Assembly (NCBI GenBank): GCA_028687375.1 | Contig: JAQUAG010000009.1 | Location: 1-64,000, forward strand | From: Arcobacteraceae bacterium | GTDB lineage: Bacteria; Campylobacterota; Campylobacteria; Campylobacterales; Arcobacteraceae | Length of the DNA: 64,000 nt | Reading direction: 5' to 3' | In this document: piece by piece, positions 1-64,000 of the stretch | Position numbering within the stretch: the stretch's first letter is position 1 | Layout of the letters: the number at the start of each line of letters is the position of its first letter | Notes under the pieces: model-generated | What the model saw: only the letters and a program-made list of their open reading frames with translations | Databases searched by the model: none | Told to the model about the DNA's origin: nothing | Position numbers and translations under genes: made by a program

Positions 1-2
1 AC

Positions 3-152
3 TCTTTAATCGGTCTAAGCTTCTCTGAGTATGAGTACCAAAGATATGCACTCATTTTATTTATCTTAAATACTATGATTTTTTATATGTTATTTAATGG
101 GATGATTCACAGACAACATAGGTTTTCAAGTCGTAGGAAGAGAAATAAATAA
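3..152 (+). CDS. C-terminal fragment of a membrane protein
   Basis: The third forward frame is open from the window edge to a TAA stop at 150-152 and encodes about 49 residues. The fragment has one hydrophobic stretch of about 20 residues (ALILFILNTMIFYMLF), then a strongly basic tail (SSRRKRNK), as expected for the end of an inner-membrane protein with a cytoplasmic tail. It is on the opposite strand to the polysaccharide genes that follow and converges on them. The family cannot be named from this piece. Confidence 0.55.
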   Translation, partial: SLIGLSFSEYEYQRYALILFILNTMIFYMLFNGMIHRQHRFSSRRKRNK

Positions 153-250
153 CTCTACTAATATCCGCATTAGGAACTCAGAATTTATTTGGAGCTTATT
201 AAATTATTTTAGTTGAAAGTAGATCTCTAACCTGCTACTGTATCAAACTA

Positions 251-679
251 CTATCTCATAAAATCTATTATTTCCTGAGCTTTGAAAAAGTTCTCTTTTT
301 TAAACTCATCAAAATTATGACTTTTTAAAGCTTCAATTACATTGACAATATTATAAATTGATTTAGCATAATTATTTTTATCCATATAATCAGCTATATC
401 TGATTGATGTTTGTCAATTCTATCAAAATTTGGAACAATAATTATCTTTTTACCTAGCTCTAAAAGTTCATAAATCGAACCTGCTCCAGCATGTGTTATC
501 ACTACATCAGCTTCACGAAAATATTTTTGAATTTCATTTGTAAATTCAAAATGCTTTGGTTTGTAATTTCCATCAGATATTTGCATTGTCACTTCATAGT
601 CTAAATCCAAAAGATTTTCATCTACTGACTTAATTAAAGAATCAAATTTAGTTGTTCCTACGGTTACAAATATTTTCAT
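251..679 (-). CDS. PssE/Alg13-like glycosyltransferase subunit
   Basis: This 142-residue protein has the C-terminal GT28 fold of the PssE/Alg13 family. It begins MKIFVTVGTTKFDSLI and carries the nucleotide-sugar-binding motif ITHAGAGSIYELL at about residues 61-73, followed by KKIIIVPN. In this family a small catalytic subunit pairs with a PssD/Alg14-like membrane anchor to add the second sugar of a polysaccharide repeat. The PssD-like partner lies immediately upstream with a 4-bp overlap at 676-679, supporting a two-subunit enzyme. The frame is intact, unlike most of the locus. Confidence 0.85.
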   Translation of the reverse strand: MKIFVTVGTTKFDSLIKSVDENLLDLDYEVTMQISDGNYKPKHFEFTNEIQKYFREADVVITHAGAGSIYELLELGKKIIIVPNFDRIDKHQSDIADYMDKNNYAKSIYNIVNVIEALKSHNFDEFKKENFFKAQEIIDFMR

Positions 680-1115
680 AAAAGTCCTCCATAGATAGCT
701 TTAGGATAGTGCTTTTGCAATGATTTGTTTTGTATATAAAATTTATCAGCTATTTTCCCTGTCATAGATTTTGTCTCGAACCTCGACCAAGTCTCTACAA
801 AAACTATTTTTTTGCCAAATATCTTAAAAAATAGTGAAACAATCCCAGGACCCGTTGAAACTACAGCTTTGACATCATACTTTTTATGCAACATAAAAAG
901 AATCTTTAGATAATGCAAGAGGAGTATTAATCAATGTTTTTAAATTACTATATTTATCTCTAAGTGGTAAAAAAGAGTAGTTTTCATCTAAGGTGCTGTT
1001 ATTTTCACATATACCTATGTATTTGATGTTCTTCTCTCATCAAGTGTAGTAGCCTTTTCATTTGGGCTTTATGACCGCCCTCACCATAAACAAATATTAT
1101 TGATTTAGTATTCAT
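676..1115 (-). pseudogene. PssD/Alg14-like glycosyltransferase anchor, frame-disrupted
   Basis: The start ATG at 1113-1115 overlaps the stop of the upstream glycosyltransferase (ATGA). The first frame reads MNTKSIIFVYGEGGHKAQM, the GEGGH nucleotide-sugar/membrane motif of PssD/Alg14 proteins. It then shifts near 1030, continues as a segment with LPLRDKYSNLKTLINTPLAL, shifts again near 912, and ends in an 80-residue open frame containing AVVSTGPGIVSLFF and VFVETWSRFETKS, which is typical of the family. At least two indels therefore break it. It would anchor the PssE-like subunit encoded next. The breaks may be sequence errors. Confidence 0.75.
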
Positions 1116-2158
1116 AATTTTCTTTTTCCTATCTCTATTATTTTATTAGATAATTCATATGTTACTTTTTTTGCTTCATAAATACTCGCTGTGTTCAGAG
1201 CATTTCGACTAAACATTTGCATTTTACTTTCATCTAAATTCATAAAGTATTTAATCTCCTCTGCCAATCCTTGACTATCAGTAACCTCAAAAAGTTTACC
1301 ATCATTTATATAGCCAGTCAAACCACCAATGTTTGAACCTACAACAGGAATTCCACATGCCATAGCCTCAAGTCCTACAAGCCCTAAGCTTTCATTTAAT
1401 GTTGTAGGAAAAACAAAAATATCCATTTGGTTAAAAAAATATGGTAGTTTGTCATGAGGTTGTCCACAATGAAGCTCTATGATATTTTGAAGTTCTAATT
1501 GCTCAATCATTTCTAACATCTGTTTTTCTTGTGAGCCACTTCCCACCAACAAAAGTCTAATCTTTTTATCTTTTAACAAACTCATACTTTGAAGTAGTAT
1601 ATCCCAACCTTTGCCTTTGTCGATACGAGAGAGAAAACCTACCGTAAAAATATCATTTTGTTTTTTTACACCTAGAGGAGTAAAAATCTTTTTATCTATC
1701 CCACCCGATGGTGAAATAAAAATTTTTGATTTGTCTATGATGAATCTTTTGTGCACAATTTTCAAAAAATACTCTGATGGAACAACCAATAAATCCGCTT
1801 TTTTAATAATAGGAGTTACTAACTTTTGTATCAATTTAGTGCTTACCAGCACATCACTACCATGAGCATTTAGTATAAGTAGATGTCTTACAAACAAAAG
1901 CGGAAGTAAAGAGTGACTCACATAATGCACATAGATAAGATCATAGTCATCTTTTTTAACTAAACGAATCACATCTTTAAAAAACTGTAGGTATTTTTTT
2001 ATCTTTGCTATTTTACTGTTCGCCTTACCACTTATGAGTGCCTTTTCAAATTCAAAATCCTCTTTACTCAATTGACTCTCAAAGTTTTTTACAAAGGAAG
2101 GATACTCTTTTGAGGGATACATATTTGAAATTAATAATACTTTAAATCTTTTTTTCAT
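1112..2158 (-). CDS. Family 4 glycosyltransferase
   Basis: This intact 348-residue GT-B glycosyltransferase has an N-terminal acceptor half with LISNMYPSKEYPSFVKNFE and a C-terminal GT4 donor half. The donor half has VGFLSRIDKGKGWDILL (about 173-189), RLLLVGSGSQ (201-210) and the EX7E-type motif ESLGLVGLE at 256-264 followed by ACGIPVVGSNIGG. It probably adds a sugar from a nucleotide donor to the lipid-linked repeat on the cytoplasmic face. It overlaps the wzy-like gene upstream by about 17 bp and the PssD-like gene downstream by 4 bp, so the three are translationally coupled. Confidence 0.88.
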   Translation of the reverse strand: MKKRFKVLLISNMYPSKEYPSFVKNFESQLSKEDFEFEKALISGKANSKIAKIKKYLQFFKDVIRLVKKDDYDLIYVHYVSHSLLPLLFVRHLLILNAHGSDVLVSTKLIQKLVTPIIKKADLLVVPSEYFLKIVHKRFIIDKSKIFISPSGGIDKKIFTPLGVKKQNDIFTVGFLSRIDKGKGWDILLQSMSLLKDKKIRLLLVGSGSQEKQMLEMIEQLELQNIIELHCGQPHDKLPYFFNQMDIFVFPTTLNESLGLVGLEAMACGIPVVGSNIGGLTGYINDGKLFEVTDSQGLAEEIKYFMNLDESKMQMFSRNALNTASIYEAKKVTYELSNKIIEIGKRKL

Positions 2159-3190
2159 ACTTTATTTGTGGTATATTGAGTAAGATTGCTAAAAATAGAC
2201 TTCCCATAGTTGAAAATATGATATTGCAGAAACTGATAAAATTAAACATAAAGAAAAAAATATCACACTTAAGTAGAATATATAATTTATGAATAAAAAA
2301 CATAATAATCATTACTAAACCTATTAATCCATAAGAGATTAAAATATCTAAAAAATCCATCTCTACATTTATTACTTCATATCCAAATAGTATATTTACG
2401 AGACTTGAATTATATAAATCAAATAAGTCTTGCAATCTAGTTGTTCTATCTGAAGTAATCCCTGCAACTAAACCACTTTTTTCAATAAAGAATATTAATC
2501 GGCCATAGATTTCAAAGACTAAATATATAATAATGAAGCTAATACAAAAAATAAAATGACGAACATTTTCATATATCTATATTTAGTATAAATAGAAAAA
2601 AAGAAAAAAAGCCAATGTTGTTTTTGAAAAAGAAACTAAACAAAAATAATTAGTGTAATAATTTTTTTCATACTTATACACATAATAGTAAATTACTATT
2701 AGAACTGTATTTAATTCATTACCAGAACCCTAATATGGTTCCTGATACACCATATTCCAATTCCTAATGTAATATTTATAATAACTACGACAATTTTTCT
2801 AATTTTTATATAATTTAAAAAGACAATAGTATAAAAAAGTGGAATAAAAGAGTACTTTAAAAAACCTTGTATATCTTTAGAAACAATGTTGCTAACCGAT
2901 ACATCTATCATATATTAATGATAAAAATACACCAAACAAAAAAAGCATTTTGTTATAATGACGTCTATAGTAAAATGGCTAGTATAATTATTCTAAAAAA
3001 GGCACTTAAATTCATTCCAGCAAAACTAATACCCTTAAGTTGAAAATATCCACTTATTGAATCAATCAATAAAAAATAATAAATGACTAAATACCCTTTT
3101 TAAACCTATGAGTTTTACAATTATTAAATCATATAAATTGATATTCTATTCATTATCTTTTATCAGCTATAAACTTTAATATACCACAAA
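2142..3190 (-). pseudogene. Wzy-like O-antigen/EPS polymerase, frame-disrupted
   Basis: Hydrophobic pieces in several minus-strand frames make up a polytopic membrane protein. The C-terminal 97-residue frame (2142-2435) has LFDLYNSSLVNILFGYE and VEMDFLDILISYGLIGLVMI, the periplasmic loop and following helix typical of Wzy/O-antigen ligase-type polymerases. It joins another frame at about 2436-2560 reading EIYGRLIFFIEKSGLVAGIT then SDRTTRLQ, again Wzy-like. A third open piece (2711-2911) has two membrane segments. The upstream limit near 3190 is approximate. The role would be to polymerise repeat units at the outer face of the inner membrane. Confidence 0.65.
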
Positions 3191-3244
3191 TCATTGATCT
3201 CTTACTAAATGATACTTCAATAATTAAAGTTTTTATTTCATCTT

Positions 3245-3868
3245 CTTTTTTTATGTTATGTTTATCAAAAAGTGAACCAACTTATCTTTTCTATCTTTAA
3301 ATATTTTTTTTCTATTTGTTTTTGATAATGATTGATTAAATTCTCTATATTTAAATAAAAATTCATTCAAATTTCCGAATCTTGCATTCTGACCATAAAG
3401 GTTACACCACATCGCATAATCTTCCGCATTTGTATAGAATGAAATACCATATTTTATATCATTCGTTTCTAAAAAAGACCTCTTCATTATTACAGATGGG
3501 TGTGCAAAAGGAACAGTTACGGATAAATACAATACTATCGAGTCGTACTTTATGGGAACTATTTCTGTATCAATATAATTGTTATTTTGTAGTAATGACA
3601 CCCACATATGTCTAAGTTATTATTTTCCATATATTCTATTTGTTTCTCAAACCTATTGAATAAACTTATATCATCTGCATCCATTCTAGCTTTATCAAGA
3701 CCTTCATTTAAGCTGGCTATTAAAATTATTCTTTCATCTTGTTTTTCAATTATCTTGAGAACCATCATTGATTATAATAAATTCAAAATTATTATATGTT
3801 TGATTTAAGATACTTTCTATTGAGATATTTTTCTGCATTATTACTGATATTTTTGGATTCACCTCAAA
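3245..3868 (-). pseudogene. Family 2 glycosyltransferase, frame-disrupted
   Basis: The N-terminal part reads NPKISVIM, then jumps to SIESILNQTYNNFEFIIIND followed by GSQDN. The usual PVYN-type segment between these is missing. Downstream frames carry ARMDADDISLFNRFEKQIEY (the GT-A DxD region) and then VPFAHPSVIMKRSFLETN and EDYAMWCNLY, the acceptor side of GT2 enzymes. The order of motifs is right for a full GT2 of roughly 250 residues, but at least three indels, including one loss of several codons, interrupt it. A GTG at about 3866 is the likely start. Confidence 0.7.
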
Positions 3869-3869
3869 G

Positions 3870-4965
3870 AATAATTCTACATACTCATATTTGTGGAATG
3901 CGGGATGGTAATATAAAAAATCAACAAAAATAACATTTTTATCATAAATTTCCTCTATATTTTCTAGATTTTTGTCATAAATAGTGAAATTCTTATAAGC
4001 ATTTTTTACTAAATCTTTTAAATTTATCTTTTCTGTAAAATTTATATCGTATGTAGAAAGAACAATAAATCTTCTAGTATTTTATATGTTAGCTCATATA
4101 TATTAATAAAAAGAACATCTTTTTTAGACTTTGGTAAAATGTGCTCTTCCTTGATATATTGTAAAGCCTTTTATCATTTTTATATACCGTATTAAATTTC
4201 ATACTTCTAATGAATTATACAAATCAAAAGAATTGTAATTCTTTTTTATATATTCAACAACCTTAGAATCACTGTAAAATTCTTTTATAGGTAAAATAAA
4301 ATTCTTTACTATTAAATCAATTTTCCAAGAAAATCAAATATTTCTTTAGTAAAAAAAATTCTATTTTTTACTCTAGCTGTATAAACAACTTGATCTACAT
4401 ATTTATATCCATCAATGGTTTATAGTTTTTTATATATTGATACACCGTTGAATCATGCCTAAACATAGGAGCATCTTCTCTTACAATGGTAGAATATAAT
4501 AAACCTTTTTTTCAGAAATAGACCAACCTTCACATTCTCTGTTTTCATATGAGATACAATTCTTTTTGCTATTTCATTTTTGAAATTAAAAAAAACAAAT
4601 CCTGCTCATCCTCTAAATTATATTTATCAACAAATGATATAGGAAGGTTATACCTCATTGTAAACGTACCTGGTAGTGTTAGAATTGGATCAATACTTCT
4701 ATAAATTTCTTCTATAATCAAGCCATCCACACTTTCCACCATCTTCCATCATCTCATAAAAAACAAAACATTTAGCACAATATAAATTGTTTTAAGTTTT
4801 CTTATTTCAACTACATCATGAAAACTATTTAACAATTTAAACTCTCTTGTCTTCAAACCAAAATCATAAATTATCTTTATTTGAAGACCTTAATGAGCCT
4901 ATTAAATTTAACAAAGCCCAAAAGAAATTTGTGTCTGCACCAGTATAAAGTCTAAATTTTTGCAT
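3870..4965 (-). pseudogene. Unrecognised protein, possible glycosyltransferase, frame-disrupted
   Basis: A start at 4963-4965 gives MQKFRLYTGADTNFFWALLN followed by LIGSL, which overlaps the end of the flippase frame by about 14 bp. Further pieces in alternating frames read SIDPILTLPGTFTMRYNLPI, VREDAPMFRHDSTVYQYIKN, YVDQVVYTARVKNRIFF and, near the end, VIFVDFLYYHPAFHKYEY. The opening resembles uncharacterised nucleotide-sugar-transferase-like proteins of polysaccharide clusters, but I cannot name a family. Many indels break the gene and no intact frame exceeds about 60 residues. Confidence 0.4.
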
Positions 4966-6025
4966 ACTTACTTCCCTTAATATGATAAACAAATAAAATT
5001 CCTAAAATTCCAAGTAAAACAAAATTATTTATATGAAAATAATGACTTACATACAAATAGAAAAAACATCAAGACAATTAAATTAAAAATAGATTTTAAA
5101 TAAAATCATTCTTTTTGAATAAATTACTATAAGGCTAAACATCGTAGCTGTACCAATAATAAGAGAAATACCAATTAAACTACTATTTTCTAAAATATAA
5201 ACTATATACAAAATCCAAGATATTAAATAATTTCTTTGCACATAAAATAATCCACTAGACACTCTGAAAAATTCTATTATCACTCCATAAAATTTTGTGC
5301 ACTTAAATATTTTTCATTTGAAAAAAGTAGTATCAAATAAAAATATAAGATACATTGGTAAAACAAAATTTATTAAAATAAATTACTTTTCTATATTTAG
5401 TCGCATTATTCATAAATTTATAGTAGTTAGGGAATATATATTGATTTAAAATGAGATAGATAAATTCAAAAGCTATTATTGCAAGAGTTCCAAATTTATC
5501 TTCAACTACAAATTATTTTGCCCCCAAACTAAAAAAGTTGTAATAAAAATTGGAAATATAAACTCTATTATATTCTTTTGATTAAATTTATTTTTAATCA
5601 ACTCGAGTGAAATTTTTTGCTTAAAAGATTTATGAAAATCAATAACAATTAGCTTAGAGAACATTAATCCTAATATTAAATCCAATGTGAAATAACAAAA
5701 GAGAGAATATAAATTTGTATAGATGACAAATTTAATTCTTTTAAATATTCCAAGTAATGTACCAACAACAATATCAATGACAGTTTATATCTAACTCTGA
5801 ATAATTAATATAAATAGCTACAATTGTAATTAAATAAACAGATAATACAACCACAGGATTGTATATTTCAGTTTTCCATTTTTTGTGAAATAAATACCCG
5901 TTGGTGATACGAAACTCATTGTAAAAAAAGCAATTAGTGACCGACATTCTCTATACTCAAAAGTGAAGTTAATACACCAATTGGCTCACTCTACCTAATA
6001 ATAGAGTCAAAATGTCTTTATTCAA
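4952..6025 (-). pseudogene. Wzx-like polysaccharide flippase, frame-disrupted
   Basis: The first segment near 6025 reads DILTLLLGRVSQL, then SLIAFFTMSFVSPTGIYF, matching the N-terminal helices of oligosaccharide flippases. A middle piece reads ELIKNKFNQKNIIEFIFPIF followed by ITTFLVWGQ, another typical flippase helix. A 66-residue open piece (5083-5283) and the terminal piece NNFVLLGILGILFVYHIKGS complete a polytopic protein ending at 4952. The length, about 1070 bp, is short for a 400+ residue Wzx, consistent with lost bases. It would move lipid-linked repeats across the inner membrane for the Wzy-like enzyme. Confidence 0.6.
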
Positions 6026-6074
6026 TTTTTTTCCAAAAATTGTTTAGGTGTATTAAAATCCTTCATATCAAATT

Positions 6075-6543
6075 TTACGATTTATCTTTTATTAAAATGT
6101 TTTCTTTTTCATACCATTTATTATATTCTAGTTCTTCAATCTGTTTTTTAGAAAATCGGTTCTTCATTATTTTCGCTGGATTACCACCAACTATTGAATA
6201 TGGTGGCACAGATTTAGTTACAACACTACTATCGAACCATTACCTTGTATTGGTACCTATCCATACATCATGCCCAATCTTATTAAAACATACCCTCTCC
6301 ATGTTCATTCTTTGTATACGGGAAATCGTGAGTGGTAAAGTTAGTAAATATGTGATTTCTAGGACCAATGATAACATTAGAAGCAATACTTACATAATTT
6401 TTATTGCAACCAGAGTATTTACCCCAAAAAGTTGAGCTAATACTACTTTTTCTTCCAAAATAATTTGAAGAGTCAAATATATTATTTTTCTTTTTTAATC
6501 TATACTTTTCATATAACTTATTTAGTAATTTTTTTAAAAACAT
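6075..6543 (-). pseudogene. CatB-type hexapeptide acyltransferase, frame-disrupted
   Basis: The 86-residue N-terminal frame starts at 6543 and contains YVSIASNVIIGPRNHIFTNF then TTHDFPYT, the left-handed beta-helix and active-site His region of CatB/NodL-like O-acetyltransferases. After a shift near 6283 the sequence continues as NKIGHDVWIGTNT, then SVVTKSVPPYSIVGGNPAKI followed by MKNRFSKKQIEELE, the canonical C-terminus. Some codons between VWIGTNT and SSVVTK are missing. It probably acetylates a sugar of the polysaccharide from acetyl-CoA. Confidence 0.75.
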
Positions 6544-6570
6544 TTTAAAATATATTGTTTGAATATTAAC

Positions 6571-7255
6571 TTAGGGTATGAAATCTTTATATTCGATTGT
6601 TTTATAAATCTCCACAGCAAAACTCTCACTTGAAAAATTTTTAAACTCCTCTGATGCTAAATACTTCTCAATTCTTTGATTATATCCAACTCTTTATAAC
6701 TATTAAAATTTCTTTTGTCTATATAAGTATCTTTTGGGAAATAGCTTTCTACATTTGATGCACCCCAAAATATTGGTATGGTTCTCGCATAAAAACAGTC
6801 AAATATTTTTTCACTAATTAAACCTGCTATATCGCACTCATTTTCATAGCAAAGAGTAAACTTGAAGTTTTTTAAAACTTCAAGTTTAGCATCTACTTTT
6901 CCAATGTATGACTTTTCTCCCACCCAACTCCAAAACTATCATACTTGTTTTGAAAATATTGGATAGCTTCTATTCTTTTACTATACAACTCATTTGATTT
7001 TTTATATCCCACAATTGTAGTAATATATTTTTTATCATGAAAATTTATTTTTTCATATTCTATAAAACTTTTGATTATCATCTTGCCAAGTTAAAACTGC
7101 ACCAAATAGTTTGGAAATCCATCGTAGTTCTCTTACAACTGGTGGTTCAAATGGTATATAAATAGATTTATTTGATATATATACTTTGGATTTAAATCAA
7201 AGAATAGTATAAAATCAGCTTCTTGGATAGTTGTAATATCTACAGTATTGATTTA
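6571..7255 (-). pseudogene. Family 10 (fucosyltransferase-like) glycosyltransferase, frame-disrupted
   Basis: The C-terminal frame carries KFTLCYENECDIAGLISEKI, then FDCFYARTIPIFWGASNVES and YFPKDTYIDKRNF, a near-perfect match to the GT10 donor-binding signature. Upstream pieces give VGYKKSNELYSKRIEAIQYF and SIYIPFEPPVVR, the usual acceptor half. It ends EYKDFIP at 6571-6573. At least two shifts and a short N-terminal loss are visible, and the 7255 boundary is approximate. Members transfer fucose or a related GDP-sugar. No GDP-fucose synthase is seen in this window, so the donor may be a different GDP-deoxysugar. Confidence 0.78.
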
Positions 7256-7259
7256 ATTC

Positions 7260-7612
7260 AAAGTATCCTTTTACAATGTAAGGGAAATTTTATTTTTATC
7301 AAAAAACTGGTTATTTATAACACTGATTTTTTTAGCTGGGTTACCAACAACAATTGAGTATGCTTCAACATCTTTAGTTACTACACTACCAGCTCCAATT
7401 ATTGAACCATTCCCAATATTGTTGAATTTCCACCTATCCATACATCATTATTCCTTTAACGGAGCATCTTTCATCAATTTTTGCACCGACAATAATAACA
7501 TTTGGTCCAATCATTACATTTGAGCCAATAAAAATTAAAACACTATTTATACCAATCCAACAATTATTTTCTATTTTTAATTCTAGAGGAGATAAAGTAT
7601 TATTTTTTTATT
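7260..7612 (-). pseudogene. Hexapeptide acyltransferase, frame-disrupted
   Basis: Minus-strand pieces read LSPLELKIENNCWIGINSVL, then [51 protein letters not shown] and [10 protein letters not shown] in shifting frames. This is the order of a left-handed beta-helix acyltransferase from the first hexapeptide rungs to the C-terminal NPAK motif. It is one of four such genes in the locus. The total span is short, about 350 bp, because codons are missing. Confidence 0.68.
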
Positions 7613-7613
7613 C

Positions 7614-8090
7614 TCAATAATTTGGAAAACTTAGATATTGAAACTTTGCCCTATTAATAATATAAAAAAATACAAATATTTTTTTCCTTATTAAATCTTT
7701 TTTTAATAATTTTTGCTGGATTACCACCACTCTTGAGTGTCTTTTGTAATCACTGCCCCCTCCAATGATACAGTGAGAGGCAATAGTAACTCCATCAAGA
7801 ATAATTGAATTGGCACCCATCCATACATCATCACCTATAAATATTCCTTTTGAGTTAGTTTTTTGATTTATCATTGATGTATTTGTATCATCAAATCCAT
7901 GATACATTTGGTCCAGACATAAAATCATTGCCAATACTTACTTTTCCAAATATATAATTGTTATGGCCTATATACACATTATCACCGATCTCTAAACTTT
8001 TTCCAATCTTTACTTGTAGCCAATTTTTACCATATAATATTTTTTGCACTGAAAAATATTTGATAATCAAAGTAGTTATATATTCTATTT
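7614..8090 (-). pseudogene. Hexapeptide acyltransferase, frame-disrupted
   Basis: The upstream part, within the frame that covers 7891-8352, reads WLQVKIGKSLEIGDNVYIGH, then NNYIFGKVSIGNDFMSGPNV. After a shift near 7915 the sequence continues YHGFDDTNTSMI and GIFIGDDVWMGANSIILDGV then TIASHCIIGGGS, the active-site His and hexapeptide rungs of a CatB-like acetyltransferase. A second shift near 7750 damages the VITKD/NPAK end. The start is unclear because the first part now runs in frame with the preceding glycosyltransferase. Confidence 0.72.
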
Positions 8091-8930
8091 TGTAAAATAG
8101 TATTTCACCCAAATACCTTTCAAATGTATAATTTTCTTCTCGTTTTTTTTCATTTGATAAATAATAATTTACCTTTTCAAGCATCTCTTCTTTTGTACCA
8201 AATCTATCAAGCTCAAAATAATCATCTAGCTCTTCTGTTAGTAGAAATGCACCAGTTGCAGGTATCTCAAACACTCTTCCTTTTAAAAATTTTAGCTCAG
8301 GATGTCCCGCAGATGAACTGAAATTTTTGCTTTGTTTGAGTGACTCTGCCAACCTCGACCAAGTGCTTTGAGATAATCCACATACATTTGGCGATTACCA
8401 AAATTTTGACCTATAAAAACTACATCATAGATCTTTTTAAGCCCAAAATCTCTGTATAGATAATGATTAGCAGCTAAACCCTTTTTCTAGCCGTGTTTTA
8501 AAGTAGTAACTACTGTTTTGTAAGCTCTATCGTATGAGGATACCTTTTGTCGTCATCAAAAAGCCAAATACTAGTTTCAATAGGATAGTTATCTTTCATC
8601 ACGATAAAGTATTTTGTCCACACCTTCAAGAAGTGCCACTTCTTTTATCATTTGATTTGCATACTCTTTTCCATATTTTGTATAAAAATCAAATCGTATT
8701 ATCTCAATATCAGGCATATTTTTAAGAGTATACTCTTCATAAGCTAATTTTGTCCCCATAATCATACTTCAAAACTTTGATTTTTGGTGTACCATTTTTA
8801 AGAACTTCTACACTATTGCTCATCAAAATTAGGCAAATAATTTCTTGATATATAAGAACTCAACATCCCTAAAGTAGTTTTAAAAACATTCAAAGTCAAT
8901 TATAAAACTCCACTATTTTTGAACAAATAT
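8085..8930 (-). pseudogene. CgeB-like glycosyltransferase (Glyco_trans_1_2 type), frame-disrupted
   Basis: The middle piece reads YDVVFIGQNFGNRQMYVDYL followed by KALG, and then, after missing codons, GRGWQSHSNKAKISVHLR. The next frame has GHPELKFLKGRVFEIPATGA, FLLTEELDDYFELDRFGTKE and MLEKVNYYL. This order is characteristic of CgeB/spore-maturation-like glycosyltransferases with a C-terminal Glyco_trans_1_2 domain. The N-terminal pieces FYTKYGKEYANQMIKEVALL are weaker. At least four disruptions are present. In the given sequence the C-terminus reads straight into the acyltransferase without a stop. Confidence 0.7.
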
Positions 8931-9748
8931 ATCTAATCTCATCATCTGTAAGTTGATGGTAGCCACAATCCTTTTTGTCCTATCATACTTCATGTTCACC
9001 TTCAATTTGTTTATTTATAGGTCCATACATCACTCTTGTTTTCTTTTAAAAACTTTTGAAGTTCTTCTCTATTTTCTACTACAGTATCATAAAACCAAGG
9101 AGTTGTACAAGATAAATCTTGCTCAAAGAATTTCACTTCTTTTAAAAGTTCTGTATAAAGTTTAAATATCTCTTTCAACTCTTGGTTGAAGTTTCAATTC
9201 CAATACAAGCTTGAAGCTCTGTAAATTTGAAATTATAACCAATACTATCATTTCCTCTACCAAAGTCTTCTTAGTTTTCTAGCAACTTCATCATCATTTG
9301 TAATTAATGCTCCACCTTGACCTGTAGAGATAATTTTTGGTGCAGAAAATGAAAAACTTCCCACAAGTCCAGCGGTACCTATGTGTCTTCCATCTGGATA
9401 AAATGAGCAGAATCAAAATAATATTTTTTTCTTTACATAAATCTTCAAAAGCTTTTATACCAGACTTCCATTTGCAGAAACAAGCATAATCGCATTTTTC
9501 TATATCAAGACAAAGTGTTTCAGGCTCGACATCTACAAATACAGAATTTGGTGTTGCTATCATTGTATAGTTTGGCACTATCACTTCTACTCCTACAGCC
9601 ATAGCTGCAAGTGTTAAGCTAATTGTCCCATTATTTACTACTATACAATGTTTTGCCCCTGCTAACATTTGCTCGAATTTTTCTGTTCGCTTGAACTCAG
9701 TGATAAAACCATATATTCACCAAACCATGGTTGCATTATAAATTCCAT
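8896..9748 (-). pseudogene. DegT/DnrJ/EryC1 sugar aminotransferase (perosamine-synthase-like), frame-disrupted
   Basis: The ATG at 9746-9748 follows a good ribosome site (AGGAGA). Pieces in order are PWFGEY, RKIRANV/EQMLAGAKHC, VVNNGTISLTLAAMAVGVEV, IVPNYTMIATPNSVFVDVEP, GTAGLVGSFSFSAPKIISTG then QGGALITNDDEVARKLRRLW, DSIGYNFKFTELQACIGI and TDDEIRYICSKIVEFYN. SFSAPKIISTGQGG contains the PLP-binding lysine. This is the complete fold of a PLP-dependent sugar aminotransferase with several indels. With manB, manC and gmd nearby, the likely reaction is amination of GDP-4-keto-6-deoxymannose to GDP-perosamine. Confidence 0.75.
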
Positions 9749-10128
9749 TTATTGTTTCTCCTTAAATTCTATTTGTTCTTTATTTCTACTTTTTATTTTT
9801 TTTGATGGGATTCCTGCATAAAGACTCCAAGCTTCTAAATCTTTTTTTGCTAAAGCACCATCATTAGGTAGTACAACTGAATTTGCACCAACTATACAAA
9901 AATAATTTTTCCTATTTCAACTTTTCCTTTGTATTCTAAAGGAACCATTGGAGTAGCTATTCCTCCAACATAATCATCACTTCCAGCAGAAAGTGTAACA
10001 TTTGGGGCAAGTGTTGAAAATTCTACATAAGAGTCCCTTCCACCTATGATTTTACAGCCTGAAGAAATATGTACATTAGATGATAATTTTAATTGAGTAG
10101 AAATCATCGATAATTCTTACCGCAAGAT
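9749..10128 (-). pseudogene. Hexapeptide acetyltransferase, frame-disrupted
   Basis: Visible parts are NLAVRIIDDF, SSNVHISSGCKIIGGRDSYV, EFSTLAPNVTLSAGSDDYVG, MVPLEYKGKVEIGK, VGANSVVLP and KKDLEAWSLYAGIPSKKIKS then RNKEQIEFKEKQ at the 3' end. This is the full order of a sugar O- or N-acetyltransferase found next to aminotransferases in O-antigen clusters, with several multi-codon gaps (for example after NDG). The stop at 9749-9751 abuts the aminotransferase start. It may acetylate the amino sugar made by that neighbour. Confidence 0.7.
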
Positions 10129-10129
10129 T

Positions 10130-10439
10130 TTAATTTGGAAAAAATATTCTTCTTCTATCTACATAAGGTCCATTTTTTACTTGTGTTCCACCTCTTAGAA
10201 GTATCTCCTTCTTTTGCAATAATCTCTTCTACAAAGTTTTCTTCTGTATCGTATACTTTTGCTTTGATAGAACCTCTTGAGTCCAATATACTTCATTGTG
10301 CCAAAAGCTCTTTCCCTGTATCATATCCCCAAGCTCCAACTTGAATAAATTCATCATCCCCAGAGTAAAAACTCAACCCCTCTTTCCAATCTTCGCTTGG
10401 TATATGTCTTGCTAATACAATTCCATCTTTTACTGCCAT
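10130..10439 (-). pseudogene. Cupin-like polysaccharide-cluster protein, frame-disrupted
   Basis: The ATG at 10437-10439 gives MAVKDGIVLARHIPSEDWKE, then GLSFYSGDDEFIQVGAWGYD and TGKELLAH. After shifts the sequence continues GSIKAKVYDTEENFVEEIIA then KEGDT, LLRGGTQVKNGPYV and DRRRI. The layout is a single beta-barrel (cupin) domain of about 130 residues as seen in hypothetical proteins of O-antigen clusters. Codons around the metal-site region (LAHIHN-type) and before GGTQV are missing. The biochemical role is not known. It starts directly after the epimerase-like gene. Confidence 0.55.
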
Positions 10440-10440
10440 T

Positions 10441-10869
10441 TTATTTTCCTTCTTTTTTTAAATATGCTTCCATATCTCTATCAGAGAGTATTGGATTTTG
10501 TGTTGGCCATTTTATACCGATGCTTGGATCATTCCAAGCAAAAGTAAATTGACCGTCGGCATCTATGTAATCACCCTCATAATACGAATTTCCCATCATA
10601 GGAGGAATTAAAATAAGTTGTTGATTGTCTTTATTTATTACAAATTCTTCCCATTGTAGGAGAATCTTTTCTACTTGATGAATTTCACCATAAACAGAAG
10701 TAACTAACTTCCAAGATTTATTATCCCCATGGATACCTCTTAGTACATTACCCCTTGACTCTGAAAACTTATCATGTTTAAACCCTCTGGTAAAAGTTTA
10801 TCTAATTGTTCTTTTAAAAATGAAGTCCAGATAGTACCTCTTCTGTCTTGAGATGGTTTTACACCTTTT

Positions 10870-10889
<20 letters not shown>
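10441..10889 (-). pseudogene. dTDP-4-dehydrorhamnose 3,5-epimerase-like (RmlC family) protein, frame-disrupted
   Basis: Frames read [78 protein letters not shown] then PMMGNSYYEGDYIDADGQFT and FAWNDPSIGIKWPTQNPILS then DRDMEAYLKKEGK. RGNVLRGIHGD and the KLVTSVYGEIHQV strand are the RmlC cupin core, and the WNDPSIGIKWP end is typical. Two or more shifts break it. The locus otherwise makes GDP sugars, so the substrate may be a GDP-4-keto sugar rather than dTDP-linked. Confidence 0.7.
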
Positions 10890-11664
<775 letters not shown>

Positions 11665-11690
<26 letters not shown>

Positions 11691-11985
11691 ACCATTTATA
11701 TTCACTATGTTGCTCCTTATTAAGTTCTAATAAATATCCATAATGTGTTGAAACGCTATCATCGTAAAAGTGTTCAAAAACTTTGGCTCATCTTTTTTGA
11801 AACGACTCATTTTTTCGTACGACTCCACCTATAGTAAAATAATAACCAAAAGCAGGTTTATTTACTCTACGACCTAACAAAACTTTATCTTGATACATAG
11901 TCACTAAATCTATAGAAACGAGTGGTGTATACTCTACTACTGTTCTATTGGAACTAGTTTGCTCATAATACAATCTTCCCAATAG
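11665..11985 (-). pseudogene. NUDIX GDP-mannose mannosyl hydrolase-like, frame-disrupted
   Basis: The open piece 11788-11982 contains VVEYTPLVSIDLVTMYQDKV, LLGRRVNKPAFGYYFTIGGV and VRKNESF, which match the N-terminal half of Gmm-type NUDIX proteins. The sequence then shifts and continues HYGYLLELNKEQHSEYKWFT then IVELLQS. The full NUDIX box (GX5EX7REUXEEXGU) is not readable because of lost codons after NESF. Gmm genes usually sit beside gmd and manC, as here. The end near 11665 is approximate. Confidence 0.65.
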
Positions 11986-12000
11986 AACTAGATTATCTGA

Positions 12001-12940
12001 CTATTCGTTTCTACATAGCATCGAAGTTCTGATGGTCTCAATTTGATTGATATCTACTACTTTTAAATTTTCTAATCCAAAACTTTTTAGTAGTGTTTGC
12101 GGACTTGATGCCCCTTTTTCTAGTGGAAAATCGTTGCAACAAGCTTAGATAGTGATACTTGCTCTTTCACTACACGACTCAGTAATACAATGCATCTTGT
12201 TCAAGAAAAGAAAACCACCATTGGCTTCAAAGCCTGCAAATGATTTATAAGTCTTTAACTGTTCGAAAGCCTCTATAACGTAAGGTGATCCTATACAACT
12301 TCTTTAAAAAAAGTACTTTTTTCAATAGCAGTATTACAACTCACAGGAACTTCAATTCCAAGATGTTGAGTAGTCCCACTATATCTCCCCGTAGCCAATC
12401 AAAGGACGGTCACCATCTGTAGAAAATATAGCATCAAAACCATACTCTTTGTTTATCAATATCCGCTACAGCTTCTGTATCAATTGGTACGATCTCCCTA
12501 GTGAGATTACCTCTGCCCCTAGTGTTGTAAACAACTCTGCATACAAGTCCCTACCTGCACTTGAATGTTCATAGATACCAATTTTAAACATTTAGAGCCA
12601 AAAAAGTTTGCATATAATTTATTGTAGCACTAACTTTTATTTGGGGTAGATATTATTTATGATTTCAACTTTTGTTATCTCTCCATCTGGGGTATAAAAC
12701 TTAATACCATTTCTATCAAATGGGATATGACTACCTGTAATCATAATAGATGGAATTGTATCTCTCATAGCTTGCAGTGCTAAAGCTGGAGTTGGTAATA
12801 CACCATAGGCTTCTAAACTATCTCTGGACGATTATCCATAGCAATTGCCACTTTTTTTTCATAGCATCTAAAAAAGAGAGTGCAAACCTCTGGTGTAAAA
12901 TCCAAACTTTGATCGATGATTTCTTTCATATACTAATCTC
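12001..12940 (-). pseudogene. manB: Phosphomannomutase, frame-disrupted
   Basis: The N-terminal part reads [25 protein letters not shown] then [31 protein letters not shown] is the active-site serine loop. After shifts the sequence gives [52 protein letters not shown] (the DGDGDR metal loop) and [13 protein letters not shown], with LRCYVETNE at the end. The enzyme interconverts mannose-6-P and mannose-1-P and supplies the manC reaction. Its span is about two thirds of the normal gene length, matching the missing codons. Confidence 0.78.
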
Positions 12941-13868
12941 TTCAATTCTTACGATATCACCTGTATATTCTCCCACTTGAGCTTCTATTAAGATCACAGG
13001 GATTTCACCCATTTTATCTCCAACTGTCACAGTTGCTGTTCCAGACACCAGTGTTCGTTTCTATGAAAATGTTTTTGTAAAGATAATCTTTTGACTTCTA
13101 TTCGTTTGATTTTATACCCTGGAGAACCGTATAAGTTCCCCAAGGACGATGACCTGTAAGGTGAAGTTCACTCTTTGAGTTTTGAGAAGAGCCTATAATG
13201 CAATCTTCTATATCTACAGTTGCGATTTTTCGTTCACACCCATAGATAAGGTTATTTTTACTATCAATTGAGATATGGTTTGGATTTTGAGTGTTTCCGT
13301 TTTCATCTTTTGGGAGTTCATCACTCCAAGCAATATCTGATGGTACAACTTTTTCCATCACTGCATAATCGATAGAGTCTTCAGGGATATCATCATGTTT
13401 GATTCTAATAAGCTCATCTTTACTAGCATTATTAAATGCTTCATAAATAGCAGGTGAATATTTTTGAAGCTCTTCTAAAAATATTCCTGCTTTAAATAAA
13501 AACATCCCAAAAAAAGAATTAATTTCTATATATTGTTGTGCTGGCTTCTCATGAAATTTTAATACGTCAATGTATCCTGTTTCTGCAAATTATCTTTCTG
13601 TGCTTTTTGCATATTCAGTTTCATCTTTGATAAGATGATCTGATGGAGTTACTCTTCACTATCAAGCTAGTGCAATAGCTGTATTTCTTCCAATTGGTTC
13701 TAGCAAGTATTTGTTTTGAGTGATATTTAGCTCTTCTAGTTGGTCAATTGCTAAAAAGCATTTGAGTGTCACATACTTTCGCATCACCGTAAGTTGAAAA
13801 AGTGACTTATTAGAAAATAATTCTACAAACTGCTTATAGTCTTGTCCGCATAATATTATATTAGTCAT
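12925..13868 (-). pseudogene. manC: Mannose-1-phosphate guanylyltransferase, frame-disrupted
   Basis: The start at 13868 gives MTNIILCG and then jumps to YKQFVELFSNKSLFQLTVMR. The GSGTRLW-type nucleotide site that belongs between them is absent, a loss of about a dozen codons. Other pieces are LLEPIGRNTAIALA, MFLFKAGIFLEELQKYSPAI, SIDYAVMEKV, HRPWGTYTVL, VKRLSLQKHFHRNEHW and IPVILIEAQVGEYTGDIVRI then EE, the C-terminal cupin-like isomerase part. The protein would make GDP-mannose from GTP and mannose-1-P. Its start is 2 bp after the stop of the TviB-like gene. Confidence 0.82.
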
Positions 13869-13870
13869 AT

Positions 13871-14872
13871 TTATAATCTTCCGTCACTATTTTTTATATC
13901 TGATTTTTGTTTTCAAATGTCAAATTTTTATCATGTGATACCGCTAAAACTATAGCTTCATTATCTAAGTTTAGATTGTACTCATGTTTTACTTCATCTT
14001 TATCTGCCCAGTGATATCACATCCAAACTCTTGAAGCTCAGAAATGACATCTATCACTTTACTATTTCGTATATCTGGACAATTTTCTTTGAAAGTGATG
14101 CCCAGAACCCTCTATTTTTTTATCATCAATTTGATTTGCTACATATTATCATTGAGTCTTCTACCTGCGAGGTTGTATCCTACTTGTGAGTTAGATAGTA
14201 TGGATCTACACCGATACAAGACCTGGCTTAAATGGTAAGAAGTTCCACTTTGTCCCTGCTGCAAGTACATCATTTGTATTGATACCTAGTTTATTAAAGA
14301 TAATTGCTAGTTCATTTACAAATGCTATATTTATATCTCTTTGGGAGTTTTCTATAACTTTAATAGTAGGTACCTGCTGTGATAATACTTGCGTATAGTT
14401 CATTTACTATTTCAGGAGTTGAACCACTTTTGTTCTTTATCCCCTGGATTGATTCGCTCGGGACTGTAGCCACAGTAAAACCCTTCGCTTAATTGTCTCT
14501 TTTTTTCTATAGTTTCCGTAGATATGTATTTAAGTCCACTAAACTTTTCTAGTATTGGTACACAATCTTCTTCTGTAGCACCTGGGTAAACTGTAGATTA
14601 CTATGTCATCTTTTCACTTGCTTTGATAAGTGGAGTAAGGTCTGGTCTTTTGTTTTTATCTATAGGTGTGGGTACTGTTACTATGTAGATATTACAATCT
14701 TTGATATCAAGAGTAAATTTACTTGCACTTCTGAGAGTTCTATCGTACCCACTTCTTAGCTCGTCTATTCTCCAGCTTGATATATCAAAACCTACTACTT
14801 TTCTGAAAATGCGTGTGCAAGTGGAAGTCCAACATATCCTAAGCCGATTACGGCAATTGATAATTCTTTAAA
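13871..14872 (-). pseudogene. TviB/WbpA-like nucleotide-sugar dehydrogenase, frame-disrupted
   Basis: The N-terminal piece has SIAVIGLGYVGLPLAHAF (Rossmann motif). Further pieces are [20 protein letters not shown] then [19 protein letters not shown] and [15 protein letters not shown], where [12 protein letters not shown] with the catalytic cysteine should follow but is reduced to GVDPYY in another frame. The end reads LGITFKENCPDIR, VIDVISELQEFGCD, LAVSHDKNLTFENK and SDGRL. The family oxidises UDP-HexNAc to the uronic acid in two NAD-dependent steps. Many shifts are present. It is distinct from the intact dehydrogenase at 16380-17570. Confidence 0.78.
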
Positions 14873-15090
14873 TTATTGAAGTTAATAATTTCAATATCTC
14901 TATCTGTTAAGTAGTCAGTTTCTTTTAGTAATTCTATCCAATATTTACTTTCTTTTAATGAAATTGACAATTTAGATATGAAGTCATTTTTGCTTCATTG
15001 AAGTCCCACTTCTTAATAATTGTTTAGACAGTATATATTCTTTTTTATCATCACATATATACTTATAGAGTTTTACAACTCTAATATATT
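14848..15090 (-). pseudogene. Four-helix-bundle (23S rRNA intervening-sequence type) protein fragment
   Basis: Pieces read VVKLYKYICDDKKEYILSKQ then LLRSGTS and, after a shift, SKNDFISKLSISLKESKYWI then ELLKETDYLTDREIEII. LLRSGTS...SKxDFIxKLSISLKE...YWIELL is the signature of the S23/four-helix-bundle family often found inside surface polysaccharide clusters. About 15 residues after GTS (IGANI...EA region) are lost. It overlaps the neighbours at both ends. Function in such clusters is unknown. Confidence 0.65.
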
Positions 15091-15855
15091 TTCAATTTGG
15101 AAGAATTCCAAATACCAATCCACAAATTTATTTATCCCATCTTGTATAGGAGTTGCTGGTTTATACCCTAAGTCACTCACCTGCTTGTATAGGCATCATA
15201 TTTTTTTCTATAGTTTTGCCTAATTTATTCTCAATCCATCAATTTTACTGGATTATTGTTTCCTATATTGTAGACTTTATAAGGAGCAGATGATGTTGAA
15301 GTTCCAATTTTGGTGGATTGTCTATCACACCTTCTACATAGGTAAAATCTCTTAGCATTGTTAAATACATCTATCTTATTTCCTTCGAGTGCTGCTTTTG
15401 TAAATAAGAAAAGTGCCATATCTGGTCTTCCCCATAAACAGTAAACCTGTAGTACTTATTCCAAATAGATGAGCCATAAGTTCATTTGATTTTTTACTCG
15501 CTGCATAAAGGTAACTCCTCATTTAAACCATATACACTTGAAGCATAAGATAGATTATGGTGTCATAAATCCTATGATATTACTTTGCATCTGGATTTGT
15601 CAAAGAGTATCTTACATACTGCATCAAACTTTTCAGTTTCATCAAGATTTAGCTTGATGAATTTATAGTTTTAGAAGTAAGCAGTTCACCGTATGGTATA
15701 TTTGCTCCATCTTCAAGAGTATCTACTATTCCACCTCTTTGAAGTCTTCCGTACTTTACATTTTGGTCATTGATATTATCAAGCCCTACTACCTCTATCA
15801 AGTAGCTAAATGACTTCCTATAAATCCAGCTGTTCCTGTTACTAGTATTTAACCT
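15073..15855 (-). pseudogene. UDP-glucuronate 4-epimerase-like NAD-dependent epimerase, frame-disrupted
   Basis: The N-terminal segment reads ILVTGTAGFIGSHLA, then EVVGLDNIND and QNVKYGRLQRGGI. Later pieces are YLSYASSVYGLNE, MALFLFTKAALEGNKIDVFN then N, PKIGTSTSSAPYKVYNIGNN then NPVKLMD, and DWYLEFFQIENI. YGRL and the MALFLFTKAxLEG segment mark the UDP-glucuronate 4-epimerase/Gla family of short-chain dehydrogenases. No start codon is readable near 15855, and many shifts break the frame, including the SSSVYG-YxxxK region. With the intact UDP-sugar dehydrogenase upstream it would supply UDP-galacturonate. Confidence 0.75.
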
Positions 15856-15864
15856 CTCTATTTT

Positions 15865-16137
15865 CTAAAAAAATTTCAATATTTTTTGTCTTAAATCTAA
15901 AACTGCTACAACGATAACCATATCTTTATCCACTTCATAGTATATTCCATATGGAAACCTTTTAGATAATAATCTATACTTTTTTGTGAATTCCATCATA
16001 TAACCATAAAGATTCTATATCAGAAATAATACTATCTTTAAAGTATCCACCTAATCCTTTGTTTTGTTTTTCATAAAATATCTCAGCTACTTTAATATCA
16101 ATAGATACTTCTTCTAAAGCGATAATATTATTTACAT
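15865..16137 (-). pseudogene. RelE/ParE-family toxin with one frameshift
   Basis: The ATG at 16135-16137 directly follows the antitoxin stop. The frame reads NVNNIIALEEVSIDIKVAEI, FYEKQNKGLGGYFKDSIISD and IESLWLYDGIHKK, then a single indel near 15,985 is needed to continue YRLLSKRFPYGIYYEVDKDM then VIVVAVLDLRQKILKFF. The YRLLSKRFPYGIYYE strand and VVAVLD end are typical of RelE/ParE toxins paired with this antitoxin type. Only one shift is needed. This is the last disrupted gene at the right edge of the indel-rich stretch. Confidence 0.75.
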
Positions 16138-16335
16138 TCATCGAATTTTTAATTCTTCAAGTGAAATATATGTTGCTTCATTGTTTTTAATTTTTAATAA
16201 TCTATCTTCTAAAATATCTTTATGCCATAATGGAGATACTATCGCATCATTTTCTGCTTCTAAACTTTCCCAAATATCATTCATAAGAATTATTCTGTCT
16301 TTAACATCAAGTTTTTTAATTTCATCTATGCTCAT
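16138..16335 (-). CDS. Putative addiction-module antitoxin
   Basis: The 65-residue protein begins MSIDEIKKLDVKDRIILMND and contains IWESLE, followed by SPLWHKDILEDRLLKIKNNE. This matches the short addiction-module component family (TIGR02574-like) that precedes RelE/ParE toxins. The frame is intact and its TGA stop is immediately followed by the toxin ATG, so the two are cotranscribed and coupled. A GGGAAG-type ribosome site lies upstream. The pair sits between the nucleotide-sugar dehydrogenase and the rest of the polysaccharide locus. Confidence 0.82.
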   Translation of the reverse strand: MSIDEIKKLDVKDRIILMNDIWESLEAENDAIVSPLWHKDILEDRLLKIKNNEATYISLEELKIR

Positions 16336-16379
16336 GACTTCCCTTTTTTTAATTTAGTATATTTTAACATTTATTGGAT

Positions 16380-17570
16380 TTAGCTATCACTATTAAAAAT
16401 ATCTCTAGTGTAAACTTTATCTTTCACATCCATAATGCTATCACTTAGTCTATTTGCTACTATTACATCACTTATAGTTTTAAATTCATTTAGGTCTTTT
16501 ATCACTCTTGAGTTAAAAAAACTATCTTCATGGCAAGCTGGTTCATAGATAACGACTTCTATCCCTTTTGCTTTGATTCGTTTCATTATCCCTTGGATTG
16601 CTGAGCTTCTAAAATTATCACTTCCTGATTTCATTACAAGTCTGTAAATTCCTACTGTTTTTGGTTTTCGTGAAAGGATACTATCTGCTATAAAATCTTT
16701 TCTTGTAGAGTTTGATTTTACAATAGCTTCTATCAGATTACTAGGTATATCTGCATAGTTTGCTAAGAGTTGTTTTGTATCTTTTGGCAAACAATATCCA
16801 CCATATCCAAAAGATGGATTGTTGTAATGTGTACCAATTCTAGGGTCTAATCCAACCCCTTTTATTATTTGTTCAGTGCTTAATCCATGAGATTCTGCAT
16901 AACTATCTAGTTCATTGAAGTATGCAACCCTCATAGCTAAGTATGTGTTTGCAAAGAGTTTGATAGCCTCTGCTTCTGTTGAGTCTGTAAAAAGAATATC
17001 AATATTTTTTTTGATAGCTCCACCTGCTAAAAGATTTGCAAATATTGTAGCTCTATCTGACTGTTCACCTACGATAATTCTACTTGGGTATAGATTGTCA
17101 TAAAGTGCCAATCCTTCCCTTAAAAATTCTGGAGAAAAGATAATATTTTGAGTATTAAATTTTTCTCGTAAACTTTTTGTGTAACCTACTGGGATAGTTG
17201 ACTTGATAACCATTGTAGTATTTGGATTGATTGCAAGAACATCAGCTATTACAAATTCAATTGAGCGAGTATTGAAATAATTTGTTTCTGGGTCATAATC
17301 TGTAGGGGTTGCTATGATGACATAATCAGCACCCGTATAAGCTTCTTCTTTATCTAAAGTTGCAGTAAAATTTAAATCATCTCTTAAAAGATACTCTTCA
17401 ATCTCCTTGTCTTCTATTGGAGATTTTTTATTTTGAAGCATCTCCACTTTCTCTGGAATAATATCAAGTGCGACTACTTCGTTATGTTGAGATAATAAAA
17501 GCCCATTACTTAAACCCACATATCCTGTACCTGCTATTGCTATTTTATACTTTTTAATTTGTTCTTGCAT
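16380..17570 (-). CDS. UDP-glucose 6-dehydrogenase-like nucleotide-sugar dehydrogenase
   Basis: This intact 396-residue enzyme has the NAD-binding GTGYVGL loop at 14-20, STIPVGYT near 124-131, SPEFLREG near 146-153, the catalytic lysine in [10 protein letters not shown] near 204 and the catalytic cysteine at about 260 in [10 protein letters not shown]. It oxidises a UDP-sugar, most likely UDP-glucose, to the uronic acid with two NAD+. The length fits the compact Ugd type. It lies 3 bp downstream of the EPS regulator and is probably the first enzyme of the locus operon. Confidence 0.9.
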
Positions 17571-17573
17571 CTT

Positions 17574-17885
17574 CTAATTATTCTCCATTTTTATCATATT
17601 TAACTCTTTTACAAGTTCGTCATACTCTTTTTTCTTTCTATTGATAAATTTTTCAGTAAGAGCTATTTTTTCCTCTATCCCTTTTTGAGTAAGAAGATAT
17701 TTGTATTGTTTTTTATTTTGATTGTTATAAAAGTTTTCTACTTTTAGAAGCCCTTTTTCACAAAGCCCTTTTAGAACATAGTTAATCTTTCCTATACTAT
17801 AGCCAAGTTCATCTGCTAAACTTTTTTGAGTTATCGATGGTGTTATATTTCTTAGTATAGAAAGCTGAAGTTCTTCGTTTGTCAA
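17574..17885 (-). CDS. MarR-family EPS-associated transcriptional regulator
   Basis: This 103-residue winged-helix protein carries ITQKSLADELGYSIGKINYV then LKGLCEKGLLKVENF (helix-turn-helix, about 18-55) and KYLLTQKGIEEKIALTEKFI (wing and dimer helix), ending in a charged coiled-coil tail. This layout fits the EPS-associated MarR family that heads exopolysaccharide loci. It lies immediately before the UDP-sugar dehydrogenase and is divergent from the sensor kinase at 18165, so the 279-bp gap probably holds promoters for both. Confidence 0.85.
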   Translation of the reverse strand: MTNEELQLSILRNITPSITQKSLADELGYSIGKINYVLKGLCEKGLLKVENFYNNQNKKQYKYLLTQKGIEEKIALTEKFINRKKKEYDELVKELNMIKMENN

Positions 17886-18164
17886 TTTGATAGTTCCGAT
17901 TTATTTTTTAAGTTTAAGGGGCAAATTTTAGTGGTTTCAAACTTTGAACCTTATTAATTATGGAGTTTTTAGCCATTTTGAAAGTCAAAATTCTAATTTA
18001 TTTGTTTTATTAACTTTTATGCTTTAGAGAATTAAGAGAATTTTATCAATCTTTTTTTGATTTTTTTAATAACTAAAGTCATCATCAAAAGATATATAAA
18101 CAAATAGAACTCAATATAACCAAATCTATTCTTAGATACAATCCAAAAAAACTAGAGGCATTTT
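17886..18164. promoter_or_regulatory. Divergent intergenic region of the polysaccharide operon and sensor kinase
   Basis: This AT-rich 279-bp gap separates the minus-strand EPS regulator from the plus-strand kinase. No gene or clear structured RNA is visible. A purine-rich segment ending in AGAGGC just before 18165 can serve as the kinase ribosome site. The promoters of both divergent units must lie here, but I cannot assign -10 and -35 boxes with confidence. Confidence 0.4.
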
Positions 18165-19727
18165 ATGAAATATTTTATCATTTTTTTCTCATCTGTAACT
18201 TTTATATTTGCTCAAAACCAAGTTCTCCTAACTCCTCAAGAGCAACAATATCTTTTGGATAAAAAAACAATTAAAATGTGTGTCGATCCTGATTGGGAAC
18301 CTTTTGAAATAATCAATAAAAATGGACTTCATGAAGGGATTTCTAATGATCTTATCTCATTTATTTCAAGTCAAATTGGGCTTAAAATAGAGCTTGTAAA
18401 AACAAAAGATTGGGATGAATCGATAATTTTTTCACAAGAGCATAAATGTGATATCTTAAGCTTTTTAAATGAAACTCCAAAAAGAAAAGAGTGGCTAACA
18501 TTCACAGAACCAATCTTCTATGACCCAAATGTACTAGTTGGAAGAAGTGAGAGAAAATATATAGAAGATATCTCACAAGAACACCTTACAATCGCCTTAC
18601 CACGAAATACAGCAATGGCTGAAAGATTTGCAAAAGACTTTCCAAATCTTACCATCATCCCAACCAATAGTGAATCAGAAGCTTTCAAACTCGTAGAAGA
18701 TAGAAAAGCAGATATCACTCTTCGTTCACTCATAGTAACAGCATTTACCATCAAAAAAGATGGATTGTTCAATCTTAAAATCATAGGGGAACCAAAAGGA
18801 TATGAAAATATTTTAAAAATTGGTGTACGAAAAGATGAGCCAATTTTACGAGATATTTTAAATCATGGAATAGCAAAATTGACACAAAAAGAGACAGATA
18901 AAATCATCAATAAACATGTAAATATAGTAATAGAAAAAGTCACCTACCTTACTATTGCTTTTTGGGGATTTTTAGCTGTTATTATGATAGCAGCTGTAAT
19001 CTTACTTTGGAACTATATTTTACGACGAAGAGTTGCTGTTGAAGTAGCAAAAAATCTTAAACAAAAAGAACTATTATTTGAGCAAAAAAGAAAAGCAGAA
19101 CTAGGGGAACTTATAGCAAACATATCCCATCAATGGAGAAATGGACTTGCTAATATTAGTGCTATAAATCTTCATTTGATGGTTTTATCTGATGAAGTTG
19201 AAAATATCTCTTCAAAAGACACGAAAGCTTTCACAAAAAAAATAGATACAAGTATCGAATTTATGTCACAAACAATGGAAGTCTTTTTGAACTTTTATAA
19301 AAACAAAAAACAACACGATAGCTTTAATCTTATCGAATCAATAAATACTTCGATGATATTTATAGATATTCTTATAAAAACTAATAAACTCAAAATTGAC
19401 ATCATTGAAAATGATAAAATTCATATTGATGCGAATATCAATGAGTGGATACATATTTGGCTTAATCTTTTTACAAACACTATCAATGAAGCTATTAAAA
19501 AATCGATTATCGCTCCACAAGTAACAATAACTATTGAAAAAAATCAAGTTTTATATCAAGATAATTGCAAAGGTTTTGATGAAGCAACCCTTCAATCAAT
19601 TCAAAATGATGAATCCAAAGGACTTGGACTGAAGATGTCTAAAGATATTTTAGATAAATACAAGTGGAAACTAAAAATTGAAAATAAAGAAGATGGTGCA
19701 TTGTTTATTTTGTTGTCACACGAATGA
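18165..19727 (+). CDS. Membrane sensor histidine kinase with solute-binding sensor domain
   Basis: This 520-residue protein has a signal sequence (1-16, ending FAQ) and a periplasmic SBP_bac_3 domain at about 30-250. That domain has MCVDPDWEPFEIINKNGLHE, GISNDLI and FTEPIFYDPNVLVG. A membrane helix follows at about 260-283, then a kinase core with the phospho-acceptor His near 322 in ELIANISHQWRN. The ATPase part shows NLFTNTINEAIKKS (N-box-like), YQDNCKGFD and SKGLGLKMSKDIL. No receiver domain or adjacent response regulator is present. It probably senses a periplasmic amino-acid-like ligand and signals to a regulator encoded elsewhere. Confidence 0.87.
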   Translation: MKYFIIFFSSVTFIFAQNQVLLTPQEQQYLLDKKTIKMCVDPDWEPFEIINKNGLHEGISNDLISFISSQIGLKIELVKTKDWDESIIFSQEHKCDILSFLNETPKRKEWLTFTEPIFYDPNVLVGRSERKYIEDISQEHLTIALPRNTAMAERFAKDFPNLTIIPTNSESEAFKLVEDRKADITLRSLIVTAFTIKKDGLFNLKIIGEPKGYENILKIGVRKDEPILRDILNHGIAKLTQKETDKIINKHVNIVIEKVTYLTIAFWGFLAVIMIAAVILLWNYILRRRVAVEVAKNLKQKELLFEQKRKAELGELIANISHQWRNGLANISAINLHLMVLSDEVENISSKDTKAFTKKIDTSIEFMSQTMEVFLNFYKNKKQHDSFNLIESINTSMIFIDILIKTNKLKIDIIENDKIHIDANINEWIHIWLNLFTNTINEAIKKSIIAPQVTITIEKNQVLYQDNCKGFDEATLQSIQNDESKGLGLKMSKDILDKYKWKLKIENKEDGALFILLSHE

Positions 19728-19856
19728 CAGAAACATCATCCAATATTATAAGTATTTAATATATTAAATAGTACCTAAACCACTAACTACAATGAAATTA
19801 GAGTTTTTTATGTCATACTACATAAAATATAAAAAATCCAACACAAGAAGGCTAAA

Positions 19857-20090
19857 ATGACACGAATTGAGAAAGCTATCCAACAAGAAGAGGAAAACAA
19901 AAGAAATGAACTAGCAAAAAAAAGAAATAGTTTTATACTTAAAATTGTTTATACAATAGTTTTTTTTGCACTTATAATTGCTTTAATTATTTATGGATAT
20001 ATCAATTATCAAAAAGTTGATGGCTCTAAAAATGTAGCTGAACAAGTTGGAAAAATTGTTGATGCCCCTAATGATAAAAAAAACTGGTAA
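19857..20090 (+). CDS. Small single-helix membrane protein, unknown
   Basis: This 77-residue protein has a charged N-terminus (MTRIEKAIQQEEENKRNELA), one strong membrane helix at about 27-48 (ILKIVYTIVFFALIIALIIY) and a short polar tail. An AGAAGG ribosome site sits just upstream. No family is recognised. It stands between the sensor kinase and the scar of an integrated element, about 130 bp after the kinase, and could be a host gene at the old insertion boundary. Confidence 0.6.
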   Translation: MTRIEKAIQQEEENKRNELAKKRNSFILKIVYTIVFFALIIALIIYGYINYQKVDGSKNVAEQVGKIVDAPNDKKNW

Positions 20091-20212
20091 ATAAAAATAT
20101 AAAATTATGTAGCATCATAATTTTGATTGAATCAACTTTTTATGAAGTTACAGATAAATATTTTTATTATGAGTTTAATTGCCTTCAAAAAGATTTTAAA
20201 CAAATTCAACCT

Positions 20213-20326
20213 AATGAAAAGAAAAGCTACTTTTTTAAGAACAGAAATATAAATTTGGAACAAAATTGGCGCAGTTTTAGAACAATTAGTTTCTTTGGAA
20301 GACTTATTATATGAGATGTTTACAGG
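20213..20326 (+). pseudogene. Integrase 3'-end remnant of an older element
   Basis: The frame ending at TAA 20250-20252 reads KRKATFLRTEI, nearly identical to the last residues of the integrase at 29026-30120 (KKRATFLTTEI). The following 30-odd bases also match the segment after the integrase, including TTGGCGCAGTTTTAGAACAA at 20266-20285. The two segments diverge after about 20285 until the att core at 20327. This is best explained as the tail of a related element that once used the same tRNA site. The 63-residue open frame at 20123-20314 is incidental. Confidence 0.75.
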
Positions 20327-20345
20327 AATGGTGTCAAGAGAGGGA
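20327..20345 (-). repeat. attL: 19-bp direct repeat of the tRNA-Met 3' end
   Basis: The sequence aatggtgtcaagagaggga here is identical to 30203-30221, where it forms the CCA and 3' acceptor/T-arm side of the tRNA-Met gene. It marks the distal end of the integrated island. Only the tRNA tail is duplicated here. Confidence 0.88.
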
Positions 20346-20439
20346 GCAGGTTTTTAGGAAATTCAAAACTGCAAAAACCCCATAAATAAGGGCTTTCTAA
20401 AAATACAATTATACAAAAAGGTGGTCAAAATGAGTTTTT

Positions 20440-20458
20440 TTGGCGCAGTTTTGGAACA
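20440..20458 (+). repeat. Candidate integrase arm-type repeat, left end
   Basis: ttggcgcagttttggaaca here, 95 bp inside attL, is identical to 30134-30152 near the other end of the island. A one-mismatch copy lies at 20266-20284 in the older remnant. All three are in the same orientation. Their placement close to both ends suits integrase arm-binding or excisionase sites, which is an inference. Confidence 0.6.
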
Positions 20459-20517
20459 GTCATCATATTATAATTTCTTATATTATGGTTTATTTATAAA
20501 ATTAACACTATAAAATT

Positions 20518-20811
20518 TTATAATCTATCTGATGCCTTTTTATAAACTTCCATATCATCTCTTTTACCAATAGCTATAGTGTAGATAGATAATATATCAT
20601 CTTGTATTTCATACACAATTCTTACTTTCTTTTTAGCCACATAAACTTTTCTAAAACCACTTAAATCCATATTATTTTTATTACCCAATGGAAGTCCTAG
20701 TTGTGGTGATTCTTGTATTTGTTTTAATTTTTTAAAGACTTGAACTCTTAGTGAATGGTCAAGCTCTTTTAAATCATCCTCTACTTTTGGATGAACTTTT
20801 AACTCATACAT
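20518..20811 (-). CDS. RelE-family mRNA interferase toxin
   Basis: The ATG at 20809-20811 gives a protein of about 97 residues, MYELKVHPKVEDDLKELDHS, with FKKLKQIQESPQLGLPLGNK, LSGFRKVYVAKKKVRIVYEI and LSIYTIAIGKRDDMEVYKKA. The GFRKVYVxxKKxRIVYEI strand pair and the basic C-terminus are typical of RelE/StbE toxins, which cleave mRNA at the ribosome. A GTG start 12 bp upstream is possible but has no advantage. It overlaps the antitoxin stop region by a few bases. It lies just inside attL and may stabilise the island. Confidence 0.85.
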   Translation of the reverse strand: MYELKVHPKVEDDLKELDHSLRVQVFKKLKQIQESPQLGLPLGNKNNMDLSGFRKVYVAKKKVRIVYEIQDDILSIYTIAIGKRDDMEVYKKASDRL

Positions 20812-20812
20812 A

Positions 20813-21121
20813 CTACAAAGCACTCATATTGATATTAAACTTCTCTGCCATAGTATCGATTGAGATATATTCAGATTTATTAGTTTCTTTTCTATTTTGA
20901 ATAATCTCAAAAATCTCTTTATGTTCTAACATTTCCATCTTATTTTCAATCTCTTTAAGTCTTTCATATTCATCAGTTGAGATAACAACAGCTTCAAGTT
21001 TATTGTTTTTTAGCACACCAACTTTTTCTAAAGTTTGCTCTTTTATCTCCCCAAGCACTTTACTTAAAGATTTTGCAAAATCTGTGATTGATAATAATTC
21101 ATTTTGAGTATAACTTACCAT
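20813..21121 (-). CDS. Phd/RelB-type antitoxin
   Basis: This 102-residue protein starts MVSYTQNELLSITDFAKSLS and contains KVGVLKNNKLEAVVISTDEY then ERLKEIE, the Phd/YefM DNA-binding fold in which a strand of low complexity precedes ISxxxYE. Its C-terminal 50 residues (EIFEIIQNRKETNKSEYISI) are long enough to wrap the RelE toxin. It is upstream of and coupled to the toxin gene. The pair probably represses its own promoter in the 230-bp gap before 21354. Confidence 0.85.
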   Translation of the reverse strand: MVSYTQNELLSITDFAKSLSKVLGEIKEQTLEKVGVLKNNKLEAVVISTDEYERLKEIENKMEMLEHKEIFEIIQNRKETNKSEYISIDTMAEKFNINMSAL

Positions 21122-21353
21122 TTTAAAACTCCTATTTTATATATGTTAATATTATAGCGAATTTAATAGTGAATTTACACTTTATTTGAAATCTATATGA
21201 ATTAATAACATTAAGCATTATTTTTTGTATATTTTAGGTAAAATTTCAACATAATTTTATTAGAATTTGTATTAGCATATTCTACTTATTTAATTTTTAT
21301 AACTCGGGAGAATACTGAATTAGACATAAAATGTTCTTCAGTTAGCTTTATAC
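21122..21353. promoter_or_regulatory. Divergent intergenic region before the antitoxin and membrane-anchored unknown
   Basis: This gap of 232 bp lies between two divergent genes and is very AT-rich. A TATAT-rich stretch near 21135-21155 is the likely antitoxin promoter area. A purine-rich AACTCGGGAGAATAC segment near 21301-21315 is too far (about 40 bp) from the 21354 start to be its ribosome site. No other gene is seen. Confidence 0.3.
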
Positions 21354-22136
21354 ATGATAAAAACACTTTTTGCTTTTATAACTATAATAGGAATTGTATT
21401 TGCATTAATAAATGATAGCATAGGTGTTTATCAAAATTTTATAAAGGAAAAAAGGGCAGAAGATTCATTAGAATATTTAAATACGGGTCTTTCAATACAT
21501 TTTATAAAATCGATTTTTGGCGTCCCCATGGTAGAAAAACAGTATAAAAATTTAAATTTGTTTGAATACATATATTCTTTTCAAAAATTTTATTTACAAC
21601 TTGTATACGACCAAAACAATACCGTTAAGTTTTATGCCATAACGAGTAAGACAGAAGACTTTAATCCAAAAATTCCATTTATAAAAGATTTCAAAGACTT
21701 TATGGCTGGAGAACATTTAGTTACTCAAAATTTTAATAAAAAAATTAAGCCATTCACGGAAATAAGATTAGGAAAAGTAACTTTTTTCAATCTAAGTAAT
21801 TCAGCTAATATTCTTTATAGTAATTTATCTTCAAAGAACTATGAATATGCAGAATCAATTTATTTAGCAAATTCAGGTAACTACAGAAATTTATATTTAG
21901 CCTATGTTCCTGCAGGCTATGAGTTTTGTAATCAGTGTTATAGCAAAGGTGACTTCTTTTCAAGTGATAATGAATCAAAAAGTGAATTATTAGAACTAAG
22001 AAAAAAGTGCAAACCAAATACTTTTGGAATTGGTGATGTTTCTGATAGTGAATTTGAACAAATTTTCAGGTCTATGGAAATTACTATAGGTATAGATTAT
22101 TCAATAGCTAGGGACATACCATCATTAAATTACTAG
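21354..22136 (+). CDS. Membrane-anchored protein of unknown function (ETEC_3214-like)
   Basis: This 260-residue protein has an N-terminal membrane anchor or uncleaved signal (IKTLFAFITIIGIVFALIND, about 2-21). A soluble part begins with NTGLSIHFIKSIFGVPMVEK, then YIYSFQKFYLQLVYDQNNTV and, near the C-terminus, four cysteines (EFCNQCYSKG and RKKCKPN region). The opening resembles ETEC_3214-type proteins, whose function is unknown. That assignment is tentative. It converges on the STAND gene with a 302-bp gap and is cargo of the tRNA island. The cysteines suggest metal or disulphide structure. Confidence 0.7.
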   Translation: MIKTLFAFITIIGIVFALINDSIGVYQNFIKEKRAEDSLEYLNTGLSIHFIKSIFGVPMVEKQYKNLNLFEYIYSFQKFYLQLVYDQNNTVKFYAITSKTEDFNPKIPFIKDFKDFMAGEHLVTQNFNKKIKPFTEIRLGKVTFFNLSNSANILYSNLSSKNYEYAESIYLANSGNYRNLYLAYVPAGYEFCNQCYSKGDFFSSDNESKSELLELRKKCKPNTFGIGDVSDSEFEQIFRSMEITIGIDYSIARDIPSLNY

Positions 22137-22438
22137 AGGTATATGTTCAAAATATTTATACATCGGAAAAATTATAAGCTATTTTTAAATAAGATTATCA
22201 CACATTTACTCATCAGATTAATACAACAACCAGAACTAACATAATTTGCAAATTAATCCCCACTAATTCTATCATCATTCCTTGGTTTAGCACTTTCAAG
22301 TATATTATTTAACTTTGACATCATTCTTCAATGGTATCTCAATAAAAAATTCTATCGTATAGCACGATAAAAACTACAAAACACCGTTTTTAGATACTAC
22401 CACGATTAATGTAATTATTAAAGACTATATAGTCATTA
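22137..22438. other. 302-bp non-coding gap between convergent cargo genes
   Basis: No supported gene is visible. A small inverted repeat TATCGT-N5-ACGATA lies at 22353-22369 and could be an operator or weak transcription stop. A short 22-codon reading on the minus strand near 22255-22320 has no support. The gap separates the convergent membrane-anchored unknown and STAND genes. Confidence 0.4.
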
Positions 22439-25400
22439 CTAATTACTTATATTATATTTTTGATAGAAACGTTCAAAATTAATTTCATCTTGAAATGGAT
22501 AATCACTCTCATCGTATTGTATATTACTATTATTTTCAATACAATAAAAACTATAAATTAAAAATTTATATTGAAATTTAATAGCTAATTCTTTACCTTT
22601 TGCTAACCAAATAATATAATCATTGTCATTCTTTAATTTTAGTTGTTTAGTATAAAGAAGTATGGCATCAACATAATAATATTTAATATGAAAAAGTTTT
22701 TCAATTGCATTTTCAAAAAGTAATTTATTAAAATTTTCTTTATCTATGGTTGCTAACATTAAAAATTTTAATCCACTTGTAAAATCATTTGTTTTTACTA
22801 ATTTTTCTATCTCATTAATAGATAATAAATTTTCATTCGATTTAAAAAGAATATATGTTGTTTGTACATACTCTAAAATTTCTGATTTGTGTAAAGAGTT
22901 TCTATACTCAATTAATTCTTCAGTATTTAACCTCCCTGAATTTAACATAATTTCATAGTAAGTAAAGCTTTTTCTATATGTAAATAATTTGTGTTGATTG
23001 AGTTTATTTACTAATTTAAAACATCCGAGATAATACAAATGAGTAATACTTATATGGTTATCGAAAGAAACATACTTATTAAGAATATCTTTAACTAAAG
23101 CATATACATTTCCCTCCATATAATAAATATGCATAATTTCTATAAAAATTAAACTTTCTATTTTATTATTATTATCAAGTAGAAATATTTTATTATAAGG
23201 ATATTCTTTAGTAATTAAATTAAAAGTTTCATCGAAATTACCATAAAAATAATTTAAATTTAATATTGAGACTTTTAAAAATTTTTTAAATAATTCATTT
23301 TTTGTAGTAGATATTATATTTTCAAATTTAACAATTATTTTTTTATCATATAGTGTATTAAATGAAAGATAATTAACTAAATCACTAATAAATGACACCA
23401 TTCCTTCATTATATTTACAATGAGAGATATAATCTAAACATTTAATAAAATTATTTTTATTTCTATTAAATAAATTAACATTTATTTTTGAATTTATATC
23501 GGTATTTCTATATTTAGCAATAATATTACATAACATAAAATAATTGTATTCAAAAGCTTTTTCAAAATATTCTTTTTTTTCATCAATTGAACTCTTTGAA
23601 AATTTATATTCTGCAAACCTTCCGATTATAGATTGTAGTTTTATAAATTCACCACTTACTGTTATTAAAGATTTATCTTCCAAACTATTAACATCTTTAT
23701 AATCTATTTTATGTGGATTTAGCTTTTGTTCTTTTTGATTATAAAATAATATAAAATTCTTTTTATGTATACCATCAGGGAAAAGAGATAATAGTTCTAT
23801 CATTAATTTATACTTATCTTCTAAATATTCGAATGATAAACTAATAGAATAAAATAATGATTTGCTTTTTTCAATATTAGAATCACTCTCTTTAGAAAAT
23901 ACACTTTCAATAACTTCTTTTTCTGTTTTATCAGTTGTCATAAACAAATCTTTTGAAAGTTCTTCATACAAATCATAAACATTTAATTTTAATTTAGCAA
24001 CTAGTTTTATAGCAAGTGGATTTCTATTTAATATATTTTCAAGAATTTCATCTCTTAAAAACTTTTTTCCCTTTTCATCTAAAGTAATTGTATGTATTGA
24101 GGTATATAACTCAAACGATTCATTGAGTGTAAGATAATTAAGTGGATAAACTTCTTCATAATCTTCATCAATTTTCTCTCTAGATGTTATAATGATTGTT
24201 GAATAATAAGTAATATAAAATAATAAATCTTTAATTTTATTCACGTTTTCTATTCTATCTAAATGTAATAAAGTTTCAAAATTATCTAGTATTATCATTC
24301 TGTCTATACTTTTTACTAGACTAAGTTGTTCTTTGAATTCAATTGCATTATTCATTTGAAATACAATTTTTACTTTTTCTTCAAAATCTATATAATCTTT
24401 TAAATGTTCACAATCTATAAAATAAAATCCATCTTCAAAATAACCTCGTAAAGCAAATTCATTTGCTACCTTCTTAATAAGTGTAGTTTTTCCCATTCCT
24501 CCTGATGCCAATAGTGTATAAACTTTATTTGTATTTTTTATATTTATAATATCTCTTATTACATTCCTAATATCATGTTTTCTTCCTACGAATGTTTTTA
24601 AATCTTTTGAAATATTAAAGTCATTTGGAATATCACTATTTTCATAATTTATTTTTGGAGTTCCTTTTTTTATTTTTTGATGATACTCTTTATGAATAAA
24701 AGCATTAAATTTTTTTGTAAAGTTTTCAGAAAATGAAATAAAATTAAAATTGTGATAGTTAATTGTATTTTCTACGCTGTTTAGAGAAAATAGATGAAAT
24801 TTTATATTTTCATTATTTTTTGATATTTCGTCTAATTCTTCATATTTTAAGTCTATGGATAAAAAATTATCATCCTCTATTATTAAAGACTGCTTACTAG
24901 TTTTTGTAAAAATAAATATACTGTCGTATTCATCAATATTGTATAGATTCTCAAGATTTAAAATATGAACCTCTATATTTAAAGAATATTTAGTAAAATA
25001 ATCGATTATTTTACTAAAACTTATAAAACCACTATAGTCTTGATTAACTGGTGATGTATACATAATAGCTATTTTATTCAAAAGATTTATATTTTTTTCT
25101 TTTAATACGATATTTTTTTCTAGCGATTGTTTGATTTCGGTTTTTTTTGTATTAAAAAATTGTTTTTGCTTTAAAAAATGATTTTCTAACTCTTGAAAAT
25201 CTTTCACCTCGTGATACAATTTACCTTCATCTTCTAAAAAAGCTTGTAAATTCAATATTTTTCGTAATTCACGTTTATCAATCTGATTATTATCAATTTC
25301 AAAGAAATAGACATAAATTCTATTGATTCTCCTCCCTAATTCATTATATGATTCTTCAAATTCTTCTTGTGTGTATTTTCCAAGTCGTGATTTAATCATA

Positions 25401-25582
25401 AAAATTACAATATCACTTTCTTTTAATTCCTCTTCATTTATTCTCTCTTGAAATTTTTCTATTGTAATTGATTGATCTAAATCTTCCCATAATATTGGTG
25501 TATAGTCATTGTCATAACAAAGTATTTTTAGATTTTTTCTTTCCTCTGATAAATCTCCACTTGAAGCAATAAAAATTCTCAT
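22439..25582 (-). CDS. STAND NTPase with DUF4062/TIR-like N-terminus, probable NLR-like defence protein
   Basis: This 1047-residue single-gene protein has four visible parts. Residues 1-140 form an alpha/beta domain (RIFIASSGDLSEERKN, ESDIVIFMIKSRLGKYTQEE) like DUF4062/TIR-fold effectors. Residues 170-300 form a second alpha/beta unit with YDSIFIFTKT. Residues 330-540 form a STAND/NB-ARC ATPase with FVGR at 331-334, Walker A ASGGMGKTT at 359-367, Walker B MIILDNFE at 429-436, sensor IIITSRE at 463-469 and NRNPLAIKL. A helical C-terminus of about 450 residues likely senses the trigger. This is the plan of Avs/bNACHT-type anti-phage proteins. It has an AAAGG ribosome site. Confidence 0.82.
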   Translation of the reverse strand: MRIFIASSGDLSEERKNLKILCYDNDYTPILWEDLDQSITIEKFQERINEEELKESDIVIFMIKSRLGKYTQEEFEESYNELGRRINRIYVYFFEIDNNQIDKRELRKILNLQAFLEDEGKLYHEVKDFQELENHFLKQKQFFNTKKTEIKQSLEKNIVLKEKNINLLNKIAIMYTSPVNQDYSGFISFSKIIDYFTKYSLNIEVHILNLENLYNIDEYDSIFIFTKTSKQSLIIEDDNFLSIDLKYEELDEISKNNENIKFHLFSLNSVENTINYHNFNFISFSENFTKKFNAFIHKEYHQKIKKGTPKINYENSDIPNDFNISKDLKTFVGRKHDIRNVIRDIINIKNTNKVYTLLASGGMGKTTLIKKVANEFALRGYFEDGFYFIDCEHLKDYIDFEEKVKIVFQMNNAIEFKEQLSLVKSIDRMIILDNFETLLHLDRIENVNKIKDLLFYITYYSTIIITSREKIDEDYEEVYPLNYLTLNESFELYTSIHTITLDEKGKKFLRDEILENILNRNPLAIKLVAKLKLNVYDLYEELSKDLFMTTDKTEKEVIESVFSKESDSNIEKSKSLFYSISLSFEYLEDKYKLMIELLSLFPDGIHKKNFILFYNQKEQKLNPHKIDYKDVNSLEDKSLITVSGEFIKLQSIIGRFAEYKFSKSSIDEKKEYFEKAFEYNYFMLCNIIAKYRNTDINSKINVNLFNRNKNNFIKCLDYISHCKYNEGMVSFISDLVNYLSFNTLYDKKIIVKFENIISTTKNELFKKFLKVSILNLNYFYGNFDETFNLITKEYPYNKIFLLDNNNKIESLIFIEIMHIYYMEGNVYALVKDILNKYVSFDNHISITHLYYLGCFKLVNKLNQHKLFTYRKSFTYYEIMLNSGRLNTEELIEYRNSLHKSEILEYVQTTYILFKSNENLLSINEIEKLVKTNDFTSGLKFLMLATIDKENFNKLLFENAIEKLFHIKYYYVDAILLYTKQLKLKNDNDYIIWLAKGKELAIKFQYKFLIYSFYCIENNSNIQYDESDYPFQDEINFERFYQKYNISN

Positions 25583-25771
25583 AAAATACCTTTTAATAAT
25601 TTGTCAAAATTATAGAGCAATTAACGTAATAAAAACTTTAAGTAAAAATTAAGGAAATATTACATTTTAATTACTCATCTAAATTTTACAATAAAATTGT
25701 CACAGATACTGTCACAAAATGAGAAATTCCAAAATTCATTAAATATATAATTTCTTTGTTATAATTTAATC
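25583..25771. promoter_or_regulatory. Divergent promoter region between the STAND gene and the rep operon
   Basis: The gap holds two direct copies of TGTCACA at 25698-25704 and 25710-25716 (12-bp period), a possible operator. A perfect TATAAT at 25760-25765 lies 6 bp before the ATG at 25772, leaving almost no leader for the rightward gene. The leftward STAND gene has its ribosome site near 25590. The close pairing suggests joint control of defence and replication genes, which is an inference. Confidence 0.5.
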
Positions 25772-26875
25772 ATGGAGAGTCAAATACAATCAAAACTAAG
25801 TCTAAAAAACTTCAATGATTACCTTAATAAAGTTGATAAATCAAATCTACACTTTGTAGAAGGATGGACAAATAAAAAAGAGCATATAAACAATACCTTT
25901 AATCTCTACTTTACAAATATTCAACAAAAACAAATTTTTATTGATTCAGAACTAGAAGAATTAAAAGATTGGTTTATGGATATCTCAAAACTTCATAAAA
26001 GCGTAGACTGTAACAATATTTATCCTAAAGCAAATAATATTAAAACCGAAGCAATAATATTTAATGATAAACTTATTTTAAAAGAGTGTTTTAATTTATT
26101 ACATTTGATATACCAATATCACAATGCATATATTCTTAAAATTGAACGAGAAGATGAATTACAAGATACAATCTACCATATAAGCCAAGATAAACACGAG
26201 ATTCAAAAGAAATACAATAAATTTGATAAAGAATCTACTAATTATAGAAAAAATAAAAAACATAGAGCACCATTTGTAATAGCTAAAAAAGTATTGAAAC
26301 TTTTATTATCTAAAAAATATAGCTTTAGAGCAAAATACTATATAAATTCATTAGCATTAAACTTTAATATTTATAATTGGGACAAATTATTTAATGATGA
26401 AGATGAAATCGCGAAAGAGATACTTTTTGAAGTAATAAATTATTTTATGTATTCAAACTTATCAGAAAAGAAAATCAAAAACTCACTTATGATATTAGTT
26501 TATACATTTTTAACTACACGACTACGTTTAAAAGAAAAAGACTCCCTATCTCTTACAAATAGACTATGCAATAGTATTTTATATGATATAGATAATAAAT
26601 TAGACTATAGAAAAAGTGAACTCTCAAAAAAAATATATGCATATAGAGTATTTAATTATCTTCCAATATTTGCCCATGAAAATCCAAAATATACCCCTAA
26701 ACTAAATGATGAACAAGAAAAAAAGATATTACAAACAATAAAGAAACATTCATTTAATGCAAATAAATCTTTTAAATACTTTGATGAAAAATATTTTATA
26801 GATACGATGAAAAACTCTCATGTAAACTATGTTATGCATGACCTTATATTCTTATATAACTCTAAAGAGGAGTAA
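25772..26875 (+). CDS. Unknown 367-residue island protein
   Basis: The protein is lysine- and asparagine-rich, soluble and mostly helical. Visible segments are LHFVEGWTNKKEHINNTFNL, FNLLHLIYQYHNAYILKIER and HRAPFVIAKKVLKLLLSKKY. The central part (about 130-180) is a charged coiled-coil-like stretch followed by the basic AKKVLKLL helix. No family is recognised. It is the first gene of the rightward rep-xis-int group and starts divergently from the STAND gene. No Shine-Dalgarno sequence precedes the ATG and the TATAAT box is 6 bp away, so the mRNA may be leaderless. Confidence 0.7.
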   Translation: MESQIQSKLSLKNFNDYLNKVDKSNLHFVEGWTNKKEHINNTFNLYFTNIQQKQIFIDSELEELKDWFMDISKLHKSVDCNNIYPKANNIKTEAIIFNDKLILKECFNLLHLIYQYHNAYILKIEREDELQDTIYHISQDKHEIQKKYNKFDKESTNYRKNKKHRAPFVIAKKVLKLLLSKKYSFRAKYYINSLALNFNIYNWDKLFNDEDEIAKEILFEVINYFMYSNLSEKKIKNSLMILVYTFLTTRLRLKEKDSLSLTNRLCNSILYDIDNKLDYRKSELSKKIYAYRVFNYLPIFAHENPKYTPKLNDEQEKKILQTIKKHSFNANKSFKYFDEKYFIDTMKNSHVNYVMHDLIFLYNSKEE

Positions 26876-26987
26876 AATCTACAAAAAAAGAGGAAAAAAA
26901 TCATTTTCCCAATCTTTAAATTCCAAATATAATTCTTTATCAATTGAAATACAAAAAATAATCGCGATTATCCAAAAAGGATAAAAA

Positions 26988-27200
26988 ATGTTAAAAATAG
27001 TTGGAACACTCACAAAGATTAGTGCTTCAAAAGACAAAGGTATATTACATATATCAAATATAGTTAATTTTGATTTTATAGAGATAACTGAATTTGAAAC
27101 GATTGAGATACCACTCAAAAAACTTTCAAAGTATAAAAATAAAATCAATCAAACAATAAGTGTAGATGTAGCTATAAAAATAGTTTATATAGGTATCTAA
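26988..27200 (+). CDS. Small OB-like protein before the Rep gene
   Basis: This 70-residue protein, MLKIVGTLTKISASKDKGIL then HISNIVNFDFIEITEF and EIPLKKLSKYKNKINQTISV, alternates short beta strands and resembles a compact OB-fold. In filamentous phages and RstAB-like modules a small ssDNA-binding protein lies next to the Rep gene, and this position matches. The match is by size, predicted fold and context only. An AAAAGGAT ribosome site lies upstream. It is 116 bp before the Rep start. Confidence 0.6.
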   Translation: MLKIVGTLTKISASKDKGILHISNIVNFDFIEITEFETIEIPLKKLSKYKNKINQTISVDVAIKIVYIGI

Positions 27201-27214
27201 GTTTATAAGAAAAA

Positions 27215-27290
27215 ATAAAATCTGCACGGACGGTAGGAGTACAGATTTTATCTTTTTTCAAGAATAAGAGGGGTTTCTAGTAACACCCCT
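27215..27290. other. Two adjacent hairpins before rep, candidate replication origin or terminator
   Basis: Hairpin 1 pairs ATAAAATCTG (27215-27224) with CAGATTTTAT (27242-27251) around a 17-nt loop containing CGGACGGTAGG, and a T-run follows. Hairpin 2 pairs AGGGGT (27269-27274) with ACCCCT (27285-27290). The tandem structure in the gap before a Rep_trans-like gene could be the rolling-circle double-strand origin. The first hairpin with its T-run also fits a terminator. Confidence 0.5.
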
Positions 27291-27316
27291 TTCTTAAACA
27301 CAAAAAGGAAAAATGA

Positions 27317-28657
27317 ATGAACGAAATTAAAACGATATGTGGCATTGATACACTTTATTATTTTTGTGAATCAAATAAAAACTATGATAATTTATTTTTG
27401 GAAGTTTTAGACCAAATAGAATTTCAAAAAGGTAGATTTGAAAAAAGAGATATTGAGTTTGAAAATAATGATATCAATGTCATTTTACAAAATGAGTATA
27501 TTTTTAAATATCTTGGTAAGGCTCAAGGGTTTTATTGGTTAAGAGATTTTAGAGAATATTTTAAAATTGGATTTAAAGATACAAAATCAAATCAAGGGTT
27601 AAATGATATCTATGTACAACTTGAAGCAAATGGGATATATACACTAGGTATAAAATCACTTTTAGAACTTATCAATGATAATTTACTCAAAGATTTTACA
27701 ACCTCTTATTATCCACTTACAAGGGTAGATATAAACTGCTTTATAAATTATGACTTCTCATTTCTAACTAAAGAGATGTTTGTAACACGAAAAAGAAATT
27801 ATGCAACAGTAAGTGAAATAGGAACATCAAATGCCACTCAAACTATCTATGTTGGTAAAAAGCCTTTTTTACTTAGAATCTATAACAAACTTGAAGAACT
27901 CAAAAAGTCAAAGAAACTTCCTATGATGAATCAATACTTTTTAAATAATGGGCTTAGTGTAGATGAGCCAATATTTAATATAGAGTTTGAACTCCATAGA
28001 ACACATTTAAAACAATTAGAGATATTAACTCTTGATAGTTTACTTGAAAATGTAAATGCTTTATTTAAAATCTCTTGTGATGAGATACGAATGATTGAAC
28101 TTGAAAGCATTTCAAACAATGATAAACAACATAATAAATATAAAGCTACAACCCATCCAATATGGGAACAAATAAAAGAGAATTATACTTTTAATGAATT
28201 TCATCAAACAGCTCTCCCACTTGAAAGAATTAAACGAGCTATATCAATCTATGATGAAAATAAATTTGAGTTGGAGTTTATTTATCTTATTAGAAAAGGT
28301 GTAATAAATAATCTTCCATTGAATAATGAATATATCCACTCTTTATATCTTAAAGCAAAAGAATCTCTCACACAATCTCACAATAAAATATCTTCAAAAA
28401 AAGGTTATGTTGATATAAAAATTGATTATCCAAATAAACCTAGTAAAACTTTGCGATATTTAAAAGAGAGTAAAGAGATTATTAAACCAGTAAATACAAT
28501 TTCACTAAATGAGCTTGGAGATTATGATTTACAAGTGCATTATGAAAAAGCTCTTAAAAGCAAAGATGATTCTGAGCATCACAAAGATATCTATTTTATA
28601 GCACTAAAAGAGATGATTAAAAGAGGATTATTAGCAGATTATGGAGATGAACTATGA
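27317..28657 (+). CDS. Rep_trans/RstA-like replication initiation protein
   Basis: This 446-residue protein has the pattern of the replication initiation factor family found in filamentous phages, RstA and ICE replication proteins: IDTLYYF near the start, YYPLTRVDINCFINYDFSF, IYVGKKPFLLRIYNKLEELK and IFNIEFELHRTHLKQLEILT. The RIYNKLEE...E.E..R core holds the metal and tyrosine region of these HUH-unrelated nickases. The C-terminal third (ISSKKGYVDIKIDYPNKPSK) is less conserved. It would nick the element origin for rolling-circle replication. The HTH gene overlaps its stop by 4 bp. Confidence 0.7.
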   Translation: MNEIKTICGIDTLYYFCESNKNYDNLFLEVLDQIEFQKGRFEKRDIEFENNDINVILQNEYIFKYLGKAQGFYWLRDFREYFKIGFKDTKSNQGLNDIYVQLEANGIYTLGIKSLLELINDNLLKDFTTSYYPLTRVDINCFINYDFSFLTKEMFVTRKRNYATVSEIGTSNATQTIYVGKKPFLLRIYNKLEELKKSKKLPMMNQYFLNNGLSVDEPIFNIEFELHRTHLKQLEILTLDSLLENVNALFKISCDEIRMIELESISNNDKQHNKYKATTHPIWEQIKENYTFNEFHQTALPLERIKRAISIYDENKFELEFIYLIRKGVINNLPLNNEYIHSLYLKAKESLTQSHNKISSKKGYVDIKIDYPNKPSKTLRYLKESKEIIKPVNTISLNELGDYDLQVHYEKALKSKDDSEHHKDIYFIALKEMIKRGLLADYGDEL

Positions 28658-28959
28658 ATATAAATTTTGAAAACTTAGAAAAGATAAATGATATTTTACT
28701 CAAACTCAACGAGCTTGAATCAAAAATATCAGGTCAAAAGCGGTGGTTTAATATCAATGAAATTTCAGAATATACTGGATATTCAGTTGAACATATTAGA
28801 AATCTAAAAGATAGTGATTTTATTGAAAATAAACACTACTACAAAACAAAAGGGAAATTATTATTTGATAAAAATATGATTGATAAGTGGATTACTTCAA
28901 ATCCTAAAAAAGTAGATGCAAAAGAGATTGTGTCAAATATTTTGAAAGATTTAATATGA
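28654..28959 (+). CDS. Helix-turn-helix protein, probable excisionase/regulator
   Basis: This 101-residue protein has an N-terminal helical stretch (ENLEKINDILLKLNELESKI) and a MerR/AlpA-like DNA-binding part, RWFNINEISEYTGYSVEHIR then NLKDSDF and KGKLLFDKNMIDKWI. This is the standard layout of excisionase-like proteins encoded next to a tyrosine integrase. It overlaps rep by 4 bp (ATGA) and lies 66 bp before the integrase, so it is part of the same transcript. Confidence 0.72.
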   Translation: MNINFENLEKINDILLKLNELESKISGQKRWFNINEISEYTGYSVEHIRNLKDSDFIENKHYYKTKGKLLFDKNMIDKWITSNPKKVDAKEIVSNILKDLI

Positions 28960-29025
28960 TGTATAGTAAAATTTTTCGTTTTAGAAAGCACTTATTTTAT
29001 GGCTATATGTGAAAGGAATACATAG

Positions 29026-30120
29026 ATGCATAAAATAACACAACCAAAACTTTATTCACGAGGTAATAAACTATGGATAAGGTTTACTTTAAATAATGAT
29101 GTGATTAAAAAATCGCTCAATATTGAAGATACTAAAGCTAATAGAAAATTAGCAACAACACAAATAATCCCGCAGATGATTTTAAAAGTTTCTACGGGAG
29201 AGTTCTTTGAAAATGACATTGTTGAAAAAGTACCTTTGTTTGAAGATTTTGCAGAACTTAGTTTTGAACTTCATAAATCATCTAGGAAAGTAACAACACT
29301 AAATCGATATAAAAGTAATTATAATAAGCATTTATTGCCCTATTTTAAAGGAAAAAGACTCGATGAAATCAAACCAAGTCATATCTCTTTGTGGCAAAAT
29401 AAAATGCTTGATTTGGGGCTATCTCCAAAAAGAATAAAAGATATCAGAATAGTTTTAAGTGTAATACTTGAAGATGCAGTTTGTGACGAAATCATCACGA
29501 GCAATGCTGTAAGAAAAGTTTCTAAACTACCAATGCAAGCACCACCACAAATAAATCCATTTTGTTTGGATGAGATAAAAGCTATCTTACACCATGCAAC
29601 AGGACAATTTAAAAACTTTTTTGCAGTAGCGTTTTTTACTGGAATGAGAACGGGAGAAACTATTGGCTTAAAATGGGAAGATATAGATTTTAATCAAAAT
29701 GAAATCTCAATAAAAAGAACAATTAATAAAGGGATGGAAACTACCCCTAAAACGATTGGAAGTGTTAGAACGATTGAAATCTTACCAACACTATTAAAAT
29801 TTTTGAAAAATCAACACTCATTAACGGGAGATAAAAACTCTTATGTTTTTTTAAATGGAAATGATAAAAATTATTTTGATAGTAATAAAATAAGAGATTA
29901 TTCTTGGAAAACTACTTTAATCAATGCAGGTGTAAGCTACAGAACAATCTATAATACTAGGCATACATTTGCAAGTTTGATGATTAGTAAAGGCGAAGAT
30001 ATTCTTTGGGTTTCTCATATGTTAGGTCATAGTTCTACTGAAATGACTTTGCGACGATATGCAAAATATATTAAAAATGAACAAAAGAAAAGAGCTACTT
30101 TTTTAACAACAGAAATATAA
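29026..30120 (+). CDS. Tyrosine recombinase integrase
   Basis: This 364-residue protein carries an N-terminal arm-binding domain, a core-binding SAM-like domain at about 70-165 (FEDFAELSFELHKSSRKVTT) and a catalytic domain. Catalytic residues are Arg208 (FFTGMRTGETIGLKW), Arg312 (YNTRHTFASLMI, with Tyr in place of the usual first His of HxxR), His335 (HMLGHSS) and nucleophile Tyr345 (RRYAKY). It integrates the island into the tRNA-Met 3' end 85 bp downstream. The ribosome site is GAAAGGA. Confidence 0.93.
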   Translation: MHKITQPKLYSRGNKLWIRFTLNNDVIKKSLNIEDTKANRKLATTQIIPQMILKVSTGEFFENDIVEKVPLFEDFAELSFELHKSSRKVTTLNRYKSNYNKHLLPYFKGKRLDEIKPSHISLWQNKMLDLGLSPKRIKDIRIVLSVILEDAVCDEIITSNAVRKVSKLPMQAPPQINPFCLDEIKAILHHATGQFKNFFAVAFFTGMRTGETIGLKWEDIDFNQNEISIKRTINKGMETTPKTIGSVRTIEILPTLLKFLKNQHSLTGDKNSYVFLNGNDKNYFDSNKIRDYSWKTTLINAGVSYRTIYNTRHTFASLMISKGEDILWVSHMLGHSSTEMTLRRYAKYIKNEQKKRATFLTTEI

Positions 30121-30133
30121 AATTGGTACAAAA

Positions 30134-30152
30134 TTGGCGCAGTTTTGGAACA
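30134..30152 (+). repeat. Candidate integrase arm-type repeat, right end
   Basis: This is an exact copy of the 19-bp motif at 20440-20458, located between the integrase stop and attR, about 50 bp from the core. Its position mirrors that of a typical P-arm site. A one-mismatch copy in the older remnant is at 20266-20284. Confidence 0.6.
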
Positions 30153-30202
30153 ATCGGCTTCTTTGATTCTTGGAAAGGCTTATTTTAAGGGCTGTTTGAG
30201 GA

Positions 30203-30221
30203 AATGGTGTCAAGAGAGGGA
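30203..30221 (-). repeat. attR: 19-bp core repeat within the tRNA-Met 3' end
   Basis: Identical to 20327-20345 (aatggtgtcaagagaggga). On the minus strand it covers the tRNA CCA, acceptor 3' strand and part of the T-arm, so integration leaves the tRNA gene intact. Confidence 0.88.
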
Positions 30222-30281
30222 CTCGAACCCTCGACCTCCGGCTTATGAGACCAGCGCTCTAACCAGCTGAGCTACCTTGAC
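30205..30281 (-). tRNA. tRNA-Met (anticodon CAT)
   Basis: Reading the minus strand, the 77-nt gene starts GTCAAGG, has the D-arm AGCTCAGCTGGTTAGAGCG, the anticodon loop CTCATAA and the T-loop GGGTTCGAGTC. It ends TCTTGAC + A + CCA. The acceptor arms pair over seven positions with one G-U. The CAT anticodon with a standard first pair suggests elongator methionine tRNA, although a lysidine-modified isoleucine tRNA cannot be excluded from the sequence alone. CCA is encoded. The 3' end is the integration site of the island. Confidence 0.95.
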
Positions 30282-30345
30282 ACGAAAAGATTTTTTAAAC
30301 CTTTTAAAAAGAGTGGAATTATATATAAAAATTATTAAAATTGCA

Positions 30346-30378
30346 TTAAAAAGATAAAAATTTATTCTATCTTTTTAA
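30346..30378 (-). terminator. Hairpin downstream of hslU
   Basis: An 11-bp perfect stem, TTAAAAAGATA (30346-30356) with TATCTTTTTAA (30368-30378) and an 11-nt loop, lies just after the hslU stop. The stem ends in a short U-run on the minus transcript, so it is a likely terminator of the rplI-hslV-hslU operon. Confidence 0.55.
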
Positions 30379-30390
30379 ATAAAGAGATAA

Positions 30391-31719
30391 TTATAGAATA
30401 TATCTAGCCATATCCTCGTTTTTAACTATCTCTTCAAGTTTTTCTTTTACTAACGATTCTGTAATGATAATAGTTTCACCGCTTTTCTCATCAGCATCAA
30501 AACTAATATCTTCTAAAACTTTTTCGATAACTGTATGAAGTCTTCTAGCTCCTATATCTTCTGCTTTTTCATTTGCATTTACGCTTAGTCGTGCAAATGC
30601 TCTAATTGCAGCATCTTCAAACTCTAAAGTGACACCTTCCACACCTAAAAGCGATTGGTATTGTTTTAGAAGTGAATTTTTTGTACTTGTAAGGATTTGA
30701 TACAGTGCCTCTTCATCAAGGGGATTTAGCTCAACTCTTAGAGGGAATCGCCCTTGTAATTCAGGCAATAAATCACTTGGTTTACTTACGTGAAAAGCCC
30801 CAGCTGCTATAAAAAGGATATGGTCAGTTTTGATTTGCCCATATTTTGTATGGACGCTACTACCTTCTACTATTGGAAGTAAATCTCTTTGAACTCCTTC
30901 TTTACTTGGGTCTTGGTTTTTATTGTTATTTCCAGAAGCAATTTTATCTATCTCATCAAGAAAAATAATCCCGCCATTTTCACATCTTTTGATAGCTTCC
31001 TCTTTGATAGATTCTTTATCGAGTAAATCTTCGCTAGCTTCAAGTCTTAAAAGTTTTTTTGCCGTTGCGATAGGCACTTCTTTTTTGATTTTATTTTTAT
31101 CCATTTTCCCAAGCATATTGTTTAAGCTTTCACTAACAGCACTCATATCCATAGGAAGATTACTATCGATTATCTCAATATGTGTTTTTTTAGGAAGTTC
31201 GATTGTGATGATTTTTTCATCCATAGTTCCATTTAAAACTTTTGATTCCATCAAATTATATGTTTTGATAAAAGATTCCTGAGCATCTTCGCTTGCACCT
31301 TTTGGAAGTGGTGGAACTAAAATCTCAACAATCTTTCGTATAACCTCTTTATCAATCTCTTCTTGGATTTTTTCTTCATACTCTTTTGTTACAAGATTTA
31401 TCGATTCATAAGCCAAATCCCTAATCATAGACTCAACATCTCTTCCAACAAAACCAACTTCAGTATATTTACTTGCTTCAACTTTTACAAAAGGAAGATT
31501 CATCATTTTTGCCATTCGTCGTGCAATCTCTGTTTTTCCTACCCCTGTACTTCCTATCATTAGGATATTTTTAGGCATAATATCTTCTTGCAATTCAGGC
31601 GATAATTGCATCCTTCTGTATCTACTTCTAAGAGCTAATGCTATTGTTTTTTTAGCATCATTTTGCCCAATAATATAATCATCAAGATATGTTACTATCT
31701 CTTTAGGTGTCATATTCAT
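30391..31719 (-). CDS. hslU: ATP-dependent protease ATPase subunit HslU
   Basis: This 442-residue AAA+ unfoldase begins with [20 protein letters not shown] then KTIALALR and has Walker A GSTGVGKT at 56-63, the [20 protein letters not shown] pore/I-domain junction and Walker [16 protein letters not shown]. Sensor 2 is [15 protein letters not shown]. The C-terminal MARYIL tail inserts into HslV to activate it. The length is that of the family. The start overlaps the hslV stop by 4 bp, so the two subunits are translated together. Confidence 0.97.
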
Positions 31720-32267
31720 GAATTATTTCCGTCTTTTAAAGTTAAAATTTTAATATTTTGATTTGTATAAATACAAAGTTCTCCAGCTATCATAAGTGAT
31801 TCTTTCACTAACTCTTCTGGATTAAGTTGTGAATGTTTTTTTAAAGCACGAGCAGCTGAAATTGCAAAATTTCCACCACTTCCGATACTTGCTAAACATC
31901 CATCTTCAGGCTCAACTACGTCACCTGTACCACTTAAAATAAAGATATGTTTTTCATTTAGCACAAGCATCATAGCTTCAAGCCGCCTGAGCATCTTATC
32001 TTTTCTCCAAGCTTTAGAAAAATTCACAACAGCTTTGAGCAAATCCCCTTTTGTATTTTCAAGTTGTTCTTCAAACATATCAAAAAGATTAAAAGCATCA
32101 GCAGTGCTTCCTGCAAATCCAGCCAATACTTTATCTTTATAGAGGGTTCTAATTTTTGTAGCATTCCCTTTTAAAATAGTATTTCCAAAAGTAACTTGAC
32201 CATCACCACCAATTACAGCAATTCCATCTTCACTTTTATATGCAAGTATCGTTGTAGCATCAAACAA
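31716..32267 (-). CDS. hslV: ATP-dependent protease peptidase subunit HslV
   Basis: This 183-residue threonine peptidase has the N-terminal [20 protein letters not shown] then [13 protein letters not shown]. The catalytic threonine at about residue 5 or 6 is exposed by removal of the short propeptide. [24 protein letters not shown] and [20 protein letters not shown] then [11 protein letters not shown] are family hallmarks. Twelve subunits form the proteolytic core that HslU feeds. It lies 10 bp after rplI and its stop overlaps the hslU start. Confidence 0.97.
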
Positions 32268-32277
32268 TTTTAAATCC

Positions 32278-32724
32278 TTATAGTGCGATTACATCGATAG
32301 TTAAGCTAGCATTTTGGCTATGCCCTAGTTTACAATCTGCTGTAAAAATTCCTATTGTTTTTATAGGATTTTTAAGTGAAATATGTTTTTTATCAATATC
32401 TAGTTGAAATTGTTCATGTAAAGCGTGAGCTATCTCTTTATTTGTAATACTTCCAAAAAGATGGCTATTTTCTCCAACTTTATGTTTAATAGTAAGTTTT
32501 AAAGCTTCAATCATCTCTTTTTGTTTTTTAGCCACATCTATTTCAGCTTCAAGTTTTGCTTTCATCTCTTTTTGGTTTTCTTCCCACTCAGCCATAACAG
32601 CAGGAGTAGCGTGTTTAGCGAAACCTTTTCCAATTAAAAAGTTTTTCCCATAACCATCACTTACCTCTTTAATCTCTCCAGCTTTTCCTAAACTTTGTAC
32701 ATCTTTTATTAATAATACTTTCAT
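32278..32724 (-). CDS. rplI: 50S ribosomal protein L9
   Basis: This 148-residue protein has the L9 signature at its start: [20 protein letters not shown] then [21 protein letters not shown] long connecting helix ([20 protein letters not shown]) leads to the C-terminal domain with [20 protein letters not shown] and [16 protein letters not shown]. It binds 23S rRNA in the large subunit. The rplI-hslV-hslU order is a recognised Campylobacterota arrangement. It starts 5 bp after the FTR-rhodanese gene. Confidence 0.97.
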
Positions 32725-32729
32725 TATTT

Positions 32730-33470
32730 CTATTCCCCTTTTATAATTTTTCCTCTATAAGTCATAATCCCTTGTCTATAGTTAGAAACTTGTTTCCATC
32801 CCATATCTTTAAGAACTTCTTGACAATAAGCACTTCTACTTCCGCTAAAACAATATAAAATTGTTGGCTTCTCTTTTTGATTTTCAATTTGCCCTAATTG
32901 ATTGTAAAATGTTGTTGTTGGTATCAAATAATCAGTCCCAGCAATTCTACCTTGTTTCCACTCCATCCACTCTCTAACATCAACAAGATTAAAATCAACC
33001 ATACCAAGTTCTCTTGCTTCAAGAAGTGATTCAATCTCATCACCATCAAGTTGAGGATGTTTAAGTATCGCTTCACACTCCTCTTTTGTAAGTCCTCTTG
33101 AATGCGCATGTGCGACCTCTTCGGCAGCTATCTCAATAGCATTTGCTTTTGCATACTCAGGTGTACAAAAAATTCCACAGTGACAATGTCCATCTTCTGG
33201 TATTTCATGCTCGATTGCTGGTTTGCAAGGACAGATTCTATTATCCGCAGCATTTCTCTCCTCTTTTGTTTCACCTATAACCATAAAACAAGGGCAATAT
33301 CTTTTATTAAAAATAAGTTTGTTTCTCGTAAGCCCCATTATTACACCCTCATTTACATCCTCTATAGGATTATAAACCCAACCTTTGCTAGCACACACTT
33401 TATCTGTAAATATTTTTGTTTTTTCTTGCTCTTCAATAAACTCTTGTGAATTCATATCTATTTTAATCAT
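32730..33470 (-). CDS. Ferredoxin-thioredoxin reductase catalytic domain fused to rhodanese
   Basis: This 246-residue protein has two domains. Residues 10-115 contain YCPCFMVIGETKEERNAADN then RICPCKPAIE and GHCHCGIFC, the six cysteines (59, 61, 80, 82, 96, 98) in the CPC...CPC...CHC order of the FTR catalytic subunit, which holds a 4Fe-4S cluster and a redox-active disulphide. Residues 125-150 form a linker. Residues 155-246 are a rhodanese domain with active-site Cys207 in LYCFSGSRS. The role in a non-photosynthetic bacterium is unknown. A thiol/sulfane-sulphur redox function is inferred. Met6 is an alternative start. Confidence 0.9.
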   Translation of the reverse strand: MIKIDMNSQEFIEEQEKTKIFTDKVCASKGWVYNPIEDVNEGVIMGLTRNKLIFNKRYCPCFMVIGETKEERNAADNRICPCKPAIEHEIPEDGHCHCGIFCTPEYAKANAIEIAAEEVAHAHSRGLTKEECEAILKHPQLDGDEIESLLEARELGMVDFNLVDVREWMEWKQGRIAGTDYLIPTTTFYNQLGQIENQKEKPTILYCFSGSRSAYCQEVLKDMGWKQVSNYRQGIMTYRGKIIKGE

Positions 33471-33514
33471 TTTTTAAAATCTCCTTCATTATATTTTATA
33501 AATTTACTTGCTCT

Positions 33515-34264
33515 TTATACATTTTTCATATTCTTTGGTATTATAATCGTAAAACAGGCACCATAATAACTCTTTTCATTTAATTCAAACTGAGTATTTT
33601 TTGCTAGTAAACTCCCTTTAAAATGCTCTTCTATAATATTTTTTGACATAGTAAGCCCTATTCCAGTTCCACCATTATCCTCTTTTGTTGTAAAATGTGG
33701 ATTGAAAATTCGTGGAAGAATATCTTCTGGAATCCCACCTGCATTATCATAAATATCAATTCTAATATTTTCATCTTCATCAATAACATCAACTTTAATA
33801 ACTTTTTCTTCAACTTCATTCATTAAAATAGCATCTTTTGCATTGTTTAAAATATTGATGACAACTTGAGCAAATTCCCTTCCATATCCATAACACTCTA
33901 CATCTTCATTAGTAAATGTTTTGTATATTTTAATCCCTTTTGCTTTTAGAAGTGGTTCGATTATAGATTCAATCTGCTTTAAATTTTCATTTATTTTAAA
34001 GAAAAACTTTACTTTGTCCTCTTTTAGAAAATCTCTGAAATCATCTATAGTTTCCGCTAAATATATTGTACGATTAATGATATTATTCAAAGATTCTTCA
34101 AATGTTTCATCATCCATCATCCCTATCTCTTTTTGAAATTTAAGACCAGTTGCTTCAGCATTTATAGCATTAAGTGGCTGTTTAAATTGATGGATGATAT
34201 TTTCAAACATCCCACCTAGCATAATTAACTTCTCTTCTTGAGTATTATGTATCGTAGTTTCCAT
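33515..34264 (-). CDS. Soluble histidine kinase without a sensor domain
   Basis: This 249-residue protein is only a kinase core. The dimerisation helix carries ENIIHQFKQPLNAINAEATG with the phospho-acceptor His at 25. The ATPase part shows VINILNNAKDAILMNEVEEK (N-box), IDIYDNAGGIPEDILPRIFN then PHFTTKEDNGGTGIGLTMSK (G boxes). No membrane segment, PAS or receiver domain is present, so the input must come from a partner. Its start overlaps the ispH stop at 34264 by 1 bp, giving an operon that begins at pheS. Confidence 0.88.
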   Translation of the reverse strand: METTIHNTQEEKLIMLGGMFENIIHQFKQPLNAINAEATGLKFQKEIGMMDDETFEESLNNIINRTIYLAETIDDFRDFLKEDKVKFFFKINENLKQIESIIEPLLKAKGIKIYKTFTNEDVECYGYGREFAQVVINILNNAKDAILMNEVEEKVIKVDVIDEDENIRIDIYDNAGGIPEDILPRIFNPHFTTKEDNGGTGIGLTMSKNIIEEHFKGSLLAKNTQFELNEKSYYGACFTIIIPKNMKNV

Positions 34265-35091
34265 TATTTTATAGCCTTTAATTTATTTATAATATTTTGA
34301 ATAATCCAATCTGGTGTGGATGCACCAGCTGTGATACCACAAACTTTTTTACCAACAAACCACTCCTCTTTTAAATCATTTTCATCTTCAACAAGATAAC
34401 TTTTTGTATTCTCTTCACATATTGTAAAAAGTTGTTTTGTATTAGATGAATTTTTTCCACCAATAACAACCATTATATCAACCTCTTTTGAAAGAGATCT
34501 TGCTGCATCTTGATTTTCAAATGTCGCATCGCAAATAGTATTAAAAACCCTCACCTCTTTATGTCGTAAAACAAGATAATTTACAATTTCAAGGTATTCC
34601 TCTTTTTTTCTTGTTGTTTGTGCAACTGTAGCAATTTTATCTTTTTTAAAAATAGCATTTTCAAGTTCATTTGCACCCAAAACTACAGTGATATTATCAT
34701 CTCCATAACTCATAACACCTTTTACTTCTGGATGATCTATATCACCAAATATTACAACACAATATCCATCTTCTGTCATTTTTTTAACAATTTGTTGGGG
34801 AGTTGTTACAAAGGGACAAGTTGCATTAATAATTTTTGCATCTTTTGATTTTAAATCTTTTAAATCATCTTTTGGTATTCCATGCGTTCTAATAATCACA
34901 GTATCATCTGTTTTAACCTCATCAAGAGATGTATAAAGATCAACATTGAAATTATTTCTAAGACGATCTATCTCATTTTGATTGTGAATAAGTGGTCCAA
35001 GTGTTGCAGAGTTTTTATGATTTTCAGCTATCTCTATAGCTCTTTTCACACCAAAACAAAAACCGTATGATGAGGCTAATTTAACTTCCAT
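34264..35091 (-). CDS. ispH: 4-hydroxy-3-methylbut-2-enyl diphosphate reductase
   Basis: This 275-residue iron-sulphur enzyme has the three cluster cysteines in SYGFCFGVKRA (Cys12), IINATCPFVTTPQQIV and FNTICDATFENQDAARSLSK, and the motifs GPLIHNQNEIDRL, IRTHGIPKDDL and GITAGASTPDWIIQ. It makes IPP and DMAPP in the last step of the MEP isoprenoid pathway. The length is close to the family standard. It follows aroA by 1 bp and overlaps the next kinase. Confidence 0.97.
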   Translation of the reverse strand: MEVKLASSYGFCFGVKRAIEIAENHKNSATLGPLIHNQNEIDRLRNNFNVDLYTSLDEVKTDDTVIIRTHGIPKDDLKDLKSKDAKIINATCPFVTTPQQIVKKMTEDGYCVVIFGDIDHPEVKGVMSYGDDNITVVLGANELENAIFKKDKIATVAQTTRKKEEYLEIVNYLVLRHKEVRVFNTICDATFENQDAARSLSKEVDIMVVIGGKNSSNTKQLFTICEENTKSYLVEDENDLKEEWFVGKKVCGITAGASTPDWIIQNIINKLKAIK

Positions 35092-35092
35092 A

Positions 35093-36379
35093 TTAACTTC
35101 TTAAAAGAGTTAAAAGCTCTATAAAATTTGGAAAGGAGGTATCGATACAAGCTGTATCTTCTATACTCATATCACATAATAATCCAGCAATTGCAAAACT
35201 CATTGCAATTCTATGGTCGCCATTTGAATTTATAGTTGCTTTTTGTAAAGTTGTTCCACCGTAAATTTTATATCCATCTTCATATTCTTCAAACTTTACA
35301 CCACAAAGTGCAAGATTGTTTACAACAGAAGATATTCTATCACTCTCTTTAACTCGAAGCTCTTTTGCATTTTTAACTACACTTTCACCACTTGCAACTG
35401 CCATAGCAATACTAAGGGCTGGAAGCTCATCGATAAGCCAAGCTATATTTTCACTCACTTCTACCCCTTTTAATGGAGCATACTCAACCTCAATATCACC
35501 AATTGGTTCATAGAGATTTTCTTTTTCAATATAACTAATCTTCGCACCCATTTTTTCTAAAATTTTATATGCTTCAATTCTTGTTGGATTAAGAGTTAGA
35601 TTTTTTAAAGTCACTTTACTATTTGGTACAATCGCAGCAGCAACTGCAAAGAAAAATGCACTTGAAGGATCAGCAGGAACTGTAAGATTAAGAGGATTTA
35701 GTGGTGAAGTAATTGGATTTATCTCTATCCATCCATCTTCATTTGTAGTAATATTTGCACCCATTCCATTTAACATTCGCTCAGTATGGTCACGACTCAA
35801 AAGTTCCTCTTTATAAAAACTTTTTTCATCCCCTTTGATACCTGCTAAAATTAAAGCTGATTTTACTTGAGCTGAATCTATTGGAGAGTGATATTTAAAA
35901 GATTGAAGTTTTCCACCTCTTATATGAAGTGGTGCTTTATTTCCATTTTCTCTACCATCAATTTTTGCACCAATTGAACGAAGAGGCTCAGCTACCCTTT
36001 TCATTGGTCTACTTCTTAGATATTTATCCCCAGTTAAAACAAAACTTCCATCGATTCCTGCAAGTAGTCCAGCATAGAGTCTCATCCCAGTCCCTGCGTT
36101 TCCACAATCCAAAATATTATCTGGTTCTTTGATTTCACTTGGTGGAGTAATTTTTATAGTTTCACCATCATCTTCAATAATTGCACCCAAAAGTCCAGCA
36201 ATTTTGAGGGAATCCATAGTATCTTCCCCTCTTAGAAAGTTTTTGATATACGATGGCTTATCACTTAAAAGGCTAAACATAGCACATCTATGTGAGATTG
36301 ATTTATCACTTGCAATATTATCAATGACTAATTCAAATGAGCCATTTAATTTCTCAACTATTAGATTTTTTATGTTCAT
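35093..36379 (-). CDS. aroA: 3-phosphoshikimate 1-carboxyvinyltransferase (EPSP synthase)
   Basis: This 428-residue enzyme has [17 protein letters not shown] near 24-40, [20 protein letters not shown] near 89-108 (PEP site), [19 protein letters not shown] and [12 protein letters not shown]. It also has [15 protein letters not shown] and the C-terminal [14 protein letters not shown]. It joins shikimate-3-phosphate with PEP in aromatic amino-acid synthesis. It follows pheT by 15 bp. Confidence 0.97.
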
Positions 36380-36394
36380 CTTTTACTCCAAATA

Positions 36395-38719
36395 TTATCG
36401 TAAAGTTATATTCAATTTATCTTTTAAATTTTCAAGAATAATATTCATAATAGATACAATATCATCCTCTTCAAGTGTTTTAGTTTTTGATTGTAAAACA
36501 AATTTTATTGTTAAACTTTCGTTTTCTCCAAGATTTATATCTCTATAAATATCAACAATAGTATGATTTTTTATCTCTTCTATTGATAAAGAATCTATTA
36601 CTCGTGCTATTTGTTTATATGGTAAACTTCTTGGAACAACAACACTCAAATCTCTTCTTGAACTTTGATATTTTGAAATTTCACTTGCCATAACAAGATT
36701 ATTAGTTATTTGTTCAAAATCAATTTCAGCAATAAATGTAGCATCACTAATATCAAAATCTTTAGCTACACTTGGATGTAATTTACTCAAATACCCTATA
36801 ACTTTTCCATTTTGAACAATAGTAGCCATTTGATATGGATGTAAAAAACTATTATCACAATCTATTTTTTCTTCAAGTTCAAATGAACCAATACAATTTG
36901 AAAGCTTTGAAGCAAATCCAAATAGATCAAGATTTTTTGGTTTTCCACTATTTGAAAGATTTTCATCTTCACTATTTCCACTCCAAACAAATCCTATCTT
37001 TTTTGATTCATTTCTATTTTTATCAAATATTGTTCCAATCTCAAAAAGCCCAATTGATTTGAGTCCACTTTTTTGATTTTTAGAGACACCTTCTATAAGA
37101 TTTAAAAGCAAAGTAGTTCTAAAAGTATTTAAATCAAATGTTATAGGATTTAAAATATCAAGTTCTTCCCTTACTGTTTTAAAATTGTATTTTTCTAACA
37201 ACTCTTTTGAGCTAAACACATAAGTTGTTGTTTCAAAAAAACTATTTGCGATTGCTAAACCTCTTATTTTATTTTTTTTAGTGAATTCTTTTGAAATTTG
37301 ATTTATTTTATTAGATTCATCAATAAATAAAGGTTTTGAGATAATATTATCAATTCCAACTAATCTCACAATCTCCTCTGCAACATCTGCAATATTTACT
37401 ATATCATGTCGTTCATTTGGAATTTTGAAAGTTATAATTTCATTGTTATAATTTTTTCCTTCAGTAAATCCAAGAGATATTAAAATATTTTCAACAGTTC
37501 TTTTATCTATGTCTTGACCTATGATTTTATTAATTGTTTGAAGATTTACATCAATACTTTTCTCTTTTAACTCAACTAAAAAATCAACTTGACCTTTAAA
37601 AATCTCTCCACCAAATTTTGATAAAAATGATGTAAAATAATTGATTCCAAACTCTAAATGTGGATTTGTTCCTCTTGTACTTTTATAATACAAATCACCT
37701 GTTTTTTGTTTTGTTGTAAAAACTTTTTGTGCTAGTAAATCTGGTTCAACATAAGATGCTTCAATAACAACAGTATCATCTACCATAGAGATATAGCCAG
37801 CTTCAACTCCAATGATACTTAATGGAATATTACCAATCACTTCTGCAAAGCCATTTTCATTATCATCAATTTTAAGATGAATTTTCTCCTCATTATTAAT
37901 TGCAATCGATTTTGTATAGACATTTAAAGCAACACCCGTTACATGATTTATATATGCCGTTGCCATCTCAATATCTGTATTTTTTTTGATATCCAAGAGT
38001 GCTAGTCTATATTTATGTAAAATAGGTAATACAAATTCTTTAATATCTGCTACTTTAAAAATGACACTTGGTGCTGTTTTTGTTAGATATTCTACTTCTA
38101 AAATTCTCCCTATTGCTCCAGAATTTTCATTATTTATTATTTCAAGTTCTCTTACTGGTAAATTAAAATATGCTGCTAATTCTTTAACAATCCCTAATAT
38201 ATTAAGGCAATCTCCTCTATTTGGAGTAAGTTCAATCTCTATAATTTGATCATTTAAAAGTATGTACGTTGAAAGCTCCGTCCCTAAAATAAGCTCTCCT
38301 ATTGAATTATCAAGTGGAAGTATCCCATCATTCATCTTAGGTAAACCAATCTCTGTACTGCTACAAATCATTCCATTTGATTCAGTTCCTCTAAGAACAG
38401 ACGGTTTGATAATAAAATCTTCTCCAAGTTTTGTCCCAATAGTAGCAACTGGAACATATTGTCCAGTTGCTACATTTTTAGCTCCACAAACTATTTGAAC
38501 CGTTTCATATCCAAGATTTACTTGACAAATACTCAATTTATCAGCATCAGGATGTTTTATACAATCTTCAACATAACCTACTTTAATTCCTGTAGGAACT
38601 GTAATCTTTGAAACACTATCAACTTCCAATCCAATTGCATTTAAAGCTTTGCAAATATCTTGTGTAGTGATATTTGAAATATCAATAAATTCGTTTATCC
38701 ATTCTCTTGTAACTATCAT
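36395..38719 (-). CDS. pheT: Phenylalanine-tRNA ligase beta subunit
   Basis: This 774-residue subunit has an N-terminal EMAP-like tRNA-binding domain at about 35-150 ([20 protein letters not shown] and [10 protein letters not shown]). The B3/B4 editing domain follows, then B5, and the class II-like core near 470-680 with [20 protein letters not shown] and [13 protein letters not shown]. The C-terminal anticodon-binding domain ([20 protein letters not shown]) ends the protein. It forms an alpha2beta2 enzyme with PheS, whose stop it overlaps by 4 bp. The length is normal. Confidence 0.97.
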
Positions 38720-39717
38720 TTAAATTGTCCTAATAATCTTATATCACTCTCAAAAAGGCTTCTTAAATCCCCTATTTTATGTATTAACATAGCAAATCTC
38801 TCTACACCTAACCCAAAAGCATATCCACTTACATTTTTGTATCCAACAGCTTCAAACACATTTATATCAACTATTCCACATCCAAGTACTTCAAGCCAAC
38901 CTGTCCCTGAACATACTCTACATCCTTTTCCTTTGCAAAAAACACAAGAGATATCAACTTCACTTGATGGCTCTGTAAATGGGAAAAATGAAGGTCTAAA
39001 TCTTACCTCTACATCACCAAACATATGTTTTAAAAATTCAACCATCACATATTTAAGATTTGCGAATGATATTTCACCCTCACCTGCAACAACCAATCCT
39101 TCAACTTGATGGAACATTGGAGTATGAGTAAGATCAAAATCTTTTCTAAAAACACTTCCAGGTGCTATCATTCGTATAGGTGGTTTTTGTGCTAACATTG
39201 TTCGTATTTGTACAGGACTTGTATGCGTTCTTAATACTTTTCCATCTTTTGTATAAAATGTATCTTGCATATCTCGTGCTGGATGGTATGCTGGCAAATT
39301 TAGAGCTTCAAAATTATAAAAATCATCTTCCACTAAAGGTCCATCTTCAACACTAAAATTAAGATTTTGGAAATATGTAATGATTCTATCCATTGTAAAT
39401 TGTACAGGATGTGCTGCACCTATTTGAGGATTTGCTACAAATTTTGTAACATCTATTTTTTCACTTTTCAATTGTTTATCAAGTGCATCAACCATAAGAA
39501 TTGTTTTTTTATTTTCTAACGCTTCTGTGAGGCTTATTTTTGCTTCATTTAAATGTTTTGCAAACTCTTTTTTCTCTTCATTTGGAACTTCTTTCATTTT
39601 TGCAAACTCTAAAGTCAAATAACCCTTTTTCCCAAAAATATCAATTCTAAGATTTTCTAACTCTTCTAGGGATTTTATAGTATCAATTTTTTCCAACCAA
39701 TTTGTATTCAAGTACAC
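38716..39717 (-). CDS. pheS: Phenylalanine-tRNA ligase alpha subunit
   Basis: This 333-residue class II aminoacyl-tRNA synthetase subunit has an N-terminal coiled coil (about 1-90) and the catalytic core [53 protein letters not shown] (motif 2 region), FHQVEGLVV and [20 protein letters not shown] (motif 3, [12 protein letters not shown]). It charges tRNA-Phe together with PheT. A four-cysteine insertion ([19 protein letters not shown]) looks like a zinc ribbon. It starts the pheST-aroA-ispH-kinase operon. Confidence 0.97.
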
Positions 39718-39822
39718 TCCTAATTATCACTTCGTAAGCTTTAATAATCGGGGATTATACTTTAAAATTAATTATACTTTGGTTATACTAGCATCACTTA
39801 ATTTGATAATGGAGATAAAAAT

Positions 39823-40149
39823 ATGTGTATATTTTGTAAAATACTAAAAGGTGAAATACCTAATAAAACTATCCTAGAGGATGAAAACTTTTTGGCTTTT
39901 GAAGATATTAATCCCCAAGCAAAAATTCATATTTTAATAATACCTAAAATACATATCGATAGCTTTGATGTGATGGCACCAAAAATTATGGGAGAGATGA
40001 CATCATTTATCCAAAAAGTAGCTTCTATAGTAGATGTTAAAAATGATGGCTATAGACTTATCACAAATATTGGAAATAACGGTGGACAAGAGGTCAAACA
40101 CATCCACTTTCATCTTTTAGGTGGAGAGAAATTAGGAACCATTCTATAA
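39823..40149 (+). CDS. HIT-family nucleotide-binding protein
   Basis: This 108-residue protein has CIFCKILKGEIPNKTILEDE at its start and the histidine triad HIHFHLLGG near its end, as in Hint/PKCI-type phosphoramidases acting on AMP-linked substrates. The two cysteines in the CIFCK element, with a histidine, may bind zinc. The length is typical. It is the only plus-strand gene in this stretch, divergent from pheS and convergent with accA. Confidence 0.93.
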   Translation: MCIFCKILKGEIPNKTILEDENFLAFEDINPQAKIHILIIPKIHIDSFDVMAPKIMGEMTSFIQKVASIVDVKNDGYRLITNIGNNGGQEVKHIHFHLLGGEKLGTIL

Positions 40150-40165
40150 AAGAACTTCTAAAATA

Positions 40166-40198
40166 AAAAAGGTGGATAAAATACTTATCCACCTTTTT
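40166..40198. terminator. Bidirectional terminator between the HIT gene and accA
   Basis: A perfect 14-bp stem AAAAAGGTGGATAA (40166-40179) with TTATCCACCTTTTT (40185-40198) and a 5-nt loop sits between two convergent stops. A/T runs on both sides let it end transcription in either direction. Confidence 0.88.
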
Positions 40199-40219
40199 GT
40201 ATTTAATTTAAAATATAAG

Positions 40220-41155
40220 TTATGAAGCAAAACTTCCTAAAGACATCAATCTTGCATATCTAGCAGCATATCTTTCTTCATCAGATAATTTACTCACTTC
40301 AACAACTTTAGTTAAAAAATATTCCCCCAAAGCTTTTATTGCTTGTTCTTTTTCTCTGTGAGCACCAATCATTGGCTCATCGATAATATCATCTATTAAG
40401 TTACAATCTTTCAAGTCATTTGCTGTAATTTTAAGTGCATTTGTTGCTGTTTCAACCATCGATTGATCTTTCCATAAAATAGAAGCACAACCTTCAGGTG
40501 ATATAACACTATAAACACTATATCTCATCATCGCTAATCTATCCCCAATTGAGATAGCTAAAGCTCCACCGCTTCCACCTTCACCAATAACAACTGATAT
40601 GATTACAGTATTTGTATCACTAAGTTCAAATAAATTTCTAGCAATCGCTTCACTTTGACTTCTCTCTTCAGCACCAATACCTGGATATGCACCTGGTGTA
40701 TCTACTAAAAATAAAATTGGAATTTGAAATTTTTCTGCTAACTTAACAGCTCGGAGTGCTTTTCTGTACCCTTCAGGATTTGGCATACCAAAATTTCTTT
40801 TGATTTTATTTTTTACACCTCTACCTTTTTGTTCACCTATCACAACACATTTTTGTGTTCCAATATATCCAATAAAACATACAATTGCTTGATCATCTGC
40901 TAAATGTCTATCCCCATGAATCTCATAAGGATCAACCATCAATCCTCTAATATAATCTAAAGCATAAGGACGATCAGGATGACGTGCAAGTTTTAATTTT
41001 TGAAAGTCTGTAAGATTTGAATATGTTCGTTCAATTTCTTGAGCTAATTTTTTTTCTAAAATAGTAACCGCATACTCATCAGCCTTTGTTTTGGCAACTA
41101 TAATTTCATCTTCAATCTGTTTTATGCTCTCTTCAAAATCTAAATATATTGCCAT
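40220..41155 (-). CDS. accA: Acetyl-CoA carboxylase carboxyltransferase subunit alpha
   Basis: This 311-residue protein shows family segments [60 protein letters not shown] and [40 protein letters not shown] and [15 protein letters not shown] (the [10 protein letters not shown] motif) follow. It transfers carboxyl from carboxybiotin to acetyl-CoA together with AccD. It is the last gene of the fabG-acpP-fabF-accA run, 11 bp after fabF. Confidence 0.97.
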
Positions 41156-41166
41156 CTAACTACCTA

Positions 41167-42420
41167 TTACTTCTCATATTTTTTCATAATTACAACACCA
41201 TTTGTTCCACCAAAACCAAATGAATTACTCATAACTATATTAAGTTCAGCTTTTCTAGCAACATTTGGAACATAATCAAGATCACAATTCTCATCTGATT
41301 CTATTTGATTAATAGTCGGAGGGATAATCCCTTGCTCCATAGCTTTTATAGAAATAATTGCTTCTAATGCTCCAGCGGCTCCTAAACAATGTCCAATTTG
41401 ACCTTTTGTTGAAGTTACAGGTGGGCAGTTAAAAGCTCCACCAAATAACTCTTTTAAAGCTGCTGTTTCATTTTTATCATTAACTGGTGTACTTGTCCCA
41501 TGTGCATTTACATAGTCAATTTTTAATTCTCCACCATTATTTCTTTTAGCCATAGCATAAGCAGCTTTCATAGCTCTAAGAGGTCCATCCATAGTTGGTG
41601 TTGTGATATGATTTGCATCACCACTTTCACCAAATCCTATAACCTCAGCATAAATTTTAGCACCTCGTTCAAGTGCAGATTCTAATGTTTCTAATACAAG
41701 TGCACCAGCACCCTCACCCATTACAAATCCATCTCTATTTTTATCAAATGGTCTTGAAGCAGTTTTTGGATCATCATTTCTTGTACTTAATGCTTTCATT
41801 GCAGCAAATCCACCAACACCAGCACCACAAATAGCACTTTCAGCTCCAACAACCAACATTTTATCTGCTCCACCTAATGCAATAGTTTTATATGCATCAG
41901 CTATCGCATGAGTTCCAGCTGCACAAGCTGTAACAGCTGAAATATTTGGTCCTTTTAAATTATGTTGAATAGTTATAAACCCACCAAGCATATTTACAAG
42001 CGCTGATGGGATAAAAAATGGAGAAATTTTTCCTGGTCCTCTTGTATCACAAATTACAGAATTCTTTTCAATATTAGAAAGTCCACCTATCCCAGAAGCT
42101 GCAACTATTCCGAAACTATCAGCGATATCATCACTTACTTTATTGTCAGTTACAACTCCAGCATCACTCATAGCCTCTTGTGCTGCATGAATACCAAGAT
42201 GAATAAATCTATCTGCTTTTTTAGATTCTTTTTTACCTAAGATAGCATCAACATCGAAATTTTTAACTTCCCCAGCAATTTGTGCACCAAAAGCTGATGC
42301 ATCAAAAAGAGTTATCGTATCGATCCCACATTCACCATTTACTATAGCTTTAAAAGATTCTTCTACATTTGACCCTAGTGAATTTATCATTCCTAAACCA
42401 GTTACTACTACTCTTTTCAT
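41167..42420 (-). CDS. fabF: 3-oxoacyl-ACP synthase II
   Basis: I take the ATG at 42418-42420 (MKRVVVTGLGMINSLG). The upstream GTG at 42432 directly touches the GGAG ribosome site, so it cannot start translation well. The enzyme has the active-site cysteine in SAVTACAAGTHAIADAYK and histidines in YVNAHGTSTPVNDKNE and TKGQIGHCLGAAG, with GFGGTNG at the end. It condenses malonyl-ACP with acyl-ACP in fatty-acid elongation. The length is that of the KAS II family. It is 11 bp before accA. Confidence 0.96.
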   Translation of the reverse strand: MKRVVVTGLGMINSLGSNVEESFKAIVNGECGIDTITLFDASAFGAQIAGEVKNFDVDAILGKKESKKADRFIHLGIHAAQEAMSDAGVVTDNKVSDDIADSFGIVAASGIGGLSNIEKNSVICDTRGPGKISPFFIPSALVNMLGGFITIQHNLKGPNISAVTACAAGTHAIADAYKTIALGGADKMLVVGAESAICGAGVGGFAAMKALSTRNDDPKTASRPFDKNRDGFVMGEGAGALVLETLESALERGAKIYAEVIGFGESGDANHITTPTMDGPLRAMKAAYAMAKRNNGGELKIDYVNAHGTSTPVNDKNETAALKELFGGAFNCPPVTSTKGQIGHCLGAAGALEAIISIKAMEQGIIPPTINQIESDENCDLDYVPNVARKAELNIVMSNSFGFGGTNGVVIMKKYEK

Positions 42421-42514
42421 TATTATCAACACTCCATTTTTATATGTATTTTTTATAAATTACCAAAATATTAAACATAAAACTTTAGTAATTTATTGAG
42501 ATATTTGAAATACA

Positions 42515-42530
42515 GAAGCAAAAGCTTCTA
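42515..42530 (-). other. Small hairpin between acpP and fabF
   Basis: AGAAGC (42515-42520) and GCTTCT (42525-42530) pair around an AAAA loop in the gap between acpP and fabF. On the minus transcript it could be a processing or partial stop site that raises acpP over fabF. This is inference from structure only. Confidence 0.35.
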
Positions 42531-42541
42531 TATTGTTAGAA

Positions 42542-42766
42542 TTATTTGTGTTCTTTGATGTAATTTAATGCATCAGCAACAGTTAATATTTTTTCAGCAC
42601 TTTCATCTGGAATTTCAATATCAAATTCCTCTTCTAATGCCATTACAAGCTCAACAACATCTAACGAATCAGCACCTAAATCTTCAATAAATTTTGAATC
42701 TTCTTTTATATTCGCGATATCACAATCTAATTGCTCAGCTACTACTGCTTTAATTTTTTCTAACAT
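42542..42766 (-). CDS. acpP: Acyl carrier protein
   Basis: This 74-residue acidic protein contains the phosphopantetheine attachment serine, Ser34 in [29 protein letters not shown] precedes it and [20 protein letters not shown] follows. It carries acyl chains through fatty-acid synthesis and is loaded by AcpS, whose gene is at 58855-59208. It lies 63 bp after fabG, with an AAAGG-rich leader just before the start. Confidence 0.97.
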
Positions 42767-42829
42767 TTTTTTTCCTTTTTTAAATAAGTTTCACAAAATT
42801 ATACCAAATATACTTAAAATTTACCAAAA

Positions 42830-43573
42830 TTATGTATAAAGTCCACCATTTACCTTTAAAATCTCCCCAGTAATGTAGCTAGAATGGTCACTTAAAAGGA
42901 ATGCAACAGCATCTGCAACCTCTTTTGCTTCACCAAATCTACCAAGCGGAATATTCTTTTCGTAATTTTCTTTCACTTCAGGTTTTAGCTCATCTGTCAT
43001 ATCAGTTCTTATAAATCCAGGTGTTACTGCATTAAATCTAATCCCTCTTGCACTCCCTTCTTTTGCAAAAGCTTTTGTCATTGTATTAACTCCACCTTTT
43101 GAAGCTGAATAATTTGTTTGTCCAGGATTTCCCATCTCTCCAACTATTGAAGAGATATTTACAACTGAACCAAATTTTTTCTTAGACATTGTTTTAAGTG
43201 CATCTCTACACCCAATAAATGCTGATTTTAAATTTGCATTAATAACATCATCAAAATCTTCAACAGACATTCTAATAGCCAATTTATCTTTTGTAATTCC
43301 AGCATTATTTACAAGGTATGAAAGTCCACCATCACTTTCAACTATAGTTTTAATCATCTCTGCCCAATCAGATTCAATTGAAACATCACCTTTAACGACA
43401 GCTGCATCCCCACCTTCTGCTTCAATAGCATCTTTAACAGCATCTGCAAGTTCTGGTTTACTTCTATAATTTATCCAAACTTTTAATCCATAAGTTGCTA
43501 ATACTTTTGCAACTTCAGCACCAATCCCTTTACTTGCACCTGTTACTAATACGTTTTTTCCACTAAATTTCAT
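42830..43573 (-). CDS. fabG: 3-oxoacyl-ACP reductase
   Basis: This 247-residue SDR enzyme has the NADP motif VTGASKGIG at 10-18, NNAG at 89-92, the catalytic serine pair near 141-142 (INISSIVGEMGNPGQ-type context VVNISSIVGEMG), Tyr155 and Lys159 (NYSASKGG). It ends with GEILKVNGGLYT, normal for FabG. It reduces beta-ketoacyl-ACP. It follows the putrescine genes on the same strand by 15 bp, so fatty-acid and polyamine genes may share a transcript. Confidence 0.96.
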   Translation of the reverse strand: MKFSGKNVLVTGASKGIGAEVAKVLATYGLKVWINYRSKPELADAVKDAIEAEGGDAAVVKGDVSIESDWAEMIKTIVESDGGLSYLVNNAGITKDKLAIRMSVEDFDDVINANLKSAFIGCRDALKTMSKKKFGSVVNISSIVGEMGNPGQTNYSASKGGVNTMTKAFAKEGSARGIRFNAVTPGFIRTDMTDELKPEVKENYEKNIPLGRFGEAKEVADAVAFLLSDHSSYITGEILKVNGGLYT

Positions 43574-43588
43574 TCTGCATTCTCCTTT

Positions 43589-44461
43589 TTAATCAATATA
43601 TCTTTTTGTTAAATCACCATAATTTTCGATTCTTCTATCTCTTAAAAATGGCCACCATCTTCTTACATTTTCACTTCGTTTCATATCAAGTTCACAATAA
43701 AGAATCTCCTCTTTATCTTCACTTCCTTTAGCAAGCAGTTCCCCTTGTGGTCCAAAAATAAAACTATTTCCCCAAAATCTAGTTCCCGCCATAACATTTG
43801 CGTCATCATGTTCAAATCCAACTCGATTTACAGTAAGCACAGGAAGTCCATTTGCAACACTATGACCTCTTTGCACTGCTATCCAAGCTTCAAGTTGTCT
43901 TTGTTTTTCTGCTTCCTCATCTGCTTCAAACCAACCAATTGCGGTTGGGTATATCAACATATCAGCACCTTTAAGTGCCATAAGACGAGCTGCTTCTGGA
44001 TACCATTGATCCCAACAAACCAAAACTCCAAGCTTACCAACACTTGTTTGTATTGGTTCAAATCCAAGATCTCCAGGGGTAAAATAAAACTTTTCATAAT
44101 ATCCAGGATCATCAGGGATGTGCATTTTTCTATATTTTCCAGCTATACTTCCATCTTTTTCAAATACAACAGCAGTATTATGATAAATCCCAGCTGCTCT
44201 TTTTTCAAACAGTGAAGTAACTAAAACCACACTATTTTTTTTAGCTACTTCACTCCAAAATTTTATATCATCTTCCCAAGAGAGTGCTAAATCAAAAGCA
44301 TCTACACTCTCATTTTGACAAAAATAATAGGTTTGATGTAACTCTTGTAAAACTACAAGTTTACTTCCACTAAGACTCGCTTCCTCTATCAAAGAGACTG
44401 TTTTTTCAATCGTTTCCTCTTTTGTACCATAATATTTTTGTTGAATTAATGCTACTTTCAA
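43589..44461 (-). CDS. aguB: N-carbamoylputrescine amidase
   Basis: This 290-residue nitrilase-superfamily enzyme has the catalytic triad context: Glu in VVLQELHQTYYF (about 40), Lys in YRKMHIPDDPGYYEKFYFTP and Cys in GVLVCWDQWYPEAARLMALK. NGLPVLTVNRVGFE and FWGNSFIFGPQGELLAKGSE complete it. It hydrolyses N-carbamoylputrescine to putrescine, ammonia and CO2. The partner aguA is directly upstream by 11 bp, so this is the agmatine route to putrescine. Confidence 0.95.
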   Translation of the reverse strand: MKVALIQQKYYGTKEETIEKTVSLIEEASLSGSKLVVLQELHQTYYFCQNESVDAFDLALSWEDDIKFWSEVAKKNSVVLVTSLFEKRAAGIYHNTAVVFEKDGSIAGKYRKMHIPDDPGYYEKFYFTPGDLGFEPIQTSVGKLGVLVCWDQWYPEAARLMALKGADMLIYPTAIGWFEADEEAEKQRQLEAWIAVQRGHSVANGLPVLTVNRVGFEHDDANVMAGTRFWGNSFIFGPQGELLAKGSEDKEEILYCELDMKRSENVRRWWPFLRDRRIENYGDLTKRYID

Positions 44462-44472
44462 ATAAAACTCCT

Positions 44473-45495
44473 TTATTTACTAATTTTTGGCTTTGGATAT
44501 TGCATCGTTACACAATGTAAACTTCCATGTTGTCTAATAAGTGTTGAACAATCTATCCCTATAATATCTCTTTTTGGAAACGCTTTTTTAAATATTTCAA
44601 GTGCAAGTTCATCATTTTTATCATTATAAGTTGGCACTAAAACAGCTCCATTGATGATAAGAAAATTGGCATAAGTAGCAGGAAGTTTATCCTCCCCATC
44701 ATATTTTGCTTCAATATGAGGAAGTCCTATAAGATTATATTTTTTACCATGAAGATTTGTAAAAGTTTTAAGTTCTTTCTCCATAAATTTAAGCTGTTCA
44801 TAGTTGGAATCATTTTCATCATCACACATTTGGTACATAATAGTATCATTTGAAATAAGTCTTGCAATAGTATCAATATGACTATCTGTGTCATCACCCT
44901 CTAAAGCTCCACTATTTAGCCATAAAACTTTTTTTGCTCCAAGATACTCCATGATTTTAAGTTCAATTTGTTTTTGAGTAAATCTTGGATTTCTATTTTT
45001 TTCCATCAAACATTCAGTCGTAGTAAGGATAACTCCTTCCCCATCACTCTCAATACTTCCACCTTCTAAAACAAAAGGGATAGATTTGTGTTTATAACTT
45101 GTTAGAAGCCCTTTATGTTTAAGTTGCATAGTGATTAAATCATCTTTTTTGTAAGCAAATTTTTTACCCCAAGCGTTGTATTTAAAATCAAGCACGCAAG
45201 AAACTCCATCAACCTCAACAGTAATCCCACCGAAATCTCTACTCCAAGTATCATCACTATCAATTTTAACAAATATTAGATTTTTTTTGCTAGGAAAAAG
45301 TGATTTTACAAACGTAATATTTTTGGCAACTATCAAACATTTTTGGTATTTTCGTACAGCATTTGCAATATTTACAAAATTTTCTATTGCATCATCTAAA
45401 TACTCACTCCAATCTGTTTGCGCATGTGGAAAAGTAAGTTGAACAAACTCTTGTTGTTCCCATTCAGCAGGTAATCGTATCGCATTATTATTCAT
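44473..45495 (-). CDS. aguA: Agmatine deiminase
   Basis: This 340-residue protein of the peptidylarginine-deiminase family has LPAEWEQQEFVQLTFPHAQT then DWSEYLDDA, DDTWSRDFGGITVEVDG, VLEGGSIESDGEGVILTTTE and SGALEGDDTDSHIDTIARLI. The catalytic cysteine is in QHGSLHCVTMQYP at the C-terminus. It converts agmatine to N-carbamoylputrescine. It follows queE by 2 bp. Confidence 0.95.
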   Translation of the reverse strand: MNNNAIRLPAEWEQQEFVQLTFPHAQTDWSEYLDDAIENFVNIANAVRKYQKCLIVAKNITFVKSLFPSKKNLIFVKIDSDDTWSRDFGGITVEVDGVSCVLDFKYNAWGKKFAYKKDDLITMQLKHKGLLTSYKHKSIPFVLEGGSIESDGEGVILTTTECLMEKNRNPRFTQKQIELKIMEYLGAKKVLWLNSGALEGDDTDSHIDTIARLISNDTIMYQMCDDENDSNYEQLKFMEKELKTFTNLHGKKYNLIGLPHIEAKYDGEDKLPATYANFLIINGAVLVPTYNDKNDELALEIFKKAFPKRDIIGIDCSTLIRQHGSLHCVTMQYPKPKISK

Positions 45496-45497
45496 AA

Positions 45498-46250
45498 TTA
45501 AACTCCTCTTTTATTATTCCAAACTCTAATATGAAGCCTATCTGAGTATTTAAACCCTTTATTAATTGCAAGTTCTATCACACTCAAACTATTTTTATCT
45601 ATCATATCAGCTGTATCGCCAAGTGGCATAAGATAAACTTCACAAGGTGGTATTTGCACCAAAATATCATCAATCTCTTTTGTAGCTTCTTCTAAAGATT
45701 CCCCACTTACCACAAATTTCAAATAACTCTCATCGACAAAATTTATAATATTTGTAAGGGTTCTAATATTTACCCTTTTACTTAAATGTTCACCACTATT
45801 ACTAAGCTTAACGCTCATAGAAAAAAGCAATTTCTTTTGCCAATCTTCTTTTAAATCTATATCAATACTTCCATTTGTTTCAATTGTAAGATGATATCCA
45901 GCTTCTATATAGTGTTTCATAAACTTTTGAAACTCTTCATCTTTCCAGTATAAAAGTGGCTCACCACCTGTTAAAACAATATCCACTTTATAATTTGGAA
46001 GCAACTTATCAACTTCCGCTATCAAAGACTCTGCAGTTGTATATTTTTGCCACTCATCTCTAAAAGCGATATCACTTGCATAAAAACTATCACAACTACA
46101 TTTTTTGATTCCACTTGGGGTTTCATACTCCACTTCAAAACCAGCACAAGTCATATTGCACTTTCCAAATCTCACAAAAACACTAGGAAAGCCTACTTTT
46201 TTCCCTTCTCCTTGGATAGTTGGTCCAAAGATTTCATTCACTTCAAGCAT
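45498..46250 (-). CDS. queE: 7-carboxy-7-deazaguanine synthase
   Basis: I start at the ATG giving MLEVNEIFGPTIQGEGKKVG, which keeps only an 8-bp overlap with queD. The TTG at 46280 would extend 10 residues into it. The radical-SAM protein has VFVRFGKCNMTCAGFEVEYE with Cys31 and Cys35, then Cys51 and Cys53 in KKCSCDS, and the SAM-binding TGGEPLLYWKDEEF. The family normally uses CX3CX2C, and here the third cysteine is about 15 residues further on. It makes 7-carboxy-7-deazaguanine in queuosine synthesis. Confidence 0.9.
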   Translation of the reverse strand: MLEVNEIFGPTIQGEGKKVGFPSVFVRFGKCNMTCAGFEVEYETPSGIKKCSCDSFYASDIAFRDEWQKYTTAESLIAEVDKLLPNYKVDIVLTGGEPLLYWKDEEFQKFMKHYIEAGYHLTIETNGSIDIDLKEDWQKKLLFSMSVKLSNSGEHLSKRVNIRTLTNIINFVDESYLKFVVSGESLEEATKEIDDILVQIPPCEVYLMPLGDTADMIDKNSLSVIELAINKGFKYSDRLHIRVWNNKRGV

Positions 46251-46779
46251 AGACTGTACTTCTACTTTTTGGAGTTTCAAAATACTCTAAATGGGAAACT
46301 GTCACACCAATTTTTGCCATCTTTTTTTGGACAATTTTCAAAAGCCAAGCAGATAAATTTTCACTCGTAGGGACAAAATCAACGATAATATACCCCTCAT
46401 ATAGTTCTTGTATATGCAAAGGTTCCCCTTCCAAAATACTCAAATCGGGTATCATAAAATCTTGCTCCATCGTATGAAAAACTTTATTGTCTTTGTAGTG
46501 AGGAAGAAGTGTATCAAAAAGTGGGTCATTGATATCTATAATAAATTTATGATCAATCGTATCATCTAAAAATTTTTTAAACCAATTAAGATGTTTAAAG
46601 TCAGTTACCATCCCATTATGAAGTTTATCACTTTCAAGATGGACGATGATTTTTCCTTGATGCCCATGCAGATGACGACACATCAAGCAATCATCAAGTG
46701 CATATTCTTTATTTAACTCCTGCGACCAAACACGATGCCCATAACAAAAGTCAAATTGTTTACTTATATTCCATTTCAT
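46243..46779 (-). CDS. queD: 6-carboxytetrahydropterin synthase
   Basis: This 178-residue protein has the zinc histidines His15 (FCYGHRVWS) and His38/His40 (RHLHGHQGKI) with the catalytic cysteine at 34, and the MVTDFKHLNWFKKFLDDTID then HKFIID segment, where the second histidine acts in catalysis. FVPTSENLSAWLLKIVQKKM is the late helix, and LEYFETPKSRSTVY ends the protein. It turns 7,8-dihydroneopterin triphosphate into CPH4, which QueE uses. It is longer than E. coli QueD, as usual in this phylum. Confidence 0.94.
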   Translation of the reverse strand: MKWNISKQFDFCYGHRVWSQELNKEYALDDCLMCRHLHGHQGKIIVHLESDKLHNGMVTDFKHLNWFKKFLDDTIDHKFIIDINDPLFDTLLPHYKDNKVFHTMEQDFMIPDLSILEGEPLHIQELYEGYIIVDFVPTSENLSAWLLKIVQKKMAKIGVTVSHLEYFETPKSRSTVYA

Positions 46780-46808
46780 ATGTAGATTTTAACATACTCT
46801 TTATAAAA

Positions 46809-48206
46809 CTACAGGGTTTGGACTGGAGTAGAAAATAATATCTCAAAAGTTGATCCCTCATTTTCGACACTTTGGATATTTAATTTAAAATTATGCTGAG
46901 CAACAATATTTGATACAAGTGACAGTCCAACACCTAAAGAGTTATTCCAACCATTTGTTGAAACTCTATAAAACTTCTTAGTTATATTTTCTATATCTTT
47001 TTTATTTATCCCTATCCCATTATCAGTAACACTCATTTTTTCGTATGTAAGTTTTACATACACTCTATCTTGAGAATATTTTAGAGCATTTTCAATTAGA
47101 TTGATAACAGCAACACCAAAAAGTGTCTCGTCAACCTCTTTAATAATATCATCACCCTCAAACAATATCTCTCTATTTGGGTAAGCCTCTTTTACATCTT
47201 CAATTTGACTTTGGATAAGAACTTTTAGATTTGTTGATTTCGTTTTATTATCCATTTTCCCATCTTCAAGTCTTATAGAAAGTCTTAATCTATCTATCAT
47301 TGTTGTCATTTTTTTTGCATTTGTTGCGATTTTTTCTAAAAATTTATCTCTTATTTGTTGATTGATATCTTTATCTCCAAGCAATGTTTGAGTATATCCA
47401 CTAATAACCGCTATTGGATTTTTAAATTCGTGACTAATGGCACTGATAATATCATCTTTTTGTCGATTTGAAAGTTTTAGTTTTGCTGTATATTTTGCTT
47501 TTTGTTTATCTTTTTTTGAAAGAGAATCTGAAACATTTGTAAGAAGTTTTGTTATCTTACCAAACTCCAAAGAGTATTTTGAATCGATTATCTCTGCTCT
47601 TTTTTGTTTTGTTAAATTCTTTAAAAATTCTAAAATAAGTGTTATTTCATACTCTATATTTTTACTTATTTTCAATGTGACCAAGAGAGCTAATGCTATA
47701 AAAATAAAAAATACAGCTCCAACTTTTATCCCCATAGATAAAAATTCACTATCGATTTTTTCTAAATCTCTAGCCATCCTTACATAATATTCCTCATTAT
47801 TGATAATCACTTTTTTTGCAACATACAACAAATCTTTTTTGAGTGTATCACTATATCGAACAGTATATCCATAGTCTTTAAACTTAGATTGGAGAATCTC
47901 AATTCTATGGAGATGATTTTCAAGAAGTGTTTTGTCTTTATCACTTTCAGCGACAACCACCCCAGTTTTATCCACAATTGTGATACGAAGTCCTATAAGT
48001 TTATGTAAGTTTTTTACTTTTTCATCGATATTATCAAGGTTTTGTAAATCTGAACTAAAAATTGTTATATTGTGTAAAAGGTCAATTTTTGTTTGTTCAA
48101 TAAATACCTCTTTGATAGAAAAGTAAAAAACTACCCCTAAAAGGAGGAATAGTCCAAGGAATATAAGGATAAATTTTCTAAAGAAAATGGTATAAAGTTT
48201 TAACAA
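46809..48206 (-). CDS. PhoR-like sensor histidine kinase
   Basis: This 465-residue kinase has TM1 at about 11-30, a periplasmic sensor of about 120 residues (RITIVDKTGVVVAESDKDKT), TM2 near 158-179 and a phospho-acceptor His near 259 in DDIISAISHEFKNPIAVISG. The N-box is GVAVINLIENALKYSQDRVY, with G-boxes VTDNGIGINKKDIENI and GWNNSLGVGLSLVSNIV. It overlaps the response regulator upstream by 7 bp and directly follows the pst-phoU genes, so phosphate control is the likely role. Confidence 0.9.
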   Translation of the reverse strand: MLKLYTIFFRKFILIFLGLFLLLGVVFYFSIKEVFIEQTKIDLLHNITIFSSDLQNLDNIDEKVKNLHKLIGLRITIVDKTGVVVAESDKDKTLLENHLHRIEILQSKFKDYGYTVRYSDTLKKDLLYVAKKVIINNEEYYVRMARDLEKIDSEFLSMGIKVGAVFFIFIALALLVTLKISKNIEYEITLILEFLKNLTKQKRAEIIDSKYSLEFGKITKLLTNVSDSLSKKDKQKAKYTAKLKLSNRQKDDIISAISHEFKNPIAVISGYTQTLLGDKDINQQIRDKFLEKIATNAKKMTTMIDRLRLSIRLEDGKMDNKTKSTNLKVLIQSQIEDVKEAYPNREILFEGDDIIKEVDETLFGVAVINLIENALKYSQDRVYVKLTYEKMSVTDNGIGINKKDIENITKKFYRVSTNGWNNSLGVGLSLVSNIVAQHNFKLNIQSVENEGSTFEILFSTPVQTL

Positions 48207-48883
48207 TTTACACCATCTGTTGTAAAGATATATCCCTCACTTCGAACCGATTTTATATAATCTTTCTCTCCAGTTGGGTCAATCTTACTTTTGAGTCTTT
48301 TTATAGCAACATTTACTGTTTTTGGTTTTGTATCAAGGCTATCACCCCAAACATTATCCAAAAGTAAATCTCTTGAAAGTAATACATCTTTATTTTTTAT
48401 AAGTTCCAGAAGTAGGTCATGTTCAAGATGTGTTAATTCAATTTGTACATCATCAATATAAAATCTTTTACTATTTGCTTTGTAAACAATATCTCTAGCT
48501 TTAAGAATATCAATCTCTCCAACAGTTCTTTTCAAAACAGCTTTCACTCTAGCTTTTAAAACATCAAGATGGAAAGGTTTGGTGATATAATCATCCGCAC
48601 CTCGATTAAATCCCTCTAAAATATCATCATCGCTATCTTTAGCTGTTAAATAAATTACTGGTTGGCTATACCCTTTTTTCCTTATAGATTCAATAAATAA
48701 ACTACCTTCAACATTAGGTAAATTTCTATCCATCAGGATAAGATTAATATTCTCTTCATCTAAAATTTGTTCAACTTTTAGAGTATCAAGACATCCAATC
48801 ACATCATATCCATCTTTTTCTAGGGTGTATTCTATCAACTCTAAAATATCTGCATCATCTTCAACTGTCAATATTGTGTACAT
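48200..48883 (-). CDS. PhoB-like OmpR-family response regulator
   Basis: I start at the ATG 48881-48883 (MYTILTVEDDADILELIEYT), 17 bp after phoU. An earlier in-frame start at 48952 lies inside phoU and would add a non-family extension. The receiver domain has the phospho-accepting Asp near 52 in LILMDRNLP, Thr in VIYLTAKDSDDDI and Lys in DDYITKPFHLDVLKARVKAV. The winged helix has ELTHLEHDLLLELIKNKDVL, TKPKTVNVAIKRLKSKI and IKSVRSEGYIFTTD. With the downstream kinase and upstream pst genes it is a phosphate regulator. Confidence 0.92.
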   Translation of the reverse strand: MYTILTVEDDADILELIEYTLEKDGYDVIGCLDTLKVEQILDEENINLILMDRNLPNVEGSLFIESIRKKGYSQPVIYLTAKDSDDDILEGFNRGADDYITKPFHLDVLKARVKAVLKRTVGEIDILKARDIVYKANSKRFYIDDVQIELTHLEHDLLLELIKNKDVLLSRDLLLDNVWGDSLDTKPKTVNVAIKRLKSKIDPTGEKDYIKSVRSEGYIFTTDGVNC

Positions 48884-48899
48884 AATTTTAACTCTTTTT

Positions 48900-49562
48900 T
48901 TATATTTGGTGGATTTGCCCACCGTTTCTTGCGTATAATAATAAAGCAGCAATACTTAAAGCACGGTCTGCTACTTTTTCACTTTTTCTTAAAGCACTAA
49001 GCATATCGTGATAACTTACAAATTCAGCTTCACTACTTGACTTTTTCAAAACATCTGCTTCAAGCATCTCATACAAATCATCAGTTTTATTTTCAGCAAT
49101 TAAAGCTTTATTAAAACACTCTTGAACTTCATCAACACAATCAAGTGTAAGCATTAAGGCTGTATGTTCCAAACTTTCAACTGTTGATTTTTGCATTGGT
49201 AAAGCAAATTCATTGATAGCTTTCATATCAACTTGTCCACAAACATCCTGAAAACCATTAATAAAGTTTCTTGTATTTGAAGCCGCACGTATCAGTTCAT
49301 TTGTAATTTTTAAAAATGCAACCATCTCCCTTAAATCTCTAGCTTCTGGTGTATGAAGTGCTAAAGTTGTTACGATTCCTCTATCTATCTCTTCTGTTTT
49401 ATTACTAACATTTTTGATAAATAATTTTGCATTTTCAAATTTCTCTTTATCACAATCTTTAAGTGCATCTAAAATCATCTTATTTGCACTTATCAATCCA
49501 CTCATAATCTCAATCACTTGTTCTCTAATTGTTTCTAATTTTTCTTGGTACTTTAATAACAT
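48900..49562 (-). CDS. phoU: PhoU phosphate signalling protein
   Basis: This 220-residue all-helical protein is built from two PhoU three-helix repeats. Features include IMSGLISANKMILDALKDCD, TLALHTPEARDLREMVAFLK (the E/DxxxD-type metal-site helix) and ITNELIRAASNTRNFINGF. It links the PstSCAB transporter state to the sensor kinase. It overlaps pstB by 1 bp and leads directly into the response regulator, giving the full pst-phoU-regulator-kinase order. Confidence 0.93.
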   Translation of the reverse strand: MLLKYQEKLETIREQVIEIMSGLISANKMILDALKDCDKEKFENAKLFIKNVSNKTEEIDRGIVTTLALHTPEARDLREMVAFLKITNELIRAASNTRNFINGFQDVCGQVDMKAINEFALPMQKSTVESLEHTALMLTLDCVDEVQECFNKALIAENKTDDLYEMLEADVLKKSSSEAEFVSYHDMLSALRKSEKVADRALSIAALLLYARNGGQIHQI

Positions 49563-50329
49563 TATCCAAATCTCCCTGTAATATAATCTTCTGTTTTTTT
49601 CTCTTTAGGATTGATAAATATTTTTTCTGTTTCATTAAATTCTATCAAATCACCCATATGGAAAAATGCCGTATAATCCGCTACCCTTGCTGCTTGTTGC
49701 ATATTGTGTGTTACAACAACGATTGTAAACTTCTCTTTTAGTTCCACCATAAGATTTTCAATCGTTTGAGTTGAAATTGGGTCAAGTGCACTTGTTGGTT
49801 CATCCATCAAAATAACATCTGGCTTAACTGCAATAGCTCTAGCGATACAAAGTCTTTGTTGTTGCCCACCTGAAAGTGCTGTTCCAGGGTCTCTTAGTTT
49901 ATCTTTTACCTCATTCCAAAGTCCAGCACTTTTTAAAGAAGCCTCAACTAGAGCGTCACATTCAGCCCCTTTTCTTACGATTCCATGTTTTAATGGAGCA
50001 TAAGCAACATTTTCATAAATGCTTTTTGGAAATGGATTTGGTTGTTGAAACACCATACCAATTTTTTTTCTTACACTTACCTCATCCACATCTTTATCAT
50101 AAATATTTTTACTATCTATAATCACTTCACCATCTACTCTAGCGCTTGTAATAAGGTCATTCATCCTATTTAAACATCGTAAATAAGTTGATTTTCCACA
50201 ACCAGATGGTCCTATAAATGCTGTAATTTTATTTTCATAGATATTTAAATCTATCCCATTTAATGCTTGTTTATCTCCATACCACAGTTTGAGATTTTTA
50301 GAGATTATTTTTGGTTTTAATTCTTCCAT
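49562..50329 (-). CDS. pstB: Phosphate ABC transporter ATP-binding protein
   Basis: This 255-residue ATPase has Walker [10 protein letters not shown] at 40-48, the Q-loop [20 protein letters not shown], the signature [20 protein letters not shown] and Walker [40 protein letters not shown] contains the switch histidine. The [22 protein letters not shown] segment and [14 protein letters not shown] are specific to PstB. It drives phosphate import through PstC and PstA. A 107-bp gap with two hairpins separates it from pstA. Confidence 0.97.
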
Positions 50330-50349
50330 ATTTCACCTTTTTTATTTTT

Positions 50350-50430
50350 TATTTGCCCACCCTCGTAGCTCCACTTCGTTCCGACTACTCGGGTTTCAAA
50401 CCTAAAAAAGTAAAGCAGTTTACTTTTTTA
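50350..50430 (-). other. Intergenic hairpins between pstA and pstB
   Basis: A perfect 12-bp stem, TAAAAAAGTAAA (50403-50414) with TTTACTTTTTTA (50419-50430) and a GCAG loop, follows the pstA stop. A second, GC-richer imperfect hairpin, CCCTCGTAG...CTACTCGGG with a loop around CCACTTCGTTCC, lies at about 50359-50392. The pair could be a partial terminator or stabiliser, or a mobile REP-like repeat. It is unusual in an otherwise tightly packed operon. Confidence 0.6.
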
Positions 50431-50436
50431 TGGTTT

Positions 50437-51633
50437 TCACCACTTAATTTCATATTTTTTTCTAAAATATATCGCCACTGCATTCATACTAAGAAGCACT
50501 CCAAGGAGGATAATAATCGCTCCACTCACCCGCTCAATATAAGCACCCTCAGGCATCCCAGCCCATGTAAATATTTGAGCAGGCATAACAGTTGCAGCAT
50601 CAAAAATTCCACTAGGAGCATCAGGGGAGAAAACAACCATCCCTACAAATATAAGTGGTGCAGTTTCCCCCATCGCTCTAGCCATTCCGATAATTGAACC
50701 AGTCAAAATTCCTGGCATCCCAAGGGGTAATACATGGTCTTTCACCACTTGCCATTTTGTAAGTCCAAGTCCAAACCCAGCTTGTCTAATACTAGCAGGG
50801 ACACTTCGTAAAGCCATTCTTGAACTTACAATAATAACAGGGAAAGTCATCAAGGAGAGGGTAAGTCCCCCTACAAGTGCTGAACTTCTTGGCATCCCAA
50901 AAAAGTTGATAAACACAGCAAGTCCCAAAAGTCCAAAAAGGATAGAAGGGACAGCTGCTAGATTATTGATATTTATCTCAATGATACTTGAAAGTTTATT
51001 ATCAGGAGCAAACTCTTCAAGATAAATAGCTGTCATCACACCAATTGGAAATGCTACAGCCATACAAACTAAGATAGTCATAATTGAGCCAATAACTGAA
51101 GAGAAAAAACCACTATTTTCAGGAATTTTAGAATCACCTGTTTTTAAAAATATCCAGTTAAATCGAAGCTCTACTTTATCAGCTGCTTGCAACTCTTTTA
51201 ATGTAGCTAACTCATCATCATTTAAAGTATGATGATGCCCTTTGAGGTATTGATCCACCTCATCATCAGCTAAAACCCATTCATTCACAGTTGTTCCCAT
51301 AATTGATGGGTTTGCCTCTGCATTTTTTGGCATATCTCTAAACCAAGCACGACTCACTAATGTTTCATATTTTTCCTCAACCGCATAGATACTATCCGCT
51401 ACAGTTTCTTCATTGTATGTCATAGGGAGTTGCACATAAGCTTGTTTAAATGATGGTATCCCTTTTGTGATAATATCTGTAAAAAATATTATAAGGAAAA
51501 CAACGGAAAATATTAAAGCAGATAAACTAAGTGCCTTAAATATTTTATCCTTAATATGCCTTTTTGTAAGGGTTGGATCATAAAACGGGTTGTTGTATTT
51601 AGGATGTTTTGTTGTTTCATTCGTATTTTTCAT
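50437..51633 (-). CDS. pstA: Phosphate ABC transporter permease PstA
   Basis: This 398-residue permease has TM1 at about 34-54, a long periplasmic insertion at about 60-170 (DUF3333-like, MTYNEETVADSIYAVEEKYE then TLVSRAWFRDMPKNAEANPS), then five more membrane segments and the EAA-type loop RQAGFGLGLTKWQVVKDHVL. AAVPSILFGLLGLAVFINFF and MARAMGETAPLIFVG are typical of PstA. It pairs with PstC to form the channel. The start overlaps the pstC stop by 4 bp. Confidence 0.95.
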   Translation of the reverse strand: MKNTNETTKHPKYNNPFYDPTLTKRHIKDKIFKALSLSALIFSVVFLIIFFTDIITKGIPSFKQAYVQLPMTYNEETVADSIYAVEEKYETLVSRAWFRDMPKNAEANPSIMGTTVNEWVLADDEVDQYLKGHHHTLNDDELATLKELQAADKVELRFNWIFLKTGDSKIPENSGFFSSVIGSIMTILVCMAVAFPIGVMTAIYLEEFAPDNKLSSIIEININNLAAVPSILFGLLGLAVFINFFGMPRSSALVGGLTLSLMTFPVIIVSSRMALRSVPASIRQAGFGLGLTKWQVVKDHVLPLGMPGILTGSIIGMARAMGETAPLIFVGMVVFSPDAPSGIFDAATVMPAQIFTWAGMPEGAYIERVSGAIIILLGVLLSMNAVAIYFRKKYEIKW

Positions 51634-52559
51634 AGGTTACTCGATTTGTATTTTTCTTTAAAAATTTTAATTGTATAGACACTCACAACATTTAAAATAA
51701 GTGTTACAACAAAAAGGACAAGTCCAAGGGCAAAAGCACTTAAAGTCTCAGGTGTCCCAAAAGCATGATCTCCTGTAAGAGCATCAACAATTCTAACAGT
51801 AACTGTTGTCATATCTTCTAGTGGATTCCAACTTAAGTTTGCTCTCACACCTGCAGCCATAACAACAATCATCGTTTCCCCGATAGCTCGTGAAATTCCA
51901 AGAAGTACCGCTGAGATAATCCCAGGCATAGCAGCAGGAACAACAATAAACTTAATAGTTTCACTTTTTGTCATCCCAAGAGCCAAGCTTCCTTTTCTCA
52001 TACTATCAGGAACACTTGTGATAACATCATCACTCAAAGAAGCGATAATTGGAATAATCATAATCCCCATCACCACTCCACAAGCAAGGGCATTATTAAA
52101 CGATGCATCCATTCCAAAATAGGCAAAAAGCTCTACAAAAAATGGTGCCACAGTGATAGCTGCAAAAAATCCATACACAACAGTAGGTATTCCTGCAAGT
52201 GTTTCAAGAAGTGGTTTTGCTACACTTCTTGTAGTATTTGAAGCATATTCTGCTAAATAAATCGCACTATAGACTCCAATAGGAACTGCTACTAAAAGTG
52301 CTATCGCTGTAATCATAAAAGTACCTGTAAAAATAGGCACCGCACCATATTTAGCACCCTCTACACCAGGTGACCACTCAGTCCCTGTGATAAAGTACCA
52401 AAAACTCTCCATCTTAAAAAATTCAATTGCCTCAAACAAAATCGAAAATAGAATCCCAAAAGTGGTAAATATAGTAAAAGCTGTCGCTGCAATCAGGACT
52501 GATTTAACCATAAACTCTTTTCGTCTATTTGATTGTAATGTACTTGAAAATGTTTCCAT
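51630..52559 (-). CDS. pstC: Phosphate ABC transporter permease PstC
   Basis: This 309-residue permease has six membrane helices and family segments FWYFITGTEWSPGVEGAKYG, GAVPIFTGTFMITAIALLVA then VPIGVYSAIYLAEYA, LETLAGIPTVVYGFFAAITV and the EAA loop DSMRKGSLALGMTKSETIKF. ISRAIGETMIVVMAAGVRAN also fits PstC. A strong hairpin between pstS and this gene (52576-52598) should lower its expression relative to pstS. Confidence 0.95.
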   Translation of the reverse strand: METFSSTLQSNRRKEFMVKSVLIAATAFTIFTTFGILFSILFEAIEFFKMESFWYFITGTEWSPGVEGAKYGAVPIFTGTFMITAIALLVAVPIGVYSAIYLAEYASNTTRSVAKPLLETLAGIPTVVYGFFAAITVAPFFVELFAYFGMDASFNNALACGVVMGIMIIPIIASLSDDVITSVPDSMRKGSLALGMTKSETIKFIVVPAAMPGIISAVLLGISRAIGETMIVVMAAGVRANLSWNPLEDMTTVTVRIVDALTGDHAFGTPETLSAFALGLVLFVVTLILNVVSVYTIKIFKEKYKSSNL

Positions 52560-52575
52560 ATTACTCCAATAAAAA

Positions 52576-52598
52576 AAGGTAGGAATTCTTCCTACCTT
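52576..52598 (-). terminator. Rho-independent terminator/attenuator between pstS and pstC
   Basis: The 10-bp perfect stem AAGGTAGGAA (52576-52585) with TTCCTACCTT (52589-52598) has a 3-nt loop and is followed on the minus transcript by a run of seven U. It lies between the pstS stop and the pstC start, so partial read-through would give more PstS than transporter core. Confidence 0.85.
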
Positions 52599-52619
52599 AC
52601 ATTTTTCGTATTTTTACGA

Positions 52620-53648
52620 TTATTTTGATTTTAAATCAGCCACTGTTAGTTGTTTTTTTGCTAAAGCATTTTTGATTGCTGCTGTTCTTGTAGCTTTATC
52701 AGCTGGTACAAGTCCTATTCTTTTTAAAGCTCCTCTATCACCAATTTGTTTTTCACTCATAAAAAGTTCAACAAATTTATTGATTGATGGTTTTGTAGCT
52801 CTATGGTCATTTTTTACATAGAAAAATAAACTTCTAGATATTGGGTAAGCACCAGAAGCTATGTTTGCTGGAGTTGGATCAAATCCATCCACTTTTGCTC
52901 CACTTACTTTATTTCCATTTTCTTCTAAGAAACTATATCCAAAAACACCAATTGCATTTTTATCTTTAGTTAATTTTTGAACGATTAAGTTATCGTTTTC
53001 ACCACTATCAATATACACACCATCTTGTCTTACTTTGTTGTACCCTTTTTTAAATCCATTACTGATATAAAGGTCATTTTTTTCAGTTGAATGTAACATT
53101 ACCATCTCTTCAAAACTATCTCTTGTCCCTGAAGATTTTGGAGGACCGTATACAGTGATAGCTCTATTTGGTAATTTTGCATCAATATCTGACCATTTTT
53201 TGTATGGATTTTTTACAAGTGATTTTCCATCACTACTTGGAACTTCTTCAGCTACCGCTAAAAAGATTTGCTCTCTAGTTAAAGCTAATGCTGGATTTTT
53301 TTTGTTTTGAGCTATTGCAATTCCATCAAATCCAATCATATTTTCAGTGATATTTGTAACACCATTTTTAACACAAGTTTCAAATTCACTTGCTTTCATT
53401 CTTCTACTTGCATTTGTGATATCTGGTGATTTGTCATCGTTGCTTCCACAAAATATTTTCATACCACCACCAGTACCTGTTGACTCTACGATAGGTGTTG
53501 CTGCTTTTGTAGTTGCTCCAAATTCTTCAGCGATTGCTGATGAGAATGGGTACACTGTACTTGACCCAACTATTCTGATATTATCTTCTGCCATTACACT
53601 TGAACTAAGTGCTAAAACTGCTGCAAATGCTAAAACTGTTTTTTTCAT
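52620..53648 (-). CDS. pstS: Periplasmic phosphate-binding protein
   Basis: I take the ATG at 53646-53648, MKKTVLAFAAVLALSSSVMA, which gives a normal signal peptide cut after SVMA. The in-frame ATG nine bases earlier touches the AGGAG ribosome site and cannot be the main start. The mature protein has IRIVGSSTVYPFSSAIAEEF, STGTGGGMKIFCGSNDDKSP then DITNASRRMKASE and YGPPKSSGTRDSFEEMV, the Ser/Arg/Asp phosphate pocket of PstS. It delivers phosphate to PstCAB. Confidence 0.96.
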   Translation of the reverse strand: MKKTVLAFAAVLALSSSVMAEDNIRIVGSSTVYPFSSAIAEEFGATTKAATPIVESTGTGGGMKIFCGSNDDKSPDITNASRRMKASEFETCVKNGVTNITENMIGFDGIAIAQNKKNPALALTREQIFLAVAEEVPSSDGKSLVKNPYKKWSDIDAKLPNRAITVYGPPKSSGTRDSFEEMVMLHSTEKNDLYISNGFKKGYNKVRQDGVYIDSGENDNLIVQKLTKDKNAIGVFGYSFLEENGNKVSGAKVDGFDPTPANIASGAYPISRSLFFYVKNDHRATKPSINKFVELFMSEKQIGDRGALKRIGLVPADKATRTAAIKNALAKKQLTVADLKSK

Positions 53649-53679
53649 CTTTTCCATCTCCTGTTTTTTTGAATGCCGA

Positions 53680-53712
53680 AGTATAAATAAGAACGGTTAC
53701 AATGGAGTTACA
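53680..53712 (-). promoter_or_regulatory. Pho-box-like operator and -10 element of pstS
   Basis: On the minus strand, TGTAAC occurs twice with an 11-bp period (plus-strand GTTACA at 53696-53701 and 53707-53712). This is followed 10 bp downstream by TATACT (53680-53685), a good -10 box. The 11-bp direct-repeat spacing and the placement in the -35 region are those of PhoB-type sites. Confidence 0.62.
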
Positions 53713-53830
53713 CAAAAAGAGAACAAATAGGGATGATTTTAATTGAAATTTTAGATTAGATAAAAAAAGATATGGTAAGATGTTTCCTCAAAATAAATCC
53801 TCATAAAGAGGATATTGTAAAAGGAAATTG

Positions 53831-55000
53831 ATGGAAAAAAGTTGTGATGCCCCCTCGGGCAGTAGTCTTAAGTATTATATAGAAGATTATTGGGATATTT
53901 TTACTGGGATTTGTGCTATTTTATTAGCATTGTATTTTCATAAATTAGGTATCGGCACTCTTGCCACATTATTCGCTGCGATAGGAATCGCCTGTTTGTC
54001 ACTGAGTGTTTCAGAAGTCGCTGAAATACTCTCTTCACGACTTCAAGAACCTTACGGAAGTCTCGTTTTAACCTTAAGTGCTGTTGTTGTTGAGATTATG
54101 CTTTTATACATTATATTACTCCAAGCATTTACAAATCCAGAAGTTATAGAAACTGTTAAAGGGGGAATTATCTCCGCTGTTATTGTAGATATGAATGTCC
54201 TTTTAGGAGTTGCTGTCTTTTTAGGAGGTCTTAAATTTACAGAACAAGAACACAATAAAGAGACTTCAAGTACCTACACCACAATCCTTTTTGTAACTGG
54301 TATCGCCCTTTTGGTTCCTAGTTTACTTAGTGAAGTAAGTCATTCAGAAAATTCAGTTTATGAAGCTTCTGTTCTTATCTCTATTTTGCTTTTGTTTTTT
54401 TACATCATTATTATGATTTTTCAAACCAAAACACATACCCACTTTTTCAAACAAACTGCAAGAAGTAGAATTTTTAGGATAAAAAGAAAAATGGCTCAAA
54501 AAAATCTTGAAGAGGAGGAGGAAGATGATGACTATGTTTTTGAAAAATTTAATAACTTTGGACTTATCGTTTCTATCTTTCTTTTTATAGGTATTATCGC
54601 TTTTGGTGCTGAAATATTTGCAATTGATGGGGTAAAATTAGCGAAAGAATATGGTATCTCTGCTGGTATTTCAGGGCTTATCATCGCTATAGTTGCTGTA
54701 AGCCCTGAGATTATGACAGCTATAAAAGCAGCTAAAAATGATGAAATACAAAGGGTTGTCAATATCGCTATGGGAGCTTCCACTGTTTCTATCCTTTTGA
54801 CTGTCCCTATTTTGATGGGTTTAGCTTATATGAGTGGGATACGATTTGAACTCAACTTCAATCCTTTAGAGATTGGTGCATTAATTTTAACAATTATCCT
54901 TGCTTGGAAAACAACCGATGATGGACATACAAACTACTTTGAGGGGATGGCACATATGGTGTTTTTTGTCGCTTTTGCTATTATCGCGGCATATTATTAG
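53831..55000 (+). CDS. ChaA-like calcium/cation:proton antiporter
   Basis: The ATG at 53831-53833 is preceded by AAGGA. The 389-residue membrane protein has about 11 helices and the two CaCA alpha repeats, LSVSEVAEILSSRL then EPYGSLVLTLSAVVVEIMLL and SGLIIAIVAVSPEIMTAIKA then AKNDEIQRVVNIAMGASTVS. PYGxLxLTLS...E and VAxSPE are the ion-binding motifs of ChaA. A central cytoplasmic loop is rich in acids (NLEEEEEDDDYVFEK). It exchanges Ca2+, Na+ or K+ for protons. It is divergent from pstS and converges on the next gene with a 5-bp gap. Confidence 0.88.
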   Translation: MEKSCDAPSGSSLKYYIEDYWDIFTGICAILLALYFHKLGIGTLATLFAAIGIACLSLSVSEVAEILSSRLQEPYGSLVLTLSAVVVEIMLLYIILLQAFTNPEVIETVKGGIISAVIVDMNVLLGVAVFLGGLKFTEQEHNKETSSTYTTILFVTGIALLVPSLLSEVSHSENSVYEASVLISILLLFFYIIIMIFQTKTHTHFFKQTARSRIFRIKRKMAQKNLEEEEEDDDYVFEKFNNFGLIVSIFLFIGIIAFGAEIFAIDGVKLAKEYGISAGISGLIIAIVAVSPEIMTAIKAAKNDEIQRVVNIAMGASTVSILLTVPILMGLAYMSGIRFELNFNPLEIGALILTIILAWKTTDDGHTNYFEGMAHMVFFVAFAIIAAYY

Positions 55001-55005
55001 GAGAG

Positions 55006-55536
55006 TTATATCTCCTTCCCCTCTTTATTCCCCCCTTCTTCATCTTCTTTTGGAGCAATCATCACAAAATAATGAAGCAAATAGGTAACATCCAAAGCTG
55101 AAAGGGTAGTTGCCGTTTTGAGCCACCATTTTGTTGTATTGGGTTCAATCTTATCATAAGCATATCCAACAATTTTATCAACTTGCTTTTTTAAAGGCTG
55201 AAGATTGTAAGTAAAAATCCAAGAGGGGAAAAAATCCTCCTCTTGTGGTATCTCTATACTCCAACCATTTTGATAAAATTTAAGTAAAAAAAGCATCTCT
55301 ATATCAACCCAATCTTTTCTATCTTCAAGTTCTTCTCTATAGAGTTCTTTGTAATCTTTTCTTTTGTATTTTTCAACTATTTTTTGGATAACTGTATGAA
55401 GATGTTCCTCTTTGACACTATCCATAAACTCTGGAAATTTAAAATTATTTATATCCGTTTTATCAAAAGTGTAAATTTTATGCTTTAGTTTTGCACTTTC
55501 AAAACCCTTCATACTTTTAACTATAAGACACATCAT
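55006..55536 (-). CDS. Unknown conserved-looking protein with C-terminal membrane-like helix
   Basis: This 176-residue protein begins MCLIVKSMKGFESAKLKHKI and carries acidic and basic helical stretches (KEEHLHTVIQKIVEKYKRKD then YKELYREELEDRKDWVDIEM). A C-terminal segment (WWLKTATTLSALDVTYLLHY then FVMIAPK) may associate with the membrane. I recognise no family. It converges on chaA with only a few bases between stops. The codon use is like its neighbours, so it is a genuine gene. Confidence 0.65.
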   Translation of the reverse strand: MMCLIVKSMKGFESAKLKHKIYTFDKTDINNFKFPEFMDSVKEEHLHTVIQKIVEKYKRKDYKELYREELEDRKDWVDIEMLFLLKFYQNGWSIEIPQEEDFFPSWIFTYNLQPLKKQVDKIVGYAYDKIEPNTTKWWLKTATTLSALDVTYLLHYFVMIAPKEDEEGGNKEGKEI

Positions 55537-55705
55537 ATTGACTCTTTTCTTATTTATTTCTTTTTGAGTATATCAAACTATTTTGAGAGATATTTTATTT
55601 TTTTGATTTAATAGTTATCTTTTGTAACTACCAATGGTAAATTTTAGTATTCATTTTTTGTATTGCTATAAGTGGACTTCCGTTCACTTATAAGTTTTAT
55701 ATTTT
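55537..55705. other. Non-coding gap with an imperfect hairpin
   Basis: An 11-bp imperfect stem, TATAAGTGGAC (55667-55677) with GTTCACTTATA (55682-55692), loop TTCC, lies just after the chemoreceptor stop and could end its transcript. It lacks a U-run on the minus strand. Nothing else is visible. Confidence 0.4.
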
Positions 55706-57748
55706 TTAAAAACTTGCCCACTCATCATCGTCATCATTTGATGCTACGACTGGTTTAATTGGAGCAGTTGGTATAGTTTTTACTACATGTTTAGAAGCTA
55801 ATGGAGTAGAAGCAACTGGCGTTGTAACTTTAGCAACTAAATTTACTAAAGATGTAGGAGTTGTACTCTTTTTGTATTCTGTCATATTTTTCCCTTTAAC
55901 ACTCTCTTTCCCTACAAATTCTTTTTGATCTGCATCTGTAACAATAATGTTTGCAATTACATCTGTTTCAACTGCAATATCATGTGTTTGACTTGCTACC
56001 ACAGCATTTTGTTGCGTTTGTTGATCTAAAGATGCGATTGCATCATTGATTTGTCTAATTCCACTGAGTTGTTCTTTAGAAGCAATTTCAACATTGTGAA
56101 TCAAATCAATTGTTTGTGAGATATTTTCGTTTAATAATTCATATCCTTCTATCATAGCATCAGCTATTTTTTTACCTCCATTTGCTTTCATTGTTGCGTT
56201 GGATACAAGTTTCTTAATCTCATTTGCTGCATCTGCTGAACGAGTTGCAAGGTTTCGCACCTCTTGTGCAACAACTGCAAATCCTTTTCCAGCTTCACCA
56301 GCGGTTGCTGCTTCAACTGCTGCATTAAGAGAAAGAATATTTGTTTGGAATGCTATTTGGTCAATAATTGTGATAGCTTCATTAATAGCGTTTACTTCTT
56401 TATTGATTTCATCCATTGCTGTTGTTGTTTGGGTAGCTAATGACTCACCTTTTGATGCAGAATCAGTTACACTTGAAGCTAACTGTGCCATTTGTACTAT
56501 ATTTGTTGTATTGTTTGAAATATTTCCTGTTATCTCTTCTAATGCTGCTGCTGTCTCCTCCAGTGCTGCTGCTGCTTTATTTGAATTTTGATTTAAAGTA
56601 TTCACATTTTCAAGTAAAATATTACTACTATTACCAAGAGTAAGTCCATTTTGTTTATTTTCAACTAGCATCTGATTGATAGAATTTCTCAGTTTATTGA
56701 TATCATTTATTAAATTTTCAAAAACGCCACCTTTTTCAATTCCTTCAATCTTTAACTCATTTCTATAATCATATCTAGCGTATTGTTCAAGTATTTTATT
56801 CATATCTATAAAGTGTTCATTGGTAGCTTTAATCATCCCATTTACATCATTTTTAAACTCTTCAAGTCCTTTATTTGTTGTAGTTGATTCAATAAGTTGA
56901 GAATACCAACCAAATTTTGCTCGCTCAATAACCTTTTTTGCCTCTGTAAGCAGTTGACGATCTAATATTAAAGCTTTTTCAACCTCTTTAATATTGTGAT
57001 TGACCGCTTTAGCCATATCTCCAAATTCATCATCTGAATTAATATTGATTGATTCAGATTTATTTGTAATTCCATTTAAAAATTTAAAAAATGAGTTCAA
57101 TCCCTTTTCAACTTCAGTAAGTGAAGCTGTAATATTTTTAGTCAATAGTGTTCCAATAACAATTCCAAAAATCAAGCAAAATATTCCAAAAACCAATCCT
57201 AGATAAAAAGTAATTCCAGCTTTATCCATAGTTGCTGTTGAATTTACAATCGCTTCATCTATTTGTGCTTGTTTTAATTTCTCAACATTTGAAGCAAGAA
57301 TTTCAGTAGCTTTATCAAACTCCTCCATCAGTTTATTACCACTTTCTTGACTAACTGCATATGCTTGTGCCATTTTTTTACCAGTTGCTAAAAGATTTGT
57401 TACATCTGTTCTCATAGCTGTTATTTCAGCTAATCCTTTTTCATTTCCCTTTTTCTTATACATCTCTTCAAATTTATCAAGATCACTTAAAAAAGTTGCA
57501 TGAGCATTCTCAGCTTCTTTCATAGTTCCTGAATCTTGTGTCAACGAACTATCAGTTAAAAACTGTTGTATTTGACAACTTTGATATTTTGCATCTGTTG
57601 CAATAATAGCAAATGGTACCGATTGCGTTGCTGTTTGATTACTTAATGATTTAATTGAATTTAAATTCACACTGTTAATAATCGTATTAATTGCAACTGC
57701 TGAAAGAATTGCACCTATACCAATTGCTAGTTTATATTGAATTGTCAT
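55706..57748 (-). CDS. Methyl-accepting chemotaxis protein
   Basis: This 680-residue receptor has TM1 at about 5-25, a periplasmic four-helix sensor ([20 protein letters not shown] and [20 protein letters not shown]), TM2 at about 178-202 and HAMP-like helices. The signalling hairpin contains [20 protein letters not shown] then [20 protein letters not shown]. The C-terminal residues EWASF match the xWxxF pentapeptide that tethers CheR/CheB, at the end of a flexible tail ([20 protein letters not shown]). Ligand unknown. Confidence 0.94.
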
Positions 57749-57904
57749 ACTATTCTCCCTATGTCATAAAAGTTAACTATAATTTGTTTGTATAATATAT
57801 TATTATAGATTAATTAAAGATTATTAATTTTATTAATTAATTAAATGAATTGTAGCTACTAAAAATATTTATTTTATCGTTGTTATATGTCACTTTAGTA
57901 AATA

Positions 57905-58858
57905 TCACGTAGCATTTGGATTGAGTTTTAAAAGAATTAAGTCGGCCACTATATTCCCTAAAAGTGTCAAAAATGCTCCAATTACAAGTATCCCCATAAT
58001 CACAGGATAATCATGGCTCATAGCACTTTGAAAAAACAAAAGCCCCATTCCATCGATACTAAAAATAGTTTCTAAAATAACACTCCCACCTAAAATTCCT
58101 GGAAGTGATAATCCAAGTAAAGTGACAATAGTAGGATAAAGATTTGGTAAAATATAAAATCTTAAAATAGTATAGGTTCCTAATCCTCTAGCTTTTGCAA
58201 AAAAAACATAATCACTTTTTAAAATCTCTAAAGTTAAAGATCGAATATAAAGAGTAAGTGTTCCAATACCACCAAAGACTATTACAAAAATAGGTAACAT
58301 CAAGTGCCACGAAATATCTAAATACTTAGCAACCCCATTTAAACTATCATCACTTGAAATTCCTGTAAGTGGCAAGATAGAAAAAGTGATAGCAAAGATA
58401 TAAATTCCAATAAGTGCTAAATAAAAAGATGGCATCGAAAAACTCAAAATTGAAAGTTGTTCTACAAACTTATCTACCTTTGAGCCATTTTTAAAAGCTG
58501 CATAGATTCCCAAAAAAAGTGAAATTATAAAAACAAAAAAGATACTAATAATATTGATAGCCAATGTAATAGGCAATCTTTGTAAAATTTCATCTTTGAC
58601 CATCTCTCCACTACTAAAAGATATTCCAAAATCAAGTACCATTATATTTCCAATCCAAGAGAAAAATTGGATATAGAGTGGTTTATCAAGATTATAGATA
58701 GCTTTAAGATGAGATATGGATTCTTCTGTGATATTTGGATTAAGCTCACCACTTGCAAAAAAACTATTTGGTGCTAGATGAACAACAAGAAATGAGATAA
58801 GGGAGATGATAAAAAGCATCACAAAAAGATAGATAAATTTTCGTAGTATTAAATTCAT
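57905..58858 (-). CDS. Peptide-type ABC transporter permease (DppB/YejB-like), orphan
   Basis: This 317-residue permease has FIYLFVMLFIISLISFLVVH then LAPNSFF, the DppB-type N-terminal helix, YNLDKPLYIQFFSWIGNIMV, a six-helix core and the EAA-type loop YVFFAKARGLGTYTILRFYI then LPNLYPTIVTLLG. VILETIFSIDGMGLLFFQSA is also typical. The usual second permease, ATPases and binding protein are not next to it in this window. It overlaps acpS by 4 bp, so it is at least coexpressed with it. Confidence 0.88.
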   Translation of the reverse strand: MNLILRKFIYLFVMLFIISLISFLVVHLAPNSFFASGELNPNITEESISHLKAIYNLDKPLYIQFFSWIGNIMVLDFGISFSSGEMVKDEILQRLPITLAINIISIFFVFIISLFLGIYAAFKNGSKVDKFVEQLSILSFSMPSFYLALIGIYIFAITFSILPLTGISSDDSLNGVAKYLDISWHLMLPIFVIVFGGIGTLTLYIRSLTLEILKSDYVFFAKARGLGTYTILRFYILPNLYPTIVTLLGLSLPGILGGSVILETIFSIDGMGLLFFQSAMSHDYPVIMGILVIGAFLTLLGNIVADLILLKLNPNAT

Positions 58859-59208
58859 TTTTTGTACACATTCACTACAACAGCAATAGCCAAATCCCCA
58901 TCGTGCGTGATACTAAGATGGGAATTTTTGATGTTGTATTTTTTTCGAATAGATTTTTTGTATTTGATGATTGGTTGTCCAGATGGCAGTTTTTTTATCT
59001 TAATATCATGAAATCCACACTCTTTCCCTATCCCTGTTCCAAGTGCTTTACTTGCAGCTTCTTTTGCAGCCCAAAAACCAGCATAAGAGAGCACTTTTTT
59101 CCCTAAAGCAATCTCTTTTGGTGAGAGAAACTTCCGTAATCCCTTTTCTCCCCATCTATTATAAAGCTTCTCTATTCGACTTATTATCGTGACATCTATA
59201 CCTATCAT
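58855..59208 (-). CDS. acpS: Holo-[acyl-carrier-protein] synthase
   Basis: This 117-residue enzyme has MIGIDVTIISRIEKLYNRWG (with the magnesium Asp5), the FLSPKEIALGKK segment and YAGFWAAKEAASKALGTGIG (Glu/Lys active site). PIIKYKKSIRKKYNIKNSHL then SISHDGD-like SITHDGDLAIAVVVN ends it. It transfers 4'-phosphopantetheine from CoA to the acyl carrier protein Ser34. The length is standard. It starts the unit that includes the permease. Confidence 0.95.
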   Translation of the reverse strand: MIGIDVTIISRIEKLYNRWGEKGLRKFLSPKEIALGKKVLSYAGFWAAKEAASKALGTGIGKECGFHDIKIKKLPSGQPIIKYKKSIRKKYNIKNSHLSITHDGDLAIAVVVNVYKK

Positions 59209-59335
59209 TTAATCTTCTTTTACATATTTTATTTGTGCAGTTATATTACAAAAAAAGCTATTTTATGTCGCTTTACTGTAATCCAAGGGTAACTATTAGT
59301 TATTACTATTTCGCATTTAACAAACGGAGACTATT

Positions 59336-61894
59336 TTGAAACAAACTTCAATATCGAAAAAATTTATTTATACAGCGATAATTATTGCACTTATTGCATT
59401 TATTGGAAGTTTTTTTATACTTAATATTTACAAGTCAAGTATGAAAACAAAAATATATGATCAAACAAAAGTAGAACTTTTAAGAATTTTAGATGGTCAA
59501 ATTACTACAAAAAAAGAGATTGGTATCACAAATGCTACTTCTATAGCAAATTCTCAAATTGTACAAAATGCGCTTAGTGCTGAAGATAGAACACTTGCAA
59601 TTGATTATATGATAAATGTAAGAAATGGTATGAATAAAAATACAAATTTTAAAAATGTTAAAGTTCATATTCATACAAAAGAGAATCTTTCATTTATACG
59701 AAGTTGGCAGACAAGTAGCTATGACGATGATTTAAGTGAAGATAGAAAAGGTGTTGTGGAAGTTAATCAAAATAAAACTATTTTAAATGGTTTTGATATT
59801 ATTGATGACAATCTTCTTATGACTGCAATTATCCCTGTTATGGATAAACAAGAAAATCATTTTGGTTCATTGGAATTTATCCAAGGTGTTGATTCAATAG
59901 CAAAATCGTACAAAGCTTCAAATGGTGCATCATTATTATTAATGCCTAAAAAACTAGCACTTTATGATTTAGATGAGGAGACTCTTTTATTTAAAAAAGA
60001 GTATATCATCTCACAAAAGATGGTTGATGGGAATTTTACAAAAGAGTTAGCAACACTAGACCTCAATACACTTTTTTCAACCCCTTATCTTCTCACACAA
60101 AACTATTTAATAACCTCATCTAAAGTAACAGATATTACAGGAAGAGTAGTTGGTTATTTTATCGTTGCTAAAAAATTAGAAGATGTCGAAATGGCAGTTG
60201 ATGATGCAACTTCACTTATCATAGTTGCTCTCATCCTTATTGCTTTAGTGATAGCTTTGATGACAATATCATCAATTTATAATCTAAATACAATTGTTTT
60301 AAAAAGGATAAAGTCTCTTAAAAATGCTATTGATGATATACGAAAAACTAACCTTGCTAATAGTATTGAAAATGATTTTGTTGATGAAATTGGTGAAGTG
60401 TTACATAGTTTCAATAAATATATCAAATCAATCCAAGATGGTATCAATAAAGATGAAGAGGCGATTATTGAAGCGAAATCGGTAATTGGTAAAGTAAATG
60501 CTGGACTTTTTAACACAACTATCACAAAAGAAGCACATTCAAAAGGGGTAAATGCTCTAACAAATGAAATCAATATGATGATACAAACAACAGATAAAAA
60601 TCTAACTCATCTAGCAACTGCCCTTTTAGAATATGGAAATGCAAAATTTGACCATGAGATTTCACATCTTAATGGTGTAACTGGACTGATTGGTTCCATT
60701 TTATCTGGTATAAAAACGACAAGCTCAACTGTTTCTGAGATTTTAGCTTTGATTGATAATTCAAATAGACAAATAAACAAAAGTGCAAATGATTTAAATA
60801 GTTCATCATTGGTTCTAAGCAATGCAGCAACAAAGCAAGCAGCTGCACTTGAAGAAACAGCTGCTGCCATAGAAGAGATAACATCAACTATCAAACAAAG
60901 TAGTCAAAATGCTGTAAAAATGGCCAACTTTGCTTCAAATGTAACAACTTCTTCTAAAAATGGAGAGCTATTAGCGAATAATACAAGCTTATCGATGGAT
61001 GATATAGTTCAAAAAGTTAATGCTATTAATGAAGCTATCAATGTTATTGATCAAATTGCGTTTCAAACAAATATCCTCTCTTTAAATGCAGCTGTTGAAG
61101 CAGCAACTGCGGGAGAAGCTGGAAAAGGATTTGCAGTTGTTGCTGGTGAGGTACGAAACTTAGCAAATAGAAGTGCAGAAGCTGCAAGAGGTATCAAAAC
61201 AATTGTAAATCAAGCTATAGAAAAAGCCAATGAAGGGAAAGATATAGCAACCTCAATGATAAATGGATACAAACAACTCAATAATGATATTTCACAAACT
61301 ACAGAACTAATCCATGAAGTAGCAAGTGCCTCAAAAGAGCAAGAGTTAGCGATGAGCCAGATTAACAATAATATCAATGACTTAGATAGAGTAACACAAG
61401 AAAATGCAAATGAAGCTTCAAAAATCAATGAAATGGCAAATCAATTGGAATCTCTTACAAATTATCTTGGAGATATTTTAAAACAAACATCATTTTCAAA
61501 AGAGGCTAGAAAAAGGGTTTGTGACCCTCAACTTATGTTTACGGTCAATAGACTCAAAGCTGACCATATTGTATTTAAAAATGATTCAATGTCATCTTGT
61601 CAAATCAACAAATCATTCCAAGTAGCTGATCATTCGCAATGTGCTCTTGGAAAATGGATGGATACACTCGAAGATGAGGATTTTACAAAATCAACAAAAT
61701 GGGAGGTACTTAAAGATGCTCATGAAAAAGTTCATACAATGACTCAAGATGTTGTTGACTTGTATTGTGGTGATTATTCAAATGGTCAAATCATATCAGT
61801 TACCGATAAACTAGAACAAAATATAGAAAATGTCTTCCAAGTTTTAGATGAACTAAGAGAAGAGAAATGTACAAAAATAAAACACAACAAATAA
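59336..61894 (+). CDS. Methyl-accepting chemotaxis protein with C-terminal CZB zinc domain
   Basis: The start is TTG at 59336, five bases after a GGAGA ribosome site. The 852-residue receptor has TM1 near 12-30, a large periplasmic sensor (about 31-285, [20 protein letters not shown] onward), TM2 near 290-315 and HAMP. The signalling hairpin contains [20 protein letters not shown] then [20 protein letters not shown]. The last 110 residues are a CZB domain with [22 protein letters not shown] and [16 protein letters not shown], giving the zinc-binding His/Cys/His set. Such domains sense zinc or oxidants such as hypochlorite. Confidence 0.93.
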
Positions 61895-61910
61895 AAAATG
61901 GAGAGATACA

Positions 61911-62312
61911 ATGAGTTACAATAATAGTAAAGAGATAATGTTAGCAGACAACGCTTTTATAGTTACAGAAACAGATTCTAAAGGGAAAATATTATTTGCA
62001 AATGAGGAGTTTTGTAAAATCGCAGAATATGAGAAAGAGGAATTAATTGGGCAACATCATAATCTTGTAAGACACCCAGATATGCCAAAAGACGCTTTTA
62101 AAGAGTTATGGGAAACAGTTCGTGTTGGAAAAGTTTGGACTGGCTATGTTAAAAATAAAACTAAAAATGGAAATTACTATTGGGTTTTTGCAACAATTTA
62201 TCCATTTACAAATGATAAAGGAAAACAATGTTTTATTTCATGTAGAAGAAAACCTTCAAGGGAGAAAATAGAAGAGATTGAAAGACACTATAAAACTCTT
62301 CCCATCTTGTAA
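61911..62312 (+). CDS. PAS-domain protein (Aer-like)
   Basis: This 133-residue protein is one PAS domain: AFIVTETDSKGKILFANEEF then CKIAEYEKEELIGQHHNLVR, HPDMPKDAFKELWETVRVGK and WTGYVKNKTKNGNYYWVFAT. RHPDMPKDAFKELW...GKxWxGxVKNKxKNGxYYWV is the signature of energy-taxis PAS domains that bind FAD or haem. No membrane or signalling part is present. It follows the chemoreceptor by 16 bp and has a GGAGA ribosome site, so it is probably cotranscribed. Confidence 0.9.
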   Translation: MSYNNSKEIMLADNAFIVTETDSKGKILFANEEFCKIAEYEKEELIGQHHNLVRHPDMPKDAFKELWETVRVGKVWTGYVKNKTKNGNYYWVFATIYPFTNDKGKQCFISCRRKPSREKIEEIERHYKTLPIL

Positions 62313-62365
62313 TCATAAAGAAATTAATTATACATATAATAATAGCAATAAGTGAGGAAAATTAT

Positions 62366-64000
62366 ATGCTTAATGATAAATGGACAAACATCTTAGAAAA
62401 AATTGATTTTGCTTTTCAACCAATAGTAAGTATCAAAAGTGGTAAATTATTTGCAGTAGAAGCACTTCTTCGAAACCACTATGAAGCTGGTGGATATGAC
62501 TCTATTTTTGCCCTTTTTGATGATGCTTATAGCGATGAAGTTTTATATCAACTCGATATAGAACTTAGGAAAAGAGCCCTTATTAAGTTTGTTACAATCG
62601 ATGCAAAAAATATTCAACTCTTTTACAATCTTGACAATAGACTTCTCTATATGCCAGATTTTAGTCAAGGAAATACAAGTATCATCTTGGAAAATCTAAA
62701 CCTTGATAAAAAAACAATCTGTTTTGAACTCAGTGAAAGGGGAACTCTCACAGATTCTCATGCAATATCTTCAATGGTAAAAAGATATAAACAAGAGGGA
62801 TTTGATATAGCAATCGATGACTTTGGAACAGGAATCGCTGGATTCCAACTCTTATATTATAGTGAAGCCAACTATATAAAAATAGATAGATTTTTTATTA
62901 GTAATATTCAAAATGATACAAAAAAGAGATTATTTTGTGCATCAATTATCAATATGTCCCATATTATGGGGATAAAAGTTATAGCTGAAGGGATTGAAAC
63001 TCTTGAAGAATACTATGTTTGTAAAGATATTGGTGCTGATTTATTGCAAGGTTATTTCATCCAAAAGCCTACAAAATATCCAATTGAAATATTAGACTGC
63101 TACGATATTATAAAAGAATCCTATAAAAATGATAAACGAGTTTTTGAAACAAATAAAATTGATAAAAATAAAATAAACTATATAGAACCTATGAGAATTG
63201 ATACTTCGTTGCACGACTTAATACTCTATTTCACTCAAAAATCAACTGCTACTTTTGTCCCTATTGTTGATGGACTCAATAATCTTTATGGAATTATTTA
63301 CGAAAAAGACATTAAACAAATCGCTTATTCACAATATGGAATGGCACTTGCAAAAAATAGTAATAGCTGTGATAAAATCAAAACATTTATAAAAGAACCA
63401 ATATCTTGTGAACTTCATTGGGGAGTTGATAAAGCTTTAGAGATTTATAATATACACGAGTATAATTCAAATGGTATTTTTATCACTAAAAATAATAAAT
63501 ATATTGGATTTATCGATGTAAATAATCTTCTTTCAATTGCGTATAATAGAAACTTAGAGATGGCAAAAGACCAAAATCCCCTTACGAAACTTAGTGGCAA
63601 TCAACAAATAGAAAACTTTATCAACCAAGCATTTATCACAAAAGAAACTTGCCATATTGTTTATTTTGATTTTAATGATTTCAAACCTTACAACGATTTA
63701 TATGGATTTAGACAAGGTGATCGAGCGATATTATTATTTGCTGATATTCTTAAAAAAGAGTTATCAAGTGATGTCTTTATTGGTCACATTGGGGGGGATG
63801 ATTTTTTCTTAGGTTACAAAAAAAGCCTCTATGAAGATGTTTATAGTGATGCTTTAAAAATTCAAAATTTATTTAAAGAAAATGTAAAACAATTTTATAA
63901 TGAAACAGATAGGGAGACAGGATTCATCACTACAAAAGACAGATTTGGAGAGATTCGTAAATTTGAGCTATTAAGTGTTTGTAGTGCAATTGTTGAAATA
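62366..64000 (+). CDS. EAL-CBS-GGDEF cyclic-di-GMP protein (partial, runs off the window)
   Basis: The ATG at 62366 follows GTGAGGAAA and the frame is open to the window end (about 545 residues). The N-terminal EAL domain has VEALLRNHYE, ICFELSERG, IAIDDFGTGIAGFQLLYYSE, YIKIDRFFI and VIAEGIETLEEYY with QGYFIQKP, so most catalytic residues of a phosphodiesterase are kept. A CBS-pair-like region follows (about residues 275-395). The GGDEF domain carries VYFDFNDFKPYNDLYGFRQG then DRAILLFA and the site GHIGGDDFFLGYK, GGDDF in place of GGDEF. The C-terminus is not in the window. Confidence 0.92.
   Translation, partial: MLNDKWTNILEKIDFAFQPIVSIKSGKLFAVEALLRNHYEAGGYDSIFALFDDAYSDEVLYQLDIELRKRALIKFVTIDAKNIQLFYNLDNRLLYMPDFSQGNTSIILENLNLDKKTICFELSERGTLTDSHAISSMVKRYKQEGFDIAIDDFGTGIAGFQLLYYSEANYIKIDRFFISNIQNDTKKRLFCASIINMSHIMGIKVIAEGIETLEEYYVCKDIGADLLQGYFIQKPTKYPIEILDCYDIIKESYKNDKRVFETNKIDKNKINYIEPMRIDTSLHDLILYFTQKSTATFVPIVDGLNNLYGIIYEKDIKQIAYSQYGMALAKNSNSCDKIKTFIKEPISCELHWGVDKALEIYNIHEYNSNGIFITKNNKYIGFIDVNNLLSIAYNRNLEMAKDQNPLTKLSGNQQIENFINQAFITKETCHIVYFDFNDFKPYNDLYGFRQGDRAILLFADILKKELSSDVFIGHIGGDDFFLGYKKSLYEDVYSDALKIQNLFKENVKQFYNETDRETGFITTKDRFGEIRKFELLSVCSAIVEI

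Follow-up and report, generated by a model that had tools for sequence, protein, structure and literature searches.

A single-chain fusion of a ferredoxin-thioredoxin reductase catalytic domain and a rhodanese in Campylobacterota, and its possible role as a ferredoxin-fed persulphide reductase

In the genome of an Arcobacteraceae bacterium, we identified a gene whose product joins the catalytic domain of ferredoxin-thioredoxin reductase (FTR) to a rhodanese in one chain. The protein is genuine and widely conserved among free-living Campylobacterota, and it seems not to have been studied. By analogy with NADH-driven CoADR-rhodanese enzymes, it may be their Fe-S counterpart, a ferredoxin-driven persulphide (sulphane-sulphur) reductase that frees bound sulphur as hydrogen sulphide; we put this reading forward tentatively, at somewhat less than an even chance. 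The window is the whole stretch of DNA that was analysed, 64,000 nucleotides long, and its features are collected in Table 1. In the labels used below, G denotes genomes, L loci, and f families.

Table 1. Features of the window and the basis on which each was named
Feature	Position	Strand	Basis or remark
FTR catalytic domain-rhodanese fusion protein, 246 aa	32730..33470	-	ORF with ATG start
FTR catalytic domain (C59, C61, C80, C82, C96, C98)	33108..33425	-	PF02943 match
Rhodanese domain, active-site loop CFSGSRS (C207)	32757..33026	-	PF00581 match
rplI (ribosomal protein L9), next gene	32278..32724	-	Pfam; 5 bases from fusion stop to rplI start
hslV protease subunit	31716..32267	-	By eye; homologues in same order in relatives
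hslU ATPase	30391..31719	-	By eye; homologues in same order in relatives
Histidine kinase (HisKA + HATPase_c), 249 aa, directly upstream of fusion	33515..34264	-	Pfam
Tyrosine integrase	29026-30120		On the 20330-30221 element
Rep_trans match, weak, sub-threshold	27317-28657		On the 20330-30221 element
1047-aa protein, DUF4062 + NB-ARC matches	22439-25582	-	On the 20330-30221 element

Results

Pfam matched FeThRed_B at residues 16-121 (E 2.5e-34; 117.9 bits against a cut-off of 22) and Rhodanese at residues 150-238 of the same chain (E 3.6e-13; 50.3 bits against 22.2), scores that lie far beyond chance. The protein fits the FTR catalytic family PF02943, with a profile match above the curated cut-off and six cysteines in three CxC motifs (C59-P-C61, C80-P-C82, and C96-H-C98). 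It also fits the rhodanese/sulphurtransferase family PF00581, where the match is above cut-off and the loop C207-F-S-G-S-R-S carries CxxGxR, which we take to be the rule for the active-site loop of rhodaneses. At E up to 0.01, Pfam gave no further family in the protein, the FAD/NAD-binding pyridine nucleotide disulphide reductase domain included; the fusion thus stands outside Npsr/CoADR-RHD membership, which says nothing against its working in a similar way. Chance or misreading is ruled out by the two independent profile matches together with the recurrence of the fusion among sampled genomes (see below), and an assembly artefact by full-length relatives, 89-93% identical, in other genomes of the genus.

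An initial annotation had described the FTR cysteines CPC, CPC, and CHC and a rhodanese active-site cysteine in one chain, set in the rplI-hslVU operon and lacking a nearby FTR variable subunit. The cysteines are in place, with C207 as that of the rhodanese; the gene lies directly before rplI, hslV, and hslU; and the variable subunit family, PF02941, had no match in the entire own assembly, which is 99.67% complete. Among 14 control genomes, PF02941 was matched in Synechococcus only. As judged by the variable subunit, the own genome does not hold the classical two-subunit FTR of oxygenic phototrophs. This is less telling than the initial annotation implied, since rubredoxin and glutaredoxin FTR-family fusions are likewise not known to have a variable subunit. 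The fusion is the one PF02943 match in the own genome and one of eight rhodanese matches. That genome also holds one NADPH thioredoxin reductase match above cut-off and three matches to PF01558, a family matched in 11 of the 14 controls; its POR-type genes could reduce ferredoxin.

The fusion belongs to a minus-strand run of pheT, aroA, ispH, the histidine kinase, the fusion, rplI, hslV, and hslU, separated by short gaps or overlapping. While rplI and the kinase were named by Pfam, the other neighbours were named by eye. The kinase, in which Pfam found no sensor domain, is the next gene upstream in several own-genus genomes and is missing from this place in L003 and L007. No sulphur enzyme was seen among the genes adjoining the fusion in the window. 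Near the gene, no inverted repeats were found, and promoter-like and terminator-like sites were in no excess over shuffled sequence.

The order fusion-rplI was kept in all seven own-genus genomes with an intact gene (G000, G001, G002, G003, G005, G006, and G007); G004, which holds a cut piece of the gene, is outside this count. At 10 loci representing other genera of the family (L008, L010-L016, L019, and L021), rplI was absent from the flanking sequence covered, at most about 1.5 kb to either side. An rplI setting limited to one genus and L018 is ruled out by the f16 and f18 genomes of the 200-genome sample: among genomes with a full-length fusion, the order was found in 14 of 15 from f16, the exception being G043, and in both from f18. 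An argG-like gene lies upstream in all 15 of these f16 genomes, and hslV was not found within the stretch examined in G203. In G194 (f13), an FTR-only gene precedes rplI-hslVU. A different setting occurs at several Arcobacteraceae-type loci, where clpA, a cytochrome c lipoprotein, and an aat-like gene come before the fusion (cytochrome c named by Pfam match, clpA and aat by eye), with neighbour clusters at 10, 13, and 10 of the 91 loci that have neighbours. ATP-dependent protease genes, hslVU or clpA, thus recur near the fusion in several lineages.

We searched 200 Campylobacterota genomes, drawn evenly from a larger group, by profile at a threshold of E 1e-20. There was a match in 58 genomes and none in the other 142. 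The initial annotation had proposed to trace the phylogenetic spread of the fusion, and a conserved family emerged, uninterrupted and full length in 46 of the 200 genomes, the own genome included. Six of the 58 matching genomes carry the FTR part only (G027, G046, G062, G064, G069, and G194), two carry both halves as separate, unlinked genes with no fusion and with a rhodanese of the same subfamily (G030 and G126), and three have only the rhodanese at this threshold (G092, G146, and G222). The copy in G072 is interrupted. When PF02943 was searched alone, it was found in 56 of the 200 genomes. In a separate protein search, 31 of 41 genomes matched, the own genome among them, although these were not all fusions.

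Split and rearranged forms accompany the fusion in several lineages. In family f15, it lies behind an FTR-only gene (G038, G042, G073, G116, G061, and G072), and this pairing also occurs at L091 and L128. By locus, the tandem was noted at L110-L114, L128, and L162, and small proteins follow it in L110-L114 and L128. A rhodanese-only gene stands where relatives carry the fusion in G021 and at L121 (2584-3021), the latter at the clpA-cytochrome c place, and the L121 gene looks as though its FTR half had been lost. Diverged FTR-family proteins with another C-terminal part were seen at L117 (1697-2374, 225 aa) and L120 (1735-2382, 215 aa); the one scanned, from L117, matched no other Pfam family. 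A diverged FTR-family protein of 215 residues also occurs in G092, which is rhodanese-only by the threshold above. A tree of 78 FTR domains, 64 from fusions and 14 from FTR-only proteins, required four changes between fused and solo forms, of which at least two are forced by well-supported branches; the tree rests on few columns and has 26 open forks. Balsera and colleagues have reportedly worked on FTR evolution.

Phyla beyond Campylobacterota were otherwise reached through a pattern scan of contigs, from which the best 80 of 93 confirmed loci were used. One fusion outside the phylum, at L095, comes from a record titled Flavobacteriales and neighbours an M28 peptidase and a class II tRNA synthetase that we called lysS by eye. 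Across 296 genomes of its phylum, L095 among them, it was the only whole-profile match among the matches listed by E-value, the next best of which (E 1.1e-18) covers the rhodanese part only. Transfer or misbinning is possible for L095. Two further fusions, in L022 (titled Helicobacter pylori) and L023 (titled Desulfosporosinus), are 93% and 92% identical to that of the window and share its gene order, and these are likely mislabelled bins.

For residue conservation, we aligned 55 rows (the window, 50 other fusions, and four FTR-only proteins) from 53 of the best 80 loci, picked by hand for diversity; the other 27 loci include near copies and cut pieces. The six FTR cysteines are invariant in all 55 rows, and all 51 fusions keep them together with C207. 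Also invariant in the 51 fusions are G210, R212, S213, D164, R166, and E167, while H97 is kept in 50 and an extra cysteine, C102, in 48. CRC replaces CHC in L012 and L013, two fusions that were not part of the alignment. Conservation is somewhat favoured among the scanned loci because the scan relied on patterns of short peptides, two of them placed over cysteine motifs; the whole-genome searches used sequence or profile. Distances in the FTR and rhodanese domains correlated over the 51 fusions (r 0.63), a value that has no control and says little.

The predicted model of the fusion is confident for the domains (mean pLDDT 91.1) and has a pTM of 0.68. Its N-terminal half matched FTR-family chains and its C-terminal half rhodaneses. 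With Z 15.7, rmsd 1.1, and 98 aligned residues, the best rhodanese match was 3tp9, which combines a beta-lactamase fold with a rhodanese. Other matches included the rhodaneses of Bacillus anthracis CoADR-RHD 3ict (Z 14.5, rmsd 1.6, 97 aligned), the persulphide dioxygenase-rhodanese 5ve4 (Z 14.0, rmsd 2.5, 105 aligned), and the persulphide reductase 3nt6 of S. loihica (Z 13.3, rmsd 2.2, 93 aligned). The persulphide enzymes do not outscore stand-alone rhodaneses, and with 3tp9 as the best match, the rhodanese fold match is not specific to persulphide chemistry. Among the matches listed from structure and profile searches of the PDB, no solved chain matched both halves.

Several known proteins share one part of this architecture. 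The FTR catalytic subunit (PF02943, 1dj7) resembles the fusion in its three CxC motifs and fold (1dj7_A, Foldseek E 1.7e-4, 28% identity), whereas the fusion has an attached rhodanese, no variable subunit in the genome, and the extra C102; the spacing of its CxC motifs is presumably also longer than in plant FTR. Two solved FTR-family chains were found by profile at E 1e-6. In 4tpu, which we take to be the Methanosarcina acetivorans ferredoxin disulphide reductase, the FTR-family stretch spans chain residues 6-105, and the partner domain is a rubredoxin according to the chain label rather than a rhodanese. The second, 7pwe, is a Desulfotalea psychrophila glutaredoxin/ferredoxin disulphide reductase (Z 11.6, rmsd 2.4, 95 aligned, against model residues 9-111). 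Like the fusion, it joins an FTR-family domain to a thiol-handling domain; its partner, however, is a glutaredoxin placed ahead of the FTR part (chain residues 84-179). No publication on 7pwe was found in the literature searched. The FtrB double-selenoprotein family NF041072 has the same FTR domain (E 2.3e-14), but the fusion has cysteines and scores 53.2 bits against a cut-off of 160. In two papers, an FTR selenoprotein is named, and rhodanese-like selenoproteins are named separately from it (PMC2398784, PMC13188914). A list of [4Fe-4S] FTR/FDR enzymes appears in a third (PMC7278568), and the text examined of the Arcobacter butzleri genome paper mentions neither "rhodanese" nor "thioredoxin reductase" (PMC2147049).

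Discussion

FTR-family fusions are already known, with structures solved, and the rhodanese partner appears to be the new element here. The initial annotation had allowed for a protein already well characterised under another name. We found no such description of an FTR-rhodanese fusion in the PDB or in the literature searched, which took in few subscription journals and is therefore weak evidence that none exists; public domain listings may well already contain the architecture.

The initial annotation suggested a route that starts at reduced ferredoxin and ends at either a persulphide or a thioredoxin-like target, and this sequence would be compatible with it. For a persulphide reductase, C207 would take up sulphur, with polysulphide, thiosulphate, or a small persulphide as the donor, and hold it as Cys-S-SH. 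A [4Fe-4S] cluster would sit on C59, C80, C82, and C96, with C61 and C98 as the redox pair beside it, an assignment that we assume from plant FTR. Ferredoxin, as the putative donor, would give the FTR domain single electrons, and this domain would then cleave the rhodanese persulphide, release HS-, and reset both sites. The reading is drawn by analogy from the NADH persulphide reductases (Npsr, CoAPR), in which, according to two studies, the C-terminal rhodanese takes the sulphur and the disulphide reductase domain supplies the electrons (PMC7969121, PMC9405070). The rhodanese cysteine is described there as the first sulphur acceptor (PMC7969121) and as the one persulphidated in cells (PMC9405070). 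In both systems, a disulphide reductase carries a catalytic rhodanese at its C-terminal end, and in the fusion the FTR domain occupies the place of the reductase, although Npsr and CoAPR use FAD, NADH, and CoA chemistry and their reductase half comes from another family.

The persulphide-reductase reading also draws on the architecture itself and its full-length recurrence among the sampled genomes; on the six FTR cysteines and the rhodanese Cys, Gly, and Arg being kept in every aligned fusion, with H97 in all but one; on the separate NADPH thioredoxin reductase; on the presence of 3ict, 5ve4, and 3nt6 among the rhodanese matches; and on the three PF01558 matches and the coexistence of FTR-only and rhodanese-only genes in the fusion-free G030 and G126. 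Against it stand the halves found alone, the lack of a linked sulphur gene, the unspecific fold match, and the pTM of the model, which leaves the proximity of the two active sites uncertain. Its main rival is a conventional FTR-type ferredoxin:disulphide (or thioredoxin) reductase, with the rhodanese as a delivery or docking domain and sulphur chemistry secondary. FTR-only relatives with all six cysteines in several families, the tandems of FTR-only gene and fusion in f15, L091, and L128, and the rubredoxin- and glutaredoxin-labelled chains already solved all agree with such a role. However, the conserved Cys, Gly, and Arg of the rhodanese go beyond the needs of a mere dock, and general thioredoxin reduction need not rely on the fusion because the genome already has a separate NADPH thioredoxin reductase. 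We regard this rival as somewhat unlikely.

The sulphur might instead pass from the rhodanese to a biosynthetic acceptor (an Fe-S cluster, tRNA, or cofactor), the FTR domain keeping the cysteine reduced or freeing sulphide for cluster assembly. Rhodanese-only copies exist, another rhodanese gene lies slightly downstream in L111, and a small protein follows the fusion in f15 and L128. Both small proteins of L128 had Pfam matches below cut-off only, one of them to the dinitrogenase iron-molybdenum cofactor family (E 0.027; 15.2 against 26.3 bits). Nevertheless, no acceptor gene is linked to the fusion across families, and four f15 neighbour proteins (two in L110 and one each in L112 and L113) had no Pfam match, and we consider such a sulphurtransferase improbable. 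Neither half strictly needs the other, given the FTR-only and rhodanese-only genomes and the gene in G021. This would suit two unrelated activities joined only through co-translation, as would the uncertain packing of the domains at this pTM. But a fusion kept at full length in several families, with both active sites intact in all of the aligned copies, makes that the least likely account, and we think it very improbable.

Should the fusion be a persulphide reductase, sulphane-sulphur reduction would draw directly on low-potential electrons from ferredoxin in bacteria that are common in sulphidic habitats, and the FTR core would have been retargeted through a swap of the attached domain. That it represents an Fe-S-based class, encoded beside hslVU or clpA, for cytoplasmic, NAD(P)H-independent making or clearing of sulphide in free-living Campylobacterota is a broader proposal, which we offer as doubtful. 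The Nautilia profundicola genome paper ascribes cytoplasmic polysulphide reduction to an NAD(P)H enzyme; neither "rhodanese" nor "thioredoxin reductase" occurs in the main text of that paper (0 occurrences each; PMC2628731).

Elsewhere in the window, direct repeats flank an AT-rich stretch of about 9.9 kb (20330-30221; GC 0.21-0.27), and the right-hand repeat overlaps a tRNA-Met gene (30205-30281) at its 3' end. The stretch is probably an integrated element. Its 1047-aa protein is a STAND-type NTPase, perhaps with a role in defence, for which PADLOC gave no match at E 1e-5. Two adjacent small ORFs on the minus strand (20518-21121) resemble, by eye only, a RelE/Phd-type toxin-antitoxin pair.
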